DNA of 64,000 nucleotides. Origin: Candidatus Lutacidiplasma silvani (GTDB taxonomy: Archaea > Thermoplasmatota > Thermoplasmata > Lutacidiplasmatales > UBA184). Made by a program: the position numbers and the translations under genes. Positions 1-64,000 of this stretch are shown in pieces (within the stretch, counting starts at the first letter, position 1; each line of letters begins with the position of its first letter). The notes below the pieces were generated by a model. That model saw only the letters and a program-made list of their open reading frames with translations, ran no database searches and was not told the origin of the DNA. The stretch lies in contig JAKIVZ010000008.1 of assembly GCA_022750295.1 (NCBI GenBank), positions 27,113-91,112 of the forward strand, written 5' to 3'.

Positions 1-382
1 GGGCGTCCGCTTCGGGCGCGGTCACCTCGTCTAGACCGATCACGAGGTCGGCCGACGGCGCGTTCGCCTCGGAAAGGAGCGTGCCGACGAGGGTTCCCGG
101 CGGGTACTCGACGTCGATGTGGACGTGGTGGGCGGCGCCGAATGCGCCGAACACCGCCGCGTCGGCCGCCGCCGACTGGTTGGTCCCGGTGAAGAGGCTC
201 TCGTACGTGTAGACGACCAGCGTCGGTTCGCCGGACCCGAGCGCGCCGGTCTCGTACGCGACCACGCCGTACCCGGCGATGGCCACGACCACGGCGAGGG
301 CGACCGCGACGACCACGCGGCCTCCCGTCCCGGGCAATCGACGACGCGGCGAGACGGCAGCGACGGGTTCAGCTGGGTCCAT
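1..382 (-). CDS. thiB: thiamine-binding protein of a thiamine ABC importer (3' end outside window)
   Basis: This is a partial gene of 127 visible codons, absent from the ORF track because it runs off the window edge. The ATG at 382 follows a GGAGG Shine-Dalgarno and a TPP riboswitch. The translation has a positively charged N-terminus, a hydrophobic anchor at about residues 22-42, then LVVYTYESL at about 55 and SADLVIGLDE near 112. These two segments resemble the first strand and the 'ADVVLGLD' segment of TbpA/ThiB thiamine-binding proteins. The protein should be anchored outside the membrane and deliver thiamine to a permease encoded to the left of the window. Riboswitch control supports the substrate assignment independently. 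Confidence 0.85.
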   Translation of the reverse strand, partial: MDPAEPVAAVSPRRRLPGTGGRVVVAVALAVVVAIAGYGVVAYETGALGSGEPTLVVYTYESLFTGTNQSAAADAAVFGAFGAAHHVHIDVEYPPGTLVGTLLSEANAPSADLVIGLDEVTAPEADA

Positions 383-385
383 GAC

Positions 386-403
386 CTCCGGATCCTGCCG
401 GAG
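386..403 (-). promoter_or_regulatory. ribosome-binding-site sequestering hairpin (expression platform)
   Basis: On the minus strand CTCCGG and CCGGAG form a perfect 6-bp stem around a 6-base loop. The 3' arm contains the GGAGG Shine-Dalgarno, three bases before the ATG at 382. A nearby TCCATAGC (413-406) is complementary to GCTATGGA (502-495) inside the aptamer, which offers a competing 8-bp helix. The arrangement suggests translational control. The pairing is visible; the switching mechanism is inferred. Confidence 0.6.
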
Positions 404-422
404 TCGCTATGGAGCCCACCAT

Positions 423-512
423 CGCTTTCCCTGCGCGGGCATTGCCCCGATCAGGTTCATGGGGTCGACGGGCGGGGCCCGTCCTCTCAGCCGTTCCATA
501 GCTCCCCCAGCG
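423..512 (-). promoter_or_regulatory. TPP riboswitch (THI element) upstream of thiB
   Basis: The minus strand carries the conserved TPP aptamer blocks in order: GGGGGAGC, CTGAGAGGACGGG, ACCCCATGAACCTGATC, then GGGGCAATGCCCGCGCAGGGA. A short P1 stem is formed by CGCT/AGCG at the two ends. A weak TATA-like element (TCTTAGCC, about 531-538) would place the transcription start at the aptamer's 5' edge. The element sits about 40 bases before thiB, so it should reduce importer expression when thiamine pyrophosphate is plentiful. Confidence 0.93.
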
Positions 513-575
513 GCGGGAGGACCGGACCGAGGGCTAAGAGCGTGACGCCCCCCCGAGGCAGCGCCTTCGACGCGC

Positions 576-582
576 TTTATAT
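576..582 (+). promoter_or_regulatory. TATA box of the surface-protein gene
   Basis: TTTATAT lies about 35 bases before the GTG at 614, giving an expected transcription start near 604-606. It supports the downstream start over the ORF-track start at 119, because codons between 119 and 600 run antisense to thiB and its riboswitch. Confidence 0.6.
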
Positions 583-613
583 CGGGACGCAATTCCGGCG
601 TCGAGGCGACGTC

Positions 614-3337
614 GTGCGGGGGTCGACGGACCACGGTCGAACTCGCGGCGGCCTGGCTGTCGCGGCCCTTGTGCTTGTCGTCGTCCTGGTCACCAGCGCC
701 CCGTCGCTTCGCGCCGGGGGCGCGGGAAATTCGGGGATTCCCCACGCGCCGCCCCACCTTCCCGGGATTGTCCCGCCGCACGCTTCCGCCGCGACGACGG
801 CGCCGGAGAGCTCCAGCATCGTGTCCACCGCACTGTCGTTGACGAACGGATCCCTCGCCTCGGGGACCCCACCGTGGTCCGCGGGCGGTCTCACGTCCGC
901 AACGTACGACCCGCTGAACGGGCTGGACTACCTCGCCGCCGGCGAGTTGTTCGTCCGAAACCCGGTGAGCGGCGTCGTTTCGCGCCTGTGGGACCAGCCG
1001 TACCTCAACTCCGTCGTCTTCGACGCCGCCCGGGGGTCGCTCTATGCGACGTCGTACTCGGCGGCCGCACTCCTCGGGCTCTCCCCCACGACGGGGGCGA
1101 TTCTGGCGAACGTGAGCCTTCCCCACCTTCCGGTCTACCAGCCAGCCGACCTCGCGCTCGATCCCGTCAATGGAAACCTCTACGTTCTTTGGTCGAACGA
1201 CTCCGGGGCCGGACTCCTCGTCGTCGACCCCGCGTCCGAACGGATTCTCGCGACGATCCCGCTCGAGTCCGGTCCGTATCTTGGTCCGACGACGGTCGCG
1301 TTCGACCCGATCCAAGACGAGGTCCTGGTCGGATTCGACGTCCCATCGCAGCTCACGGTCGTCGACCCCTCGACGGGACGGATCGCCGCCAACGTCAGCC
1401 TCGCCGGGCCGGTCGAGCAGATCGCGCTCGACAACGCCTCCGGTTCGATCTATGTCGCGGAGAGCACTCCGGGGGCCGAGGTCCAGGAGGTCGGCCCGAC
1501 GAACCTGACCGTCTTCGGCTCCACCATCCTCGACTCCGGGAACGTGATCCCGTACGCCATCACTTACGTGCCGGCGAGCGCGTCGCTGTACGTGGCGGGC
1601 GTCGTCGGTCCCGGGTTCAACGATGGCCTCGGCACACTGGTCGGCGCAAACAATCTGACCGAGTACGCCTCGGGCGGACTCGGGGTCGACCCGGACTATG
1701 CGTTCCTCGAGCCGGCGTCGGGGCGACTGCTGGTGGGCTACCTCCAGCTCCTCAACCTCACGGTCGTGTCGGCGAGCACCGCGGCCCCGCTTTCATCGGC
1801 GGTCCTGGGCGTCTGGCCGGACGCGGAGGCGATCGACCCGAGCTCCGGCCTCGACTATGTCGCCCTCGCCGGGGTCGACGAGGTCGACGTTGTCAACGTA
1901 ACCACTCAAACCGTCGTCTCCCACTTTCCGACGGGCGTCGTCCCCGACGGGGTCGCCTTCGCCCCCTCCAGTGGCGATGTCTACGTGGCGAACGAGTACT
2001 CGGCGAACGTCACGGTCTACTCGCCGCAGAGCGGCCTCTCGGTGGCGAGCCTCCCGGTGCCGCAAGGGAGCAGCGGAGGGATCGTGGACCCGGCGAACGG
2101 CGACCTGTACGCCCTCGACTCCATCGGGGGCGTGAGCGTCTACAACACCGGAGACGACAGCTACGTTGGACAGATCCCCACCGGCTCCGACTCGTTTCCA
2201 GTCGGACTCACCTTGAACGCCAACGGTTCGCTGCTCTACGTCGTCAATGAGGACGGCGGCGCCGGCGAAGGGAACGTGACGGTGATCTCGACCGTGACCA
2301 ACGAACCGGTCCACGCCTTCCCGACCGGCTCCATCCCGACCGCCCTCACGTTTGACGCCGCCACCGGGCAATTGTTCGTCGTGAACTACAACTACGCCCA
2401 CCCGAACGTGACGGTCCTCGACGGGGCCACGGGGGCGGTGGACGCCACCTTCGCGCTTCCCGGGGTTTCGTACCCCAGCGGCGCCTGCATCGCCCCCGAC
2501 GGGTCGTTGTGGGTCACCGAGGGGACGTCGGACGTCGTGCTCGTGCTCAACGCCTCGACCGGGGCGGACCTCGGCACCCGACCGGTGGGGCTCTTTCCCA
2601 TCGCACCGGTGACGGACCCCGTCACGGGAACCGTGGAGGTCGCCGACCAGTACTCGAGTGCGGTGTCGACGCTCGGGCCCCCGACCGTCGGCCGGCCAAC
2701 GGGCACCATCGTCTTCCAAGAGACCGGCCTCCCCACCGGTACGCGTTGGTCCGTCGGGCTGAACGGCTCTCCGTTCCAGAACACGACCTCGACGAACCTC
2801 ACCCTCGGGATCGCGGGGCCCGGGGCGTACCCCTACGACCTCGGGGATGTTCCCGGATTCGCGGCGCTGCCCGAGCGGGGCAACGTGACGGTCGTGAACG
2901 TCACCGACACGGTGGTCATCGCGTTCGCGCCGTTCGGGTACCGGGTGGCGTTCGACATCACCGGGGCACCCGCCAACACGACCGTGTCGCTCTCCCTGGT
3001 TCCCGGGGGTCCAACGTGGTATGCGGAGGGACGCTCCGGGGCGACGTTCGACGACGTGCCGAACGGGAGCTTTGGGTGGATCGCCATCGCTCCCGCGGGC
3101 TACCAAGCGAACCCGACGGCGGGCGCCGGGGACGTCGCCGGGGCTCCGGTGGCGATCGACATCAACCTCAACCTCGTGGCCAGCTCGAGTCCCTCGTCCA
3201 CCGGAATCTCGCCGTCCGATTTCTACGCCGTGGCCGGCATCGCCGGGGCGGCGATCGTCGCCGCAGTCGTCATCGCGGTCCTCTTCCGGCCGGTACGGCC
3301 CGGTCGCCCGCCCTCCCCGCCTACGTCTCCCCCGTAG
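614..3337 (+). CDS. large membrane-anchored beta-propeller surface protein
   Basis: 907 residues from the GTG at 614, chosen by the TATA box and because a signal-like hydrophobic segment (about residues 13-32) follows directly. Residues about 80-690 contain repeating strands such as [17 protein letters not shown] and GSLYVVN, typical of YVTN/NHL-type propellers. From about 694 a [19 protein letters not shown] segment resembles the C-terminal repeats of thermopsin-type exported proteins of Thermoplasmata. A final membrane helix (about 870-892) and a proline-rich cytoplasmic tail anchor it. Many N-x-S/T sequons suggest N-glycosylation. It is probably a cell-surface structural or binding protein; the ligand cannot be told. 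It stands alone as a transcription unit. Confidence 0.85.
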
Positions 3338-3423
3338 ACCCGCGCCGCGAAGACGGCGGCCCGACGGCGGTTCGTCGCCGGCGGGGCGCGGCCTTAAAGC
3401 GGCCTCGCGCCGTCCGGACGGCG

Positions 3424-4359
3424 ATGCGGGACCCCATCGAGAACCTGCGGTTCGGCACGGAACTCGTCAAGCGAGGGTTCGCCCGGATGCAGCAGGGCGG
3501 CGTCATCATGGACGTCACCACCGCGGACCAGGCGTCGATCGCCGAGGAAGCCGGGGCGGTCGCCGTGATGGCCCTCGAGCGAGTCCCCGCCGATATCCGG
3601 GCGATGGGCGGCGTCGCGCGGATGGCCGACCCGGCGAAGATCCGGGAGATCACCGAACGGGTCTCGATCCCGGTCATGGCGAAGTGCCGGATCGGCCACT
3701 TCGCCGAGGCGCGGGTCCTGGAAGCGCTCGGCGTCGACATGGTCGACGAATCCGAGGTCTTGACCCCGGCCGACCCCTTTCACCACGTCGCGAAAAAGCA
3801 GTTCACGGTTCCGTTCGTTTGCGGGGCCCGCACCCTCGGCGAGGCGCTCCGCCGGATCGACGAGGGCGCGGCGATGATCCGGTCGAAAGGTGAACCCGGG
3901 ACCGGCAACGTCGTCGAGGCGGTCCGCCATATCCGGCAGATCAACGACGAGGTGGCGTTCGTGAAAAAGGCCTCGAAGCCCCAGCTCGTCGAGTTCGCCA
4001 AGACCGAGCGGGTTCCCGGGGCGCTCGTCCGCGAGGTGAAGGACCTCGGCCGGTTGCCGGTCGTGAACTTCGCCGCCGGGGGGATCGCGACCCCGGCCGA
4101 CGCGGCGCTCTGCCGTCTCCTCGGAGTCGACGGCGTGTTCGTCGGCAGTGGGATCTTCAAGGCCGAACATCCCCTGAAGACGGCCCGGGCCATCGTCGAG
4201 GCGTCAACGCACCCGGAGGATGCCGCCCTCCTCGCCCGCGTGAGCGCGGGACTCGGCGAGCCGATGCGGGGTCTCGACGTCACGCAACTCGCGAACCACG
4301 AGCTTCTGCAGCACCGGGAGTCGGCCCCCGCGAGCCGACGCACGGAGTCGACCGCGTGA
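3424..4359 (+). CDS. pdxS: pyridoxal 5'-phosphate synthase subunit PdxS
   Basis: 311 residues, close to the usual PdxS length. PdxS makes PLP from ribose 5-phosphate, glyceraldehyde 3-phosphate and ammonia supplied by the glutaminase PdxT. The sequence shows [33 protein letters not shown] with the substrate-binding lysine near residue 86, [17 protein letters not shown], and the phosphate-binding [26 protein letters not shown] segment. The ATG is leaderless behind CTTAAA at 3393-3398. No pdxT is seen in this window, so the glutaminase partner must be encoded elsewhere. Confidence 0.97.
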
Positions 4360-4396
4360 GCGGCGGGCGCCCCGATTGTGGGCGCCGGTAGGTCCC

Positions 4397-5530
4397 GTGC
4401 GGATCGTCCAGGTTACGCCGTACTACGCGCCGCACGCCGGCGGCGTCGAATCGCACGTTCGGGTCATCTCCGGCGAACTCGCCCGGCGGGGGCACGACGT
4501 CACGGTCGTCACCTCCCGCTACGACCGCACCCTCCCCGAGCGTGAGACCCTCGACGGAGTACGAGTTGTCCGCGCCCGGACCCGCGGTGTCGTCTTCCAG
4601 ACTCCGTTGGACACCGGCGTCGGAGCGGCCCTCCGAGCGACCGAGGCGGACGTGGTCCACCTGCACTATCCTCCGCCGCTCACCTCGTTCTTCGCGACCC
4701 GGGCGCTCGCCCGGCGCTCCCCCCCGGCGTGCCTCACCTACCACTGCGACTTGTACCTGGGGGGGGTCGGCGGCCGCGTCGCCACCGCACTGTACGAGCG
4801 AGTCCTGCTTCCCCAGAGCCTCGACCGAGTGCGGCGGATCGTCGTCCACACGAAAAGCTACGGGCTGACCTCGCGCCCGCTGCGGGGGCGGGAGTTGACC
4901 GTCATTCCGTCGGCCGTCGACCTCGCCCGGTTCCGGCCGGACATCGACGGGTCGGCGGTCCGGGCCCGACTCGGTCTCGACGGGTCCCGCGTGATGGCGT
5001 TCACCGGTCGGCTCGTCCCGCACAAGGGGGTCGACGTGATCGTCCGCTCGCTCCCCGAGCTCCCGAAGGACGTCCAACTCCTCGTGGTCGGGCGCGGCCC
5101 CCGGCTTCCCGAGCTGCACGCGCTCGCCCGGCGGCTGGGCGTCGACGAGCGGATCCGGTTCTGCCCGGACGTCTCCGATGCCGACCTCCCAGCGTACTTG
5201 CGGGCGGCCGACATCTTCGTCTTTCCGTCCCAGAACCGGCTCGAGGGGTTCGGCCTCGTGATCGCCGAGGCGATGGCCGCCGGCCTCCCGGTGGTCATCG
5301 CGGACATGCCGGGGGTCCGCGAGGTGATCGAACCCGGGAAGCAGGGACTCCTCGTCGAGCCGATGATCCAGCACGACCTCGTGGAGAAGTTGACGACTCT
5401 GCTGGACGACCCGAACCTGCGGCATTCGATGGGGGTTGCCGGACGGGCGCGGGCCGAGGAGCGATACAGCCTGACGACGGTCGTCGACGAACTTACGCGC
5501 GTGTACCGATCCCTGACCGGAGCTGGTTGA
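4397..5530 (+). CDS. GT4-family glycosyltransferase
   Basis: 377 residues. The GTG at 4397 gives VRIVQVTPYYAPHAGGVE, the classical GT-B start; the ORF-track TTG at 4376 adds only seven unlikely residues. The C-terminal Rossmann domain begins near FTGRLVPHKGVDV and has the EGFGLVIAE glutamate pair (EX7E) that binds the sugar nucleotide near residue 281. It likely transfers a hexose to a lipid or glycan, perhaps in the N-glycosylation suggested by sequon-rich surface proteins; acceptor and donor are not predictable. Its 3' end overlaps the convergent pyrF by 38 bases. Confidence 0.88.
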   Translation: MRIVQVTPYYAPHAGGVESHVRVISGELARRGHDVTVVTSRYDRTLPERETLDGVRVVRARTRGVVFQTPLDTGVGAALRATEADVVHLHYPPPLTSFFATRALARRSPPACLTYHCDLYLGGVGGRVATALYERVLLPQSLDRVRRIVVHTKSYGLTSRPLRGRELTVIPSAVDLARFRPDIDGSAVRARLGLDGSRVMAFTGRLVPHKGVDVIVRSLPELPKDVQLLVVGRGPRLPELHALARRLGVDERIRFCPDVSDADLPAYLRAADIFVFPSQNRLEGFGLVIAEAMAAGLPVVIADMPGVREVIEPGKQGLLVEPMIQHDLVEKLTTLLDDPNLRHSMGVAGRARAEERYSLTTVVDELTRVYRSLTGAG

Positions 5531-6338
5531 TCTGGTCCATCAGCCGCTTCGCCTCGGCGCCGGCCGTCTTCTTCCAGTCCTTGCCGCTCGAGGCGTAGAG
5601 GATCCCCCGTGACGAGTTGATCAGGAGGCCGCGGCCGTGGCCGTCGACTCCCTCCCGGACCGTCGCGGAAAGCTGGCCCCCCTGGGCCCCGACCCCGGGC
5701 ACGAGGATCGGGACCTCGTTGCCCAACTGGGCCCGGGCCGCCCGGATGGCATCGATGTACGTGGCGCCCACCACGGCGCCCGCGTTCCCGTGGAGGGCGG
5801 AGAGCCGCGCGACCTCGCCGACGACGGCCAGCCACAGCGGTCCCCGCGGTGTCGGGATCTCCTGGAAATCGGGGGCCCCGTTGTTCGACGAGTGGGCGAC
5901 GATGAGGACCCCTTTCGAGGGGTCCTCGCTGAACGGTTCGATCGTTTCCCAGCCGAGCCAAGGGGTCACGGTGACCGCGTCGAACCCGAACTGTCCGAAC
6001 ACGCCGTCGCGGATCAGTCGCATCGTGTTCGGGATGTCGTTCGCTTTCATGTCGAGGATCCGCAGGTGGTGCGGACCGATCTTGCGGACCAGCCGCTCAA
6101 GCTGCACGACCCCGGGCGGGCCGAAGGCGAGGTAGGCGCCGAGCTGCATCTTGTACGCCGCCGCGTACGGCCGCGTCGCCGCGATCACTCCATCGAGGAA
6201 CGTGGGCAGCCGCCGGGCGGCCGGCAGCCGTTTCAGGGGAGCGGGGAACAGCGCCGGGTCCGGGTCGAGCCCCACGCACAGGAGCGAATTGCGGGCCCGC
6301 AGGATTCGGTCGACCCGGGCCTGGAACCGCTCGGGCAC
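5493..6338 (-). CDS. pyrF: orotidine 5'-phosphate decarboxylase (subfamily 2)
   Basis: 281 residues, matching the longer PyrF class. It catalyses the last step of UMP synthesis. LLCVGLDPDP marks the first strand, DMKANDIPNT near residue 95 carries the catalytic Lys/Asp set, and VPGVGAQGGQ plus LLINSSRGILYA form the phosphate-binding end of the barrel. The start is GTG at 6338, with a TATA-like GGTATTT about 27-34 bases upstream on the minus strand; the upstream part of the ORF is non-coding. It ends inside the glycosyltransferase gene, a convergent overlap. Confidence 0.93.
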   Translation of the reverse strand: MPERFQARVDRILRARNSLLCVGLDPDPALFPAPLKRLPAARRLPTFLDGVIAATRPYAAAYKMQLGAYLAFGPPGVVQLERLVRKIGPHHLRILDMKANDIPNTMRLIRDGVFGQFGFDAVTVTPWLGWETIEPFSEDPSKGVLIVAHSSNNGAPDFQEIPTPRGPLWLAVVGEVARLSALHGNAGAVVGATYIDAIRAARAQLGNEVPILVPGVGAQGGQLSATVREGVDGHGRGLLINSSRGILYASSGKDWKKTAGAEAKRLMDQINQLRSGIGTRA

Positions 6339-6466
6339 GACGAGAACCGGGGGCGCGCGCGGGGAAATACCTTGTGCCACGACGAGTCGGGTCCCGCTCT
6401 CCGTCCAGCCGCGACTGCGGGCTTTTAACCGTCCCTCGCCGTCGTCGGCCCTTCCGGAACCGGACG

Positions 6467-7642
6467 ATGGCGACCCCACCCACCCACGACGCGGACGTTC
6501 CGTCCGAAATCCGGTTGCGGGACCTCCGGGTCACGAGCGCGCCCGTGTCGATCATCGCGCGGGTGGTCACCGCGCAGCGACGCGAGGTGACCCGAAAATC
6601 GGACGGCGGGCGGCGGCCGGTGCTCTCCGGGCTCCTCTCGGATGGCACGGCCTCGGTCCGGTTCACCTGGTGGGACCCGCCGAGCGACCCGGTTGAGCCG
6701 GGCGAGATCCTCCGGGCCGTCAACGTTCAAGTCCGGGAATGGCAGGGCCGGCTCGAGCTCACGTTCAACTGGAAAAGCCGGGTCGCCCCCGCCGGCGAAG
6801 CGGAACTTCCGAAGGTCGCGCTCGAGGAGGTCCCTGTCCGCAAGCTCTCCGACCTCCGATCCGGGGACGAGGGTCTTCGAGTGATCGGCCGGATCGTCCG
6901 GGTCGCACCGAAGACGGTCAGCGTCGGCGAGGATCGACGACTCCTCCACGAGGGGGTGGTGGCCGACGGGAGCGCCGCCGTGGCGTTCACCGCGTGGTCG
7001 GACTTTCGACTGCACCCCGGCGAGGCGGTCGACATTTCCGGCGGCTACGCGCGCGTGTTCCGAGGTCGACCGCAGCTCGTTCTCGACGAGCGCTCGACGG
7101 TGCGACGGGTGCCGGGAGACGGGCTCCCCACGGCGGAGAGCCTCGCGTCCGGGGCGGCGAAGCGGATGGCCGATGTCGAGGCGTCCGGAGGCGGCGAGAT
7201 CCTCGAAGTCCGCGGCGTCGTGGTGGGGCTGCTTCCGCCGAGCGGTCTCGTCCATCGCTGTCCGGACTGCCGCCGCGCCGTCCGCGACGGGGTCTGCCGG
7301 GTTCACGGCAACGTTCCGCCCGAACCCGACCTCCGGACCCGACTCGTCCTGGACGACGGGACCGGGGTCGTCACGGTCAACGCCGGCCGCCCCGAGACCG
7401 AAGAGCTCTGGGGCCGGACCCTGGCCGAATGTCTTCGCGAAGTCGAGGCGACCGCCGACCCCGGCCGCCTCGAGGAACACCTCTTCGCGACCGTGTTTGG
7501 CCGTCGCCTTCGCGTCCGGGGTCGCGGGTCGGCCGACGACTTCGGAGTCACGATCCACCCCGAATCGATCCACGTCGATCCCCTCGACCTCGGGGAGCGC
7601 GCTCGTTCGCTCGGCACCTCGCTCGGAGGGGCTCCCCGATGA
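6467..7642 (+). CDS. rpa1: archaeal replication protein A, single-stranded DNA-binding subunit
   Basis: 391 residues with three OB-fold-like segments (about 20-115, 125-215, 235-385). The third contains a zinc finger, HRCPDCRRAVRDGVCRVHG near residues 263-281, as in euryarchaeal RPA41-type proteins. It binds single-stranded DNA in replication and repair. The start is leaderless behind GCTTTTAACC (6421-6430). The stop overlaps the ATG of the next gene (ATGA), so the two are translationally coupled. Confidence 0.9.
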   Translation: MATPPTHDADVPSEIRLRDLRVTSAPVSIIARVVTAQRREVTRKSDGGRRPVLSGLLSDGTASVRFTWWDPPSDPVEPGEILRAVNVQVREWQGRLELTFNWKSRVAPAGEAELPKVALEEVPVRKLSDLRSGDEGLRVIGRIVRVAPKTVSVGEDRRLLHEGVVADGSAAVAFTAWSDFRLHPGEAVDISGGYARVFRGRPQLVLDERSTVRRVPGDGLPTAESLASGAAKRMADVEASGGGEILEVRGVVVGLLPPSGLVHRCPDCRRAVRDGVCRVHGNVPPEPDLRTRLVLDDGTGVVTVNAGRPETEELWGRTLAECLREVEATADPGRLEEHLFATVFGRRLRVRGRGSADDFGVTIHPESIHVDPLDLGERARSLGTSLGGAPR

Positions 7643-8589
7643 CCGGCCGCGAGCCGGCCTGGCGCGTGCTCGCGCAGGAGCTCGAGGCGTCGCTGGAGGA
7701 AGAGAAGGGCGTCGGGGAGCGGGCGGCCTCGTACCTGCTGAGCCCGCTCGGCGCCCGAATGAACCGCGTCCTGGTTTCGGGAACACTCGGCCCCGCCGAG
7801 CCGGTCGGTCGGGACCCCGAAAATCCGTTCTACCGGTCTCGATTGGTGGACCCGACCGGCACGATCGCGGTGACGGCCGGCGGGTTCCAGCCACGGGCGA
7901 TGGCGACCCTCCGGGAGGTCACCTTGCCGACGCCGGCGATCGTCGTCGGAAAGGTGAACTTATTCCGCGGACGCGACGGGACGGCATACGTCTCGGTGCG
8001 CGCCGAGGCGGTCCGCCCGACGAGCGCAGAGGAGGTCCGGGGCCACCTCGCCGATGCCGTGGACCAGACCGTCGAGAGGATCCGTCTCGTGGAAGCGATC
8101 CGGGGCGAGGTTCCCGGAACGGAGCCTCGCATCGTCGGATACCCGGCGTCCTGGGTCCGATCGGCCCGCGAAGCGCACCGCCGGTACCCCGGAGTCGACC
8201 CGGGAACGTTCCGCGGAGCCCTCCGCAGCGTCGTTCCCGTCGTCGCAGGCTCCGCCCCGCTTCCGATGCCGGCCGCGGGCGCCCTTCCGACCTCCGTCGA
8301 GCCGCCCCGGATCCCGACCCCGTCCCCCTCCGCGAGGATCACCCGATCGGTACCGGCCCCGCCGCCCGGGGCCCCTTCGGCGGGAGAACGGGCGGAGGAG
8401 TCGGCGTTCCTGGACGTGATCGACCAACTCGCCGACCAATCTGCGGACGGCTATGCCGACCTGAAGGAGGTCGTGCGCGCCGCGGCGCGAACCGGCGTGA
8501 CCTCGCAGCGGGCCGAAGAACTCCTCGGCCGCCTCGAGGAGAGCGGCGCGGTCGAGGAGCCGATCGTCGGCAAGCTCCGCCGGGCCTGA
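7639..8589 (+). CDS. RPA-associated protein (COG3390-type)
   Basis: 316 residues overlapping rpa1 by four bases. The N-terminal half has the OB-fold pattern of RPA-associated proteins (RMNRVLVSGTLGP, FYRSRLVDPTGTIAV, PAIVVGKVNLFRGRDG). A low-complexity Pro/Ala/Ser linker at about residues 200-255 precedes a C-terminal winged-helix-like domain (SADGYADLKEVVRAAARTG) reminiscent of RPA32. It likely forms a complex with the product of rpa1. Family and operon position are both consistent with known archaeal rpa-rpap pairs. Confidence 0.88.
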   Translation: MTGREPAWRVLAQELEASLEEEKGVGERAASYLLSPLGARMNRVLVSGTLGPAEPVGRDPENPFYRSRLVDPTGTIAVTAGGFQPRAMATLREVTLPTPAIVVGKVNLFRGRDGTAYVSVRAEAVRPTSAEEVRGHLADAVDQTVERIRLVEAIRGEVPGTEPRIVGYPASWVRSAREAHRRYPGVDPGTFRGALRSVVPVVAGSAPLPMPAAGALPTSVEPPRIPTPSPSARITRSVPAPPPGAPSAGERAEESAFLDVIDQLADQSADGYADLKEVVRAAARTGVTSQRAEELLGRLEESGAVEEPIVGKLRRA

Positions 8590-8781
8590 GCAAGTTCCGA
8601 AGGCCGCTCCGCGCATCCGCGACGTCCGGCGGAGCGCCCTCCCCGCCGCCGACGACGACCCGGTCGTGCCCGTTCGAGCGGCCAAAGGCAATGTTTTCCA
8701 ACCCAATGCGGCGTCGGGCTTCTTATAGCTCCAGCTTCGAGACTCCTGACGCATCGACCCTCTCGGGGTGTCCGGAGCGAA

Positions 8782-9282
8782 ATGGGGATCAAACTGCGCC
8801 GAAAGAGTGTCTACATCGGGACGATCGTGGCAATGCTCGCAATGGTGGGCGGACTGGCGATGGCCACGTTCGTCACCGACCTCACGACCGGCGGACAGAA
8901 CGGCTACAGCGTGACGTCCGCAACGGGTACATCGTACGCCTCCGGGACTCCCACGGTCAATCTGGTCTGGACGACGGCGGCGACGTGCACGGCGAGTGGC
9001 ACCGTCGCTTCCGCGGGTCCGACGCAAGCCGTCTACGTGACCGGCCAGGTCGCGTGTCAGACGGCGACGCCGGACTGGTTCGAGGAGATCTCCTTCCCCG
9101 GAACGGCGCTCCTCGCGAACCCGGTCGACAACTTCGCCGTGACCGTCGCGACCAACGCTCCGATCACGTTCTCGGTGTCGTTGACGACGACCGCCACGCA
9201 CGCGATCACCACGAGCGTGTTCTACGAGGTCGGCGCGTCGGCGACCGCCGACACCTCGGACATCGGGATCACGGGCGACTAG
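8782..9282 (+). CDS. small exported/membrane-anchored protein, unknown function
   Basis: 166 residues. RRKSVYIGTIVAMLAMVGGLAMATF is a short charged stretch followed by a hydrophobic signal or anchor. The rest is Thr/Ser/Ala-rich, beta-strand-like and has two cysteines (TAATCTASG and QVACQTATP) that could pair outside the cell. A TTATAG element at 8723-8728 gives a leader of roughly 30 bases. It is not recognised as a known family; the architecture fits an archaeal extracellular or pilin-like structural protein, which is inference only. Confidence 0.7.
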   Translation: MGIKLRRKSVYIGTIVAMLAMVGGLAMATFVTDLTTGGQNGYSVTSATGTSYASGTPTVNLVWTTAATCTASGTVASAGPTQAVYVTGQVACQTATPDWFEEISFPGTALLANPVDNFAVTVATNAPITFSVSLTTTATHAITTSVFYEVGASATADTSDIGITGD

Positions 9283-9284
9283 GC

Positions 9285-9302
9285 CGTCCGCGCGAGCGGA
9301 CG
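9285..9302 (+). terminator. possible stem-loop directly after the stop codon
   Basis: CGTCCGC-GCGA-GCGGACG is a perfect 7-bp hairpin starting three bases after the stop of the preceding gene and followed by a pyrimidine-rich tract. It could end or stabilise that transcript. Archaeal termination usually relies on T-runs, so the role is uncertain. Confidence 0.3.
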
Positions 9303-9482
9303 CCGCTCCCCCTCGCCAACCCTTTCCCCCGACCGTGGGGCGGATCGTCGGCGGAGATAGGTTTCGTCCGCTCCGATTCCACGGGGCCCGACCCACTCGG
9401 CAGTGCCATGGGTACGTGCGACCCCCGAAGCGGCTCGAGGCGACAGAACCTGGGGCCTGTGCCGTCGGCAGCGAAATCCCGC

Positions 9483-10304
9483 TTAGTTCTGCCCGGGCCC
9501 CGGGGATACGCTCGTCGCGGGACCGGCCGGGTCCAGGAGGTAGCACATCGGGCAGACGTTCGGAATACCCTCCGCCTTCGACCAGTGTTGGCAATCTACG
9601 CACAGAGGACCATGGCACACCCGGCAGGAACCGGGGGATCCGGAGGGGGAGATTTCGGAATGGCAGCCGACGCAAGTCGGGACCGTTCCGCCACCGACCG
9701 GGACGTTCGGGCCCACGCTTGGCACGGACCGGAGGAGGGGACTCGCCGCGGGCGCGACCGGAGCCTCCACCCGGGGGCGGGGAGGCGGACCCCGGAGTTG
9801 CGCTCGCGGCCCGAAGGTGGGTCCCCCTCGAGCGGGGGGGTCCGGGGGGCGGGCCGAGTGCAGGTCGGCGTCGATCTGGTCGATCTCCCCGAATACCGCG
9901 GAGAGGTCCTCGCGGGGGGCGGAGGAGAGCGGGCCTCCCGCCTCCGGGACCCAAACCGGGTCCGGTACCCTCGGCGAGGGTTCCGGCGCGGCCCGCCGCG
10001 GCCGCGTTGGGATGACCTCGGGGCCCGGCACGGGGCGGGGCGGTGGAGCGGCGGTCGAGACGCTCGACGGGGCGCGGTACCGGGCGGCTCGGTGGGGGGG
10101 GTCGTATCGCGCCGGCGGAAGGGAGGAGGGTACCGGGGATTCGCCGGCCGAAACGACCGGCGTCGCCTCGTCCGGTTCGGCAAAGACCGAAATCGTTCCC
10201 CCCGCCAGGGCAATGGCTCCGAGAGCGAGGAAGGGGATCCAGAGCGGAGTCCGGTCGATCGTGGTCCGGGACCCCTCAAGGAAAATGAATCCGGCGATGG
10301 CCAC
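9483..10304 (-). CDS. membrane protein with C-terminal zinc ribbon
   Basis: 273 residues from GTG 10304, the first canonical start in frame. A membrane helix (about residues 21-42, PLWIPFLALGAIALAGGTISVF) is followed by a long Pro/Arg-rich linker. The C-terminus has a cysteine cluster, CVGCHSEISPSGSPGSC, then CRVCHGPLCVDC and CPMCYLL, which looks like one or two zinc-binding knuckles. Open frame continues upstream of the GTG and encodes a further hydrophobic stretch (AASFPLFFFGAGC) ahead of VAIAGFIFL. The true N-terminus is therefore probably longer and uses a non-canonical start or is frameshifted. Function unknown. Confidence 0.65.
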   Translation of the reverse strand: MAIAGFIFLEGSRTTIDRTPLWIPFLALGAIALAGGTISVFAEPDEATPVVSAGESPVPSSLPPARYDPPHRAARYRAPSSVSTAAPPPRPVPGPEVIPTRPRRAAPEPSPRVPDPVWVPEAGGPLSSAPREDLSAVFGEIDQIDADLHSARPPDPPARGGPTFGPRAQLRGPPPRPRVEAPVAPAASPLLRSVPSVGPNVPVGGGTVPTCVGCHSEISPSGSPGSCRVCHGPLCVDCQHWSKAEGIPNVCPMCYLLDPAGPATSVSPGPGQN

Positions 10305-10826
10305 GCAGCCGGCCCCGAAGAAGAACAGCGGGAAGCTGGCCGCCAGATTGCCGATCGCCGTCGCCGGACCACTCTCGCGGTGCGGGGGAATTCGATCGAG
10401 CTTCCCTCCGTCGCGCCGGGCGGTGGACTCCGGCCCCGATGGGGCCGGTCGATTCGCCCGGGAGTTCCTCGAGCTGGGGTGCCGCTGCCAGGTCCCGGTG
10501 CTGGTTGACGTCGCGGCCTCCGTAGTTCGCGGGAGCTACCAGTACATTCCTCGGGGGAGGTATTACTATCGGCGAGCCGGACCCCCGCGGTCGCGCGCCC
10601 GGGGAGAGGAATCGGAGGGGCTCCCTCGATTCCCCCGCGGTCCGACCGAAGACCGGGACGGGGCTTCCACCGCGATCCGGACGGTCCTGCGCCGGGGCTC
10701 GGTGCGTGACGAACGGGTCGTCTCGGGGGACCCCGTTCGATGCTCGGCGTCCCCCGCGAGGTCGGCCTCGACGCACGGTGCGGGGCAGGCTTGATATAAT
10801 ATGCGCATCAATACGCATTGATAACG
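10305..10826. other. divergent intergenic region
   Basis: About 520 bases separate the minus-strand zinc-ribbon gene from the plus-strand 94-residue gene. The left part probably holds the missing N-terminal codons of the zinc-ribbon protein: the frame is open up to a TAG near 10535 but has no ATG, GTG or TTG. AT-rich spots occur at 10558-10571 (possible minus-strand TATA) and at 10793-10801 (TATA of the plus-strand gene). No convincing RNA gene was seen. Confidence 0.4.
10793..10822 (+). promoter_or_regulatory. TATA box and palindromic operator candidate
   Basis: GATATAATA at 10793-10801 predicts a transcription start near 10821. ATCAAT-ACGC-ATTGAT at 10807-10822 is a perfect 6-bp inverted repeat lying between the TATA box and the ATG at 10827. 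The same bases also read as a 10-base-spaced direct repeat, GCATCAATA / GCATTGATA. A repressor bound here would block the promoter of a leaderless gene. Confidence 0.5.
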
Positions 10827-11111
10827 ATGTCCTCGGTCCGCGCGCTCGCCACCCGCGTTCGCCAGCCTGCGGTCGTGGGGGTCAGCTCGGGCATCGTTGG
10901 CGCCGCCGCGGTCCTGGCGAGGGCCGGTCCGTCAGGACTCGGCCCGTTCCTCCCGTCCGCCCCGCTCGGCCTCGGCGGGACCATCGTACCGTTCGTCAGC
11001 CTGCTCGCCCTCGTGGGTCCGACGGGACTGACCTTCCCGTGCTGGGCCAGCGATGCGAGCTCCCCGGGGGGCCGGGCGTGGCGATGGGTTCGGCGCCGGT
11101 TCGGGGCCTAA
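10827..11111 (+). CDS. small membrane protein, unknown function
   Basis: 94 residues from the ATG at 10827, preferred over the TTG at 10818 because the predicted transcription start is near 10821. Two hydrophobic stretches (VVGVSSGIVGAAAVLA and IVPFVSLLALVGPTGLTF) suggest a small membrane protein ending in a basic tail (WRWVRRRF). No family is recognised. The promoter carries an unusually clear palindrome, so the gene is probably regulated. Confidence 0.55.
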   Translation: MSSVRALATRVRQPAVVGVSSGIVGAAAVLARAGPSGLGPFLPSAPLGLGGTIVPFVSLLALVGPTGLTFPCWASDASSPGGRAWRWVRRRFGA

Positions 11112-11173
11112 CGACCCCGGCGAACGCCCCGCGAGCGGGGATTTATATCCCTCCCCGGTTCGGGGGCGGGGGA

Positions 11174-11224
11174 ATGAGGAACACCTGTCTCTCCGAACCG
11201 ATGACGAGACACGCGACAGACTGA
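11174..11224 (+). CDS. possible 16-residue upstream ORF in the FKBP leader
   Basis: ATTTATATCC at 11141-11150 predicts a transcript start near 11170. The first ATG, at 11174, opens MRNTCLSEPMTRHATD and stops at 11224, 31 bases before the FKBP start. Being almost leaderless, it would be the first reading frame a ribosome meets. It could be a leader peptide or chance; only position supports it. Confidence 0.3.
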   Translation: MRNTCLSEPMTRHATD

Positions 11225-11255
11225 CCCCCACACTCCTCGAGAACGAACCGCGGTC

Positions 11256-12215
11256 ATGGCGAACGAGCCCTCCAACATCCCCCTCATCGTCCTGATCGTC
11301 CTCGTCCTGGTCGGGGCGAGCATCGGAATCGGGTACTTCTACTACAAGGCCCAGCCCACTCCGCCGGCGTCGCCCACGCTGGTCGCGCTGGGCGACAACC
11401 TCACGGTCACCTACATAGGCGTGATGGGTTCGGGTCCCGAGGCGGGCAAGGTGTTCGACACGTCGGTGTACCAGGTGGCCACCAACAACGCCACCTGGCC
11501 GAAGACGATCGAGTTCGGTTGGCGAGGGTCCAAGGCGGCGTACAGCCAGTTCGGCGTCCACGTCGGTAGCCTGACGACCGCGAACGTGACCCTCAACAAC
11601 TACAGCTTCTCCCAGGTCGTCCCCGGATTCTGGGAAGGGCTCATCGGCGCCCCGACCAACGTCACCCAGACCGTCGTCGTCCCTCCCGCGCTGGGGTACG
11701 CCGCCTACCCGTGCAACCTCGTCGAGCCCCTCACGTTCCATCTCCCGGTCCTCCAGACCGTCCTGGGGACCGAGTTCCAGCGCCTCTACCCGGGGATCAC
11801 GGCCACCACCGGAGCGTCGTTCACCGACCCGCAGTATGGCTGGCAGGACACGATCCTGAGCGCCAACGCCAGTTTCGTGACCGTCGAGAATCTCCCGTCC
11901 GTCGGGTTCGTCTCGCATCCGTCGGGATGGCCCGTCACGGTCGAGAACGTCACTTCCACCTCGAACGGCACCGGCTCGATCACCCTCGTGAACGACCTTC
12001 AGCCGTCGCAGGCCGGGCTAGTCCAGGGGAACAGCACAACCGGGCTCTCCTGCGCCGGGTCGACCGCCACGCGCTATATCGTGACGAACGTGAACCTCGC
12101 CGCCGGGACCTACACGGAGGACTTCAACACCGAGGTCGCCGGGCAGACCCTGATCTTCCTGATCAAGGTCATCAACCTGTTCACGCCCGCCGTGAACGAC
12201 ACGGTTTCGGCGTAG
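11256..12215 (+). CDS. membrane-anchored FKBP-type peptidyl-prolyl isomerase
   Basis: 319 residues. A membrane anchor (about 8-28, IPLIVLIVLVLVGASIGIGYF) is followed by an FKBP-like domain: GDNLTVTYIGVMGSG, GKVFDTSV, VVPGFWEGLIG and VVVPPALGYA match the ligand-pocket strands. The remaining 160 residues are Asn/Thr-rich with many glycosylation sequons. It probably assists folding of exported proteins on the outer face of the membrane. Expression starts from a promoter about 86 bases upstream, an unusually long leader for this window. Confidence 0.85.
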   Translation: MANEPSNIPLIVLIVLVLVGASIGIGYFYYKAQPTPPASPTLVALGDNLTVTYIGVMGSGPEAGKVFDTSVYQVATNNATWPKTIEFGWRGSKAAYSQFGVHVGSLTTANVTLNNYSFSQVVPGFWEGLIGAPTNVTQTVVVPPALGYAAYPCNLVEPLTFHLPVLQTVLGTEFQRLYPGITATTGASFTDPQYGWQDTILSANASFVTVENLPSVGFVSHPSGWPVTVENVTSTSNGTGSITLVNDLQPSQAGLVQGNSTTGLSCAGSTATRYIVTNVNLAAGTYTEDFNTEVAGQTLIFLIKVINLFTPAVNDTVSA

Positions 12216-12228
12216 TCGGGTGCGCGGC

Positions 12229-13134
12229 TCAGCCGCGGAGGGTGACCTTGCCGCGCTTCATCAGTTCCTCGAGCTGGGCGTCGGCCGCGCGGGCGTACGC
12301 CCCTTCCCCGGCGACGTTCTCGCGGACCGAGCGGTTGTAGTCGCCGACCGTCCGCTTCGCCTCCAGCCGGCGGTCGCGCGACGCCCGCAGCCGGGTGTTC
12401 ACGTCCCGTTCGAGGGTCCGGATCTCGTCGGAGAAGGCGTCGACGCGGGCCATGACGGCCCCCCGCTCCTTCGCCTTCTCGCGCATCTGGGCGAGGAGAC
12501 CCCCGACGTCGACGAGCCGGTCGCGGATCCCGGTCATCGCGCGCTCGCGCTCGACCCGGACCCGCTCGAATTCTTCATGGATCGCGTCGAGTTCGGCCTT
12601 CCGGGCCCGAACGGCGTCTTCCGCCCCCTTCCGCTTGGCGAGCGCGGCCTGGATCGCGGCCCGGTCCTTGTCGGCGGCGACGAGCTGGGTCCGGAGGCTC
12701 CGCATCCGGTCGATGAGCGCGTTCTCCTCCTTCAGAGGCAGCGCGGTCGTCTGCTGCCGGACCTCGAGGTTCTCGATCTCCTTGCGGAGTTGCTCGGGGG
12801 TCGCGTGGTCCCCCTTCGGGATCTCCCCGCGGACGAGCCGGGCGGCGACGACCGATTCGTCGAGCTTCGACCGGGCCGAATCGCGGGCGCGCCGGAGCTC
12901 CGACAGGCGGGCGCCCAACCCCTGGTGGGACTGGTACAGGTCTTCGACCGCCGCCTGCCGGCGCTGGCGCTCATCGTAGAGGTCCTTCTGACCGTCCGAG
13001 AGGGCGTGGACCTGGTCCAGCAGGGCGGCACGCCGGTTGTAGAGGTCGCGGAGTTTGCCCTCGGCCCGGTAGACCGCATCCCGGTCCTCCCGGTCCTCCC
13101 GTTCGGCTTCCTCCGTCAGCACCGGCCGTGGCAT
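12229..13134 (-). CDS. archaeal coiled-coil protein (COG1340-like)
   Basis: 301 residues from the ATG at 13134, 20-30 bases downstream of a TATA-like CTTTTTGAC on the minus strand. Almost the whole chain is heptad-rich and charged (LRDLYNRRAALLDQVHALSDGQKDL, LRSLRTQLVAADKDRAAIQAALAKRKG-type repeats), predicting a long coiled coil without membrane segments. Proteins of this type are widespread in archaea and sometimes annotated as phosphoserine-phosphatase-like, but no phosphatase motif is visible. Structural or scaffold role inferred. Confidence 0.8.
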   Translation of the reverse strand: MPRPVLTEEAEREDREDRDAVYRAEGKLRDLYNRRAALLDQVHALSDGQKDLYDERQRRQAAVEDLYQSHQGLGARLSELRRARDSARSKLDESVVAARLVRGEIPKGDHATPEQLRKEIENLEVRQQTTALPLKEENALIDRMRSLRTQLVAADKDRAAIQAALAKRKGAEDAVRARKAELDAIHEEFERVRVERERAMTGIRDRLVDVGGLLAQMREKAKERGAVMARVDAFSDEIRTLERDVNTRLRASRDRRLEAKRTVGDYNRSVRENVAGEGAYARAADAQLEELMKRGKVTLRG

Positions 13135-13183
13135 CGGGCGGGGAGTATCCGGCCCCGTCAAAAAGGTGCGGGGGGGCAATGTC

Positions 13184-13915
13184 TCATTCGTCCGGACTCG
13201 ACCCGGTGAGAAGGTGGAGCGCGAAGAGGGCGGCCGGGACCCCGGCGTCGATGTTGACGACCGCGACCGGGGCGCACGACTGGAGCATCGCGTTCAGGGC
13301 AGCCTCCCCCCGTCCGCCCCGACCGTACCCCACCGAGGTCGGGACCCCGACCACGGGGGCCCGGACGAGGCCCGCCCAGACCGTGGGCAGCGCGCCCTCC
13401 CGTCCGGCGAAGACGAGGTAGACCCGCGGGTGCGACCGCTCGAGTCGCCGGGCCGCGCGGGTCACCCGGTGGAGGCCCGCCACCCCCACGTCGTACGCCT
13501 CGACCGTCGTCGCACCGACCGACTGGAGGACCGCGCGGGCCTCCTCGGCGATCGGGACATCCGCGGTCCCGGCCGTCACGAGGCCGACGACCCCGGCGGG
13601 GGGGTCGCCGTCCGGCATCCCCCGCAACCACCAGACCCGCCCTCCGGCGAGCGATTCGAGGGGGAGGGTCGCCGCGCGTGCCAGTCCGCCGAGCCGCTGG
13701 GCCTGGGAACGGGTCGGTCGGGAGACGACGGCGCCCCGGCCGTCCTCGGCCAGGGCCCGGAGGATGGCGACGAGGTGCTCGTCGTCCTTCCCCTCCCCGA
13801 GCACGACCTCCGGGACCCCGGTCCTCGCCCGTCGGCCCGTGTCGATCCGGGCGATCCGTCCGACCCGCAATTCGCGAGCGGTCCGACGGTCCGGACGTCT
13901 CGGAGCGGGGGACAC
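13184..13915 (-). CDS. larB: nickel-pincer cofactor biosynthesis protein LarB
   Basis: 243 residues from the GTG at 13915, 26 bases from a TATA box. The C-terminal part is a PurE-like domain: GLVTAGTADVPIAEEA, VGVAGLHR, VYLVFAGREGALPTVWAGL and PVVGVPTSVGYG match LarB, which carboxylates nicotinic acid adenine dinucleotide in making the lactate racemase cofactor. LarC and LarE are not in this window. It is transcribed divergently from an acyl-CoA dehydrogenase and may share its TATA box. Confidence 0.9.
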   Translation of the reverse strand: MSPAPRRPDRRTARELRVGRIARIDTGRRARTGVPEVVLGEGKDDEHLVAILRALAEDGRGAVVSRPTRSQAQRLGGLARAATLPLESLAGGRVWWLRGMPDGDPPAGVVGLVTAGTADVPIAEEARAVLQSVGATTVEAYDVGVAGLHRVTRAARRLERSHPRVYLVFAGREGALPTVWAGLVRAPVVGVPTSVGYGRGGRGEAALNAMLQSCAPVAVVNIDAGVPAALFALHLLTGSSPDE

Positions 13916-13930
13916 TCGCCGTCCATCCCT

Positions 13931-13950
13931 GAAATGACTTATAGCGGATT
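13931..13950. promoter_or_regulatory. single TATA box serving two divergent leaderless genes
   Basis: ACTTATAGC (13937-13945) reads as GCTATAAGT on the other strand, a usable TATA element in both directions. Its centre lies about 26 bases from the larB GTG and about 28 from the acyl-CoA dehydrogenase ATG, exactly the spacing expected for leaderless transcripts. No second AT-rich element is present between the two starts. Confidence 0.55.
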
Positions 13951-13969
13951 CCGCTCGGCGGCCCCGTCG

Positions 13970-15118
13970 ATGGTCGACTTCTCGCTCACCGAGGAACAGA
14001 CGAGCCTCCGCGACATGGCCCGCAAGTTCGCCAAGGGCGAGATGGCCCCCCACGCGGCCGAATGCGACCGGGCCGGCCGGTTCCCGGAGGAGATCTACCG
14101 GAAGGCGTGGGAGCTCGGCCTGATGAACCTGAACGTCCCGACCGAGTTCGGCGGGAGCGGCCTCGGGCTCTTCGAGCAATGCCTCATCGTCGAGGAACTG
14201 TCGCGCGCCTGCGCCGGGATGACCACCTCGATCATCGCGAACTGCCTGGCGCTCGAGCCGATCCTCCTCGGAGGGACCGACGAACAGAAGCACCGGCTCC
14301 TCGACCCGTTCTGTGCCTCGTATCACCTCGCCTCATTCTGCCTCACCGAACCGAGCGGGGGGAGCGATGCGGGCTCGCTGAAGACCCGCGCCCGGCGGGA
14401 CGGCGACCACTACGTCCTCGACGGGGAGAAGTGCTTCATCACGAACGGTCCGTTTGCGTCGCTCTACACTGTCTTCGCGACCCTCGACCCGTCGCTCCGG
14501 CACAAGGGGATCGTCGCCTTCGCCGTCCCCCGGGAGACCCACGGGGTCGTCCCCGGAAAGGAAGAGGAGAAGATGGGGCACCGGGCCTCGGCCACTTCGA
14601 CCGTCCGCTTCGAGGGAGCCCGGGTCCCGGTCGCGAACCGGCTCGGGGCTGAGACCGAGGGGTTCTCGATCGCGATGCGGACCCTCGACCAGACCCGGAC
14701 CCCGATCGGGGCCCTCGCGACTGGAATCGCCCAGGCGGCGCTCGACCACGCCGCCGACTACTCGAAGCGCCGGCAGACGTTCGGGAAGCCGATCTCCGAG
14801 CACCAGGCGATCCAGATCAAGCTCGCCGACATGGCCCAGGCGCTCCACGCCGCCCGGCTCCTGACCTGGCAGGCGGCCTGGACGATCGACCACGGCCAGC
14901 CCGGGTCGCTCGAGTCGGCGATGGCGAAGTGCTTCGCCTCCGACGCCGCGATGCGGGTCGCCGACGAAGCGATCCAGGTGTTCGGCGGCTACGGCTACAT
15001 GAAGGACTACCCGGTCGAGAAGCTCCTGCGGGACGCGAAGCTGGCCCAGATCTACGAGGGGTCGAACGAGATCCAGCGGATCGTGATTGCGCGCGAGCTC
15101 CTCGCGCGGTACGCCTGA
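13970..15118 (+). CDS. acd1: acyl-CoA dehydrogenase
   Basis: 382 residues, normal for the family. MVDFSLTEEQTSLRDMARKFA opens the alpha domain; SFCLTEPSGGSDAGS binds the flavin and acyl-CoA; KMGHRASAT and FGGYGYMKDYPVEKLLRDAK are typical; the catalytic base lies in IYEGSNEIQRIV near the C-terminus. It oxidises acyl-CoA to enoyl-CoA and passes electrons to ETF, whose two genes follow directly. Chain-length preference cannot be read from sequence. Confidence 0.95.
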   Translation: MVDFSLTEEQTSLRDMARKFAKGEMAPHAAECDRAGRFPEEIYRKAWELGLMNLNVPTEFGGSGLGLFEQCLIVEELSRACAGMTTSIIANCLALEPILLGGTDEQKHRLLDPFCASYHLASFCLTEPSGGSDAGSLKTRARRDGDHYVLDGEKCFITNGPFASLYTVFATLDPSLRHKGIVAFAVPRETHGVVPGKEEEKMGHRASATSTVRFEGARVPVANRLGAETEGFSIAMRTLDQTRTPIGALATGIAQAALDHAADYSKRRQTFGKPISEHQAIQIKLADMAQALHAARLLTWQAAWTIDHGQPGSLESAMAKCFASDAAMRVADEAIQVFGGYGYMKDYPVEKLLRDAKLAQIYEGSNEIQRIVIARELLARYA

Positions 15119-15131
15119 GCCGGGGACGACC

Positions 15132-15929
15132 GTGGAGATCGCGGTCCTCGTCAAGCCGGTCCCGGACGCCGAGACCCGGCTCCGCCCGGACGCGAAAGGG
15201 CTCGCGCTCGACCCGGAGGGGGTCAAGTGGGTCCTCGCCGGGTACGACGAATCGGCGGTCGAGCAGGCGTTGCTCCTGAAGGAAGCGGCCCCCGGCACGA
15301 CGGTCCGCGCGATCTCGTACGGACCTGTCGCCCGGGCCGAGGAGGTGCTCCGGTCCGCGCTCGCGCTCGGCTGCGATGCCGCAACCTCACTCGAAGCTCC
15401 TCCCGAGGCTCCGACCGACGCCGTCTCGGTGGCCCGTGCCCTCGCGCTGGCCCTGACGAAGCACCCGGCGTCCCTCGTCCTCTGCGGGAAGCAGGCGGGC
15501 GACGACGAGGGGGGGATCGTCGGCCCCGCGGTGGCGGAGCTCCTCGGGCTCCCCGACCTCGGAGTCGCCACGAACGTTCGCTGGGATGGGGGACCGGGCG
15601 GACTCACGATGGAGCGGTCGGTGGAAGGCGGACTCGAGCAGGGTCGGACCGCCCTGCCGGCGCTCGTCGCCCTCCAGCAGGCGTGGAACGACCCCCGGAC
15701 CGCGAAGCTCCCGAATATCCTGAAATCCCGGAAGGCTCCGATCGAGCGGATCCCGGCCGCGGAGGTCGCCGCCGCGATGGCGCCGTCGGCCGCCACCGCC
15801 CCGCGACGACTCGGATTCCGGTTGCCCCCGCCCCGGACCGGGGCGAAGATGATCGAGTACAAGACCCCCGAAGAGGCGGCCGAGAAGCTCGTTCGGATCC
15901 TCCGCGAGGAAGCGAAGGTGTTCCCGTGA
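15132..15929 (+). CDS. etfB: electron transfer flavoprotein beta subunit
   Basis: 265 residues from the GTG at 15132, 13 bases after the dehydrogenase stop. VEIAVLVKPVPDAE is the standard EtfB start; VLCGKQAGDDEGGIVGP and KAPIERIPA match the nucleotide-binding and partner-recognition regions. With EtfA it carries electrons from acyl-CoA dehydrogenases to a membrane dehydrogenase. The stop overlaps the etfA start (GTGA). Confidence 0.95.
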   Translation: MEIAVLVKPVPDAETRLRPDAKGLALDPEGVKWVLAGYDESAVEQALLLKEAAPGTTVRAISYGPVARAEEVLRSALALGCDAATSLEAPPEAPTDAVSVARALALALTKHPASLVLCGKQAGDDEGGIVGPAVAELLGLPDLGVATNVRWDGGPGGLTMERSVEGGLEQGRTALPALVALQQAWNDPRTAKLPNILKSRKAPIERIPAAEVAAAMAPSAATAPRRLGFRLPPPRTGAKMIEYKTPEEAAEKLVRILREEAKVFP

Positions 15930-16900
15930 CCGGAGTGCTGGTCCTCCTCGAACGGCACGCGGGCGCCATCGCCGCGGCCAGCTGCGAAGCGGTGGGCGTC
16001 GCGCGGTCGATCGCGAACGGGGGCCCGGTGGTCGGCCTCCTCGTTGGCCCCGGAGGCGCGGCCGGGGCCACCGGGCTCGGCGTCGACCGGGTCCTCCTTG
16101 CCGAATCCCCGAACCTCGACCACCCCTCCGGGGCGCAACTGGCCGTTCTCCTCGCGGCGGCCGCCGACGCGGCGTCGTCGACGACGATCGTCGTGCCGGG
16201 AACGGCGCGCGGACGGGATCTGGTCGGACGCGTGGCGGTCCGGTGGAACGCCTCCGCGGCCACCAATGTCACCGAGGTCGCGACGTCGGGATCGGGCGCG
16301 CTCCGGGTCACACGCCCCGTCTTCGGGGGTCGGGCGACCGAAGAGCTCGAGCTGCCCGGGCCGCGCCAGGTGCTCGCGCTGAAGCCCCATGCGTTCTCCC
16401 CGCCCGCGACGTCCCCCGCCCCAACTCCGGTCGAGCCGCTCGCGCTGCCGGAGGGGCTCGCGAAGGCGCCCGCCCTCGACGTGCGTGGGTTCCAGCCGAC
16501 CGTGGGCGGGAAGGGCCCTGAGCTCGGCGACGCCTCGATCGTGGTGTCGGGCGGACGCGGTGTCGGGACCCCGGAGAAGTTCCAGGTCGTCGAGGATCTC
16601 GCCGAGGCGTTCGGGGCCGCCGTCGGGGCGTCCCGGGCGGTGACCGACGCCGGATGGCGGCCCGCCTCGTACCAGGTCGGCCAGACCGGCAAGGCGGTCT
16701 CCCCGCAGCTCTACATCGCGGTCGGGATCTCGGGGGCGATCCAGCACATCGTCGGGATGGTCTCGTCGCGCGTCATCGTGGCCATCAACTCCGACCCCCA
16801 GGCCCCGATCTTCCGCGTCGCCGATTACGGGATCGCCGGCGACCTGTTCGCGATCGTGCCGGCGCTCACCCAGGCCGTCCGAGCGGCCCGCAGCCACTAA
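15926..16900 (+). CDS. etfA: electron transfer flavoprotein alpha subunit
   Basis: 324 residues, overlapping etfB by four bases. The C-terminal FAD domain is clear: VVSGGRGVGTPEKFQVVEDLAEA, AVGASRAVTDAGW, QVGQTGKAVSPQLYIAVGISGAIQH and NSDPQAPIFRVADYGI. It holds the FAD of the ETF dimer. The likely electron acceptor is the FixC-like protein encoded convergently six bases downstream. Confidence 0.96.
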   Translation: MTGVLVLLERHAGAIAAASCEAVGVARSIANGGPVVGLLVGPGGAAGATGLGVDRVLLAESPNLDHPSGAQLAVLLAAAADAASSTTIVVPGTARGRDLVGRVAVRWNASAATNVTEVATSGSGALRVTRPVFGGRATEELELPGPRQVLALKPHAFSPPATSPAPTPVEPLALPEGLAKAPALDVRGFQPTVGGKGPELGDASIVVSGGRGVGTPEKFQVVEDLAEAFGAAVGASRAVTDAGWRPASYQVGQTGKAVSPQLYIAVGISGAIQHIVGMVSSRVIVAINSDPQAPIFRVADYGIAGDLFAIVPALTQAVRAARSH

Positions 16901-16906
16901 CGAGCG

Positions 16907-18208
16907 CTAGAGGTTCCGGCCGAGGTCGACGAGGTCGCGCGCGGTCGCCATCCACTTGAGCTTCGAGCGGCGGAACGCCTTCCAGGCGGTCCGGCGGGCC
17001 GGCTCCTTCGGGGCGCCGGTTTCCCCCATGAGGTCGTGCAGGAGGCCGAAGGCGAGCTCGGGGTACTCCCGGTAGAACCGAGGGTTCCACTTGACTCGGT
17101 CGAGCCCCTCGAAGTCGCGGAAGTCGGCGATCACCCCGGAGGCGGCCAGCCGCCGGTCGTACGCGGCGAGGCGGGCCGACGACGCGTCGCCGGCCGCCTT
17201 CGCCTCGAGCGCCGTGTCGGCTGCCTGGAGGCCGGTCCGGACCGCGTAGTTCATCCCCTGGATGACGAGCCCGTTCGAGAACACGAACCCGGCGGCATCC
17301 CCCGCGACCATCCAGCCGTCCCCGTGGAACGCCGCGGGCCGGCTCGCCCACCCGCCCGAGATCAGCTTCGCGCCGTACTCGACGAGCTCCGCCCCGTCGA
17401 GCCGACCGGCGATCTCCGGGTGGAGCTTGAACTTCTCGAGGAGGTCGTGCGACTGGACGTTGCGGCCGAACATCGAGGCGATGTTGAGGATGATCCCGAG
17501 GGAGACGGTGTCGCGGTTGGTGTAGAGGAACCCTCCGCCCATCACGCCGGGGGGGAAGATCCCCGAGACCCACTCCTCCGCGTGCCCCTCTCCGTCGCCG
17601 ACGTTGAACCGGTCCTCGATCGTTCCCTTCGGGAGCCGGTACACCTCCTTCACGCCGAGCTCGGTCGCCCGGCCGTCGAGCCGGGGGTTCGGCCGGATCG
17701 GCGTGCCGAGCGCCAATCGGGAGTTCGCCCCGTCGGCGAGGATCGTCACCGGGGCCGTCATCGTCTCGCCGCCTTGGACGACGCCGTGGACCCGGCTCCC
17801 TTCCCAGTTCAACCGGTCCACCGGGACGGAGCTGACGAGCGTCGCCCCGGCGGCCTCGGCCTGCGCGGCGAGCCACTTGTCCGTCCGGGACCGAAGGACC
17901 GCATGGGCCACGTACGGCGGCGTCGCCCAACTCCGGTCCGAAAGGGAGAACGAGACGGCCCCCTCGGGGGTGAGGAATCCGAACCGCTTGCGGACGACGT
18001 GCCGCTCGACCGGCATCGTCTCCCACCAGTTGGGCAGGATCGCGTCGAGGTCGTGGCCCCAGAGGATTCCGCCGGAGAGGTTCTTCGTCCCCGGCTCGGC
18101 TCCCCGCTCGAGGAGGAGGACGTTCGCGCCCCCTTGGGCGAGCCGGATCGCCGCCGCCGACCCGGCCATTCCGGCGCCGACCACGATGACATCGAAGTCG
18201 TCGGCCAT
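16907..18208 (-). CDS. fixC: FixC-like electron transfer flavoprotein dehydrogenase
   Basis: 433 residues. FDVIVVGAGMAGSAAAIRLAQ is the Rossmann FAD-binding start, LSGGILWGHDLDAILP and GDAAGFVFSNGLVIQGMNYA match the FixC/ETF-QO family. It should reoxidise ETF and reduce membrane quinone. It lacks the C-terminal ferredoxin domain of long ETF-QO, and no fixX-like ferredoxin gene adjoins it. A leaderless start is supported by GTTAAGAC about 30 bases upstream on the minus strand. Convergent with etfA. Confidence 0.9.
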   Translation of the reverse strand: MADDFDVIVVGAGMAGSAAAIRLAQGGANVLLLERGAEPGTKNLSGGILWGHDLDAILPNWWETMPVERHVVRKRFGFLTPEGAVSFSLSDRSWATPPYVAHAVLRSRTDKWLAAQAEAAGATLVSSVPVDRLNWEGSRVHGVVQGGETMTAPVTILADGANSRLALGTPIRPNPRLDGRATELGVKEVYRLPKGTIEDRFNVGDGEGHAEEWVSGIFPPGVMGGGFLYTNRDTVSLGIILNIASMFGRNVQSHDLLEKFKLHPEIAGRLDGAELVEYGAKLISGGWASRPAAFHGDGWMVAGDAAGFVFSNGLVIQGMNYAVRTGLQAADTALEAKAAGDASSARLAAYDRRLAASGVIADFRDFEGLDRVKWNPRFYREYPELAFGLLHDLMGETGAPKEPARRTAWKAFRRSKLKWMATARDLVDLGRNL

Positions 18209-18284
18209 GTCCGGTCCCTTCGGGCGTACGGCTTCGCGGTCTTAACGTCGGGAGGCCGGGGTACCCGGCGGTTCCGCCGGCCCG

Positions 18285-18902
18285 TTAGTTGGAGCCGGAG
18301 CCGCGGCTCAAGTTCTGGGTCGCGTTCTCCACGAGCCGCTGGAACTCGAACGGCTTCGGGATCCCGTGCCAGGCCTCGTTGCCGATCGAGCGGCCGGTGC
18401 CGCCCTCGGAGGAGACGGTGACGCTGCCGTACCCGAGGATCCGCTGGCCGAACGACTGGTGAACGTCCACCCCGCGAACCTGCGCGACCGGGATCTCGTC
18501 GAAGTCGCGGCCGAAGATCCCCTTCTGGCGAATGACCCGATTCGAGCTGACCGCGTACACCGTGCTGATCCAGCGGAGGAACCGAACCAGGATCCAGAGC
18601 AGGACGATGAGGGTGAACAAGACCGCGAAGATCAGGAGGTAGGTCCCGCCGGGGTGCGTTCCGCCGAAGTTCGGGAGGTCGCTGAGCGCCCGAGTGAGCC
18701 CCGGGACGGGCGGCCAGGAGTAGGTTACCGTCAGGGCCGCGTAGTCGAAAATGAGTGCGAGGATCAGCCAGATCACCGGGCCGGGGAAGTAGTACAGTTT
18801 CGTCGAGCGGGTCTCGCGCAGAAGCGTCTCGCTGTCCGCGAGGTAGGTCGCCTTCAGGAGCTTCGGCATCGTCCGGGGCGGAGCGGCGGGCGACACGGCC
18901 AT
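18285..18902 (-). CDS. PH-domain (YdbS/bPH2-type) membrane protein
   Basis: 205 residues from the ATG at 18902, which follows GGTTTATTTG by about 25 bases; the ORF-track extension upstream is non-coding. Two helix-pair segments (VIWLILALIFDYAALTV and YLLIFAVLFTLIVLLWILV) precede VYAVSSNRVIRQKGIFGRDFDEIPVAQVRGVDV, the hallmark of bacterial PH2 domains. Function unknown; the family sits at the membrane in bacteria and archaea. Confidence 0.85.
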   Translation of the reverse strand: MAVSPAAPPRTMPKLLKATYLADSETLLRETRSTKLYYFPGPVIWLILALIFDYAALTVTYSWPPVPGLTRALSDLPNFGGTHPGGTYLLIFAVLFTLIVLLWILVRFLRWISTVYAVSSNRVIRQKGIFGRDFDEIPVAQVRGVDVHQSFGQRILGYGSVTVSSEGGTGRSIGNEAWHGIPKPFEFQRLVENATQNLSRGSGSN

Positions 18903-19056
18903 GGCCGACGGTGCCTCCCCACGCAAATAAACCCTCGTTCTCGACGGAAACCCGTCGACGGGAGTCGTGACCGGCCCCCCGGCGCGGGTGCCGCCCGCGA
19001 CCCAGGCCCGCGTTCGGGCATCGGCCCAAATACCCCGCGCCTCTCCTCGACCCCCG

Positions 19057-19914
19057 ATGGGCATCACCGACTGCCACGTCCACATCAACCCAATCTGGCA
19101 GATGCACCCGGCGGCGCGCGCGCTCGTAGGGCATTCGGGCGCCGGCGAGGAACTCGAGGCGCACGCCCGGTCTCCGGAGAAGTTCCTGCGCTACCTCGAC
19201 CGGTGTGGGGTCGAGCGGGCCGTCCTGGTCAATTACGTGGCGCCCGAGATCGTCGGGTACACGACGGAAGCGAACGAGTTCGTTTCCGCGTACTGCCACG
19301 CCGATCCCCGCCGCCTCGTCGCGATCGGTTCCGTCCTCCCCTCGCACGCCGACCCGGCGGCCGAAGTGGAGCGACTGGTGCAGAAGCTCGGCATCCGGGG
19401 GCTGAAGATTCACCCCCCGCACCAACTGTTCGCGCCCAACGACTACGTGCACGGCCACGCGCCCGGCCTTCGTGCGATCTACGCCACATGCGAGCGGCTC
19501 GGGATCCCCGTGATCGTCCACACGGGTACCTCGGTGTTCCCGGGGGCCCGGAATCGGTTCGCCGATCCGATGCTGGTCGAGGACGTGGCGATCGATTTTC
19601 CGAAGCTCACGATCGTGCTCGCGCACGGGGGCCGCCCGCTCTGGATGGACCACGCGACCTTCCTGGTCCGCCGGTTCCCGAACGTGTTCCTCGAGTTGTC
19701 CAGCGTTCCGCCGGCGAAGCTGCTCGAGTACTTTCCAACCCTTCCGAAGCTCGCCGACAAGGCGCTCTTCGGGAGCGACTGGCCGGGACCCGGCGTGAAG
19801 GACATCGCCGAGAATCTCGCCGGGTTCCGCGCCCTTCCGATGCCGTCCGAGGCGAAAACTCGAATCTTGGAGGAGAACCCGCTCCGCGTCTTCCCGACGA
19901 CACCCCCCACGTGA
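19057..19914 (+). CDS. amidohydrolase-family metal-dependent hydrolase (COG2159-like)
   Basis: 285 residues, leaderless behind CCCAAATACC. MGITDCHVHINP has the HxH metal motif of the amidohydrolase TIM barrel; GLKIHPPHQ, PVIVHTG and IVLAHGG supply further ligands, and KALFGSDWPGPG carries the last aspartate. Members include decarboxylases of aromatic or amino-carboxylic substrates and lactone hydrolases; the substrate here is not inferable. Confidence 0.85.
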   Translation: MGITDCHVHINPIWQMHPAARALVGHSGAGEELEAHARSPEKFLRYLDRCGVERAVLVNYVAPEIVGYTTEANEFVSAYCHADPRRLVAIGSVLPSHADPAAEVERLVQKLGIRGLKIHPPHQLFAPNDYVHGHAPGLRAIYATCERLGIPVIVHTGTSVFPGARNRFADPMLVEDVAIDFPKLTIVLAHGGRPLWMDHATFLVRRFPNVFLELSSVPPAKLLEYFPTLPKLADKALFGSDWPGPGVKDIAENLAGFRALPMPSEAKTRILEENPLRVFPTTPPT

Positions 19915-19939
19915 AATACCCCGAACCGCTCCTTCCGAC

Positions 19940-20374
19940 GTGCCCGACACCGAATCCCCCGACCCCGCGGCCGCCAGCGCGGCGCCCGAGGTCCCCGAGA
20001 CGCCCACGAGCGTGGTCGTCGTCGAGGGAGGGGAGGAGCTCGGCCGACTTCCGATGCCCCGGCGGGCACGGGGTGAGATCTTCGGGGTCGCGAGCCAACT
20101 GCTCGGGGCCGCCCGGATCCGGGTGATGTGCGAGGACAACCTGTCCCGGATGGGACGAATCACCGGGAAGATGAAGAAGAAAATGTGGATCCGGGAGGGC
20201 GACCTTCTCATCCTCCGTCCCTGGGGATTCCAGGAAGGAAAGGCGGACATCCTGTTCCGCTACAGTCGTACGCAGGCAACGTACCTCGCCCGGCGAAACC
20301 TCCTCCCCGCCTCGGTCGACGTTTTCTCGAACATCGAGACCCCCTCGTCGACCGACACTCCTCCCGCCGCGTAG
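19940..20374 (+). CDS. eif1A: translation initiation factor aIF1A
   Basis: 144 residues from the GTG at 19940, leaderless behind GTGAAATACC. ELGRLPMPRRARGEIFGVASQLLG and RVMCEDNLSRMGRITGKMKKKMWIREGDLLILRPWGFQ are the S1-like OB fold of aIF1A. It binds the ribosomal A site in initiation. The N-terminal 35 residues are an unusual acidic/proline extension (MPDTESPDPAAASAAPEVPE) not common in the family. Confidence 0.95.
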   Translation: MPDTESPDPAAASAAPEVPETPTSVVVVEGGEELGRLPMPRRARGEIFGVASQLLGAARIRVMCEDNLSRMGRITGKMKKKMWIREGDLLILRPWGFQEGKADILFRYSRTQATYLARRNLLPASVDVFSNIETPSSTDTPPAA

Positions 20375-20380
20375 GCGTCG

Positions 20381-21862
20381 ATGGCCGCCGTCGACGGCCC
20401 GCCACGGACGGCGCTCGAACTTGCGATCGCGGAGCGAAACGCCGTTGCCCTCGGCGTCACGGTCCAGCAATTGATGGAGAACGCCGGACGGGTGGTCGCC
20501 GAGGAGGCCATCGCGCACGTTCCCGACCCGAACGGTCGGATCGTCGTGCTCGCCGGGGCCGGCAACAACGGGGGCGACGGGACCTCGGCGGTCCACTTTC
20601 TTCGGGCGGAGGGCCGCCACCCGGAGCTCTGGATGGTCGCCGGGACGGGCGGCATCCGATCGATCGCCGCCCGTCGCGCCTACGAGCGGATTGCGGGGGG
20701 GTCGGAGGTGCACGAAGGGGTACCGTCTCCCGGGGCCCTGGCGGCATCGGCGCTGATCGTCGACGCCATGCTCGGGACCGGCCACTCCGGCGGGCTTCGC
20801 GAGCCGTACCGGTCCGCCGTCGCGTCGGTGCGGGACGCCCGCGTGCCCGTTCTCTCCGTCGACCTGCCGACCGGCTCCGGGGGACCGGACGGACTCCGGG
20901 CCGACTGGACGATCACGCTCTCGGCCCCGAAGGTCGGACTTCCTGGGGCGAACGGGGGAGGGGTGACCGTCCGGTCGATCGGGATCCCCGATGCCGCCTT
21001 CGACCGGACCGGACCGGGCGAGTACCTCGCGTACCCGAAGGCGACGGCTCGGGGTCGCCGGGCGAGGATTGCGGTCGTGGGCGGTGGCCCGTTCTCGGGC
21101 GCGCCGGCGCTCACCGCGCTCGCCGCCCTCCGCGCCGGGGCCGAACGGGCGACCGTCTACGCGCCCCGCCCGGCCGCCGATGCGATCCGAGCCCTCTCCC
21201 CGGACCTGGTCGTCGTCCCCTGCGGCGAGGGGCGACTCCGCCCGGGCGATATCCCCGTCCTCCTCGAGGCGATTCGCGGGACGCGGGTCGGGGCGGTCGC
21301 CGTCGGAATGGGTCTCGGCCGCGAACCCGATACGATCGAAGCGACCCGGACGTTGTTGTCGGAGCTTGCGGGGACGGTTCCTCTCCTCGTCGACGCCGAT
21401 GCGCTCGATGCGCTTCCCGATACCCTCCCCGTTCGACCCGACGCCCCCATCGTGGCGACCCCGAACGCCGGAGAGTTCGCCCGGGTGTTCGCGCGGGATT
21501 CGTCCGGGTCGGGGGACGGGCCCCCGGGGGTCCTCTCGATGATCGCTCGAGCCCGGGGGCTCACCCTCGTCCGCAAGGGGGGCGACGACACCATCGCGGG
21601 TCCCGACCGTGTGGTCCTCGCGGGGCCGCACTCCCGGTCGATGAACGTCGGCGGGTCGGGCGACGTGCTCGATGGCGTCATCGGCCGGCTCCTCGCGGAA
21701 CCGTTGGACGGCTTCGGCGCCGCGCGCCTCGGGACGCACTGGCTGGGGGACGCGGGGCGGCTGGCCGCGGCGGAGTTGGCCGATGGACTCCTCGCGACCG
21801 ACCTGATCGCCGCGCTTCCGATTGCGCTCCGAGAGGGGCTGCGGCAGGCCCCGCTCGGCTGA
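20381..21862 (+). CDS. nnr: bifunctional NAD(P)H-hydrate epimerase / ADP-dependent dehydratase
   Basis: 493 residues, fused as in most archaea. The N-terminal YjeF_N epimerase domain (about 1-215) shows VQQLMENAGR, VLAGAGNNGGDG and VDLPTGSGGPDG. The C-terminal ribokinase-like dehydratase domain contains GAVAVGMGLGREPD, LVDADALDALP, ATPNAGEFAR and the catalytic NVGGSGDVLDGVIG. Together they repair hydrated NAD(P)H. It follows aIF1A by six bases and is probably cotranscribed. Confidence 0.95.
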   Translation: MAAVDGPPRTALELAIAERNAVALGVTVQQLMENAGRVVAEEAIAHVPDPNGRIVVLAGAGNNGGDGTSAVHFLRAEGRHPELWMVAGTGGIRSIAARRAYERIAGGSEVHEGVPSPGALAASALIVDAMLGTGHSGGLREPYRSAVASVRDARVPVLSVDLPTGSGGPDGLRADWTITLSAPKVGLPGANGGGVTVRSIGIPDAAFDRTGPGEYLAYPKATARGRRARIAVVGGGPFSGAPALTALAALRAGAERATVYAPRPAADAIRALSPDLVVVPCGEGRLRPGDIPVLLEAIRGTRVGAVAVGMGLGREPDTIEATRTLLSELAGTVPLLVDADALDALPDTLPVRPDAPIVATPNAGEFARVFARDSSGSGDGPPGVLSMIARARGLTLVRKGGDDTIAGPDRVVLAGPHSRSMNVGGSGDVLDGVIGRLLAEPLDGFGAARLGTHWLGDAGRLAAAELADGLLATDLIAALPIALREGLRQAPLG

Positions 21863-21877
21863 CCGCGGACGGCCGAC

Positions 21878-22528
21878 TCAGGCGTACCGGACGCGACCCC
21901 GGATCTCTTTCGCGCGGGCCCGAACGGCGGCCGCCCCGGCGACGTTGCCGGCCTCGTATCCGACGAGGAACTCGGCGAGGAGCTCATCGCCCCTCGGGTG
22001 GAGCGAGTGCAGGTCCTCCTCGACAAGGTGGAGGTCGATCGCCAGCTCCTCGACGCCCGGGCTCCGGGACCCCATCGAGAGGTCGAGGAACGCGGCCGGC
22101 CCCCCCGGTCCCTCCGGGAACATCACGTTCGAGCTCGTCAGGTCGCCGTGCGAGATCCCTCCCGCATGGAGCCGGCCGAGCCCGTGTCCGAACGCGCGGA
22201 GGGTCGGGAGGAGCGGCCCCGGGTCGGCCGGGTGCTGCTCGAGGAGCTGCTTCAGCGTCGACCCGGAGAGCGCCTCCAGGATCATCCGATGCTTGACGAG
22301 GTCCAGGTCGTACACGATCGGGGTCCGCACCCCGAGACGACGGGCGTCGACGAGGAGCCGCGCCTCGGTGCGGGTCCGCTCCTTCCGAAGCCGTTCGTCG
22401 AGCGATTTCGGACGATACGTCTTCGCTTCCCGGTCCTTCAGGTACGCCGGCCAGCCGAGCCACTCGACGGCGCGGATGGAGGCTTCCGCGCCGCGCGAGA
22501 CGGCCCGGCCCTCGGTCGGTTCGGCCAC
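21878..22528 (-). CDS. bud32: Kae1-associated kinase Bud32
   Basis: 216 residues from a GTG ten bases after the agmatinase stop, behind a GGGGGG tract. Single-domain Bud32 length. RGAEASIRAVEW, LKDREAKTYR, the catalytic loop ISHGDLTSSNVMF and FLDLSMGS followed by VEELAIDLHLVEEDL match the family, which works with Kae1 in tRNA t6A synthesis. The usual DFG triplet reads DLS here. It is stand-alone, not fused to Kae1 as in several archaea. Confidence 0.92.
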   Translation of the reverse strand: MAEPTEGRAVSRGAEASIRAVEWLGWPAYLKDREAKTYRPKSLDERLRKERTRTEARLLVDARRLGVRTPIVYDLDLVKHRMILEALSGSTLKQLLEQHPADPGPLLPTLRAFGHGLGRLHAGGISHGDLTSSNVMFPEGPGGPAAFLDLSMGSRSPGVEELAIDLHLVEEDLHSLHPRGDELLAEFLVGYEAGNVAGAAAVRARAKEIRGRVRYA

Positions 22529-22538
22529 GACGACCCCC

Positions 22539-23411
22539 CTACGGAACCCGGTGGCTCGCGACGCAGCGTACGATCGCTTCCCGGGCCAACCGGGCCGCGA
22601 GGAGGCTCGTGTTCCCGGTGTCGTAGTGCGGAGAGACCTCCATGATGTCGAGCCCCGCGAGGCGGGGAGCGACGGCGCCGATCGCATGCTTGACGTCGCG
22701 CGGGGTCAGTCCGAATGGCTCGGGCGTGCCGGTTCCGCCCGCGTAGGCCGGATCGATCGCGTCGATATCGAGCGAGACGTAGACCCGCTCGGTCTTCAGC
22801 ATCGAGAGCGCCTTCTTTACCGACGCCTCGATCCCGTCCTCCGCAACCTCGTGGGCCGTGATGTACGGCATCCCGATGGACCGGTTGTCCTCGATCTCCT
22901 CGCGCGAGACGGAACGGACCCCGAGGACGACGACGTTCTTGGCCCCGACCTTCTCGACGATCCGTCGGGACGAGCAGGCGTGGCTCCGGTCGTCGCCGAG
23001 GTAGCTCGCCCGGAAGTCCATGTGGGCGTCCAGGTAGAGGACCCCGATCGACGAGCCGTCCGGATACGCCTCGACGCACGGGGGGGAGCACGCGTGGTCG
23101 CCCCCCAGGACGATCGGGATCTTGCCGGCGGCGTAGATCGGTCGGACCTCCTCGCGCACGGAGGTGACCATGTCGCGGGCGAAGCCGAACTCCTCGACGT
23201 TCCCGAGGTCGTGGATCGCAACTTCGGAGAGGTCGACGCCCGTCTCCAGGTCGTACGACTCGAAGTTCCACGAGTGTTGGCGGATCGAGTCCGGCCCGAA
23301 CCGGGCCCCCGGTCGGAAGGAGGTGGTGCGGTCGAACGGAACTCCGAGAATGACGAAACGGGCGTCGTCGAACGTGGCCGACGCGTCGGCGAATCCCCCC
23401 GAATGCGGCAC
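22539..23411 (-). CDS. speB: agmatinase/arginase-family ureohydrolase
   Basis: 290 residues from GTG 23411, leaderless behind GATATATCC. Ureohydrolase metal ligands are intact: VLGGDHAC, YLDAHMDFR and VSLDIDAIDPAYAGGTGTPEP. The substrate is probably agmatine for polyamine synthesis, but other guanidino compounds are possible. It heads an operon with bud32, a pairing without obvious functional logic. Confidence 0.9.
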   Translation of the reverse strand: MPHSGGFADASATFDDARFVILGVPFDRTTSFRPGARFGPDSIRQHSWNFESYDLETGVDLSEVAIHDLGNVEEFGFARDMVTSVREEVRPIYAAGKIPIVLGGDHACSPPCVEAYPDGSSIGVLYLDAHMDFRASYLGDDRSHACSSRRIVEKVGAKNVVVLGVRSVSREEIEDNRSIGMPYITAHEVAEDGIEASVKKALSMLKTERVYVSLDIDAIDPAYAGGTGTPEPFGLTPRDVKHAIGAVAPRLAGLDIMEVSPHYDTGNTSLLAARLAREAIVRCVASHRVP

Positions 23412-23499
23412 GGTGCTCCGACCGACGCTGGATATATCAGAGCGCGGGCGGCTCGAACGCCCTTATGCCGTCCGGGGGGTCGTCCAAGCGGGGACCCGG

Positions 23500-24285
23500 A
23501 TGGCGGCGGAGGAGCTGGTCGGACAGAAGCCCGATGGGGAGGGCGTCGAGATCCTCATCCTGCGGAATCCGAAGGTCAATGCCCTCAGTACCGCGCTCCT
23601 GACAGAGCTCGAGCACCGTCTCGACGCTCTCGAGTCGAACCCCGAAGTGCGCGCCGTCGTCGTGACGGGGGATGGCCAGTACTTCAGCGCCGGTGCCGAC
23701 CTGAAGGAGATGGCGACCCTCGGGATGGACGATGCCCCGCGGATGGTCCGACGGGGCCAGGCGCTCTTCGAGCGGTTGCACGCGCTCCGCCCGCCGGTGA
23801 TCGCGGCGGTCAACGGCCTCGCGCTCGGAGGCGGACTTGAACTCGCGCTCGCCTGCGACCTGCGGGTCGCCGGGGAGTCGGCGAAGCTGGGAGCCCCCGA
23901 GGCGAATTTCGGGCTTCTGCCGGCCTACGGAGGGACCCAGCGACTGGCCCGACTCCTAGGGAGCGCGAAGGCGATGGAATTGATCTTCACCGGCGCGATG
24001 GTCGCTGGAACAGAGGCGGCCCGCATCGGGCTCGTCAACAAGGTCGTCCCCGCCGGCCAGGAGCTGCGCGCGGCCCGCGACCTCGCCCATACGATCGCGC
24101 AGAAGGCGCCCAAGGCGATCGCCGGCGCGAAGCGCGCCATCCGACTCGGGGCGGACCGGTCGCTCGCCGATGGGCTCGCCCTTGAGGCCGAGGCGTTCGA
24201 GACTGAAGTGCTCGGGAGTTCCGACCTCGGCGAAGGGATCCTCGCGTTCGTCGAGCACCGTCCGCCTAAGTTCACGGGGACGTGA
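23500..24285 (+). CDS. ech: enoyl-CoA hydratase
   Basis: 261 residues; the ATG follows CCCTTATGCC by about 30 bases. GQYFSAGADLKEMA and NGLALGGGLELALACDLRVA form the oxyanion hole, and APEANFGLLPAYGGTQRLARLLG contains the catalytic glutamate segment of the crotonase family. It hydrates enoyl-CoA made by the dehydrogenases. Its stop overlaps or abuts the start of the second acyl-CoA dehydrogenase, so the two are probably coupled. Confidence 0.93.
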   Translation: MAAEELVGQKPDGEGVEILILRNPKVNALSTALLTELEHRLDALESNPEVRAVVVTGDGQYFSAGADLKEMATLGMDDAPRMVRRGQALFERLHALRPPVIAAVNGLALGGGLELALACDLRVAGESAKLGAPEANFGLLPAYGGTQRLARLLGSAKAMELIFTGAMVAGTEAARIGLVNKVVPAGQELRAARDLAHTIAQKAPKAIAGAKRAIRLGADRSLADGLALEAEAFETEVLGSSDLGEGILAFVEHRPPKFTGT

Positions 24286-24287
24286 CG

Positions 24288-25481
24288 ATGGCGTTCGACT
24301 TCTCCTTCTCCGCCGACCAGGACGCGTTTCGCGGGGCCGTCCGCGCGTTCCTCGAGCGCGAGGTCGCGCCGGTCGTCGTCGCGATGGACGAAGACGAGAC
24401 GTTCCCCGCGGCCACGGTCCGGAAGATGCAGGCGGAGGGGTACTTCGGCGTCCCCGTCCCCGAGGAGTTCGGCGGCTCCGGGCTCGGGAAGGTCGGCTAC
24501 TGCATCCTTCTCGAGGAGCTCGGCAAGGTCGACGCCTCGCACTCCGCGATCGTCGCGGCGCACACCTCGCTCGGAACCACGCCCCTCCTCTCGTACGGGA
24601 CGGAGGCGCAGAAACGCCGGTGGCTCACCCCGGCCGCGAAGGGGGAGAAGCTCCTCGCGTTCTCGCTCACCGAGGCCGGTTCCGGCAGCGACTCCGGCGC
24701 CGTCCACACCCTCGCCGAGAAGGACGGCGACGGCTGGAGTCTTACCGGCACGAAGATCTACGTCACGAACGGAAAGGAAGCCGACACAATCGTGCTCCTG
24801 GCCGCGAACGACGTGAAGAAAGGGCCCTCGGGCGGGGTGACCGCCTTCCTCGTCGACCGGGGGACCCCGGGGTTCTCGGTCGGGCGGTGCGAGAAGAAGA
24901 TGGGACTCCACGGCACGTCGACCGCGGAGCTGATCCTGGACCACGTGAACGTCGGACCCGAGCACGTCCTCCACGAGGTCGGCAAGGGGTTCCACGTCGC
25001 GATGACGGCCCTCGACGTGGGTCGGGTCTCTCTCGGGGCCGCGAGCCTCGGCGGGATGCAGGCGGCGTGTGCCCAGTCCCTCGCCTTCGCCCAGAATCGG
25101 ACCCAGTTCGGCCTCCCGATCAGCGAGTACGAGGCGATCCAGTTCAAGCTCGCCGACATGGCGATGCGCATCCACGCGCTCCGGCTCATGGTCTACCACG
25201 CGGCCGCGAACCAGGACCGGCTCGGCCCCGACCCCGCGAGGTGGTCGCGTCTCGAGCGGGCCGCGAAGACCCGCGAGGCGGCGGTCGTCAAGTGCCTCGC
25301 TTCCGAGTGGGCGAGCGAGACGATCGACGAGGCGCTCCAGATCCACGGCGGGCTCGGCTACATCCGGGGGACCCCGGTCGAGCGCGCCTACCGGGACGCC
25401 CGGATCTCCGAGATCTTCGAGGGCACGAACGAGATCCAGCGCGTCGTCATCGCCCGGGACCTGCTGGGGCGGGGCCTGTAG
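24288..25481 (+). CDS. acd2: acyl-CoA dehydrogenase (second copy)
   Basis: 397 residues from the ATG at 24288; an in-frame GTG at 24282 overlapping the ech stop is an alternative. AFSLTEAGSGSDSGAV, KMGLHGTSTAELILD, HGGLGYIRGTPVERAYRDAR and the catalytic FEGTNEIQRVVIARDL are typical. It resembles short/branched-chain acyl-CoA dehydrogenases. It ends 35 bases inside the convergent acyl-CoA ligase gene. Confidence 0.95.
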   Translation: MAFDFSFSADQDAFRGAVRAFLEREVAPVVVAMDEDETFPAATVRKMQAEGYFGVPVPEEFGGSGLGKVGYCILLEELGKVDASHSAIVAAHTSLGTTPLLSYGTEAQKRRWLTPAAKGEKLLAFSLTEAGSGSDSGAVHTLAEKDGDGWSLTGTKIYVTNGKEADTIVLLAANDVKKGPSGGVTAFLVDRGTPGFSVGRCEKKMGLHGTSTAELILDHVNVGPEHVLHEVGKGFHVAMTALDVGRVSLGAASLGGMQAACAQSLAFAQNRTQFGLPISEYEAIQFKLADMAMRIHALRLMVYHAAANQDRLGPDPARWSRLERAAKTREAAVVKCLASEWASETIDEALQIHGGLGYIRGTPVERAYRDARISEIFEGTNEIQRVVIARDLLGRGL

Positions 25482-27168
25482 GCGTCGCCGGCGGTTCGCG
25501 CAGCATCCGGCGCAGCACCTTCTGGACGGCGCTCTTCGGAAGCTCGGTCCGGAACTCGACCGTCCGGGGCGCCTTGTAGTGGGCGATCCGCTCGCGGACG
25601 AACAGGATCAGCTCCGACTCGGTCGTCGTCTGCCCGGCCCGGAGCACGACGAACGCCTTGACGACCTCGCCGAGCCGCTCGTCGGGGACCCCGATCACGG
25701 CCGCCTCGGCCACGGCGGGGTGCTGGTACAGGACCTCGTCGACCTCGCGCGGGTAGACCTTGAACCCCCCGACGTCGATGAGGTCCTTCTTCCGGTCCAC
25801 GATGAACGCGTACCCGTCGGAGTCGATGCGGGCGATGTCGCCGGTCAGGAGCCATTCGCCCCGCAGGACCGCGCCCGTCTCGGCGGGCGCGTTCGCGTAC
25901 CCGAGCATCACCTGGGGCCCCCGGACCGCCAGCTCCCCGACCTCGCCCGGGCCGAGGACCTTCGAGCGATCCTCGAGGTCGAACACGCGCTGGTCCGTCA
26001 GCGGGAGGGGGAGGCCGATCGAGCCGGCCCTCCGCTCTCCGTCAATGGGGTTGGCGTGGGTCACCGGGGACGCCTCGGTCAACCCGTACCCTTCGATCAG
26101 GTTCCCGCCGGTCAATTGCTCGAACCGCTTCGCCACCTCGGCCGGCAAGGGGGCCGAGCCGCTGACGCAGACCTTGATCGACCGGATGTCGTACGTTCCG
26201 ACCTTCGGATGGTGGGAGAGCGCCGCGTAGAGCGCGGGAACGCCGGGGAGTTCGGTGGGGCGGTACTTTCCGATCAGCCTCAGAGTCTCGTCCGGGTCGG
26301 GGCGGTTCTCGAGCACGATCGTCGCTCCGTGCGCGAGGGGGTAGTTCAGGGCGACCGTCATCCCGTAGACGTGGAAGAACGGGATCGCGGCGAGGACGAT
26401 GGACGTCCCCGGGGCCTGCGCGGCGAACCAGGCCCGGCACTGCACGGCATTCGCGACCAGGTTGCGGTGGGTGAGCATCGCCGCCTTCGGCCAGCCGGTC
26501 GTCCCGCCCGTGTACTGGTAGACCGCCACGTCTTCCGCGGGGTCGGTCGTCGGCTTGGCGAACGTACCGCTCCCGCCCACGAGGTGGGACCAGGGCCGGA
26601 CGTTGTCGTCGGAAGGAACGGCCGTCGTGCGGCCCTGCCGACGCAATACGGCGTTCACGAACAGCCGCTGGGGCCAGGGGTAGAATTCGCGGGTGCGCGC
26701 GACGTACACGAGGGGGACCCGCACCGACGCCGCGACCTTGGCGACGTTGGGGTAGAGGATCTCGAGGGTGACGAGCCCCTTCGCACCGGAATCGGTCAGA
26801 ACCCGGATCAAGTCCTGGCCGAGGTAGAGCGGGCTCACCTGTACGACGGTGAGTCCGAGCCGGAGCGCCCCATAGAACGCGATCGGATGGGCCGGGGAGT
26901 TCGGCAGGTACAGGGCGAGACGGTCCCCGGGAACGAAACCGTCCGCCGCGAGCGTCGCCGCGACGCGGCCGGTCGCGTCCCAGAATTGCCGGTACGTCCA
27001 CCGTTTTCCATAGTAGATGAGCGCGGTCCGGTCGCGCCACCGCTCGACGCTGGCTTCGACCAGGTCGGGGAGACGGACGTTCGGAACTTCCATCGTTTTC
27101 GGGACGTTCGCCGGGTAGTGGGCGAACCAGGGAGCGTCCGGGGGGACGGGGGCCTGGGCGGGCCGCAT
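25447..27168 (-). CDS. fadD: long-chain acyl-CoA synthetase (AMP-forming)
   Basis: 573 residues from the ATG at 27168, which shares a base with the upstream stop (TAATG). YQYTGGTTGWPKAAMLTHRN is the P-loop, EGYGLTEASPVTH the A5 motif, TGDIARIDSDGYAFIVDRKKD the A7/A8 hinge and PKSAVQKVLRR the C-terminal lysine motif. It activates fatty acids to acyl-CoA in the cytosol. It is the last gene of an operon with thiolase and a DUF35 protein. Confidence 0.95.
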   Translation of the reverse strand: MRPAQAPVPPDAPWFAHYPANVPKTMEVPNVRLPDLVEASVERWRDRTALIYYGKRWTYRQFWDATGRVAATLAADGFVPGDRLALYLPNSPAHPIAFYGALRLGLTVVQVSPLYLGQDLIRVLTDSGAKGLVTLEILYPNVAKVAASVRVPLVYVARTREFYPWPQRLFVNAVLRRQGRTTAVPSDDNVRPWSHLVGGSGTFAKPTTDPAEDVAVYQYTGGTTGWPKAAMLTHRNLVANAVQCRAWFAAQAPGTSIVLAAIPFFHVYGMTVALNYPLAHGATIVLENRPDPDETLRLIGKYRPTELPGVPALYAALSHHPKVGTYDIRSIKVCVSGSAPLPAEVAKRFEQLTGGNLIEGYGLTEASPVTHANPIDGERRAGSIGLPLPLTDQRVFDLEDRSKVLGPGEVGELAVRGPQVMLGYANAPAETGAVLRGEWLLTGDIARIDSDGYAFIVDRKKDLIDVGGFKVYPREVDEVLYQHPAVAEAAVIGVPDERLGEVVKAFVVLRAGQTTTESELILFVRERIAHYKAPRTVEFRTELPKSAVQKVLRRMLREPPATPTGPAPAGPGR

Positions 27169-27572
27169 TAGGGCCCCCCACCGTTCGGTCGGTCGCGAAC
27201 GAACTGCACTCCGGGCTTGTAGGTCGGGGAGAAGCGGACCCGGTCGCCGGCCGCGAGCTCTGACTCCTCCGTGATTCCGGCCATCCAGCCGGTCACCCGG
27301 CCCCCTCCGTCGAGGTCGACGACGACGTAGGCGTACGGGGCGTCGTTCAGGAACTCGTCGGACGGGACGGTTTGCACCGTATACGCGACGAGACGCCCGG
27401 TACTTCCCAGGTCGGCCTCCACGAGGTCCCGGATCCCACATCGCGGACAGACGAGAACCCACGTCGCGGTGACGAACCCACAGCCGGACCGGAACCCCCG
27501 GAGCCGGGACTCCTCCTCGTACCCATGGCGGAACGCCTCGATCGAGTGCGGACCGACAGACTCCTCCGCCAT
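27168..27572 (-). CDS. DUF35 OB-fold / zinc-ribbon protein, thiolase partner
   Basis: 134 residues, starting two bases after the thiolase stop. The C-terminal OB fold (GRLVAYTVQTVP, APYAYVVVDLDGGGRVTGW, GDRVRFSP) is typical of DUF35 proteins that form complexes with thiolases or HMG-CoA synthase. The N-terminal zinc ribbon keeps CPRCG, but the first knuckle has only one cysteine (RSGCGF), so three of four ligands remain. Position between thiolase and ligase supports a channel or scaffold role. Confidence 0.88.
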   Translation of the reverse strand: MAEESVGPHSIEAFRHGYEEESRLRGFRSGCGFVTATWVLVCPRCGIRDLVEADLGSTGRLVAYTVQTVPSDEFLNDAPYAYVVVDLDGGGRVTGWMAGITEESELAAGDRVRFSPTYKPGVQFVRDRPNGGGP

Positions 27573-27574
27573 CG

Positions 27575-28729
27575 CTAGCGATGCGAGAAGAGGTGGACGG
27601 AGCACGACCCGCCGGTCGCGCCGACGTTGTGGGCGAGGGCCCATTCGGTCTTCGGGACCTGACGCGCGCCGGCGCGATGGTTGAACTGCTCGAAGATCTC
27701 GACGACCTGACCGGCCCCCGTGGCGCTCACGGGATGCCCCTTCGCCTTGAGGCCCCCGGACGGATTGACCGGGAGCCGACCGTCCCGCGCGGTTTCGCCC
27801 TCGGGGCCGGCGCGCGCCGCCGCCCCCTTGGGATAGAACCCGAGGTCCTCGAGCGCGAGGACCTCCGCGATCGTGAAGCAGTCGTGGACCTCGAGGAAAT
27901 CGACGGCGTCCGGTCCGATCCCGGCCTGGCGGAAGGCGGCGACCGCCGCCGTGCGGGTCGCGGGGAGCCCGGTGAGGTCCAACCGATCCTGCATGTCGGC
28001 GACCGACCCCGAGCGGGCCGAGGCACGGATCACCAGCGGTTCCGACGACGGCGTTCCCGCGGCCTCCCGGGCGGCCACGACCACGGCCGCGGCTCCGTCG
28101 GAGAACGGGCAGCAGTCGTACAGCCGAAGCGGGGAGGCGATCACCGGAGAACGGAGGTACGTTTCGAGCGTGATCTCCTTCTGGAAATGGGCGTGGGGGT
28201 TCCGCGCCGCGTTGGCGTGGTTCTTGACCGCGATCGCCCCGAGCTCCTCGCTCGTCGTGCCGTACTTCTGGCGATGGACGTACGCGAGCGTGGCATACAG
28301 GCCGGGGAACGTGGCCCCGTTCCGGGTCTCGAACGGATAGTCCGCCCCCATCGCAAAGTAGCTCGTCGCCGTCAGGGTGTCGAGGTGCGAGAGCTTCTCG
28401 ACGCCGACCACCAGCACCGCGTCGGCGAACCCTCCGGCGACGTGGACGAACGCTTCGTGGAGACCGGCGCTCGACGACGAGCACGCGGATTCGATTGTGG
28501 CGGACGGAACGTCGGGAATCCCGAGCGCGGTGTTGATGAGCGGGCCGACGTGCGCCTGGCGCTCGGCGACCCCGAACGCGTTCGAGACGAACGTGTAGCC
28601 GATCCGTTTCGGGTCGATTCCCGAACCGTCGATCGCTTCGAGCGCGACCCGGGTCGCCGCCTCCCGCCCCGAATCGGGAAGTTTGCCGTAGCGCGTGGTG
28701 GCGGCGCCGACGACCCACGTCTCGCGCAT
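27575..28729 (-). CDS. thiolase (acetyl-CoA C-acyltransferase, SCP-x type)
   Basis: 384 residues. The nucleophilic cysteine lies in IESACSSSSAG, VHDCFTIAE and GLKAKGHPVSATGAG supply the remaining catalytic residues. It either cleaves 3-ketoacyl-CoA in beta-oxidation or condenses acetyl-CoA for isoprenoids; the neighbouring acyl-CoA ligase and dehydrogenases favour the degradative role. TTAATC about 30 bases upstream is the likely TATA, giving a near-leaderless transcript. Confidence 0.92.
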   Translation of the reverse strand: MRETWVVGAATTRYGKLPDSGREAATRVALEAIDGSGIDPKRIGYTFVSNAFGVAERQAHVGPLINTALGIPDVPSATIESACSSSSAGLHEAFVHVAGGFADAVLVVGVEKLSHLDTLTATSYFAMGADYPFETRNGATFPGLYATLAYVHRQKYGTTSEELGAIAVKNHANAARNPHAHFQKEITLETYLRSPVIASPLRLYDCCPFSDGAAAVVVAAREAAGTPSSEPLVIRASARSGSVADMQDRLDLTGLPATRTAAVAAFRQAGIGPDAVDFLEVHDCFTIAEVLALEDLGFYPKGAAARAGPEGETARDGRLPVNPSGGLKAKGHPVSATGAGQVVEIFEQFNHRAGARQVPKTEWALAHNVGATGGSCSVHLFSHR

Positions 28730-28763
28730 CGCATTCCCACCGGAGACGAAACCGGCCGGGGGA

Positions 28764-29066
28764 TTAACCCTCGCCGGCCGGCGACGACTTTTCGGCCGTA
28801 TCGGGCAGTCCGACGACCCGACGTAGCTCGGCGAACACCCGCTCGGCTTCGGCCGCGTCGCGGCTCTTGATGAGGACCCGTCCGTCGCGGCTCAACGTGA
28901 CCTCGCGCTCCATCGCGGCGATCAGCATGACCCGGGCGTCGGTGACGCCGATTCCCGCCGCGGTCAACCGGGCCTTCGCCGCCCCGAGGTCCACCGCGAG
29001 CTTCGGGCGAGGAACCGCCTCGAAGGCCCCCTTGGAGGCGCAGAGCGCGAGCGTGTAGTACGTCAC
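28764..29066 (-). CDS. hypothetical protein downstream of the ThiI-like gene
   Basis: 100 residues from the GTG at 29066, seven bases after the preceding stop, so part of the same operon. VTYYTLALCASKGAFE opens a small alpha/beta protein ending in RDGRVLIKSRDAAEAERVFAEL and a charged tail. No membrane segment. Not recognised; the constant closeness to the tRNA/thiamine sulfurtransferase-like gene suggests a related role, which is inference only. Confidence 0.6.
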   Translation of the reverse strand: MTYYTLALCASKGAFEAVPRPKLAVDLGAAKARLTAAGIGVTDARVMLIAAMEREVTLSRDGRVLIKSRDAAEAERVFAELRRVVGLPDTAEKSSPAGEG

Positions 29067-29073
29067 GGGCAGG

Positions 29074-29700
29074 TCAGAGGACGGTGGCGTGTCGGAGTAC
29101 GTCGTCGAGCATCTGGTCGACATCGATCCGCTGCTCCTCTTGCAGGATCTGCACGAGGTTCGAGCGGGTCGCGGGCTTCGAGGGAACCGCCTGGCAACAG
29201 AGCCCCGGCCGAGTCGAGATCTCGTACGTGCCGATCGCCTTCGCCACCGCCTCGATCTCGTGTTTATCGAACCCGATCAGGGGGCGGACGATCGGGAGCG
29301 ACACCGAGGCCGTGGCCGAGCGCATGTTGCTCAAGGTTTGGCTGGCGACCTGCCCCAGGGACTCCCCGGTCGTGAGGAACGTCGCGCCTTCGCGAATCGC
29401 GATCCGCTCCGCCGAGCGCCACATGAACCGCCGGCAGAGCACGCACCCGACGTGCCGGTCCGTCTCGCGCATCAGTTGGACCTGCGTCGGGCCGTGCGGG
29501 AGAAGGTACATCGGAATCTTCTGGTGGTATCGGGCCCGGAGGACCTCGAGATGGTCCACGACCTTCGCGAGCGGGGAGTCGTCGGTGAACGGGCGATTGT
29601 CCATGTGGACGCAGGTCATCTCGTGACCCTGACGGAGCATGTAGTGGAGCGCGACCGGCGAGTCGATGCCGCCGCTCATCAGCATCACGCCCTTCGACAT
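29074..29700 (-). CDS. ThiI-like PP-loop sulfurtransferase lacking the THUMP domain
   Basis: 208 residues from the ATG at 29700. The PP-loop ATPase motif MSGGIDSPVALHYML is present, with TCVHMDNRPF, GCVLCRRFMWRSAERIA, TGESLGQVASQTLSNM and PLIGFDKHEIEAVAKAIGTYEIS typical of ThiI. The N-terminal ferredoxin-like and THUMP domains of full-length ThiI (about 180 residues) are absent, and the start is fixed by a TATA (CAAATACC) upstream. It could adenylate tRNA U8 or contribute sulfur to thiazole. CVLC provides a possible cysteine pair. Confidence 0.85.
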   Translation of the reverse strand: MSKGVMLMSGGIDSPVALHYMLRQGHEMTCVHMDNRPFTDDSPLAKVVDHLEVLRARYHQKIPMYLLPHGPTQVQLMRETDRHVGCVLCRRFMWRSAERIAIREGATFLTTGESLGQVASQTLSNMRSATASVSLPIVRPLIGFDKHEIEAVAKAIGTYEISTRPGLCCQAVPSKPATRSNLVQILQEEQRIDVDQMLDDVLRHATVL

Positions 29701-29798
29701 CCGGCCGACTCCTCCCTCGAGGCGAGGACCCTTTCCGTGGTATTTGAGAGCACTCCTGGCGGGGGTGTCAAATAGCGCATCCCCGTGCGCCGCGAGCC

Positions 29799-30599
29799 AT
29801 GGTTCCCGCCGCGGCCGCGGAGCTCTTCGTGCGGCGGGAGGGCGCTGGGCCGCCAATCGTCCTCCTTCACGGCATCGCCGGCGACCATACCATGTGGAGC
29901 GCGGTGGCCCGAGACCTCGCCCGCGACCACCTGGTCCTAGCCCCGGATCTTCGCGGCCACGGCAAGAGCCCCCTTCCCGAGGGATCGACGATGTCGTTCT
30001 CCGAGCTCGCCCGCGACGTCCTCGCGATGCTGAACCGCGAGAAGGTCGAGAGCGCGCATCTCGTCGGACTCAGCGCCGGGGGGTTCCTTGCCCTCACGAT
30101 CGCGCTCGGGCAACCCCAGCGGGTCCGGTCGGTCGTCTTGGTGAGCAGCGCCGGCCACTGCGACCGCCATACGCGCAGCATCGGGGAACGGTGGGTCACG
30201 ACCTACCGCGAGGAGGGCCTCGACAGCTTCACGCTCCGACTGCTGAAGGACCTGTACTACCCGGACTGGATCGAGAACCACATGGAGGTCGCCGACCGAC
30301 TCCGGGAGTCGCTCGCGCAGGCCGACCTCACGGCAACTCTGGCCTGGTCCACGTCCATTCGGGAGTTCGACACGCGGGGCCGGCTCATCGGGATGCGAGC
30401 CCCCCTGCTCGTGATCCAGGGGATGGACGACCAAGTGATCGACGCGTCGCACGCGCGACTCCTCCGGCAGACGATTCAAGGGACGGAGGTCCGCCTCCTC
30501 GCCCAGACCGGCCATATGGTCCCCGTCGAACGCCCCACGGAGACCGCCGAGGCGATCCGTGGGTGGGTCGGCCGTCGGGACCCCCGCCCCCCCGCGTAG
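29799..30599 (+). CDS. alpha/beta-hydrolase
   Basis: 266 residues, leaderless behind GTCAAATAGC. IVLLHGIAGDHTMW is the oxyanion-hole loop, LVGLSAGGFLALTIAL the nucleophile elbow, GMDDQVIDASHA the acid and TGHMVPVERP the histidine. Resembles 3-oxoadipate enol-lactonase-like hydrolases, but substrate is open. It diverges from the ThiI-like operon. Confidence 0.88.
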   Translation: MVPAAAAELFVRREGAGPPIVLLHGIAGDHTMWSAVARDLARDHLVLAPDLRGHGKSPLPEGSTMSFSELARDVLAMLNREKVESAHLVGLSAGGFLALTIALGQPQRVRSVVLVSSAGHCDRHTRSIGERWVTTYREEGLDSFTLRLLKDLYYPDWIENHMEVADRLRESLAQADLTATLAWSTSIREFDTRGRLIGMRAPLLVIQGMDDQVIDASHARLLRQTIQGTEVRLLAQTGHMVPVERPTETAEAIRGWVGRRDPRPPA

Positions 30600-30642
30600 C
30601 GGCCCGCGCGCGGCTTTTCTACCCGCTCGCGGTAGGAGTTCG

Positions 30643-30843
30643 ATGGCCACACCGACGACCGACCCCGCGAGCGCCCGGCTCGACGAGCTCGAGCGCCAAG
30701 TTGCCGACCTTCGACGCCGCCTCGCGGTGCTCGAGGCGAGACTCCTCCAATCGACCGGAGCCCGACCGCTCCAGCCCCGGGAGGAGCACCCCCTCGACCG
30801 CGACACGGTGAAGGAGAAGGTCGTTTTCGATTGGCAGTCGTAG
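30643..30843 (+). CDS. small coiled-coil protein
   Basis: 66 residues from the ATG at 30643, about 25 bases after GGCTTTTCTACC. LDELERQVADLRRRLAVLEARLL is an ideal heptad pattern, followed by a charged tail ending DTVKEKVVFDWQS. It overlaps the Nudix gene start by 13 bases. No family is recognised; a small oligomerising partner is plausible. Confidence 0.6.
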   Translation: MATPTTDPASARLDELERQVADLRRRLAVLEARLLQSTGARPLQPREEHPLDRDTVKEKVVFDWQS

Positions 30844-31415
30844 GCCCCCCGACGGGGGGAGCCCCTCCGTCGGTCGCTCGCTGGCTGGCCCGGTGGCCCC
30901 CCGACGACCTCCCGCACGGCACCGCCGGAGCGGCGGTGACGATCGTCCTTCGCGAAGGGCACCGGGACGTCGAGGCGCTGCTGATCGAGCGGACCGTCCG
31001 CGAGGACGACCCCGCCTCCGGGCACGTAGCGCTCCCCGGTGGGCGGGAGGACGCGGCCGACCCGTCGATGCGAGCGACGGCCCTCCGGGAGCTAGAGGAG
31101 GAGGTCGGGCTCAACCCCGCGGACCTCCTCGGTCGGCCGGGTCTTGTCGGGGTCGAGGTCGCCAGCCTCTTCGGACTTCGGGTGGTCGTGTTCTGCGCGG
31201 CGTTGGCCCCGGCCCCCGGGCCGGTCCGACCGAGCCCCCAGGAAGTCGCCCACGTCTTCTGGCTGCCCGTGGCGGCCCTCGACCATCCGGAGCGGGTCGA
31301 GCGGGCGACCAAATCCGGTCCGCGTGAGGTCCCCGCCATCGTCCACGAGGGCCACGTCCTGTGGGGATTCACCTACCGGGTCCTGCGGCAATTCTTCGAG
31401 CGACCCGACCCGTAG
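30831..31415 (+). CDS. Nudix hydrolase, CoA-pyrophosphatase-like
   Basis: 194 residues from a TTG, the only start that keeps the N-terminal strand and overlaps the upstream stop. The Nudix box GGREDAADPSMRATALRELE followed by EEVGL is complete, and an upstream LPGGRED with ASGHVALPGG matches the CoA/NUDT7-8 subfamily. It probably hydrolyses CoA or acyl-CoA pyrophosphate bonds, fitting the acyl-CoA theme of this region. Confidence 0.85.
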   Translation: MAVVGPPTGGAPPSVARWLARWPPDDLPHGTAGAAVTIVLREGHRDVEALLIERTVREDDPASGHVALPGGREDAADPSMRATALRELEEEVGLNPADLLGRPGLVGVEVASLFGLRVVVFCAALAPAPGPVRPSPQEVAHVFWLPVAALDHPERVERATKSGPREVPAIVHEGHVLWGFTYRVLRQFFERPDP

Positions 31416-31455
31416 CGGCTGGGAATGCGAACGGGTTGGGAACGGCTCCACGGAC

Positions 31456-31486
31456 ACTGTATCACTGTCGATATAGTCAAATATGC
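31456..31486 (+). promoter_or_regulatory. PadR promoter with palindromic operator candidate
   Basis: ACTGTAT-CACTGTCG-ATATAGT (31456-31477) is a 7-8-7 inverted repeat with a single mismatch pair. CAAATAT at about 31479-31485 is the likely TATA box, placing the transcription start at the GTG at 31505. The palindrome sits immediately upstream of the TATA, where the regulator could autoregulate by blocking TFB binding. Confidence 0.45.
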
Positions 31487-31504
31487 ACGGACGATCGCCC
31501 GGTC

Positions 31505-32065
31505 GTGCCCCGCTCCCCGGCCGGTCCGGACCTGTTTCGCCGCCGTCTCGTGGGCCTCTACGCCCTCCGCCTCATGGAGCGCGACGGACCGCTCCACGGC
31601 TACGGACTCTCGGAGCGAATCGCCGAGCGCACCGAAGGATCCTGGCGCCCCGGTCCGGGTTCCGTCTATCCTTCGCTCCGCAAGCTCGTCGATTCCGGGC
31701 TGGCCCGCAGTCTCCCGCGCGGGCGCCGACGGGAGTACACGATCACGCCGGCCGGTCGGGCGCTCCTTCGCCGGATCCGCGAGCGGAACGGACCGTTCAG
31801 CCGGGCCCGGCCGGACCTGAGCGTGCTCTGGGCCGACGTCCTCGGGTCGGAGAACGTGCAGGGATTCCTCCTCCAGCGGCTCCGACGGAGTCTCGAGACG
31901 CTCGAGGCCCACGCCGCCCGGCCGTCGAACTCGGCGGCCGAAGCCGAACAGATTCGCCGGGCGGTCGTCGCGGAGCTGGAGAGCGCCTCCGCCCGGTTCC
32001 GGACGCCCGACGTTCGCCCCTCGCCGCGGCCCCGACGTCGGGGGGAGGCCGCTCGTGCCGACTGA
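31505..32065 (+). CDS. PadR-family transcriptional regulator
   Basis: 186 residues from GTG 31505, the start predicted by the promoter. The N-terminal winged helix is typical: LVGLYALRLMERDGPLHGYGLSERI, SWRPGPGSVYPSLRKLVDSGLARS, RREYTITPAGRALLRRI. The C-terminal half is helical and likely dimerises. It overlaps the ABC ATPase gene by 11 bases, the standard arrangement of a regulator controlling its own drug-type exporter. Confidence 0.9.
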   Translation: MPRSPAGPDLFRRRLVGLYALRLMERDGPLHGYGLSERIAERTEGSWRPGPGSVYPSLRKLVDSGLARSLPRGRRREYTITPAGRALLRRIRERNGPFSRARPDLSVLWADVLGSENVQGFLLQRLRRSLETLEAHAARPSNSAAEAEQIRRAVVAELESASARFRTPDVRPSPRPRRRGEAARAD

Positions 32066-33038
32066 GGCGATCCGGACTCACGGCCTCACGAAGGTGTACG
32101 GAACGTTCACGGCGGTCGACCACGTGGACCTGTCCGTCCCGACCGGGTCGGTGTTCGGTCTCCTTGGCCCGAACGGCGCCGGGAAGACGACGATCATCAA
32201 GATGCTCACCGGACTGAGCGACATCACCGAAGGGGACGCCTCGGTGGCCGGCTTCGACGTCCGGCGGGACCCGATGCACGTCAAACGGAACGTCGGGTGG
32301 GTGGCTGCCGAGGTGATCCTCGACGACGACCTGTCGGCCTGGGAGAACCTCTGGCTCCAGGCGAAGCTCCAACGGCTGACCGACTGGAAAGGGCGGGCCG
32401 ACGCCCTCCTCGGCTACTTCGAGCTGACCGACCGGCGGAAGGACAAGGTCTCGAAGTACTCGACCGGAATGCGGAAGAAACTCGAGATCGCCCTGGCGCT
32501 CCTCCACCAGCCGCAGGTGATCTTCATGGACGAGCCGACGATTGGCCTCGACCCGAACACCCGTCGGATGCTCTGGGAACTCATCGAAGGGGCCCACAAG
32601 GAGTTCGGGATCTCGATCCTCCTGACGAGCCACTACATCGAGGAGGCCGACCGGCTCTGCGACACCGTCGCGATCATCGACCACGGCAAGTTCGTCGCCT
32701 GCGGGACCCCGGACGAGCTGAAGTCGAAGGTCCGGGCCGATCTCATCGAGGTCGAGACCGGAGAGTCGGTCGACGCAGCGAAGCTCCAGGCGATCCCGGG
32801 CGTCGTCGAGGCCCGGAGCCAGGGGAAGACGTGGATCCTCCGGGTCGGCTCCGCGGAGGAGGCCCTGCCGAAGGTATTGGCCGCGCTCCGGAGCGACGGG
32901 ATCCGGCGGATCAACGTCGAGAAACCGAGCCTGGAGACCGTCTTCCTCGAGACGACCGGTCACCGGCTCGGGGCCTCGACCGAGGGGAACGTCGATTATC
33001 GGAAGTTCTACGCCCAGATGCGGAGGGCGCGGCAGTGA
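32055..33038 (+). CDS. ABC-2 exporter ATP-binding protein (DrrA-like)
   Basis: 327 residues. GLLGPNGAGKTTIIKML is Walker A, KYSTGMRKKLEIALALL the signature, VIFMDEPTIGLDPNT Walker B and LLTSHYIEEADRLC the H-loop. The C-terminal domain (GTPDELKSKVR, SLETVFLETTGHRLG) matches DrrA/NodI-type exporters. It is translationally coupled to both PadR and the permease. Substrate is unknown, probably a hydrophobic compound or lipid. Confidence 0.94.
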   Translation: MPTEAIRTHGLTKVYGTFTAVDHVDLSVPTGSVFGLLGPNGAGKTTIIKMLTGLSDITEGDASVAGFDVRRDPMHVKRNVGWVAAEVILDDDLSAWENLWLQAKLQRLTDWKGRADALLGYFELTDRRKDKVSKYSTGMRKKLEIALALLHQPQVIFMDEPTIGLDPNTRRMLWELIEGAHKEFGISILLTSHYIEEADRLCDTVAIIDHGKFVACGTPDELKSKVRADLIEVETGESVDAAKLQAIPGVVEARSQGKTWILRVGSAEEALPKVLAALRSDGIRRINVEKPSLETVFLETTGHRLGASTEGNVDYRKFYAQMRRARQ

Positions 33039-33877
33039 CCGCCGAGACCCGGTACGGGCCCGCCTTCCCGGCCCGGGGGGAGCCGGGGTTCTCGCGGGTC
33101 CCCCAGGGGACCCAGTTCGGGGCGCTCTACGCCCGGGAGGTCCTGAAGACGTTCCGCAACCCGTTCGTCCTCGTCATCACGGTCGTCCAGCCGTTCATGT
33201 GGCTCGCCTTCTTCGGCAGCAGCTTCAGCAGCGTCCCGCTCCCGTACCTCGACGTGCTCCTGCACGCCCACATCCAGAGTTACCTGCAGTTCCTGCTCCC
33301 CGGGGTCCTCTCCACGTCGATGCTGTCGATCGGGATGTTCGGTTCGATGAGCACGATCCAGGACAAGCGGTTCGGTTTCATGAAACGGATCTTGATCACG
33401 CCCACGTCGAAGGCGACGGTCTACCTTGCGAAGGCCCTCGGCTCGGCCACTCGCGGGATGGTCCAGATCCCGGTGATGATCACGGCGGCACTGATCTTCG
33501 GGGTCCACTTCTCGGGGAACCCGCTGATGTGGGCCGGCTGGCTGCTCTGCCTGGTCCTCCTCGGGTTCGGATTCTCGTGCATGTTCCTCGCCCTGACCGC
33601 CTCGAGCACCGATTGGCAGACCCCCGGGGTCATCTCGAATTTCATCACGATGCCGCTGATGTTCGCGAGCGGGGCCCTGTTCCCGACGGCGAACTTTCCC
33701 GTCTGGATGCAGACGATCGCGGCGTACAATCCGGTGACGTACACCGCCCTCTTCGGGCGCGGGATCGTGCTGAACGGGACCGCCGACTGGCTCTACCTCG
33801 GTTACGTTGCGCTCTTCGCGACCGGGATGGTCACCGTCGGAACGCTCGTCGCCTCGCGGTATCTGAAGGTCGAGTGA
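33035..33877 (+). CDS. ABC-2 type exporter permease
   Basis: 280 residues from GTG 33035 overlapping the ATPase stop. Six hydrophobic segments, with FRNPFVLVITVVQPFMWLAFFG, the QDKRFGFMKRILITPTSK loop and MPLMFASGALFPTANFPVWMQ typical of ABC-2 membrane proteins. It forms the membrane part of the exporter with the preceding ATPase. Confidence 0.93.
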   Translation: MTAETRYGPAFPARGEPGFSRVPQGTQFGALYAREVLKTFRNPFVLVITVVQPFMWLAFFGSSFSSVPLPYLDVLLHAHIQSYLQFLLPGVLSTSMLSIGMFGSMSTIQDKRFGFMKRILITPTSKATVYLAKALGSATRGMVQIPVMITAALIFGVHFSGNPLMWAGWLLCLVLLGFGFSCMFLALTASSTDWQTPGVISNFITMPLMFASGALFPTANFPVWMQTIAAYNPVTYTALFGRGIVLNGTADWLYLGYVALFATGMVTVGTLVASRYLKVE

Positions 33878-33949
33878 GACCGGGAGTTCCCGGGCCTCGC
33901 CGACCCGGGCCCCATTCCACCGTTATCCGAAGCGCCGGTGGTGACCGCC

Positions 33950-34472
33950 GTGGACCGGACAATCGCCGTGCTCGACGCCCCGTCCAACCTCGGGCTCCGG
34001 CCCCCGCGGCCCGGAACGGTTCCGGGCATAGGGGGGATGACCGCCGCCCTCCGTCGCCGAGGCCGACGTCGTCGTATTCGGCTCCTATCGGGATCCGGCG
34101 GACGAGGCGGACTTCGCCACGGACGCGATCGATGCGGCGCGGATCCACCAACTCCCGATCGAGCGGGTTCGGGCCCTCGGGTGCCGGCCGGCGGCCCCGG
34201 ACGCCCGCTCGCACCTTGAGTCGCGGCACCTCCAAGGGTTCTGGGTTCCCGTCGACGTGGACGTCCTCGACCGGACACTCCTGCCGGCGGTCGATTCCCC
34301 GAATCCGAACGGGCTCCAAGCCGACGATCTCGTCGACGCCCTGCGGACGCTGTTCGCGAGCCCCCGCGCCACGGGAATCGAGTTCACGATCTACGATCCG
34401 GACCTCGACCCGACCGGGACGTACGGCGACCGGCTCGCGGGGATCCTGGTCGACGCGCTCTCGCCGACGTGA
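33950..34472 (+). pseudogene. arginase-family remnant with internal deletion and frameshift
   Basis: The N-terminal frame from GTG 33950 reads VDRTIAVLDAPSNLGLRPPR then GGMTAAL, the start of an arginase. At about 34054-34062 the coding signal moves to another frame reading VAEADVVVFGSYRDPADEAD, then GFWVPVDVDVLDRTLLPAVD and EFTIYDPDLDPTGTYGDRLA, an arginase C-terminus. The middle third, including the HVGGDHS and DAHxD metal-binding segments, is missing. TTATCC at about 33922 is a plausible old promoter. Either a recent deletion or an assembly error; no functional ureohydrolase can be made. Confidence 0.8.
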
Positions 34473-34518
34473 GTCCGAGGGGCCCCGGCCGTCGGCCACC
34501 GTCGAATCGCTAGCGCTA

Positions 34519-34544
34519 CGCTTATACGCCCCACTTAAATAGCG
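34519..34544 (+). promoter_or_regulatory. tbp promoter with two TATA-like elements
   Basis: CACTTAAATAGC (34532-34543) is a near-ideal BRE/TATA element 26 bases before the tbp ATG. GCTTATACG (34519-34527) just upstream is a second TATA-like box. The gene encodes the very protein that binds them, so autoregulation through competition is possible. Confidence 0.55.
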
Positions 34545-34563
34545 CCCCCCCGAGTGGGAGCCG

Positions 34564-35112
34564 ATGGCGAAGATTCGGATCGAGAACGTGGTCGCGTCCA
34601 CTTCGCTCGGTGACGAACTGGACCTCCAGTCGATCGCGCTCGGTCTCGACGGCGCGGAGTACGAGCCCGAACAGTTCCCGGGCCTCATCTACCGGCTGAA
34701 GGAGCCGAAGACCGCGATCCTGCTCTTCCGGTCCGGGAAGGTCGTCTGCACCGGCGCGAAGAGCATGCGCGAGGTCGAGCTCTCGATTGCGACCGTGGCC
34801 GCGCAGATCAAGAAGGGGGGCCAGAAGATCAACATGCACCCGAAGATCGAGGTGCAGAACATCGTGGCCAGCTCCGACCTCGAGTCGGAGATCAACTTGA
34901 ATGCGATTGCCGTCACGCTCGGCCTCGACCGCGTCGAGTACGAGCCCGAACAGTTTCCCGGCCTCGTGTGTCGGATCGAGGATCCGAAGGTCGTGGTCCT
35001 GCTGTTCGGCTCGGGGAAGCTCGTGTGCACCGGCGCCCGGAAGCCGTCCGACGTCGAAGTCGCCGTGAAGAAGATCACGAAGGAACTTCGCGGGGCGAGC
35101 CTCCTCCGCTGA
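34564..35112 (+). CDS. tbp: TATA-box-binding protein
   Basis: 182 residues, full length. Two direct repeats of the saddle fold are visible: IRIENVVASTSLGDELDL with YEPEQFPGLIYRLKEPKTAILLF, and IEVQNIVASSDLESEINL with YEPEQFPGLVCRIEDPKVVVLLF. Each half has the SGKxVCTGA strand. It recruits TFB and RNA polymerase to the TATA elements seen throughout the window. Leaderless ATG. Confidence 0.98.
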   Translation: MAKIRIENVVASTSLGDELDLQSIALGLDGAEYEPEQFPGLIYRLKEPKTAILLFRSGKVVCTGAKSMREVELSIATVAAQIKKGGQKINMHPKIEVQNIVASSDLESEINLNAIAVTLGLDRVEYEPEQFPGLVCRIEDPKVVVLLFGSGKLVCTGARKPSDVEVAVKKITKELRGASLLR

Positions 35113-35134
35113 ACCGTCCCCGAGGGCGGCCGCT

Positions 35135-36007
35135 CTGACGCTTCCGGCCGACCTTCCGGTCGTCGACCACCATTGCCATCTCTCGCCGAACGGCGAGGGG
35201 GTCGAAGCCGCCCGTCGATTCCGGGCCGCCGGCGGGACCCACCTGTTCCTGGCCACCCAATCGTACACCGTCGGCCCGATCGTCCAACTGGCCACGTACG
35301 AGGCGCAGTTCGCGACGACGTCCCAGCTGGCCGCGAAGATTCGCGAGGAGACCGGGGTCGTGGTCTACGTCGTGGTGGCCCCCTACCCGGTGGACCTCGT
35401 CGCCGCCGCCGAGTCGATCGGGCTCGCGGAGGCGGTCGACCTCCATCGCTCCGCGCTCGACCTCGCCGGGCGGTGGGTTCGCGAGGGGCGGGCGGTGGCC
35501 CTCGGGGAGGTCGGACGCCCCCATTTCCTCGTGGCCGCCGCGATCGCCGAGGCGGGCGAGGAGATGTTCCGGCATGCCCTCGGCGTCGCCCGGGACGCCG
35601 GATGCCCCGCCGTCGTCCATTCGGAGGACCTCGACGGGCCGGGAGCTCTCGCGCTTGCCCAACTCGCGGCGTCGGAGGGATTCCCGCTCGGGAAATTGGT
35701 CAAGCACTACCAGCGGACCGTCCTCACCGGGGAGTACCGGGCCGGCGTCGTCCCGTCGTACCTGGCCCGACGGGAGTTGTGCGGGGCCACCCTTCGCGAG
35801 GAGGGGCCGTGGTTCTGGGAGACCGATTTCCTCGACGACCCCAAGCGGCCCGGGGCCGTTCTCGACCTCGAGACCGTGCCCCGCCGCGCCCGGGCCGTCG
35901 GAGAGAAATCTCCCTCGGACGTCGAGCGGCTCCGGGTCCCGTTCGTCGAATCGGTCGAGGCGGTCTACGGGTTCCGCCCCAACGGCGAGGAGGTGCGGAC
36001 CCGGTGA
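35135..36007 (+). CDS. TatD-like metal-dependent hydrolase (COG1099), probable CTG start
   Basis: 290 residues if started at CTG 35135. The translation LTLPADLPVVDHHCHLSPNG carries the HxH motif essential for the TIM-barrel hydrolase fold, so the ORF-track start at 35360 would remove the active site. No ATG, GTG or TTG occurs in frame between the tbp stop and 35360. Further ligands appear in VALGEVGRPHF, PAVVHSED and KLVKHYQRTV. Substrate unknown. It overlaps tmk by four bases. Confidence 0.8.
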   Translation: MTLPADLPVVDHHCHLSPNGEGVEAARRFRAAGGTHLFLATQSYTVGPIVQLATYEAQFATTSQLAAKIREETGVVVYVVVAPYPVDLVAAAESIGLAEAVDLHRSALDLAGRWVREGRAVALGEVGRPHFLVAAAIAEAGEEMFRHALGVARDAGCPAVVHSEDLDGPGALALAQLAASEGFPLGKLVKHYQRTVLTGEYRAGVVPSYLARRELCGATLREEGPWFWETDFLDDPKRPGAVLDLETVPRRARAVGEKSPSDVERLRVPFVESVEAVYGFRPNGEEVRTR

Positions 36008-36618
36008 CCGCCCGACGGGGACGACTCCTTGTGATCGAGGGGATCGACGGGAGCGGAAAGTCGACGCTCGCGGACGCCCTCGCCCGCCGCTGGACCGCCC
36101 ACGGACGACCGACCGTTCGATGGCACGAACCGTCCGACCCGGCGATCGGGTCCCGCGGGGCCGAGGCCGACCGGGTCGACCCGCGGCGGGCGGCGATGCT
36201 GTTCACGCTCGACCGAACGCTGGCCCGACCCGAACTCGAGGCCCGGTTGGCCAAATCCGACGTCCTCGCCGACCGGTCGTTCTACTCGACGCTGGCCTAC
36301 CAGGGGTCCCGACTCTCCGCGGTCGACCGCCGAGGGCTCGAAGCGATGCAGCTCGCGGTCGCGGTCGCTCCGGACCTCGTCGTCCTCCTCGACCTTCCCC
36401 CCGAGGAGGCGGTTCGGCGGGTCGGCCGCCGGGGGCACCCGCGCTCTCCGCTCGAGCGGCTCGCGACGCTTCGGCGCGTTCGGAGGGCGTACCGGTCGTA
36501 CGCCCGGCGGGACCGTTGGCTGGTCCTCGACGCCCGGCGGCCCGCCGCGGAGCTGGTCGACCTCGCCGACCGAGCCATGACGGAACGACTCGGTCCGGTG
36601 CGTCGACGGAGAGGGTAA
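36004..36618 (+). CDS. tmk: thymidylate kinase
   Basis: 204 residues from GTG 36004 overlapping the previous stop. VIEGIDGSGKSTLADALA is the P-loop, DVLADRSFYSTLAYQG the DR-containing substrate motif, and RRVGRRGHPRSPLERL the LID region. It phosphorylates dTMP to dTDP. Its position before cdc6 makes a small DNA-replication cluster. Confidence 0.92.
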   Translation: MTARRGRLLVIEGIDGSGKSTLADALARRWTAHGRPTVRWHEPSDPAIGSRGAEADRVDPRRAAMLFTLDRTLARPELEARLAKSDVLADRSFYSTLAYQGSRLSAVDRRGLEAMQLAVAVAPDLVVLLDLPPEEAVRRVGRRGHPRSPLERLATLRRVRRAYRSYARRDRWLVLDARRPAAELVDLADRAMTERLGPVRRRRG

Positions 36619-36653
36619 TTTACCCCGCGCGCGTCGGTCGCCCCGGAACCTCC

Positions 36654-37805
36654 GTGGGTCGGATCCTCCGGGCCGAAGAGACGCTCGACGCGAGCTATGC
36701 GCCGCCGAAGCTCGTCCGTCGGGACGCCGAGATCGACCTCCTCCGGAAGCGGTACCGGGAGGCGCTCGGCAAGGGCGTCGCCTACCACCAGCTGCTGACC
36801 GGCGGAATCGGCTCCGGGAAGACCGCCATCGCCCACCATCTCGGCTCCGAGCTCGAGAAGGGCGGCAAGCTCGGCGGACTCGCGGTTCAGCGGATCTACG
36901 TGAACTGCTGGCGCCGCTCGAACGACCGGACCGTCCTCCACCACCTCCTGCGGGCCGTCGGCGTCTCGCTCCCGGACCGGGGGTACGCGCTCGCCGAGAT
37001 GCTCGACGTCTTCGAGCAGGGGATCCGCAAGTCGCCCCGCCACCTCCTCGTCGTCCTCGACGAGGTGAGCGCCCTCGTCCGCCAGGAGACGAAGCTCGTG
37101 TACCTCCTCACGCGGGCCCCCGAGGTGAGCCTGGGCTCGATCTCGCTCTTCCTCGTCGCGTCCGAAGATGTCCTCCCCTACCTCGACCCGGCGAGCCGGT
37201 CCAGCTTCGGGGTCACGCATCGGCTGCAGCTGAAGCCGTACGGGAGGGACGACCTCGCCGGCCTTCTCCGGTACCGAGCCTCGCTGGCTCTCGCTCCCGG
37301 GACGTACCCCGACGAGGTCCTCGACCAGATCGCGGGGCTCGCGACCGGCACCGGCGACGCCCGGTTCGCCCTCGAGATCCTGTCGAACGCCGCCCGACAC
37401 GCCGAGGAGTCCGGCGCGGTGGCCCTCGAACCCGAGCACGTCCGCGCGGCGAAAGGGTCCGGGTACCCGACGATCACCGAGACGAAGCTCGAGGAGCTTC
37501 CCGAGGCGTCGCTGCTCATCCTCCTCGCGTTGGCGCGCACGTTGCGGGGCCCGAAGGCCCGGGTGCCGACGGAGCGGGTGCGAAGCGCCTACGCGGCGGT
37601 CGCCGAGGAGTTTGGGGCGGCGCCGGTCAGCCGGGTGACGTTCTGGCGGGCGGTGAAGCAGCTCGAGCGGGAAGGGATCGCCCAGGTCGAGCCGGTCGGC
37701 ACTGGCCAGTCGTCCCGGATCGGGATGGACGAGGTCCCCGCGAGCTACCTCGAGACGCTGGTCCACGAGCGGGTCGCCCGTCGGGCCGCCGCCCGGAAAC
37801 CCTAA
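36654..37805 (+). CDS. cdc6: Orc1/Cdc6-type replication initiator
   Basis: 383 residues from GTG 36654, about 30 bases after GGTAATTTACC. The AAA+ domain shows HQLLTGGIGSGKTAIAHHL (Walker A) and HLLVVLDEVSALV (Walker B); FGVTHRLQLKPYGRDDLAGLL and LATGTGDARFALEIL carry sensor motifs. The C-terminal winged helix spans about 290-370. It should recognise origin repeats and load MCM. Only 35 bases separate it from tmk, with no origin repeats visible there. Confidence 0.94.
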   Translation: MGRILRAEETLDASYAPPKLVRRDAEIDLLRKRYREALGKGVAYHQLLTGGIGSGKTAIAHHLGSELEKGGKLGGLAVQRIYVNCWRRSNDRTVLHHLLRAVGVSLPDRGYALAEMLDVFEQGIRKSPRHLLVVLDEVSALVRQETKLVYLLTRAPEVSLGSISLFLVASEDVLPYLDPASRSSFGVTHRLQLKPYGRDDLAGLLRYRASLALAPGTYPDEVLDQIAGLATGTGDARFALEILSNAARHAEESGAVALEPEHVRAAKGSGYPTITETKLEELPEASLLILLALARTLRGPKARVPTERVRSAYAAVAEEFGAAPVSRVTFWRAVKQLEREGIAQVEPVGTGQSSRIGMDEVPASYLETLVHERVARRAAARKP

Positions 37806-38743
37806 TGCGCCCCCCCGGCTCGGAACGCCCCGTGTCGAGCGTAGCGGTAGCGGAGGCGCCGCCCGCTTCCCTCCCGCGGCTTCCCGAGTGGATCCGCGCC
37901 CGCCCGCCGCACGGCCCCGGGTATGCGACGGTCCGCGAGACGGTCGGTCGCCTCGGACTCGGGACGGTCTGCCAGGAGGCCCGGTGCCCGAACCTGTCCG
38001 AATGCTGGTCGGCCGGCACGGCGACGATCATGCTCCTCGGGACCGAATGCACCCGCCGGTGCGCTTTCTGCGCCGTGACGACCCATTGGCCGCGGGGCGT
38101 CGTGGACTCCTCCGAGCCGGTCCGCGTGGCCGAGGGGGTCGCCCGGTGGGGACTCCGCTACGCCGTCCTCACCCAGGTCTGCCGGGACGATCTGGTCGAT
38201 GGCGGCGCGTCGGTCCTCGCCGCGACGGTCCAGGAGATTCGGACCCGGTCCCCGTCGACCCTGGTGGAGCTCCTGGTCGGAGACCTCGAGGGGAACGAAG
38301 CGAGCCTTCGGGTGGTGCTCGAGAGCCGGCCGGATGTCCTCGCCCACAACATCGAGACGGTCCGGCGACTTTCGCCGACCGTCCGCGACCACCACGCCGC
38401 CCACGACCGGTCGTTGGAGGTGCTGCGGACGGCGAAGCGACTCGGGGCCCCGGGGCTCGTCACGAAGAGCTCGATCATGCTCGGCCTCGGAGAGACCGCC
38501 GGGGAGCTCCACGAAACGTTCGCCGAGCTCCGGAGCGTCGGCGTCGACCTCCTCACGCTGGGCCAGTACCTTCGTCCGACCCCGACCCACGTTCCGGTCG
38601 CCGAGTACGTGCCGCCCGAGGAGTTCGACCGGCGGAAGTCGGAGGCCCGCGCCGCCGGGTTCTCCGGCGTCGAAGCCGGCCCGCTCGTCCGCAGCTCCTA
38701 CCACGCCGAGGAGCTGTTCCGCGCCGCGGCGGGACCCAGGTAG
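37805..38743 (+). CDS. lipA: lipoyl synthase
   Basis: 312 residues; the ATG overlaps the cdc6 stop (TAATG). CQEARCPNLSECW gives the auxiliary cluster, CTRRCAFCAV the radical-SAM CX3CX2C, and the RSSYHAEEL end the conserved serine ligand. TLGQYLRPTPTHVPVAEYV is diagnostic. It inserts sulfur into octanoyl-lipoyl domains, needed by 2-oxoacid dehydrogenase or glycine cleavage complexes. Neither a ligase nor LipB is in the window. Confidence 0.96.
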   Translation: MRPPGSERPVSSVAVAEAPPASLPRLPEWIRARPPHGPGYATVRETVGRLGLGTVCQEARCPNLSECWSAGTATIMLLGTECTRRCAFCAVTTHWPRGVVDSSEPVRVAEGVARWGLRYAVLTQVCRDDLVDGGASVLAATVQEIRTRSPSTLVELLVGDLEGNEASLRVVLESRPDVLAHNIETVRRLSPTVRDHHAAHDRSLEVLRTAKRLGAPGLVTKSSIMLGLGETAGELHETFAELRSVGVDLLTLGQYLRPTPTHVPVAEYVPPEEFDRRKSEARAAGFSGVEAGPLVRSSYHAEELFRAAAGPR

Positions 38744-38746
38744 GCG

Positions 38747-39106
38747 ATGGCGAAGAAGGCCCGCCGCAAGCTGGACGAGGACGCCGAAGCGGGCTTCTCG
38801 TTCCCGGAGTTCGACGAACGGAAGTTCCTGCGGCACGAGTACGAGCAGACGTTCGCGACGGGGCTCGCGATCTCCTTCGCCATCGCCCTCGGATTCGTCT
38901 CCTGGGCGATCGACCGGGCCGGCCTCCCGCTGATCGTTCCCGTCGTCATCGCGATCGCGGCGGTCGTGTTCTCCCCGTACCTCTTCATCCGGATTCGGGA
39001 GTCCGCGGGCGAGTACACCAAGGGCGACTGGGCCGGGCTGATCCTCACCGAGATGTTCGGCTGGCTCGGGATCTGGTTCCTCTTGCTGGACGTCCTGCGC
39101 CTCTAG
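38747..39106 (+). CDS. small three-helix membrane protein
   Basis: 119 residues, three bases after lipA. A charged cytoplasmic N-terminus (MAKKARRKLDEDAEAGFSF) precedes three membrane helices: ATGLAISFAIALGFVSWAI, LIVPVVIAIAAVVFSPYLF and AGLILTEMFGWLGIWFLLLD. Not recognised. Its stop overlaps the convergent cca stop by four bases. Confidence 0.75.
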   Translation: MAKKARRKLDEDAEAGFSFPEFDERKFLRHEYEQTFATGLAISFAIALGFVSWAIDRAGLPLIVPVVIAIAAVVFSPYLFIRIRESAGEYTKGDWAGLILTEMFGWLGIWFLLLDVLRL

Positions 39107-40497
39107 GCGGACCGGGAGCGGCTCCAGGGGAGCCGCTTCTCGAGCAGTCCGGTGAGCGCCTCGGTGAGGGCCGCCGAGTCCGGAACTTCCGAGAGGGGTC
39201 GGATCGAGGCGGGGGGGCCGGCCCGGAGGTCCTTCCCGACCGGGAGGCGGGACCACGCCTCCGACAGGAGCGTCTCGATTTGGCGCTCCGACCGGATCGT
39301 CTCCACGGCGAGCCGGCCGTCGTCGGTCAGGTAGGGGCCCTGCACGACCTGCTCGCCCCGCTCGGCCCACTTGCCCAAGAAGTCCTCGGCCCGGGCGATT
39401 CCCACGGGGGGTCCGAACCGGACCTGGACCGCCGGGAGAGTGCGGTGACCGACCTCGAGGAGCAGGACGAGTTCGTCGCCGGCGGCCGCGCTCGCGGTGC
39501 CGACCACCGCGAACCCGAGGCGCTCCGCCTCGGTGGCCACGGCCCGTTCGGCCTTCTGGAGCTGCGGGTAGAGGATGTCGTCGACCAGTCGGGGGCGCGC
39601 CATCGTCACGACGGAGATGTGGGCGCCCCGGATCCGGGCCCGCTCGAGGCCCTCGGTCCGGTCGACGGGCCGTGTCGGGGGGATCACGAACGCCTCGAGG
39701 TTCGGGTCGCCGAGATACCGGTCCGCCGCGAGGATGAACATCGCGAGGTTCCGACGCGTGAGCGCGGTCGAGACGTTGCGGGCGGGGTCGACGGGGTCAT
39801 CGACGACGAGGGCCACGTCGTCCGGAACGCGGGGTTTCGCGTCGGGGTCGTGGGCGACCCGGGCCGGGATCGACCAGCCGCGCGCGGCCCCGAGCAGCGG
39901 GCGGAACCCGCCGAACCGCAGGACGAGCAGCTCGACGAGATACCCGGAGAACCCCCCGGTCTTCGCCTCGGAGCCGTAGATCCCGTGGGCCCGGAGGAAT
40001 TGCTTCGCGAGGCGGATCTGGCTCACGAGCTCCGGAGTTTCCCGGGCCGCCAGCCACGCCTGGTGAAACGGGGTCCGGTCGACCGCGGTCATCGGATGCG
40101 CCCCATCGGCCACGGCGTACCCCGGGACCGCCTCGACCGAGAACTCGCCGAACCGGCCCCGAAGGTACGGATGCTGGGCGTACCGGGTCTCGGGAGAGGT
40201 CAGGATCGCCCGGCCGAGCGCCATCCCCTCCGCCTCGAGCCGACCCCGGTCGAGCGTCGTCGGGAACAGGAGAAAGAGGTCGAAGTCGAACCGGTCGGAG
40301 ATGAACGTCTCCCGGGCCGCGCTCCCGGCGACGAGCGCGCGCACCATCGGACTCGACCGCTCCCGCGCCGCCGCCTCGACCTTCTCGACGAGTTCGCGGC
40401 GTACGGCCGCCACGCGGGCGAGGAGGGCCGCGCTCGGCGCGAGCCGGTGCGCCATCTCTCGCTCGACCCGGTCCGCGGCTCCCCCATCCGAGTCCAT
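39103..40497 (-). CDS. cca: archaeal (class I) CCA-adding enzyme
   Basis: 464 residues. VAGSAARETFISDRFDFDLFL is the class I nucleotidyltransferase GS...DxD signature; TAVDRTPFHQAWL, RLAKQFLRAHGIYGSEAKTGGFSGYLVELL and HDPDAKPRVPDDVALVVDDPVD are typical of the archaeal enzyme. It adds CCA to tRNA 3' ends, essential here because the tRNA genes in the window do not encode CCA. Confidence 0.96.
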   Translation of the reverse strand: MDSDGGAADRVEREMAHRLAPSAALLARVAAVRRELVEKVEAAARERSSPMVRALVAGSAARETFISDRFDFDLFLLFPTTLDRGRLEAEGMALGRAILTSPETRYAQHPYLRGRFGEFSVEAVPGYAVADGAHPMTAVDRTPFHQAWLAARETPELVSQIRLAKQFLRAHGIYGSEAKTGGFSGYLVELLVLRFGGFRPLLGAARGWSIPARVAHDPDAKPRVPDDVALVVDDPVDPARNVSTALTRRNLAMFILAADRYLGDPNLEAFVIPPTRPVDRTEGLERARIRGAHISVVTMARPRLVDDILYPQLQKAERAVATEAERLGFAVVGTASAAAGDELVLLLEVGHRTLPAVQVRFGPPVGIARAEDFLGKWAERGEQVVQGPYLTDDGRLAVETIRSERQIETLLSEAWSRLPVGKDLRAGPPASIRPLSEVPDSAALTEALTGLLEKRLPWSRSRSA

Positions 40498-40603
40498 GGT
40501 GCTGCTCGGAGGCGGCCGGCCCGATGAAACCTTCCGCTCGAGGGGGCCCCGCTCGCCGGGCCCCGTTATCGGGTTCGAGCGGCTCCGGGGCGGGAGGGAA
40601 TCG

Positions 40604-41680
40604 ATGGCGGTGGCGAGCCGGGCGGGGGTCCGGACCCCGCTCCTCTACGAGGCGGTCGCAGGCGGAAAGATCCGATGCACGGCGTGCGCCCGGTACTGCA
40701 CGATTCCCAACGGGTCCCACGGGTTCTGCTTCGTCCGGAAGAACGACGGCGGCCGCCTCGCCCTCCTGACGTACGGCCGCGCGGCCGCCGTCCAGGTCGA
40801 CCCGGTCGAAAAGAAACCGCTCTCGCACTTCCGCCCCGGCAGCCGGGTCCTGTCGATCGGGACCGTCGGGTGCAACTGGCGGTGCTTGTATTGCCAGAAC
40901 GCGGAGATCTCCCAGGAACACCTCGTCCAGGGCCGGGACCTCTCCCCGCGGCAGGCGGTCCAGATGGCCCAGCGGTTCGACTGCCAGGGGGTGACGTTCA
41001 CCTACAACGAACCGACGATCTTCGCCGAGTATGCGCTCGACATCATGCGTGAAGCACGGGCGGCCGGACTGTTCGCCAACTTCGTCACGAACGGCTACAT
41101 GAGCCCCGAAGCGGTCGCCGCCATCGGGCCGCATCTCGACGCGGTGAGCGTCGACTTCAAGGGGAGCGGCGAACCGGGATTCCTACGGAAGTACGTCAGC
41201 GCGAACGGTCCGACGCCGATCCGGGAGTCGGCGGTCGCGCTGAAGAAGCTCGGCGTCCACGTCGAGGTCACGAACCTGATCGTCCCCGAGGTCGGCGACG
41301 ATGAGGCGGCGCTCCGCGAACTGGCGGCCTACGTCCGCTCCGAGCTCGGACCCGAGACCCCGTTCCACCTCCTGCGCTGGCACCCGGATTACAAGATGCT
41401 CGACCTGCCGGAGACCCCGATCCGAACGCTCGAGCGGCTCCATGCGATTGCGAAGGCCGAGGGGCTCGACTACGTCTACCTCGGCAACGTGTGGGGGCAC
41501 AAGCTCGAGCACACGTACTGCCCAGGGTGCGGGGCGGTCGCGGTGAAGCGGTACGGGTTCACGATCCAAGAATGGAATCTTTCGACGGGGAACCGGTGCC
41601 GCCGCTGCGAGCGGGCGATCCCGATCGTCGGAGCGTTGGCCGCCGGGTACCTCCCGACGTTCGCCACTCCGGTGGCGTGA
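40604..41680 (+). CDS. amrS: AmmeMemoRadiSam-system radical SAM enzyme AmrS
   Basis: 358 residues. IRCTACARYCTIPNGSHGFC is an N-terminal cysteine cluster; TVGCNWRCLYCQNAEISQE is the radical-SAM CX3CX2C; TYNEPTIFAEYALDIM and LLRWHPDYKMLDLPET are diagnostic. A C-terminal zinc ribbon (CPGCGAVAVKRYGF...CRRCE) completes it. The chemistry is unsettled; the usual partners AMMECR1 and Memo are not in this window. Confidence 0.95.
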   Translation: MAVASRAGVRTPLLYEAVAGGKIRCTACARYCTIPNGSHGFCFVRKNDGGRLALLTYGRAAAVQVDPVEKKPLSHFRPGSRVLSIGTVGCNWRCLYCQNAEISQEHLVQGRDLSPRQAVQMAQRFDCQGVTFTYNEPTIFAEYALDIMREARAAGLFANFVTNGYMSPEAVAAIGPHLDAVSVDFKGSGEPGFLRKYVSANGPTPIRESAVALKKLGVHVEVTNLIVPEVGDDEAALRELAAYVRSELGPETPFHLLRWHPDYKMLDLPETPIRTLERLHAIAKAEGLDYVYLGNVWGHKLEHTYCPGCGAVAVKRYGFTIQEWNLSTGNRCRRCERAIPIVGALAAGYLPTFATPVA

Positions 41681-41810
41681 CGCACTCCGGTGCGTCCTCC
41701 CCACGCTCCGAGCCAGTGAGGCCTCGCGCCCGCGATCCGGGCCCGACCCTCGTACGCCGAGTTCGCGTCGGACCGACAGGTCTTTTTCAAGCGGGTACGT
41801 CGCCCTCCGC

Positions 41811-43748
41811 ATGACCCGACCTTCGTCCCGGTTCCGGTCGTCCACGATTCCGTTCGCCCTCGTCGTAGCGGCCGTCCTCCTGATCACGGCCCTGGCCGGA
41901 CTCGGGGCGACGAGCGCATCGAGTCCGGGGGTCCGCGCCGCGACCGCCCGCAGCGACCCCCCGGCTCCCTCCCCGACGACGGAACTCGCCGACGCGCGGG
42001 CCTCCCTCTCCCGAGGGGCCGGTCCCGCGGCGCCCCATCCGGGCATCTCCGTTGGCTCTCCGGACTCCTACACGTGGGCGAACCTCTCGACCGACCTCGC
42101 ATCGGCCCCGTCCGGACGATTGGCCACCCTCGCTTGGGACGGCTCCGACGGTTACGTGCTGCTGTTCGGGTGGGGTTCGGTCACCGGGGCCCTGAATGAC
42201 ACGTGGACGTTCTCCAACGGCACATGGACGAACGTCACGGATCTCGTCGGCCACGCCCCGCCGGCCTCGTCGTACGACCAGATGGCGTTCGACCCCTCGT
42301 CGGGGAAGGTCGTGCTCTGGGAGACGATCCAGAACGAGACGTGGACGTACCGGGACCACGTCTGGACAAATATCACGGCCACGTCCGGCGGCCATCCTCC
42401 GGACACGTTCGAGGACGATCAGATGGCGACGGACACCTCGGACAACGAGGTCGTCTACCTGTACTCGTTCGCGCAGAACGGCTACACGTGGGTCTTCAAG
42501 GACGGAACCTGGTCGAACGTCAGCGTCACGGCGGCCTTCAATTTCGGTCGGATCTACGCGCCGACCCTCTCCGATGACCCGCCGGACCACGGGGTCCTCG
42601 CGTTCGTCCTCTCGGCGTGGAAGAACACGACCCCGGAGCTGTACTACCCGGCGACCCTGCTGTTCTCGGCGGGGGCGTGGACGAACCTCACCCCGACCGT
42701 CGGGGCCGAACCGCTCACGACGGTCGATGCGTCCGCCGCCTTCGTCCCGGGGCTCACTGCGGTCGTACTCGTCTCGTCGCTCAGCCTCACCTCGAACGGG
42801 ACGGAGGTCCTCGCCGCCAGCACCTGGGAGTTCTCCCACCGGACGTGGCTCAACGTGACGGACACGACCGGCACCGCCCCCGACAATGGGGTCCTGGCGG
42901 GAGTAGCGGCCGACCCGTCCACCGATTCCCTCGTCCTGTTCGGCGGGGAGCACCTGACCCATGCACCGGTGTTTTGGCCCGCGACGTGGCTGTTCTCCGG
43001 CCCCCCCTCGGCGTCGGGCTCCGCCTCGGCCACGGTCGTGGATGCGGGCCAGCCGGTGACGTTCACGGGCACCGCCTCCGTCGGCGCCCCCCCCGGGACG
43101 ACTCGCTGGACGTTCGGCGACGGCACCAACGCCTCCGGGACCGTGGTCGGCCACACCTATTCCGCGGCGGGCCCGATCCTGGCCACGTTCTCGGTGACCG
43201 ACGAGCTCGGGCGAGTCGCGACCGCGACCGTCGACCTCGTCGTGAACCCGGCGCTGTCCGTGAGCGCGAACGCGACCCCTTCGACCGCGAGCGTGGCCAC
43301 GTGGGTGACGTTGGCCGCGACGATCAGCGGCGGGACGGGTCCGTACTCGGTCAACTGGACGCTCGGGGACGGGACGGTCAGCACGCTTCCGGCGCTGGGA
43401 CACGAGTACGCCACCGCCGGCAATTACTCGGTCCGCGTGACCGTCAAGGACGCCCGGGGGGAGACGGCGACGAAGTCGTTCAGCCTCGTCGTCCTCCCGC
43501 TCGTCACCACTAACCCACAGCCCGCGTCCTCGGGCACGACTCTCACCTCCGGGCTCGGGCTCGGCCTTCTCGGGTTCGTCGTCCTCCTGCTCGTCGTCGT
43601 CGTCGTACTCGCGGTCCTCCTCGCGCGGAAGCCGAAGTCGCCGCCGGGGCCACCGACCGCCTTCGCCGGGACCCCTCCCGCGACCTCGGCGCCCCCTTCC
43701 GGGCCGCCGTCCTCCGGGCCACCGCCCTGGGCCGAGAATCCGCCCTAA
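41811..43748 (+). CDS. membrane-anchored Kelch/PKD surface protein
   Basis: 645 residues. A signal peptide (about 12-35) is followed by Kelch-like blades with repeated WTFSNGTWTNVT / WTYRDHVWTNIT / WVFKDGTWSNVS strands, then two PKD domains (TRWTFGDGTNASGTVVGHTY and NWTLGDGTVSTLPALGHEY), a C-terminal membrane helix (about 585-610) and a Pro-rich tail. Abundant sequons suggest glycosylation. Likely an S-layer-associated or adhesion protein. TTTTTCAAG at about 41783 is the promoter. Confidence 0.9.
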   Translation: MTRPSSRFRSSTIPFALVVAAVLLITALAGLGATSASSPGVRAATARSDPPAPSPTTELADARASLSRGAGPAAPHPGISVGSPDSYTWANLSTDLASAPSGRLATLAWDGSDGYVLLFGWGSVTGALNDTWTFSNGTWTNVTDLVGHAPPASSYDQMAFDPSSGKVVLWETIQNETWTYRDHVWTNITATSGGHPPDTFEDDQMATDTSDNEVVYLYSFAQNGYTWVFKDGTWSNVSVTAAFNFGRIYAPTLSDDPPDHGVLAFVLSAWKNTTPELYYPATLLFSAGAWTNLTPTVGAEPLTTVDASAAFVPGLTAVVLVSSLSLTSNGTEVLAASTWEFSHRTWLNVTDTTGTAPDNGVLAGVAADPSTDSLVLFGGEHLTHAPVFWPATWLFSGPPSASGSASATVVDAGQPVTFTGTASVGAPPGTTRWTFGDGTNASGTVVGHTYSAAGPILATFSVTDELGRVATATVDLVVNPALSVSANATPSTASVATWVTLAATISGGTGPYSVNWTLGDGTVSTLPALGHEYATAGNYSVRVTVKDARGETATKSFSLVVLPLVTTNPQPASSGTTLTSGLGLGLLGFVVLLLVVVVVLAVLLARKPKSPPGPPTAFAGTPPATSAPPSGPPSSGPPPWAENPP

Positions 43749-43904
43749 GGCGGCGCGCGAGCGTCGACGACCCTGCCGCGTCGGGTCGGGATTCCCGAGC
43801 CAACTCGACCGCGAAGGGCCCGACGCGGATTCGACCCGCCCGGGGAGCCGCTCGCACGTCGCGTCGAAAGGGTATTGGCCGCGCTCGCTCCCCCCCTCCT
43901 CACC

Positions 43905-44444
43905 ATGGCCGATCTCCTCCCCGAACTGGTGCTGCCGATCGAGGACCGGGACCACGTGCTCGGCCCGCTCGGCGCGCGGTACAACCTCGTCGAGTACGGC
44001 GACTACGAGTCCCCCCACTGCCGGAGCGTGGTGGGCGTCGTTCGGGAACTCGTCCGCGAGCTCGGCGACGACCTCTGCTTCGCGTTCCGGAATTATCCGC
44101 AGCCGAAGTTGCATCCCCGGTCCCAGGCCGCGGCAGAGGCCGCCGAGGCGGCGGGCATGCAAGGAAAGTTCTGGCTCATGCACGACCGGGTGTTCGACCA
44201 CCAGGGTTCGCTCTCCGACCGCGAGCTGCGCGAGATCGCCCGGAGCCTCCCGGTCGAGATGGCCGACTTCGAGCGCGACCTCGCCCTCGGGGAGGCGGCC
44301 CGGCGAGTGGCCGAGGACGTGGAGTTCGCGAACGAGGACGGGGTGGGCGACACGCCGTCGTTCTTCGTCAACGGGACGCTCCACGTCGGGCAGTACGAGT
44401 TCCTTCCGCTCCTGAAGGCGCTCCAGAGTCCGGCGAAGCGGTAA
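43905..44444 (+). CDS. DsbA-like thioredoxin-fold protein without CxxC
   Basis: 179 residues from the ATG at 43905, preferred over the ORF start by GGTATTGG upstream. NLVEYGDYESPHCRSVVGVV aligns with the DYECPYC active site of NhaA/DsbA-like proteins but has a single cysteine, and DTPSFFVNGTLHVG is the cis-proline loop. RNYPQPKLHPRSQAAAEAAEAAG is typical. The missing first cysteine argues against disulfide exchange and for a glutathione-like or redox-sensing role. Confidence 0.85.
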   Translation: MADLLPELVLPIEDRDHVLGPLGARYNLVEYGDYESPHCRSVVGVVRELVRELGDDLCFAFRNYPQPKLHPRSQAAAEAAEAAGMQGKFWLMHDRVFDHQGSLSDRELREIARSLPVEMADFERDLALGEAARRVAEDVEFANEDGVGDTPSFFVNGTLHVGQYEFLPLLKALQSPAKR

Positions 44445-44490
44445 AGAATTCCGTCGCGGGCGACCAAGGGGCCCGGAGGGCCGGCGGCAG

Positions 44491-44573
44491 TGCCGGGGCC
44501 AGGATTCGAACCTGGGTACTCCTGCGAGAGCAGATCTTGAGTCTGCCGCCTTTGGCCGCTCGGCTACCCCGGC
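44491..44573 (-). tRNA. tRNA-Leu(CAA)
   Basis: Reads 5'-GCCGGGG-TA-GCC...GGC, anticodon arm GCAGA-CTCAAGA-TCTGC (anticodon CAA), a long variable arm and the T arm CCAGG-TTCGAAT-CCTGG, closing with CCCCGGC and discriminator A. All stems pair without introns. CCA is not encoded. It serves as an internal control for the intron-bearing tRNA-Leu at 56030. Confidence 0.95.
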
Positions 44574-44598
44574 GCGCTCTCCCCTTCTCCTTCCACCG

Positions 44599-45003
44599 TT
44601 ATTCGTCTTCCTCTTCCCCGTCGTCGTCGCCCTCGACGCGGACGGGAGCTTCGGCCAGCGCTCCATCGTCCCGGACGACCGCGCTCGGCGCGCCCAGGTC
44701 TCCGACGGACCGGGGGGCCGCCGGCCGGATCGGTACGCGACGGCTCCGGCCGCAGACGAGGCACGTCCGGACTCTTCGACCGGAGCGGAGCCGCGTCCGC
44801 ACCGTTCGGCCCTCGACCCAGTAGGTCGAGCATCCCCGGCAGTAGAGCTCGCGGTACTCCGGCAGAAGCCGTACGTTGTACCGCATCCCGACCTTGCGGG
44901 CCAACGCCACGTAGCGGTTGGTGTAGCCCGACGGGCCGTGGGCCGCTTCCGCCTCCGCGAGGCCGAAAAGTTCCGTCACCCGCTCGGAGGCGACCCGGAC
45001 CAT
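44599..45003 (-). CDS. rnp4: RNase P protein component 4 (Rpp21/Rnp4)
   Basis: 134 residues. ARKVGMRYNVRLLPEYRELY followed by CRGCSTYW and RRVRTCLVCGRSRRVPIR gives the four zinc-binding cysteines of Rnp4; RVTELFGLAEAEA is the N-terminal helix. It is part of RNase P, which makes tRNA 5' ends. The C-terminal tail is very acidic (VEGDDDGEEEDE). The start overlaps the preceding zinc-ribbon gene by 28 bases. Confidence 0.92.
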   Translation of the reverse strand: MVRVASERVTELFGLAEAEAAHGPSGYTNRYVALARKVGMRYNVRLLPEYRELYCRGCSTYWVEGRTVRTRLRSGRRVRTCLVCGRSRRVPIRPAAPRSVGDLGAPSAVVRDDGALAEAPVRVEGDDDGEEEDE

Positions 45004-45302
45004 CCGGGCGGTGCGGCGCCCCCGGCGGCCCCGCCGACTGGCGGCTGGGCCGACTGGCATACGGGACAAACGACGGCGACCGACGATATCAGCGTGTTGC
45101 AGCGCACGCAATGGCGCGCGATCCCCCGCATCCCCGGGGGGATCCAATCGGGAGGGGGTGGAGGGGCCGGCGGGGGGGGGAGGAACGGCCGGGGCGGCGG
45201 CGCCAACGGAGCGGGCGGGCCCTGCGGGACGGTGTGGCCGCACGCGGGACAGAAGAGGGCGCCCTCCTCGACCGGACGGGCGCAGGTCGGACATGTCGCC
45301 AC
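44976..45302 (-). CDS. double zinc-ribbon protein
   Basis: 108 residues from GTG 45302, 19 bases downstream of CATATAC; TTG 45314 is possible. Two CxxC pairs flank a proline-rich linker: VATCPTCARPVEEGALFCPACG, then a PPPAPPPPP stretch, then HCVRCNTLISSVAVVCPVC. Two zinc ribbons of this kind often occur in membrane or nucleic-acid partners. Function unknown; operonic with rnp4. Confidence 0.75.
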   Translation of the reverse strand: MATCPTCARPVEEGALFCPACGHTVPQGPPAPLAPPPRPFLPPPPAPPPPPDWIPPGMRGIARHCVRCNTLISSVAVVCPVCQSAQPPVGGAAGGAAPPGWSGSPPSG

Positions 45303-45319
45303 GTCCCCCCCCAAAGTAT

Positions 45320-46162
45320 ATGCCGTATATCTCCGTCGACGACCCGTTGCCGAACCGGTGCGTTGCGCTCGCTACGAGAAACCCGGCGCTCTATGCCGAT
45401 CTCGCGGCGTGGCTCCGGGAGCAACGTGTGCCGACCGTCTCGGTGTGGCCGGGCGACCGGCTCCCATCGGGGGTGGCGGCGGTCCTGACCTCCGAGGAGG
45501 AGGTCGGCACGATCCGGCACGCGCGGATCCTTCCGGTCACCGCGGAGGGGGACCGTACCGCACTGCTCGCCGCCGTACGGCACGCTCTCGGAACGGGGTC
45601 GGCCCGGGACGAGCTCATCGTCGGCATCGACCCCGGCCCGCGACCGGGGTTCGCGGTCCTCGCGGGGGACCGGCCCCTCGCGGAAGGTTCCCTCCCGGCC
45701 CCCGAGGACGCGGGCCGTCTCGGGGCGCACCTGCGACGCCGGTTTCCCGAGAACCCCATTCGGTTTCGGGTGGGCCGGGGCGACCACGTGTGTCGCGACC
45801 GGATCGTCAACTCCCTCGTCCCGCTCCGTCGCCCGGTCGAACTGGTCGACGAGCGCGGGACGACCCCGCGCGGTCACCGGCGGCCCCGCGACGCCGCGGC
45901 CGCCCGGGCGATCGCCCGGAGCACCGGACCGCTGATCCGCGGCGAGGCGTCGATCCGGATCACGCCCGGGGAGGTCGCGAATCTCCAGCGTCTCAGCCGG
46001 GAAGGGAGCGGCGGATCGTTCACGATCCCGCGGGCGCTCGCCCAGAGGGTCCTCCGGGGCGAGATCTCCCTTCCCGAGGCGCTGGCCGAGGGCGAGGCCC
46101 GGTACCACTCGCGCCCGACGCCCCCGTCGCAAGCGCGGTCTTCGCGGGCCGAACCGTCTTAA
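45320..46162 (+). CDS. RNase H-fold (RuvC-like) protein, unknown function
   Basis: 280 residues from the ATG at 45320. ELIVGIDPGPRPGFAVLAG near residue 100 is the first strand with a catalytic-type aspartate, and HRRPRDAAAARAIARSTG near 190 matches the RuvC/YqgF final acidic motif. A helical C-terminus (RVLRGEISLPEALAEGEARY) follows. A junction-resolving or RNA nuclease role is possible; no close named family was recognised. Its start lies within the promoter of the divergent zinc-ribbon gene. Confidence 0.7.
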   Translation: MPYISVDDPLPNRCVALATRNPALYADLAAWLREQRVPTVSVWPGDRLPSGVAAVLTSEEEVGTIRHARILPVTAEGDRTALLAAVRHALGTGSARDELIVGIDPGPRPGFAVLAGDRPLAEGSLPAPEDAGRLGAHLRRRFPENPIRFRVGRGDHVCRDRIVNSLVPLRRPVELVDERGTTPRGHRRPRDAAAARAIARSTGPLIRGEASIRITPGEVANLQRLSREGSGGSFTIPRALAQRVLRGEISLPEALAEGEARYHSRPTPPSQARSSRAEPS

Positions 46163-46184
46163 GGTGCGCCCGGGTCCGCGGCCG

Positions 46185-47909
46185 ATGGCCGTTCCCCCCG
46201 ACGTGGTCACCCGCGCCCGCCGTCTGGCGCTCGACAACGCCCAGGCCCACGGCGGGACCCCCCGCGCCGGCCCGATCGTCGCCCGGCTCCTCGCGACCGA
46301 CCCGTCCCTTCGGTCGCAGGCGGCCGCGGTGACCGAGGCGGTCGAGCGGGCGATCGCAGAGGTCGTGGCCCTGCCGCCCGAGGCGCAGAAGGCGGAGCTC
46401 GCCGGATTGGGCGGGGCCGAGGCGGCGGCGGTCCGTCCCGTTCGAGGGGTGGACGACCTCCCCGAACTTCCCGGGGCCACCCGCGGGGCGGTGGTCCTCC
46501 GGATGGCGCCGTTCCCCTCCGGCGCGCTGCACATCGGCAATGCCCGGATGATCGTCCTCAACGACTACTACCGGCGCAAGTACGACGGGAAGCTCCTCCT
46601 CGTCTTCGACGACACCGTCGGCTCGGAGGAGAAGCGCGTCGACGCCGAGCTGTTCGACGTGATCCGGGCGGACCTCGACCGGTGCGAGGTTCCGGTCGAC
46701 GCGGTCTACTACAAATCGGACCGGCTTCCGATGCACTACGCGTGGGCGGAGCGGGTGATCGCCCTCGGCGCGACGTACGTCTGCCTCTGCCCCGCCGCCA
46801 CGCTCCAGGAGAACCGACGGGCCGGGATCGCGTGCGCCGAGCGGGCGCAACCGCTCGGCGAAACGCACGCCCTCTGGAAGAAGATGCTCGACGGCGGGTT
46901 CGGCCCGGGGGACGCCGTCCTCCGGCTGAAGACCGACCTCGCCGGACCGGACCCGGCGTTCCGCGACCGGGTCCTGTTCCGGATCAGCGACCTCGACCAC
47001 CCCCGCGTCGGCCACCGGTGGCGGGTGTGGCCGCTCCTCGAGTTCTCGTGGGCGGTCGACGACATCGAACTCGGGGTCACGCACGTCCTTCGCGGCAAGG
47101 ACCTCGTGATGGAGGACCGGATGCAGCGGTACCTCTGGGACCTCCTGGGGATCCGGGGACCCCCGTTCGTCCACTGGGGGTTGCTGCGGGTCCGCGAGGC
47201 GAAGATCTCGAAGAGCAAGTCGTACGCCGAGGTCAAGAGCGGCCTCTACGACGGTTGGGCCGACCCCCGGACCTGGTCGCTCGCCTCGCTGATGCGGCGG
47301 GGGATCTCCGTCGAGTCGGTCCGGGCGTTCACGATGTCGTTCGGGCTCTCGCTCGCGGACATCGAGGTCCCAGCCGAGACCCTCTACGCGGAGAACCGGG
47401 TCCGGATCGACCCGCTCGCGCGGCGCCGGATGTACCTGGACGACCCGGTCGAGGTCGTCGTCGACGGCTTTCCGCCCGAGCTCACGTCGGTCGAACTTCC
47501 GAACCACCCGGACCGCCCGGAGCTGGGGATGCGGACCGTCCCGGCGGGCGGGACGTTCTACCTCCCGCGCGCCGACGTCGCGGCCCATCCGGGCGAGACG
47601 GTCCGGCTGAAGGACCTCGCGAACCTCGACCTCCCCGCCCGGCTCCCCGTCTCCGGCCCGATCCGGGCGACGTTCGCCGGGCGCGAGAACCGGCGAGTTC
47701 CCCGGCTCCAGTGGGCCGGGGCCGCGGGGGTCGCCCAGGTCGACGTCCTCGACCTGGACGGTCGGCATCGGCAGGGACTCGCGGAGGCGTCGATGGCCCG
47801 GGCCGCGCCCGGGGACCTCTACCAGTTCGAGCGGGTCGGATTCGTCCGGGTCGAGTCCGACTGGGTGCCGGGAACCTCGCCCGTCCGGGTCTGCTACGGG
47901 CACCCGTAG
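46185..47909 (+). CDS. gltX: glutamyl-tRNA synthetase (archaeal type)
   Basis: 574 residues, leaderless behind GTCTTAAGG. MAPFPSGALHIGNARM is the HIGH motif and REAKISKSKSYAEV the KMSKS loop; LRGKDLVMEDRMQRYLWDLL is typical. The C-terminal beta-barrel anticodon domain (RRMYLDDPVEVVVDGFPP onward) is of the archaeal/eukaryal GlnRS type. It charges tRNA-Glu and probably tRNA-Gln, followed by GatDE transamidation; that pathway would use the tRNA-Gln at 56208. Confidence 0.95.
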   Translation: MAVPPDVVTRARRLALDNAQAHGGTPRAGPIVARLLATDPSLRSQAAAVTEAVERAIAEVVALPPEAQKAELAGLGGAEAAAVRPVRGVDDLPELPGATRGAVVLRMAPFPSGALHIGNARMIVLNDYYRRKYDGKLLLVFDDTVGSEEKRVDAELFDVIRADLDRCEVPVDAVYYKSDRLPMHYAWAERVIALGATYVCLCPAATLQENRRAGIACAERAQPLGETHALWKKMLDGGFGPGDAVLRLKTDLAGPDPAFRDRVLFRISDLDHPRVGHRWRVWPLLEFSWAVDDIELGVTHVLRGKDLVMEDRMQRYLWDLLGIRGPPFVHWGLLRVREAKISKSKSYAEVKSGLYDGWADPRTWSLASLMRRGISVESVRAFTMSFGLSLADIEVPAETLYAENRVRIDPLARRRMYLDDPVEVVVDGFPPELTSVELPNHPDRPELGMRTVPAGGTFYLPRADVAAHPGETVRLKDLANLDLPARLPVSGPIRATFAGRENRRVPRLQWAGAAGVAQVDVLDLDGRHRQGLAEASMARAAPGDLYQFERVGFVRVESDWVPGTSPVRVCYGHP

Positions 47910-47989
47910 CCCCGCCCGGGCCTCCGATGGCGCCGGCCCCCGGCGGCCGTTATCCCCCTCGGAACTTCGGGTCGCGCGGGGGACCTTCC

Positions 47990-48571
47990 GTGGGCCGCTT
48001 GGTACTTTTCCTCGTCATCTCGGTCGACGGCTACATCGCGCGGCCGGACGGGGAGCTCGACTTCGAGATCCAGGATCCCGAGGTGGGGCGGACGTTCGCC
48101 GGCGCGCTCCCGAAGTCGGCCGATACGATCGTTCTCGGCCGCGCCCTCTTCCGCGGGTTCGAGCAGGCGTGGCCCGCGATGGCCGCGAGTCCGGAGAGTC
48201 CCCCCGAGCTTGTCGAGTTCGCGCGCTGGGTCGAGACGGCCACGAAGGTCGTCGTGTCGAGGAACCCGCTCGAGACGCGGTGGACGAACTCCCGCTCGGT
48301 CGTCGCGCGGGGGAACGACGACGTGCGCGCTCTGATCGCCGAGTTGAAGGCGGGAACCGACCGGGAGATCGTTTCGTTCGGCGGGGTCGAGCTCGCCCAG
48401 ACCCTCGTCCGCCTCGATCTCGTCGACGAATACCGGCTGAAGGTCCAGCCGGTGGCCCTGGGGGCCGGTCACGCGCTGTTCGACGGCCTCCGCGTTCCGC
48501 GGAAACTCCACCTGCGCGAGGCGCGCGCGTACCCGTCCGGCGTCGTCGCCGCCCGCTACGACCGCGGGTAG
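47990..48571 (+). CDS. dihydrofolate-reductase/RibD C-terminal-like protein
   Basis: 193 residues from GTG 47990, about 37 bases after GGCCGTTATCCCC. LVLFLVISVDGYIARPDGELD, TIVLGRALFRGF, KVVVSRNPLETRW and EIVSFGGVELAQTLVRLDLVDEYRL match the RibD_C fold. Such proteins reduce pterin or deaminated pyrimidine substrates with NADPH; the exact one is unclear. Confidence 0.85.
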   Translation: MGRLVLFLVISVDGYIARPDGELDFEIQDPEVGRTFAGALPKSADTIVLGRALFRGFEQAWPAMAASPESPPELVEFARWVETATKVVVSRNPLETRWTNSRSVVARGNDDVRALIAELKAGTDREIVSFGGVELAQTLVRLDLVDEYRLKVQPVALGAGHALFDGLRVPRKLHLREARAYPSGVVAARYDRG

Positions 48572-48669
48572 ATGGCCCCCGCGGTCCCCGGTCGTTCCCT
48601 CGGGGGCCGCCGGCCGACGGCAAGAGTTTAGGGGGAGGACTTCGCTCGTTCGAACGAGCGGCGACCTCC

Positions 48670-49053
48670 ATGCGGTTCTCCCACACCTCGATCACGGTGC
48701 GCGACCTGGAGGCGAGCCTCGCGTTCTACACCAATGTCCTTGGCCTCGAGTTCGAGCGCCGGCGCCGGATCGAGGAGAACCGGGCGGAGATCGCCTTCGT
48801 CCGCGACCCGGAGACCGGGGCCCGGGTCGAGCTCACGAAGTGGGACGACAAGCCGACGTTCGAGGTCGGCGAGCAGCTCGACCACCTCGCCTTCGACGTC
48901 CCCGACGTCGCCGCGGCCGTCGCGGCCGCCCGCGCGAAGGGCGCGCGCGTGGCGAAGGAGCCGTACTCCCTCGCCGGAGGGTCGAGCACGATCGCCTTCC
49001 TCCTCGACCCGAACGACGTCTGGATCGAACTCATCGAGCGGGCGTCCCGCTGA
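48670..49053 (+). CDS. glyoxalase/VOC-family protein
   Basis: 127 residues. MRFSHTSITVRDLEASLAFYTNVLGLEFERRR and DHLAFDVPDVAAAVAAARAKGA are the paired VOC repeats; LLDPNDVWIELIERA closes with a metal-ligand glutamate. A typical lactoylglutathione-lyase-like length, though substrates vary widely in this superfamily. Ten bases separate it from the MFS gene, suggesting an operon. Confidence 0.9.
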   Translation: MRFSHTSITVRDLEASLAFYTNVLGLEFERRRRIEENRAEIAFVRDPETGARVELTKWDDKPTFEVGEQLDHLAFDVPDVAAAVAAARAKGARVAKEPYSLAGGSSTIAFLLDPNDVWIELIERASR

Positions 49054-49063
49054 GGCCGTTCGG

Positions 49064-50347
49064 GTGAGCGTCGGGCCGGCGGCCGTCCTGCGCGACTTCG
49101 CGCCGTCCGACGGCCGGGCGCTCCGGGCGGTGTTCGGGGCGACGTTCTTCGTCCGGTTCGGGTTCGGGATCACGCTCGCGGTGTTCGCGTCGTACATCGC
49201 GAGCCGCTCGATCGGGATCGACTCGAACGCCGTCGGCACGATCGGGATCGTGAGCGCCCTGGCCCCGATCGGCGAGTTCTCGACGGTCCTCCTCTCGGGG
49301 GTCGCCGCCGACCGGTACGGGCGCTTCCGGGTCCTCTTCGCCGGCACGATCGCGGCGGCGATCCTGATGGGCGTCGTCGCCTCGACGCGCGACCCGTACG
49401 TGCTCGGCGCGGCGAACTTGGGGTTCGGGGTCGCGAGCGGCGCGATCCTGGCGGCCAGCCTCGCGGTCGTCGCCGACCGGGCCGAGGTCGAGCACCGGGG
49501 GCTCGCGATGGGTCGGTTCGATGCGGTCAACCTCCTCGGCTGGATCCTCGGCTTCGCGTTCGGGTTCGCGGCGCTCGGCTCGCTGCCGAACGACCGGCTC
49601 TGGCTCGTGTTCGTGGCCGCCGGGGCGCTCCTCGCCGCCGGGTTCGCGTTCGCCTGGCGGACGACACGGGCCGACCCGGAGACGATGGCCGGCCGGGCGA
49701 CCCTCGACATCCGGTTCCTCATCCGGACCGCGCTCCGCCGCGATGTCCTGGTCGTCACGCTGCCGTGGCTCGTGATCTATCTCCTGCTCGGGACCCTGTT
49801 CGTGTTCCTCGGTTCGGCCGCGACGGGCGACGGGATCTCCCCCCTCGTGCTCGCCGCCGTCATCGGGGTTGGCGGCTCGCTCCTCCTCGTCACCCAGCCG
49901 CTCTTCGGCCGGATGGCCGACCGGTACGGGCGACTCCGGCTCATGGCCATCGGAACGGTCGGGTTCGTCGGCGTGCTCCTCGGAGCCGCCTGGCTCGCGA
50001 CGGACGGATTTTCCTATCCCGCGGTGGGGCTCGTGGGGATCAGCGTCCTGCCCGCGCTCGCCTACGGTCCCGCGGCCCTCGCGGCCCTCGCCGACCTGAG
50101 CCGGGCGCTCTCCCGCGCGACGACGATGGGGATCTACACCCTGACGATCGCCCTCGGGATGTTGATCGGCCTGCTCGCGTCGACGTCGCTGTACTCCCGG
50201 TACGGCGCGCGGGGGCTCGACGCCTTCTTCGGGGTCGTGGCGGTCCTGCTGATCGCCCTCACGGTGATCCGGATCCGCGACGTCCAGCGCGCCGCGGCCC
50301 CGTTCGCGGGCCCCACGGCGACGCCGCCGCCGCCCCCGACCGCGTAG
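49064..50347 (+). CDS. major facilitator superfamily transporter
   Basis: 427 residues with about twelve hydrophobic segments in two six-helix halves. The cytoplasmic loop motif GVAADRYGRFRVLFAG (between helices 2 and 3) and its repeat GRMADRYGRLRLMAIG are MFS signatures. It resembles drug or metabolite exporters. Its linkage to a VOC protein could mean detoxification, which is inference. Confidence 0.9.
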   Translation: MSVGPAAVLRDFAPSDGRALRAVFGATFFVRFGFGITLAVFASYIASRSIGIDSNAVGTIGIVSALAPIGEFSTVLLSGVAADRYGRFRVLFAGTIAAAILMGVVASTRDPYVLGAANLGFGVASGAILAASLAVVADRAEVEHRGLAMGRFDAVNLLGWILGFAFGFAALGSLPNDRLWLVFVAAGALLAAGFAFAWRTTRADPETMAGRATLDIRFLIRTALRRDVLVVTLPWLVIYLLLGTLFVFLGSAATGDGISPLVLAAVIGVGGSLLLVTQPLFGRMADRYGRLRLMAIGTVGFVGVLLGAAWLATDGFSYPAVGLVGISVLPALAYGPAALAALADLSRALSRATTMGIYTLTIALGMLIGLLASTSLYSRYGARGLDAFFGVVAVLLIALTVIRIRDVQRAAAPFAGPTATPPPPPTA

Positions 50348-50351
50348 GCGG

Positions 50352-51236
50352 CTACGACTCCGGCTCGATCACGAGGTGCCGGATCGCCGGGAACGCCTGG
50401 CGAAGCGAGAGGGAGACCTGGTCGATCGCCGCCTCGATCTGGTCGGTGTTCAGCCCGTCCTGGAAATTCACCCGGAGCGCGACGAGGATGTCTTCCGGGC
50501 CCAGCATCATCGACTGGAACCCCCGGACCCGTCGGACCCGGGGGTCCTTCTCGACGAGCTGCAGGATCGTCCGCGCCTGCTCCGGGGAGACCGCCTTCCC
50601 GACGAGGAGCGGCCGGCTCTCGGCCGCCAGGAGGACCCCGGTGAGGAACAGGAGGATCCCGACGCCGAACGCGGCGATCCCGTCGACGATCGTCTTGCCG
50701 GTGACCTCCACGATGGCGATCCCGATGAACGCGACGATCGACCCGCCGACCGAGACGATGTCCTGGTAGAAGATCGTCTTCAACCCCTGGTGGGCCGACT
50801 CGAGGAGGGCGCTCACCGTCTCCTGGCCGCGCCGGAGCTCCCGGAGGGTCACGAGGATCCCGACCGCGCTGAGGGCGAGCGTCGCGCCGACCACGGCGAG
50901 CGACGCGGGGAGGTCGGAGACCGGGCCGGGGTGGGCGATCTGGCCCCACGAATCGAACATCACGAGGAGCCCGGACCCCGTGAACGTCACGAGCGAGCCG
51001 GTGAACGACCAGAAGAACCGTTCCTTCCCGTACCCGAACGGATGGTCGTACGACGGGGGCCGCTGGGAGGCGACGAACCCCCAGAGGATCAGCGCCCCCC
51101 CGATCAAGTCGGTGATCGTGTAGATCGCCTGGGAGAGGACGGCGTGGCTGCCCCCGACGATCGCGATCCAGAGATTGACGACGAACAGGATGGCCGAGAG
51201 GACGACGGTGGCACCGATGATCACCTGGGGGCGCAT
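50352..51236 (-). CDS. cation diffusion facilitator (CDF) metal transporter
   Basis: 294 residues. Six hydrophobic segments; SHAVLSQAIYTITDLIGGAL, YDHPFGYGKERFFWS and HQGLKTIFYQDIVSVGGS carry the site-A metal ligands of CDF transporters. The C-terminal cytoplasmic domain (VRRVRGFQSMMLGPEDILVAL) is ferredoxin-like. It exports Zn, Fe, Mn or Co ions by proton exchange. The start is leaderless behind GCTAAGG on the minus strand. Confidence 0.9.
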   Translation of the reverse strand: MRPQVIIGATVVLSAILFVVNLWIAIVGGSHAVLSQAIYTITDLIGGALILWGFVASQRPPSYDHPFGYGKERFFWSFTGSLVTFTGSGLLVMFDSWGQIAHPGPVSDLPASLAVVGATLALSAVGILVTLRELRRGQETVSALLESAHQGLKTIFYQDIVSVGGSIVAFIGIAIVEVTGKTIVDGIAAFGVGILLFLTGVLLAAESRPLLVGKAVSPEQARTILQLVEKDPRVRRVRGFQSMMLGPEDILVALRVNFQDGLNTDQIEAAIDQVSLSLRQAFPAIRHLVIEPES

Positions 51237-51319
51237 CGGGGGAACTCGACCTCCCGTTCCTTAGCGGGGTCGGCGGTTAATCGTTCGCGTCGCGGTGGGA
51301 ACGGCCGACGGCGGCCGCC

Positions 51320-51952
51320 TCACTCGATCTCCCGCTGCCGGCCGTCGCGCGACCCGAAGTGGACCCACCCCTGGTTGGTGTCGAGGGTGAGCGACCCGTC
51401 GACGCGGGCCTGCTTCGTGCCACGGGCGATCACGAACTCGGCCTGGAACCGGTGCCGCGACAATCGGTCCCCGTCCTGGCTGAGGCACTGGGCCCGGATC
51501 GCCTCGACCTTCTGCCAGTGGACCTCCACGAACCGTCCGACCAGGACCGAGGGCGCGTAATCGATCTCGGCCCCGTCGAGGAGCATCCGGACGTCGCGGA
51601 CGACCTCCGGGGAGCAGTTGTAGAGGAACAGCCGCCACGAGCCGGTCGCGAGCACCGGGGACGCGCCGAACTCGGGCTCGACCTCCTTCCGCTGTCGCTC
51701 CCCCACGGGCCAGACGTACGGGAAGAGCTGGCCGTGGGTCGATTGGCCCCCCCGGCCACGGCTCCCCGACCGCCACCTCTGGATCGCCCGGAGGCGGGAG
51801 CGGAACTTGGGGGTCTCCTCGGCCCACGTGCCGTAGGCGACGGGGCTCCGGGACGCGAGCTCCCGCTCGACGGCGGCGGCGCTGCGCTTCGGGTCGTCCC
51901 GCTCGAGGGTCTGGACGATCCGCTCGAGTTCGACCTTGTGTTGTCGCGACAT
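51320..51952 (-). CDS. hypothetical protein near a palindromic operator
   Basis: 210 residues from the ATG at 51952; an in-frame ATG at 51991 would add 13 residues. A TCTAAGTAG element near 51999 favours the shorter form. The N-terminal 75 residues are basic and helical (KVELERIVQTLERDDPKRSAAAVERELA); the C-terminal part is beta-rich with WRLFLYNCSPEVVRDVRMLLDG and FQAEFVIARGTKQARVDGSL. Not recognised. Palindromes in its upstream region suggest regulated expression. Confidence 0.65.
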   Translation of the reverse strand: MSRQHKVELERIVQTLERDDPKRSAAAVERELASRSPVAYGTWAEETPKFRSRLRAIQRWRSGSRGRGGQSTHGQLFPYVWPVGERQRKEVEPEFGASPVLATGSWRLFLYNCSPEVVRDVRMLLDGAEIDYAPSVLVGRFVEVHWQKVEAIRAQCLSQDGDRLSRHRFQAEFVIARGTKQARVDGSLTLDTNQGWVHFGSRDGRQREIE

Positions 51953-51960
51953 CGTCAGAG

Positions 51961-51978
51961 CTGCGACGGGTGTCGCAG
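51961..51978. promoter_or_regulatory. perfect inverted repeat upstream of the hypothetical gene
   Basis: CTGCGAC-GGGT-GTCGCAG has 7-bp perfect arms. If the TCTAAGTAG element near 51999 is the TATA box, the transcription start falls inside the repeat (about 51974), a classic repressor position. It could alternatively be a leader hairpin. Confidence 0.4.
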
Positions 51979-52056
51979 TATCGTGCGACATACTACTTAG
52001 ACCCTTTCCTGATGAGAAACGGGGCGACGGCGCGACACCGGAGCCGAAACGTCGAC

Positions 52057-52069
52057 ACATACAGTATGT
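52057..52069. promoter_or_regulatory. ACATAC-A-GTATGT palindrome between divergent genes
   Basis: ACATACaGTATGT is a perfect 6-1-6 palindrome in the 210-base region separating the hypothetical gene at 51952 (minus) from the one at 52162 (plus). A third ACATAC half-site occurs at 51988-51993. It is a plausible binding site for a shared regulator. Confidence 0.4.
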
Positions 52070-52161
52070 CTGCAGGTGGGCCGCATGGAGCCACAACGAG
52101 TCCGAAACCCCAACACGCCCGAGCCGATCGTCGACTTCCCGCGCCCGGAGGCCCCGTGGTG

Positions 52162-52401
52162 ATGAACCTCTCCGTCCTCGAGCGCGACCTCGTTGCGATG
52201 GCGGACTCGTTCGAGAGCCACCTGCGTGGCTGTGCGGTCTGCCTGTCCGACGGCGGGTCGTTCTGCGTGGAGGGGCGGTTCTTCCGCGAGGACGCGGAAG
52301 AGATCCGCACCGCCCTCGCGGCGTACCGCTACGCCGAGGACCGCGGCCGGTTCGCCGCCGCGGTCACCCGCCGCCGGTACCCCCAGGAGGTCGGCGCATG
52401 A
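52162..52401 (+). CDS. small hypothetical protein
   Basis: 79 residues from the ATG at 52162; in-frame GTGs at 52156 and 52159 are alternatives. LRGCAVCLSDGGSFCVEG contains a CxxC and a third cysteine that might bind metal. The rest is helical (RTALAAYRYAEDRGRFAAAV). Its stop overlaps the next ATG (ATGA). Not recognised. Confidence 0.6.
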   Translation: MNLSVLERDLVAMADSFESHLRGCAVCLSDGGSFCVEGRFFREDAEEIRTALAAYRYAEDRGRFAAAVTRRRYPQEVGA

Positions 52402-52829
52402 CGGTCGGTCGCCGGGCCCGCCCGGGGCTCCTCGTCGCCGGCGTCCTCGGCGCCGTCTTCGCCCTCGCCCTCCTCGGGGTCGCGGGCGTCGGGTCGACAT
52501 CCGCGGCCGCCTCGGGGTCGAACGCGGGGCTCGGGACCGCCACGGCCGCGTCGTGCCCCAGCACGGTGCAGACGACGTTCTCGCCCACGCTCCCCGTCGC
52601 CGGACTCCCGCTGACGGTGCACGTGAACGTCACGTTCCAGGCGGGCGCCTCCTCCGCGTGCTCCCACGTGGACCGGATCAGCGTCCTCGGGCTCCCCCTG
52701 GGCTGCGGGATCGACACCGCGACCACGTTCCTGTGCGTCCCGCACGCCATCGGGAACTTCCAAGTCCTCACCGGCGTGACCGCGCTGAACACCGTGACCA
52801 CGACGACGGACACGCTGGTGGTCCGCTAA
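52398..52829 (+). CDS. small exported protein, unknown function
   Basis: 143 residues. A clear signal peptide (about 8-30, PGLLVAGVLGAVFALALLGVAGV) leads to a Thr/Ser/Ala-rich beta-type domain with cysteines in AASCPSTVQ, SSACSHVD, GLPLGCGID and TTFLCVPH, which could form two disulfides outside the cell. Coupled translationally to the 79-residue gene. Function unknown. Confidence 0.7.
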   Translation: MTVGRRARPGLLVAGVLGAVFALALLGVAGVGSTSAAASGSNAGLGTATAASCPSTVQTTFSPTLPVAGLPLTVHVNVTFQAGASSACSHVDRISVLGLPLGCGIDTATTFLCVPHAIGNFQVLTGVTALNTVTTTTDTLVVR

Positions 52830-53018
52830 GGCCACCGGCGTCCCGGGAACGACCAACCACTTCCTGCCTCTGACCAACCCCGGGGGGGGCCGCACCCGCG
52901 GTCCCCCCTTCCAGGGCTGGCGATTTTTCGGGCCCACGGAATCGGCGTACCGCCGCCGCTCGGCGGGGCAAACCGGAGACACCTTAATTTGGCCGAACGG
53001 TGCTTCGTCCCGACGGTC

Positions 53019-53990
53019 ATGGTCGATTCCGCGAGCCGCCCCGTCGCCGCGTCCGCCCCGGTTCCCGGATCTCCCGCTCCGGTCCGCCCCCGTCGGCCGA
53101 CCCTCACCGAAATGGGCCTGTCCCCGGGGAAGCGGGCGCGGCTGAAGCGGCTCCTCTACCACCACGGACCGGGCGGCGGGACCCTGCTCGTGCTTCCGAT
53201 CGACCAGGGACTGGAGCACGGCCCGGTCGATTTCTTCGTCAACCCGGACGCCGAGGATCCGTCGTACCAGTTCCGTCTCGCCCGGGACGGCCGGTTCAGC
53301 GCGATCGCGCTCCACATCGGTCTCGCGGAGCGGTACTTCCACGAGTACGCGGGCGACGTACCGTTGATCCTCAAACTGAACGGCAAGACCTCGATCCCGT
53401 CCGACGCCCAATCGTTCAGCCCCCTCACCGGCACCGTCGAGGACGCGGTCCGGCTCGGCGCCGATGCCGTCGGGTACACCGTCTACGTCGGCTCGCCGGC
53501 GCAGGACCGGGACTTCGAGCAGTTCCGTCAGGTCCGCGCGGAGGCGGACCGGCTCGGGATGCCCGTCATCGTCTGGGCGTACCCCCGGGGCGAAGCGGTC
53601 GGGAAGAAGGGCGGCAAGGAGAGCCTCTACGCGATCGACTACGCGGCGCGGGTCGCCCTTGAGCTGGGCGCGGACATCGTGAAGCTCAACTATCCGGTCG
53701 CGTCGGAGAAGGACAAGGAGAGCCCCGCCCCGTACAACACGCTCACGCTCTCCCCGGACGACGCGTTCCGAAAGGTCGTCGTCTCGGCCGGTCGGGCGCT
53801 CGTCCTCGTCTCGGGCGGGGAGAAGGTCGGCGACGCCGAGCTCCTCACCAAGGTCCGCTCCTCGATGCACGCGGGGGCGACCGGGATCATCTTCGGGCGC
53901 AACCTGTGGCAGCGACCGTTCGACCAGGCGCTCTCGCTCACCCACGAACTCCATGCGATCTTCCGGGAGTACGCCGAGCCCGTCGCGTAG
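53019..53990 (+). CDS. fba: class I fructose-bisphosphate aldolase (archaeal DhnA type)
   Basis: 323 residues, leaderless behind ACCTTAATTTGG. LLVLPIDQGLEHGPVDFF, LILKLNGKTS, PVIVWAYPRG and the Schiff-base segment ELGADIVKLNYPV identify the archaeal class I aldolase; LVSGGEKVGD and GIIFGRNLWQRP bind the phosphate. It interconverts fructose 1,6-bisphosphate and triose phosphates in glycolysis or gluconeogenesis. The first 40 residues are a Pro/Ala-rich extension. Confidence 0.95.
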   Translation: MVDSASRPVAASAPVPGSPAPVRPRRPTLTEMGLSPGKRARLKRLLYHHGPGGGTLLVLPIDQGLEHGPVDFFVNPDAEDPSYQFRLARDGRFSAIALHIGLAERYFHEYAGDVPLILKLNGKTSIPSDAQSFSPLTGTVEDAVRLGADAVGYTVYVGSPAQDRDFEQFRQVRAEADRLGMPVIVWAYPRGEAVGKKGGKESLYAIDYAARVALELGADIVKLNYPVASEKDKESPAPYNTLTLSPDDAFRKVVVSAGRALVLVSGGEKVGDAELLTKVRSSMHAGATGIIFGRNLWQRPFDQALSLTHELHAIFREYAEPVA

Positions 53991-54537
53991 GACCGAGGTC
54001 CCGCTCCTCATCGTCCTCGCCGGGGAGGACGACCCCCGGCACTGCTCGGGGCGGCGGCTCCTCCGTTCGGGCGACGCGACGAACGTGCCGATCGGGCGAC
54101 CGCCGTCCTCCCGGGCCGTCCTCCTGGACCCCCACGCCGAGATCCCCCTCAGCCGGGCCGACCGGGGGGCGGCGCTCGCCGGGGGCGTCGTCGTCATCGA
54201 TTGCTCGTGGAACCGGATCGGCCGGAACGGCCAGTATCCGGTGGAGATCCCCTGGCTCGGTCGGATGGCGGTTCGACGCCGATTGCCGTGGCTCGTGGCG
54301 GCCAACCCTCAGCACCACGGCCGGCTGGCCGAACTGAACACCGTCGAGGCGCTCGCCGCCTCGCTGTTCGTCCTAGGGGAACCCGCCCGGGCCCGACGTC
54401 TCCTCGAACCGTTCGCCGGCGGGTCCACGTTCTTCGACCTCAACGCCGCCCCCCTCGCGGCGTACGACCACGCCGAAGCGGCCGCGGGGATCCTCGCGGC
54501 CGAATCGGCGGCGTGGGGAGCCGGGCCCGCGCCGTAG
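53953..54537 (+). CDS. tsr3: rRNA aminocarboxypropyltransferase Tsr3 (DUF367)
   Basis: 194 residues, overlapping fba by 38 bases if the ATG at 53953 is used. DPRHCSGRRLLRSG, AVLLDPHAEIPLSRAD, VVVIDCSWNRIG, LPWLVAANPQHHGRLAELNT and VEALAASLFVLGEP match Tsr3. It completes the acp modification of the hypermodified small-subunit rRNA base. The N-terminal dozen residues are uncertain. Confidence 0.93.
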   Translation: MRSSGSTPSPSRRTEVPLLIVLAGEDDPRHCSGRRLLRSGDATNVPIGRPPSSRAVLLDPHAEIPLSRADRGAALAGGVVVIDCSWNRIGRNGQYPVEIPWLGRMAVRRRLPWLVAANPQHHGRLAELNTVEALAASLFVLGEPARARRLLEPFAGGSTFFDLNAAPLAAYDHAEAAAGILAAESAAWGAGPAP

Positions 54538-54582
54538 CGACTCGCGCCCGCCCCGACCGCCGGACTCATCTTCGGCGAGCCG

Positions 54583-55074
54583 ATGTCCGGGTCGATGCAG
54601 TCCCGAGCCGACCACGGCGGCTGGGTCGACACGGAGGGCGTGCCCCCGTTCCTCCTCTTCCTCTGGGTCGGCGGCGCGGTGGTCGCGGTCATTGTTCTTG
54701 GGGTCGCGTTCGGACTCGACCTCCTCCAGCCCCGACTCGGCTTCGGCGGCTCGGTGGCGCTGGTCGCGCTGGTCGCGGTGGGCGACCTCGCGCCGGACCT
54801 CTTCCTCACGAACCTCCTCCGACCGAAGTCGATCCGGCCGGAGCCGGAGGGGATCGAGGTGCGGCCGATGTTCGGCCCGGTCCGGCGTCTTCGGTGGACC
54901 GACACCCGGATTCTATCCCCGGCCGGGACCGCCGGCTTCTCGACGCTCCAAATCGGGGGTGGGACCGGGACGCCCACGTCTGCGTTCTTCCTAAGTCCGG
55001 CGCAATCGATGGCGATCCGGTCGAGCCCGTTCCGCCCCACGCAGTGGTCGGAATCCGAGCCGGCCCCGTCGTAG
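54583..55074 (+). CDS. two-helix membrane protein with PH-like domain
   Basis: 163 residues. FLLFLWVGGAVVAVIVLGVAFGL and FGGSVALVALVAVGDLAPDLFL are membrane helices; IEVRPMFGPVRRLRWTDTRI followed by GTPTSAFFLSPAQ resembles the strands of bacterial PH-like domains. Not a recognised named family. Possibly related in design to the YdbS-type protein at 18285. Confidence 0.65.
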   Translation: MSGSMQSRADHGGWVDTEGVPPFLLFLWVGGAVVAVIVLGVAFGLDLLQPRLGFGGSVALVALVAVGDLAPDLFLTNLLRPKSIRPEPEGIEVRPMFGPVRRLRWTDTRILSPAGTAGFSTLQIGGGTGTPTSAFFLSPAQSMAIRSSPFRPTQWSESEPAPS

Positions 55075-55104
55075 GGGTCGAGTCGGGACCGGCGACCCGC
55101 GGCC

Positions 55105-55899
55105 CTACTCGTCGCTCGGCTCGAGACGCTCGACGGTCACCGACTTCGACGAATCGACGGCCCGGTCGAGCGGGACCCGCGCGTACAGGACCCCTCCGTA
55201 CCGCTCGTAGGTGCGGCTCGTGTGGAGCGTGAGGCACCGACCGCCGAACACCCACCGTCCGGCCAGGTCCGGGTCGTGGCCCCGAAGGAACAGGCGGGTG
55301 CCGCTCCGCTGGAGGAACCGGACCAGGTCGGCTTCTTGGAACGGCGGAACGACGCCGCGGCGAGCCCGCGACGCTCCGCACTCGCCCCAGCCGACGTCGA
55401 GCGCGAGGTCGGCCTCGGAACCCTCGAACAGGCTCTCCCACGGCCCGTCCGAGCTCGGGTTCGGGAATCCTCCGTGGGCGAAGTACACCCCGCTCGGGGA
55501 GACGGCGGCGAACGGGCCACGCTCCAATAGGGCAAGGATCCGGTGGTACCGCTCGTCGTCGGGCCCCCACAGCGTGTCGACCTCTTCCGGCAGGTCGTGG
55601 GGGAGGACCCCGATCAGCCGGTGGAGCTCGTGGTTTCCCTTGACGAGAACGACCCGCTCGGGATACCGGCCGGCCAGCCCGAGGAGGTAGAGGGCGTTCG
55701 CGACCGAGCCTTGGCCGCAGTCGTCCGGGGCCCGGTCGACGTAGTCCCCGAGCCCGATCAACATCCGGTCCCCGGGGCCGTCGAGCGCCTGGGCGACGAC
55801 CCGACGCGTGGACCGCCAGTCGCCGTGGGTGTCGCCGAACACCACCGCCTCCGAGTATGGTCGCGCGGGAAGCCGGACGAGCCGCGGGGCGACGGGCAC
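55105..55899 (-). CDS. calcineurin-like metallophosphatase
   Basis: 264 residues from GTG 55899. VVFGDTHGDWRS, IGLGDYVDRAP, VKGNHELHRL and VYFAHGGFPN are the GDxHG, GDxVDR and GNHE motifs of PP2A-type serine/threonine phosphatases, with FLRGHDPDL supplying the last histidine. The open frame continues upstream as PTPEEILSLTPEAADELLDR, which looks coding yet has no ATG, GTG or TTG before the tRNA-Leu gene at 56030. The true N-terminus may therefore be longer. Confidence 0.85.
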   Translation of the reverse strand: MPVAPRLVRLPARPYSEAVVFGDTHGDWRSTRRVVAQALDGPGDRMLIGLGDYVDRAPDDCGQGSVANALYLLGLAGRYPERVVLVKGNHELHRLIGVLPHDLPEEVDTLWGPDDERYHRILALLERGPFAAVSPSGVYFAHGGFPNPSSDGPWESLFEGSEADLALDVGWGECGASRARRGVVPPFQEADLVRFLQRSGTRLFLRGHDPDLAGRWVFGGRCLTLHTSRTYERYGGVLYARVPLDRAVDSSKSVTVERLEPSDE

Positions 55900-56043
55900 C
55901 TCCCGTTCCAGCCGGTCGAGCAGCTCGTCGGCCGCCTCGGGGGTCAGGGAGAGGATCTCCTCCGGGGTCGGCGGCGGGGCGCCGCCGGGGAGGGCGCTAG
56001 GCAGAGCCCCCCCCGGCGCGAACGGCGAATGCGGGGGGCCGGA

Positions 56044-56075
56044 GTTTCCGCGCGCCGGTCGGGGACCGGCGCGCG
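56044..56075 (-). other. T-loop intron (59/60) of tRNA-Leu(UAG)
   Basis: 32-base intron between TTCAAA and T-CCGGC. Its core is an 11-bp perfect stem GCGCGCCGGTC-CCC-GACCGGCGCGC. Bulges AAC and ACT flank a central helix TTCA/GGAA (three pairs plus an A-G mismatch), a relaxed bulge-helix-bulge. Confidence 0.82.
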
Positions 56076-56123
56076 TTTGAACCGGCGCATGCCCTAGGCA
56101 ACAGGGTCCTAAGCCCTGCCTCG

Positions 56124-56150
56124 AAAGCCCCGGCCGACGACCGGACCGGA
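56124..56150 (-). other. D-loop intron of tRNA-Leu(UAG)
   Basis: 27-base intron between GGCCAA and CGAGG. Outer helix CTC/GAG, central 4-bp helix GGCC/GGCT, bulges AAT and TTC, and intron stem CCGG...CCGG give a complete bulge-helix-bulge. The exact boundaries depend on cutting between the second and third bulge bases. Confidence 0.75.
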
Positions 56151-56207
56151 TTGGCCGAGCTGGAGCACCCCCGCATCGTGACGCCGCTCGCGCGGCAAGA
56201 GGAAGAG

Positions 56208-56314
56208 TAGCCCCGGCAGGAGTTTCGGCCCCCGGCAGTACCCCGCCGGCCGGCGTTCGAACCTGCGTCGCGAGATCCAGAGTCTCGCATGATTGGCCAC
56301 TACACTACGGGGCT
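56208..56314 (-). tRNA. tRNA-Gln(CUG) with T-loop intron
   Basis: Exon 1 reads AGCCCCG-TA-GTGTAGTGGCCAATCATGC, anticodon arm CGAGA-CTCTGGA-TCTCG (anticodon CTG), then GCAGG-TTCGAA. Exon 2 is T-CCTGC-CGGGGCT plus discriminator A. Acceptor AGCCCCG/CGGGGCT and T stem GCAGG/CCTGC are both perfect, but only after removing 34 bases, giving a 73-nt tRNA. Read straight through, the T stem cannot form. CGTTTATGAACG about 25-35 bases upstream is the promoter. CCA is not encoded. Confidence 0.92.
56222..56255 (-). other. T-loop intron (59/60) of tRNA-Gln(CUG)
   Basis: 34-base intron. The bulge-helix-bulge is textbook: exon helix GCAGG/CCTGC, bulge ACT, central 4-bp helix TTCG/CGAA, bulge AAC, then intron helix GCC/GGC. 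Cutting between bases two and three of each bulge restores a TTCGAAT T loop. Confidence 0.88.
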
Positions 56315-56463
56315 ACGACCGACCGAGCGACGGGTCGTTCATAAACGTTGCCCGACGGGGCCATTCGAACCCGCCCGGTCGACGGCCGCGACGCCGTCGC
56401 TGATGCGAGAAATCAATTATACTCCGGCTCGGTCGCTCCTCCGATCCGAGCGCCGGGGAACGG

Positions 56464-58212
56464 ATGACGGGCGGAATCGACCGGTCCGGCGCCCCTCCCG
56501 CCGCGCGCCTCCCGTGGGGGCGCATCGGCGTCTACGCCGGGGCGGGCGTGGCGGTGCTCGGCGTCCCCGTGCTCCTCGGCGGGTCGGCCACCGGATTCCA
56601 CGGCGTTTCGACCGACCTCCCGACCGCCGCCGTCGACCTCGGACTTTCGTTCATCCGGATGGTCTCGGCGTACCTCCTCTCGCTCGGGTTCGCGCTCCTC
56701 TACGGGTACGTCGCGGCGTCGAACCGGGTCGGCGAGCGGGTGATGATCCCGATCCTCGACATTCTCCAGTCGGTCCCGATCCTCGGATTCCTTCCCCTGG
56801 CGCTCGTCTTCTTCGTCGCGCTCACGCCCGATTCCTGGATCGGGCCGAACCTCGCGTCGATCTTCCTGATCTTCACGTCGATGTCGTGGAACATGGTCTT
56901 CGGCGTCTACGAATCGCTGAAGTCGTTCCCCGGCGACCTGAAGGAATCGGCGGACGCCTTCGGGGTGACCGGATTCCAGCGAATGCGGCAGGTCGTCCTT
57001 CCCGCGACGATCAACCGGCTCGTGTACAATTCGGTCCTTTCCTGGACGGGCGGTTGGTACTTCCTCGTGCTCGCCGAGGTGTTCTCGACCGGGAAGTCCG
57101 GGGTCGTCCTCCCGGGGATCGGGAGCTACCTCGCCACGGCGGCCGAGCCGTGGAACGGGAACGCGTTCCTGGCGGGCCTCCTGCTGCTCATCGCGCTCAT
57201 TGCCGCGATGGACCTGTTGCTCTGGCGGCCGCTCGGTCGGTGGGCCGAGAAGTACCGGTACGATTCGTCGCCGTCCGGCGAGGCGAGCGAAATCGGGGAA
57301 CCGAGCGGCCCCCAGCGGCTGCGCCGGGCCGCCGGGTACGTCTCGCGTGGCGTCGTCTCCTCGGTCAGTCGGATCAGCGCGCCGATCACCACGCTCGCGA
57401 GCCGGACCGCCGGCGCCGCCCCGAAACCCGGTCCCCGGACGAAGTCGGCGGCCCGGTACATCGCCATCGGGTCCGTGCTGATCGTCGGTTGGCTGCTGGT
57501 CATCGCGCTCGGAGTGGGCGTCTTCGGGGTCGTGACCGGGCCGGTCCGTCCGTTGGTCCGGGCCCAGATCGAAACCGTCCCGCTCGCGCTCGCCTTCTCC
57601 GGGGGCCGGCTCCTCGCCGCGTACGCGGTCTCGGTCGCGATCGCCATCCCCCTCGCCGTCTTCCTCGTCGGCCGGAAGCAGGCCTACCGGGTGGGGTTGC
57701 CGATTGTCGAGGTCGTCGCGAGCTTCCCGGCGACCGCCCTCTTCCCCGTGTTCGTCGTCGCCCTGATCCCGTACATCGGGTTCGAGGGGGTCTCCATCCT
57801 GATGCTGATCACGGGGATGGAGTGGTACCTGTTCTTCAACATCCTCTCCGGGGTGCGCAGCATCCCGCCCGACCTGCAGGAGGCCGCCCGGGCGTTCGGC
57901 CTGACGCGGTGGCAGTACTACAAGCGGCTCCTCTTGCCGGCGATCGTCCCCGCGTTCATCACCGGATCGATCACCGCGTTCGGGGGCGGTTGGAACACGC
58001 TCATCGTAGCAGAGTACTTCATTGCAAAGAACAATACTTACCAGGTCCTCGGCATCGGCGAGCTCATCGACGTCGGGAACGCGGCCGGGAAGGCGGGGCT
58101 TCCGCTCATGGTCGCCGCGCTGTTCGGGATGGTCTTCACCGTCGTCGCCATCAACGAGCTTTTCTGGAAGCCTCGGTACCGCGTCGCGGTCGAGAAGTTC
58201 CGCATCGACTGA
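56464..58212 (+). CDS. duplicated (fused) anion-type ABC transporter permease
   Basis: 582 residues containing two complete BPD_transp_1 permease domains in tandem. The EAA cytoplasmic loops are visible in each half: SFPGDLKESADAFGVTGFQR and SIPPDLQEAARAFGLTRWQY. A linker of about 60 residues (RYDSSPSGEASEIGEPSGPQ) separates them. Resembles COG4986 anion transporters of the nitrate/sulfonate/taurine class. TCAATTATACTCC at about 56408-56420 is the promoter. No solute-binding protein gene is nearby. Confidence 0.93.
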   Translation: MTGGIDRSGAPPAARLPWGRIGVYAGAGVAVLGVPVLLGGSATGFHGVSTDLPTAAVDLGLSFIRMVSAYLLSLGFALLYGYVAASNRVGERVMIPILDILQSVPILGFLPLALVFFVALTPDSWIGPNLASIFLIFTSMSWNMVFGVYESLKSFPGDLKESADAFGVTGFQRMRQVVLPATINRLVYNSVLSWTGGWYFLVLAEVFSTGKSGVVLPGIGSYLATAAEPWNGNAFLAGLLLLIALIAAMDLLLWRPLGRWAEKYRYDSSPSGEASEIGEPSGPQRLRRAAGYVSRGVVSSVSRISAPITTLASRTAGAAPKPGPRTKSAARYIAIGSVLIVGWLLVIALGVGVFGVVTGPVRPLVRAQIETVPLALAFSGGRLLAAYAVSVAIAIPLAVFLVGRKQAYRVGLPIVEVVASFPATALFPVFVVALIPYIGFEGVSILMLITGMEWYLFFNILSGVRSIPPDLQEAARAFGLTRWQYYKRLLLPAIVPAFITGSITAFGGGWNTLIVAEYFIAKNNTYQVLGIGELIDVGNAAGKAGLPLMVAALFGMVFTVVAINELFWKPRYRVAVEKFRID

Positions 58213-58239
58213 CGGGCGGACGGGGAGGAGAGGGTCCGG

Positions 58240-59067
58240 TTGGCGCTCATCGAGATCGACAGCGTGGACAAGTCGTTCGCGAGCCGCCATGGCACGATCT
58301 CGATCATGCAGGACATCTCGTTCTCGGTCGCGGACAACGACTTCCTCGCGATCGTCGGTCCCTCGGGATGCGGCAAGTCGACGCTGCTGCGGCTGATCAT
58401 CGGCCTCGACCACCCGAGCGGCGGCACGATCCGATTCCGGGGCAAGCCGGTCGACCGCGTCGAGACGGAGATGGCGATGGTGTTCCAGAACTTCGCCCTC
58501 TACCCCTGGCTCACCGTCAAGCAGAACGTCGCGTTCGGGCTCGAGGCCCGCCACTGGCAGAACGACCGGATCGACGCACAGGTCGAGCGGTACATCTCGG
58601 TCACCGGTCTGGTCGGCTTCGAGGAGGCGTATCCCCGGGAACTTTCCGGCGGAATGCGACAGCGGGTCGGCCTCGCCCGCGCGCTCGCGGTCGAGCCCGC
58701 GGTCCTGCTCATGGACGAGCCGTTCAGCGCGCTCGACCCGCTCACTGCGGAAGGGCTCCGCGAGGAGGTCCTCCAGCTCTGGCGGGACCCCCAGCTCCCG
58801 CCCGAAGGGGTCGTCCTCGTGACGCACAACATCGAGGAGGCGCTCCAGATGGCCGACCGGGTGATCGTCCTCTCCCGACGGCCGAGCCACGTTCTGGCCG
58901 GGGTCATTGTGAACCTTTCACGGCCACGGGACCGGAAATCGGACGCCTTCTACCAGCTCACCGATTACGTGTACTCGCTGATCACAGAGGGCGGGGCCCC
59001 ACCCCCCGGGTCCGGCGGTCCCAAGGCGGGCGGTACCCCGCTCCCCGAAGGACGCCCGCCGGGCTGA
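58240..59067 (+). CDS. ABC transporter ATP-binding protein (SsuB/TauB-type)
   Basis: 275 residues from TTG 58240, behind a strong GGAGGAGAGG Shine-Dalgarno, unusual in this mostly leaderless region. IVGPSGCGKSTLLRLIIGL (Walker A), VFQNFALYPWLT (Q-loop), ELSGGMRQRVGLARAL (signature), VLLMDEPFSALDPL (Walker B) and VTHNIEEALQMADR match anion importers. It powers the duplicated permease 27 bases upstream. Confidence 0.95.
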   Translation: MALIEIDSVDKSFASRHGTISIMQDISFSVADNDFLAIVGPSGCGKSTLLRLIIGLDHPSGGTIRFRGKPVDRVETEMAMVFQNFALYPWLTVKQNVAFGLEARHWQNDRIDAQVERYISVTGLVGFEEAYPRELSGGMRQRVGLARALAVEPAVLLMDEPFSALDPLTAEGLREEVLQLWRDPQLPPEGVVLVTHNIEEALQMADRVIVLSRRPSHVLAGVIVNLSRPRDRKSDAFYQLTDYVYSLITEGGAPPPGSGGPKAGGTPLPEGRPPG

Positions 59068-59159
59068 TCGGGCCGCCGAGCCGACCGCACCGTTCGTAAG
59101 GGCGACAATCGTTAAGGGCGGGGCGCCGTTCTGGACCCATCCCCCTGAGTGAGACCGCG

Positions 59160-59774
59160 ATGCCAACGGCGTACCCGAAGTGCAGCCCCAGCGAGATGAT
59201 GGGACTCCTTGTCCTCGTGAACAGCCACATGGGCTCCGAGGACGTCGCCCGGCTCGCGCAGGACCTCGACCTCGAGATCGACGAGATCCTCCCCGCGCTC
59301 GAGTTCGCGGAGGTCCTGCAGTTCGTGAAGGTCAAGGATGGCCGTGCGACGCTCACCGAGAACGGGACGAAGCTCCTGTCCGTGACGATCCGGGAGCGAA
59401 AGACGCTCTTGCGCGACCAGCTCAAGCGAACGACCCTGTTCAAGGCGCTCGTCCGAGCCCTCGAGAGCTCCCCGGAGCGGATGCTGACCGAAGATCAGGT
59501 CGTCCGGCTCATCGACTTCACGACCGCCCCGGCCGATGAGTTCGTCCAGAACATCATCAACTGGGGTCGTCACACCGAGCTCTTCCGGTACGACTCCGAC
59601 CGTCGGGTACTCCTCCCGGCCCGCGCCCGACCGGCCGCCCGGACCCCGTCGACGGGCCGACCCCCCGGGGACACCGGCGGAGTCTCCGCGTCCGTGCCTA
59701 CGCCGACTCCGCCGACGTCGTCCGGGTCGACTCCGGGCGAGCGACTCTCCTCGGTTTCGGTCGCCTTCGCGTAG
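59160..59774 (+). CDS. AAA-associated (AAA_assoc_C) transporter partner
   Basis: 204 residues. MMGLLVLVNSHMGSEDVARLAQDLDLEIDEILPALEFAEVLQFV is a winged-helix start, and LVRALESSPERMLTEDQVVRLIDFTTAP with FVQNIINWGRHTELFRYD matches the AAA-associated domain usually encoded beside or fused to nitrate/sulfonate-type ABC ATPases. A separate promoter (TCGTTAAGG) suggests its own control. The Pro/Thr-rich tail is of low complexity. Confidence 0.88.
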   Translation: MPTAYPKCSPSEMMGLLVLVNSHMGSEDVARLAQDLDLEIDEILPALEFAEVLQFVKVKDGRATLTENGTKLLSVTIRERKTLLRDQLKRTTLFKALVRALESSPERMLTEDQVVRLIDFTTAPADEFVQNIINWGRHTELFRYDSDRRVLLPARARPAARTPSTGRPPGDTGGVSASVPTPTPPTSSGSTPGERLSSVSVAFA

Positions 59775-59829
59775 GCCCCGGACAGCGTCCCGGCAACCCT
59801 TAAGCGACGGTTCTTCTCCCGCGGACCAC

Positions 59830-59901
59830 GGGCACGTAGATCAGCGGAAGATCGCTGCTTTCGCAAAGCAGAGGCCGGGGGTTCAAATCCCCCCGTGTCC
59901 A
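59830..59901 (+). tRNA. tRNA-Ala(CGC)
   Basis: GGGCACG-TA-GATC-AGCGGAA-GATC-G-CTGCT-TTCGCAA-AGCAG-AGGCC-GGGGG-TTCAAAT-CCCCC-CGTGTCC-A. The anticodon is CGC and the acceptor contains the G3-U70 alanine identity pair. No intron. CCTTAAGCG about 30 bases upstream is the promoter. The integrase gene follows 41 bases after its 3' end, making it the likely attachment site. Confidence 0.95.
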
Positions 59902-59942
59902 TACCCGAAGGGGTTAAGAACCACCCCATCTTAGGCCCTCCG

Positions 59943-61256
59943 ATGCCCAGGAAGGGCTCTGCCGCCCCGACCCATTTGGACGACCCGGACGTCCGCCGCT
60001 GGTTCGACAACCTCGCCCGGGGATCTCGGGCGACCGCCGACGTCCACCTCCGCCGCCTGGCGGCTCTCACCGCCTCTCTCCGTGCGACTCCCGCCGAACT
60101 TGCCCAGATGGACGAGAAGCAGCTCTACAATCGATTCCTCGACTTTGTGGCGGCCGAAGAAAAGCGCGGGGTCGCGGGGTCGTACATCGTCCGGACCCTC
60201 AAGGCGGGAAAGTCATGGCTCCAGTTCAACGGGAAGAAGCTCGAGCGCCCGATCCGCGTCAGCGGGGCAAAGGCGACCCCTTCGTTGGACGATGAGCGTG
60301 TGCCGATGCAGGAGGAGCTCCGCAAGATCATTCTCGCGGGGACCCCTCGAATCCGGACCGCCTGCGCGCTGATCGCATTCTCTGGACTGCGCCCGGAGGT
60401 GCTCGGCAACTACCTCGGGACGGATGGACTGATTCTTGACGACTTCAAGGAACTCAAGATCGGCAAAGCGGAGGTCGCTTTCGCGGCAATCCCGACCCTA
60501 ATTCGAGTCCGACCTGAGCTCTCCAAGAACTCGAACGGCTACCTCTCATTCCTCTCGGCCGAGGGCTGCGAGTACGTGAAGCAGTACCTCGACGAGCGCC
60601 TCCGCGCCGGCGAGAAGCTCGGACCCGAAACCGATTTGATTCACCCCGACCGCGCCGGAAAGCGATTCATTCGCACCATCAACATCGGCGATGCCATACG
60701 GACGGCGATTCGCGGAGCCGGATTCAAGTGGCGCCCTTACGTCCTGCGACACTACTTCGACACCCAGCTCCTGACCGCGGAGTCGAAAGGCAGGGTCGCC
60801 CACGACTTCCGGGTCTACTGGATGGGGCACACCGGGTCGATCGACGCGCGGTACACCACGAACAAGGGGCAGGTGCCGAAGGCTTTCCTCGACGAGATGC
60901 GCGCGGCCTACAAACGGTGCGAGCCGTTCCTATCGACAACCCCGGTTCCCGAGCCGAACGATGGCGCGAGTCGTGTCCTCCGCGCGCTAATGATTGAGCG
61001 CGGCTACCCGAAGGAGAAGGCGGAGAAGCTCGACATCGGGGCGATGACCGACGAGGAACTCGGCGCGCTGTTCAAGAAGCTCGCGGCGTCTACTCTGCCG
61101 ACGAAGAGGTCCGAGAAGGCGTTCGCCGTCGACGAGGTGCCGAGGATGCTGGACGCGGGGTGGGAGTTCGTCTCCCCGCTGAACGGCTCTCTGGCGGTGC
61201 TCCGATCCCCTCCGGGGACCGATGCCTGGCTCCCGACAGTTCCGCGGCCGGAGTAG
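59943..61256 (+). CDS. tyrosine recombinase/integrase
   Basis: 437 residues from the ATG at 59943, leaderless behind GGTTAAGAACC; the ORF-track start would run into the tRNA. The SAM-like N-domain (about 15-115) precedes catalytic residues in AFSGLRPEVLG (Arg), RPYVLRHYFDTQLL (Arg/His) and WMGHTGSIDARYTT (His and nucleophilic Tyr). The position usually occupied by the first box II histidine is Tyr (YVLRH). The gene is intact, not split as in SSV-type elements. Confidence 0.93.
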   Translation: MPRKGSAAPTHLDDPDVRRWFDNLARGSRATADVHLRRLAALTASLRATPAELAQMDEKQLYNRFLDFVAAEEKRGVAGSYIVRTLKAGKSWLQFNGKKLERPIRVSGAKATPSLDDERVPMQEELRKIILAGTPRIRTACALIAFSGLRPEVLGNYLGTDGLILDDFKELKIGKAEVAFAAIPTLIRVRPELSKNSNGYLSFLSAEGCEYVKQYLDERLRAGEKLGPETDLIHPDRAGKRFIRTINIGDAIRTAIRGAGFKWRPYVLRHYFDTQLLTAESKGRVAHDFRVYWMGHTGSIDARYTTNKGQVPKAFLDEMRAAYKRCEPFLSTTPVPEPNDGASRVLRALMIERGYPKEKAEKLDIGAMTDEELGALFKKLAASTLPTKRSEKAFAVDEVPRMLDAGWEFVSPLNGSLAVLRSPPGTDAWLPTVPRPE

Positions 61257-61668
61257 TCGTCGTTAGCACCCGCATCCCTTTCGGGGGTGGGAGGTCCTTC
61301 AACGCATCGAAAAAAAGCGCGAACGCTCCGACGGCAGCGGCCATCCCCTTTCGTCCGACGCTCTCGGTGTCGCCCGCTGCGTAGTCCCGTACGGCTTCTG
61401 CCGCCAACGTGCTCACGTTCGCCCTCAACTTCCGGCGCTTCGTCTCTTCCCGCCCGCCGGGGCGCTTCGCGGCTACGTACTTCCTGAAGCGAACGGGGTC
61501 GTCTGCCGTTGCCTCGAGGAGCCAGAGGAGTTGCAGCCGGCGGTGGACGTTCAACCAGGCCAGCACCTCCTTGACGAGCGCGGCAGGACCAAGCTCAGCA
61601 TACGCGCTCTTGATCGCAGCGTCGACCTGACTGCGTTCGTTCTTCGCGAGCTGCAGCTTCCGGCCCAC
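61090..61668 (-). CDS. hypothetical element protein overlapping the integrase in antisense
   Basis: 192 residues from GTG 61668, 29 bases from the palindromic TATA GATTATAATC (61692-61702). The first 130 residues look coding: helical, charged (LQLAKNERSQVDAAIKSAYA, EVLAWLNVHRRLQLLWLLEA, FRKYVAAKRPGGREETKRRK). The last 55, antisense to the integrase 3' end, are low-complexity Arg/Pro/Ser and may be read-through. No known family; a DNA-binding role is possible from the basic helices. Confidence 0.6.
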   Translation of the reverse strand: MGRKLQLAKNERSQVDAAIKSAYAELGPAALVKEVLAWLNVHRRLQLLWLLEATADDPVRFRKYVAAKRPGGREETKRRKLRANVSTLAAEAVRDYAAGDTESVGRKGMAAAVGAFALFFDALKDLPPPKGMRVLTTTTPAAELSGARHRSPEGIGAPPESRSAGRRTPTPRPASSAPRRRRTPSRTSSSAE

Positions 61669-61691
61669 GGTCGTACTCGAACCCCGCGAGA

Positions 61692-61702
61692 CGGCGACCC
61701 TG
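61692..61702 (-). promoter_or_regulatory. palindromic TATA box in the element
   Basis: GATTATAATC is a perfect palindrome and an excellent TATA element about 29 bases from the minus-strand GTG at 61668. On the plus strand it would start a transcript near 61722, about 100 bases before the AbrB-like gene, giving that gene a possible second promoter. Confidence 0.5.
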
Positions 61703-61825
61703 ATTATAATCTGTGACCAGACAAGTGTTCGGACATTTGTTCCGGGTACAGTTTTCGGTCGGTCTTCCGACGAAAAATAGGGTTCGAGGGGGGGTCGTTC
61801 CTCCGGCATAGTAAGACTCGGAACG

Positions 61826-62029
61826 ATGGTCGGAGAAACCCACCAACGAATCGGCGGAGCGGGAAAGGACTCGAGCCCCGTGCTGCACCTCCCGAAGGCG
61901 TGTTGCGACGGGCTGAAGCTCGGGCGCGGCGACCGGGTCGATCTGGTCTTCGACGACGTTCTCGTCGTAATCCCGCGACCGGGTCGTCAGGCGGATCGAG
62001 TTCGACAGGCGCTCGCCGAGGAGGACTGA
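61826..62029 (+). CDS. AbrB/SpoVT-like swapped-hairpin DNA-binding protein
   Basis: 67 residues. SPVLHLPKACCDGLKLGRGDRVDLVFDDVLVVIP is the AbrB-type beta-hairpin pattern (LPK...LKxGDxV). AAAAATAGG at about 61771-61779 is the likely TATA. Its stop overlaps the next ATG (TGATG). Such proteins are common transcription regulators or antitoxins on archaeal elements; no toxin is evident next to it. Confidence 0.8.
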   Translation: MVGETHQRIGGAGKDSSPVLHLPKACCDGLKLGRGDRVDLVFDDVLVVIPRPGRQADRVRQALAEED

Positions 62030-62190
62030 TGCCCATCGACCTCCGCGAACCCAAGTCCGAGGCGACCCGGACGCTCCCACCCGGCCACCCGGGGCGGGAG
62101 GCGCTCCTCGCCCAGCCGGACCTCCTCCCGATCGCCGAGTTTGATGCGCTGATCCCGACCCTGATCCGGATGCTCCGGAGCCGAACGTGA
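62029..62190 (+). CDS. 53-residue hypothetical protein
   Basis: MPIDLREPKSEATRTLPPGHPG then LLPIAEFDALIPTLIRMLRSRT. It overlaps the AbrB-like gene and the following P-loop gene by a few bases on each side, so the three form one translationally coupled operon. No family recognised; the tight coupling is the main evidence it is real. Confidence 0.55.
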   Translation: MPIDLREPKSEATRTLPPGHPGREALLAQPDLLPIAEFDALIPTLIRMLRSRT

Positions 62191-63920
62191 GCGGCACGGA
62201 GCCCGGCCCCCCGAGCCGTCCGCCAGTTCCGTCGGGAGTTCAGGCCGGTCGTCTGGCCCGAAGTCTCCGTCTTCGACATACAGGCGAGATCCTCAACTAC
62301 GCCGAGCAGCAGCGGTGGCTACGGCCCGAGCTCGACACCCTTGCGCTGCACGACGAAGCGGTTGCCATCTACTCCGGCTGGCCCGCGAATCAGCGAACCG
62401 CGGTCGCCGCGGTCCATGCGCTGGCCGCGCGCCACGGCCTCAGGGCGTTCGGACGCGACTACTCGGACGAGGAAGGAGCGCCGACCGTGCCCTTCGACCC
62501 GGCGGCAGCACGGGCCATCGTTGCGGGTGTAATCAAGACGAAGGAGCCTGAGCACATCGACTTGATTCTACTCTGGGCGGCGCACACGCACATGATCGTG
62601 CGCTTCACCTCCACGTTCTACCTCGCGCACAAGGGGAGGTCGGGGGCCGGGAAGGGGACGGCCGTCGAGTCCAGCATCCTGCTCACCCCGAACGGCGAGG
62701 TCCTCTCGGAAGCGAGCGACGCCTACCTTGCCACCGTCCTTGACGAGGGGCGGGCGATTGGCATAGAGGAGTGGGACATTCTCCGTGCCAAAAATCCGGG
62801 CCTCGAGGGGCTGGTTCGAAACGGCTACCGTCGAGGGATTTTCCGCGGATTCAAGGTCCCGAAACCCGACGGAAAGGGGTGGGACCTCGCCCGGCGCTCG
62901 TTGTTTGGTCCGAAGGTCTTCGACACGCACGCCGGGCTGAGCGGTCACCTCCTCGGCCGCTCAATCGTCATTCACATGGATGCGGACGACTCCGTCGACC
63001 GCGCCCTCGATGCGGAAGGCAAGGCGGAGCGATTGGCACCAGTCCGCGCCGCGCTCGCCGGCGCCGCAGCGCGCGCCCTGGCCGATTGGCCGGCGAGTCG
63101 AGTCAAGGCGCATTGGGATTCGTCGAACTTCCGCGCGAGGGTGCGCGCGATGGGCGGCCGATCTGGCCGCGACCACGTGGTCGCGGCTAACCTTCTCTTG
63201 ACCTGCGACATGCTCGGTTGGGACTGCGAGAAATCCGTTCGTGCGGTCCTCGCTGGCCGGACGACGATTGAGGAGTTCGGCCTCGAGGCCGAGGTGGCCG
63301 AAGCCATCCAGAGTCTCGGGGGCCCGGCCTCCCCGGACCTGGAGCTCCTCGTCTCAGACGTTCTCAAGGAGGTGAACCGGCTCCGCCAGGAAACGGGACT
63401 AACGACTCGGTTGAATTCGAAGCAGCTCGCTGGAGCGCTCTCCGAGCTCGGGTTCCGGCGCGACGTCGACTGGGGACGCGTGAAAGGCGGACCACATCGA
63501 GACAGGACTGCCATCCGCCCGTTCAACGCCATGGGGGCCCGGCGGGCGCGTATTGCCGAGGAGACCGAGTCGCCCCGCCCATCCGGCCCATCCGGCCCGT
63601 CACGTCAGGACGAGCAGGGCAAGGTGGGCACGATGGGCACGGTCGAACAGGACGACCCAGCGCCGTTGGATGACGTCCCGCCGTACGACCCGGAGGACCT
63701 GTTCGGAGGTGCCCAAACGCGCGCCGACCGAGCGCGGGCGGGAACCACTGACTACCGCACTGCGATGCAGCGGGCCGTCGATTTGCTCGGGCCGACTATC
63801 ACCTATCCCGATGGCACCGTCGCGGACCGAGTGACGGGGACAACCGTCCGTTCCCCCCGCCCGGTCTCGGGCGCGGATCGCTGGGAGGACGACGGAGGCC
63901 GGCCTGGAGGCGGTTCTTGA
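62187..63920 (+). CDS. P-loop replication-type ATPase of the element
   Basis: 577 residues from GTG 62187. FYLAHKGRSGAGKGTAVESS is Walker A and ATVLDEGRAIGIEEWDILRA has acidic residues of a Walker B. The region RRGIFRGFKVPKPDGKGW and LLGRSIVIHMDADD follows, as in phage/plasmid helicase-like proteins that contain DUF3631-type domains. A helical middle and an acidic, Pro-rich C-terminus (about 445-577) complete it. Probably the element's replication or DNA-handling ATPase; no primase domain is evident in the first 120 residues. Confidence 0.75.
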   Translation: MSGTEPGPPSRPPVPSGVQAGRLARSLRLRHTGEILNYAEQQRWLRPELDTLALHDEAVAIYSGWPANQRTAVAAVHALAARHGLRAFGRDYSDEEGAPTVPFDPAAARAIVAGVIKTKEPEHIDLILLWAAHTHMIVRFTSTFYLAHKGRSGAGKGTAVESSILLTPNGEVLSEASDAYLATVLDEGRAIGIEEWDILRAKNPGLEGLVRNGYRRGIFRGFKVPKPDGKGWDLARRSLFGPKVFDTHAGLSGHLLGRSIVIHMDADDSVDRALDAEGKAERLAPVRAALAGAAARALADWPASRVKAHWDSSNFRARVRAMGGRSGRDHVVAANLLLTCDMLGWDCEKSVRAVLAGRTTIEEFGLEAEVAEAIQSLGGPASPDLELLVSDVLKEVNRLRQETGLTTRLNSKQLAGALSELGFRRDVDWGRVKGGPHRDRTAIRPFNAMGARRARIAEETESPRPSGPSGPSRQDEQGKVGTMGTVEQDDPAPLDDVPPYDPEDLFGGAQTRADRARAGTTDYRTAMQRAVDLLGPTITYPDGTVADRVTGTTVRSPRPVSGADRWEDDGGRPGGGS

Positions 63921-63962
63921 GGGTGACTATGCGACCGACGTTCCCCGGAATCCAGTACTTGG

Positions 63963-63997
63963 CAACGAATCGACTGACGTGATCCGCTGATTCGTTG
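63963..63997. repeat. 9-bp inverted repeat at the window end
   Basis: CAACGAATC (63963-63971) and GATTCGTTG (63989-63997) are perfect inverted repeats around 17 bases. They lie about 40 bases after the P-loop protein gene. They could be an origin, an operator or a transcription terminator of the element; context beyond 64000 is needed. Confidence 0.5.
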
Positions 63998-64000
63998 GGG

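Follow-up and report, generated by a model that had tools for sequence, protein, structure and literature searches.

A tRNA-Leu(UAG) gene of a Thermoplasmata archaeon with two predicted protein-spliced introns in its D loop and T loop

Can a tRNA gene that is interrupted twice, at positions other than the canonical one, be a working gene, and what would splice it? The question is raised by a locus in the 64,000-nucleotide stretch of Candidatus Lutacidiplasma silvani DNA analyzed here (the window; 70% GC), which belongs to a genome assembly of 29 contigs and 2.10 Mb. ARAGORN reported no tRNA in the unspliced gene, nor with one intron taken out. With both introns removed, it called tRNA-Leu(tag), 86 nt long with anticodon UAG. 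The preliminary description had held that both must go before a tRNA appears, and this comparison of the three forms bore it out; the coordinates, strand, anticodon, intron lengths of 27 and 32 nt, 59/60 T-loop site, and 86-nt product given there were all exact. The parts of the gene are as follows.

56030 to 56174, minus strand: pre-tRNA-Leu(UAG), 145 nt with the discriminator A
56151 to 56174, minus strand: exon 1, comprising the 5' strands of the acceptor and D stems and the D loop until ..GGCCAA (placed from the empty-site D arm of relatives)
56124 to 56150, minus strand: D-loop intron, 27 nt, TCCGGTCCGGTCGTCGGCCGGGGCTTT
56076 to 56123, minus strand: exon 2, comprising the 3' strand of the D stem, the anticodon arm (loop CTTAGGA), the variable arm, the 5' strand of the T stem, and TTCAAA
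56044 to 56075, minus strand: T-loop intron at position 59/60, 32 nt, CGCGCGCCGGTCCCCGACCGGCGCGCGGAAAC
56030 to 56043, minus strand: exon 3, comprising T60, the 3' strands of the T and acceptor stems, and the discriminator A

From 56174 to 56030, the minus strand reads GCGGGGG TG CTCCAGCTCGGCCAA [TCCGGTCCGGTCGTCGGCCGGGGCTTT] CGAGG CAGGGCTTAGGACCCTG TTGCCTAGGGCATGC GCCGGTTCAAA [CGCGCGCCGGTCCCCGACCGGCGCGCGGAAAC] T CCGGC CCCCCGC A, where the outer square brackets enclose the two introns.

Neither insert lies at the canonical position 37/38, and removal of both restores a standard tRNA. At the exon-intron joints, both can be drawn as a bulge-helix-bulge (BHB), i.e., two 3-nt bulges around a 4-bp helix. 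For the D intron, an outer CTC:GAG helix is followed by a central helix of four pairs (GGCC:GGCT), the bulges AAT and TTC, and an intron helix CCGG:CCGG. For the T intron, the T stem is followed by T54T55C56A57 opposite GGAA of the intron, where the first three positions form standard pairs and the fourth is A57.G. Its bulges are AAC and ACT, and its intron hairpin measures 11 to 12 bp. The minimum-energy fold of the single Leu(UAG) sequence from the window did not show the central BHB helices. Their support is instead comparative and comes from compensatory changes in the intron helices and from empty sites in relatives.

Other tools were of limited help with this gene. The Rfam tRNA model did not detect it in the window or genome search, and permissive Rfam thresholds gave only chance matches at the locus (a weak tRNA-Sec and microRNA families). 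Run on the 64-kb window, an intron-tolerant tRNA finder custom-written for this analysis made five candidate calls: Ala, Leu CAA, Leu UAG, Gln CUG, and an alternative form of Gln that overlaps it. It made none in six shuffled windows. Two other kinds of interrupted gene were rejected. Group I introns in tRNA genes are self-splicing RNAs of hundreds of bases; the inserts here measure 27 and 32 nt, and the window and region held no Rfam match to such introns. A split or permuted gene was ruled out by the exons, which all stand in order inside 145 nt.

We searched 106 genomes of the order, mostly metagenome-assembled genomes (MAGs), with a pattern for the exon 2 region and found Leu(UAG) in 89. 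Ninety genes of the family could be compared; 76 had both introns (a count that includes the window gene and, for two MAGs, a second copy), 7 had the D intron only, 2 had the T intron only, and 5 had neither. By genus, both introns were found in g1 (65 genes), g156 (5), and g3 (6); the two T-only genes also belonged to g1, the D-only genes to g4 (1), g5 (3), and g6 (3), and the five intron-free genes to g2. The exons beside the T insert were identical in 78 of 78 T-intron genes, while 77 of the introns were distinct; the D exons varied little, with nine near-identical forms flanking 81 distinct introns. Pairing in the central D helix reached 97 to 100% per position. In the central T helix, positions 54, 55, and 56 were paired in 77/77 (G-U counted), with A57 opposite G in 73. 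The same held for 52 T-loop introns drawn from many tRNAs, of which 51 to 52 were paired at positions 54 to 56; at the fourth position, tRNAs with G57 formed G-C, and those with A57 mostly had A.G and hardly ever a U opposite.

Intron helices were compared with reshuffled halves, giving z values of 11.4 (T) and 15.0 (D). Covariation in the D set was 0.388, versus 0.140 when shuffled and at most 0.109 with the partners slid, and seven of the eight helix-3 pairs varied on both sides. The T set reached 0.206, versus 0.127 shuffled and at most 0.123 slid. The sequences share kinship, and the shuffle counts are thus not to be read as probabilities. As judged from these alignments, some 80 differing introns keep the predicted BHB through compensatory changes while the exons hardly change. 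Intron lengths in Leu(UAG) moved in steps of three (T, 32, 35, and 38; D, 24, 27, and 30) with few exceptions, in genus g1; shared ancestry may account for this.

In relatives that lack one or both introns, the predicted joints can be seen as natural empty sites. An intron-free D arm, CTCCAGCTCGGCCAACGAGG, in G216 (L184) and G416 (L246) is exactly what joining the window gene's D exons would give, and the intron-free T arm GCCGGTTCAAATCCGGC of genus g2 and others corresponds just as exactly to its T exons once joined. These matches fix both joints, including the register in the T loop, which the sequence of one gene leaves open. Together with the covariation of the intron helices, they support what had been proposed for the window gene, namely a Thermoplasmatota tRNA-Leu(UAG) with a BHB at each of its two introns. 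In the sister family f3, one Leu(UAG) gene carried a 13-nt T insert.

A second interrupted gene lies directly upstream of Leu(UAG), separated by a 33-nt spacer.

56208 to 56314, minus strand: pre-tRNA-Gln(CUG)
56222 to 56255, minus strand: T-loop (59/60) intron of tRNA-Gln(CUG), 34 nt (93.8 bits with model R1)
56340 to 56345, minus strand: possible box A, TTTATG, its end lying 25 nt upstream of tRNA-Gln (read by eye)

The Gln intron has a full strict BHB with four central pairs (TTCG:CGAA) and bulges AAC and ACT. ARAGORN misplaced the end of this gene at 56240, inside the intron. A strict search placed Gln(CUG) directly upstream of Leu(UAG) in 81 of 91 parsed genes, and all 81 of these Gln genes had the T-loop intron; model R1 additionally matched beside Leu in three genus g2 genomes. 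By eye, the Gln-Leu spacer held no motif resembling box A. With a candidate box A before Gln and none in the spacer, the pair may be cotranscribed.

Across the genome, Rfam, pattern, and model searches combined with the intron-tolerant finder gave about 46 tRNA genes, with 23 introns in 21 of them: 14 in the T loop, 5 in the D loop, and 4 canonical. T-loop introns at 59/60 were present in Leu UAG, Gln CUG, Gly UCC, Arg UCU, Arg UCG, Glu CUC, Ala GGC, Ser GCU, Ser GGA, Ser CGA, Asp GUC, Lys UUU, Asn GUU, and His GUG. D-loop introns were found in Leu UAG, Lys UUU, an initiator-type Met CAU, Arg GCG, and Pro UGG; the BHB was examined individually for Leu UAG, and the other four were counted by position. 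The canonical 37/38 introns belonged to one CAU tRNA, Tyr GUA, Leu UAA, and Trp CCA. About one-third of the tRNA genes thus have non-canonical introns, and about 46% have an intron of any kind. The pair in Leu(UAG), put forward as unexpected for Thermoplasmatota, does consist of two non-canonical BHB introns, but it is no isolated oddity in this genome. A second intact tRNA-Leu(UAG) gene had been named as the finding that would speak against splicing at this locus. None was found; the other Leu genes (GAG, CAG, CAA, and UAA) supply each of the other four anticodons, and the window gene is the sole one found for codon CUA. As the genome is about 91% complete, a second intact copy could go unseen.

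Several further observations came from these searches. The assembly breaks within tRNA-Ser(CGA) (end of C8, start of C15), whose 3' half, with the T-loop intron, lies on C15; we assembled this gene from the two contig ends. In addition to a normal tRNA-Phe(GAA), the genome has an odd tRNA-like gene at G000:C3:12100-12184, whose variable arm is long and whose anticodon appears to be GAA. The tRNA-Trp(CCA) gene at G000:C5:166192-166272 and upstream has a long canonical intron that seems to contain a C/D box guide RNA, an arrangement known from other archaea. A pattern match at C6:1527 was discarded after no tRNA could be assembled around it, and an ARAGORN call of tRNA-Pro(AGG) at 45458 to 45556 of the window had no Rfam support and is probably false. 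Positions 410 to 518 of the window, minus strand, matched the TPP riboswitch (RF00059; 63.8 bits).

One position and one end sequence common to 14 tRNAs of a single genome could be the mark of a mobile family of introns able to move as copies from one tRNA gene to another, a proposal already made for Thermoproteales. This account concerns the origin of the inserts and is compatible with their being spliced. We regard it as unlikely: outside their constrained ends, the 14 introns were no more similar to one another than shuffled ones, and the same isoacceptors bear introns in different genera, with the Leu-Gln place kept, which fits vertical inheritance. An old transposition whose traces have since faded could still lie behind the pattern.

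The design extends well beyond this genome. When a pattern ending in GAAACTCC was used at first, T-loop introns seemed to be limited to the organism's own family; this was wrong, as those of sister families have the ending GAAAAT. Both T-loop and D-loop introns occur in two such families, f2 and f3, with ends differing from those of the own family. We then ran a covariance model of T-loop-intron tRNAs on 121 genomes of the class Thermoplasmata. All 20 of the strong matches that we fetched were tRNAs with T-loop inserts of 20 to 33 nt and the YGAA/GGAA ending design; as they were picked by high score, they demonstrate presence and not frequency. One came from f2 and 19 from f4, f11, f12, f18, f20, f56, f58, f59, and f60. 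They comprised Arg UCU, Arg CCG, Lys, Met CAU, Glu UUC, and Pro GGG, some in single-contig genomes. T-loop introns of this design are therefore present in ten further families, at least eleven in all. In the 121-genome search, no strong score came from f5 or f6; to judge from the length of its EndA, f6 may be the Thermoplasmataceae. The sister-family genome G312 has 13-nt T-loop inserts without an inner helix, a relaxed motif, so the class is not uniform. A literature search, which most subscription journals lay outside, returned nothing on non-canonical tRNA introns in Thermoplasmata, and the main text describing Candidatus Lutacidiplasmatales MAGs AcS13-54, AcS1-3, and AcS5-58 from Scottish acid soils (PMC9287336) nowhere mentions introns. 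tRNA databases may already list some of these genes.

Both an EndA endonuclease and the tRNA ligase RtcB are encoded in the genome. EndA, encoded at G000 C10:32665-33726, is a single 353-amino-acid chain of two units, most similar in sequence to archaeal EndAs that are homodimeric or fused, with the active-site Tyr, His, and Lys in its second unit; it is 81 to 85% identical to the EndAs of AcS13-54, AcS1-3, and AcS5-58. Its loop, HGSRIGERLELS, has the same length as that of the Archaeoglobus fulgidus enzyme. In PDB entry 3p1y, one loop of the A. fulgidus EndA is longer by ten residues, consistent with the published chimera bearing the crenarchaea-specific loop (PMC6379350). The inserted loop is absent from this EndA and from those of 12 intron-bearing relatives of 11 families, and each of these genomes, like the present one, yielded only one EndA locus, encoding a two-unit fusion. 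The EndA found here thus has no crenarchaeal-type loop and does not match the Thermoproteota-type enzyme, an (alpha-beta)2 EndA with that loop. The likely cutter of the introns is a fused homodimeric (alpha-prime-2) EndA without a broad-specificity loop. In Ferroplasma, of the same class, the homodimeric alpha-prime-2 EndA is known to cleave minimal BHBs at 30°C (PMC8707768).

Non-canonical introns are usually tied to (alpha-beta)2 or epsilon2 enzymes (PMC4090602, PMC6379350), and together with the relaxed inserts of G312, this would suit a genuine Leu(UAG) gene with inserts that depend on a crenarchaeal-type EndA of broad specificity for relaxed BHBs; the missing part of the genome, for example, might encode such an enzyme. 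We think this very improbable, given the one loop-less EndA locus in all 13 genomes and the near-strict BHBs of the window gene, which should not require such an enzyme. Weakest of all is a decayed, unspliced pseudogene with two chance insertions, which would account for the failure of ARAGORN and the Rfam tRNA model to recognize the unspliced gene but is scarcely credible for the sole gene found for anticodon UAG, with exons conserved across about 90 genomes and inserts that pair with compensatory changes and occupy one exact joint.

We are thus highly confident that this tRNA-Leu(UAG) gene works and is essential, and that proteins splice out its two BHB introns, which lie at non-canonical positions; this reading is drawn from comparative sequence data. 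Counting against it are the mostly non-standard A.G at the fourth central T-helix pair of A57 tRNAs and the central helices missing from the computed fold. From the motifs and the encoded enzymes, we infer how the introns would be cut, how the exons would be joined, and in which order. In the precursor, each intron would form a hairpin flanked by a near-strict BHB, with 3-nt bulges around a four-position central helix; in each bulge, homodimeric EndA would cut behind nucleotide 2, and the exons would be ligated by RtcB. At the T loop, the tRNA half of the central helix would be the invariant T54-T55-C56-R57, with the intron giving the complementary YGAA or GGAA immediately before its final two bases. 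A single simple intron design would then suit any tRNA, since a hairpin ending in GAA plus two bases would suffice. That the tRNA half of the 59/60 motif is invariant in nearly all tRNAs would explain the preference for this position.

Comparable introns occur in other archaea. Thermoproteales, e.g., Pyrobaculum with up to three per gene, likewise have short BHB introns at non-canonical sites in many tRNA genes (PMC4033280, PMC8450103), but they belong to a different phylum, their EndA is of the (alpha-beta)2 type and carries the crenarchaeal loop, and their BHBs are often relaxed, as opposed to a loop-less alpha-prime-2-type EndA and near-strict motifs here. The present lineage is known from acid soils. 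The contrast with Thermoproteota drawn in the preliminary description therefore lies in the enzyme as well as the lineage, the BHBs being close to the strict 3-4-3 form. Korarchaeum cryptofilum, the only archaeon with alpha2 EndA and non-canonical introns according to PMC4033280, shares that combination with our organism, but its EndA reportedly shares the crenarchaea-specific loop, unlike the Thermoplasmata EndAs tested here. Among Euryarchaeota, Methanothermobacter thermautotrophicus and Methanopyrus kandleri also have multi-intron tRNAs (PMC4033280); these are isolated cases, whereas here the trait recurs class-wide, with the 59/60 design in about one-third of the organism's own tRNA genes. 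Soil Asgard archaea (Atabeyarchaeia and Freyarchaeia) are similar in their unexpectedly many non-canonical introns (PMC11291895); they are of a different phylum and have introns in 92 to 95% of genes, compared to about 46% here.

Some tRNA finders overlook such genes or set wrong ends. The roughly 80 natural variants of one intron pair, with their empty sites, make a ready set for tests of EndA recognition. According to reviews, tRNA introns are few in Euryarchaeota whose EndA is of the alpha4 or alpha2 type, occur singly, and lie at 37/38 only, and it was a change of enzyme that made other positions available (PMC4090602, PMC4033280). The present lineage breaks this link between enzyme and position, with many non-canonical introns and a narrow-type enzyme. 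Intron position and BHB relaxation, usually lumped, come apart here. Near-strict BHBs make a broad-specificity enzyme unnecessary, and we consider it probable that much of Thermoplasmata splices T-loop and D-loop introns with a loop-less homodimeric EndA, the introns bringing a near-complete BHB on T54-T55-C56, so that their spread to new positions would have needed no change of enzyme.
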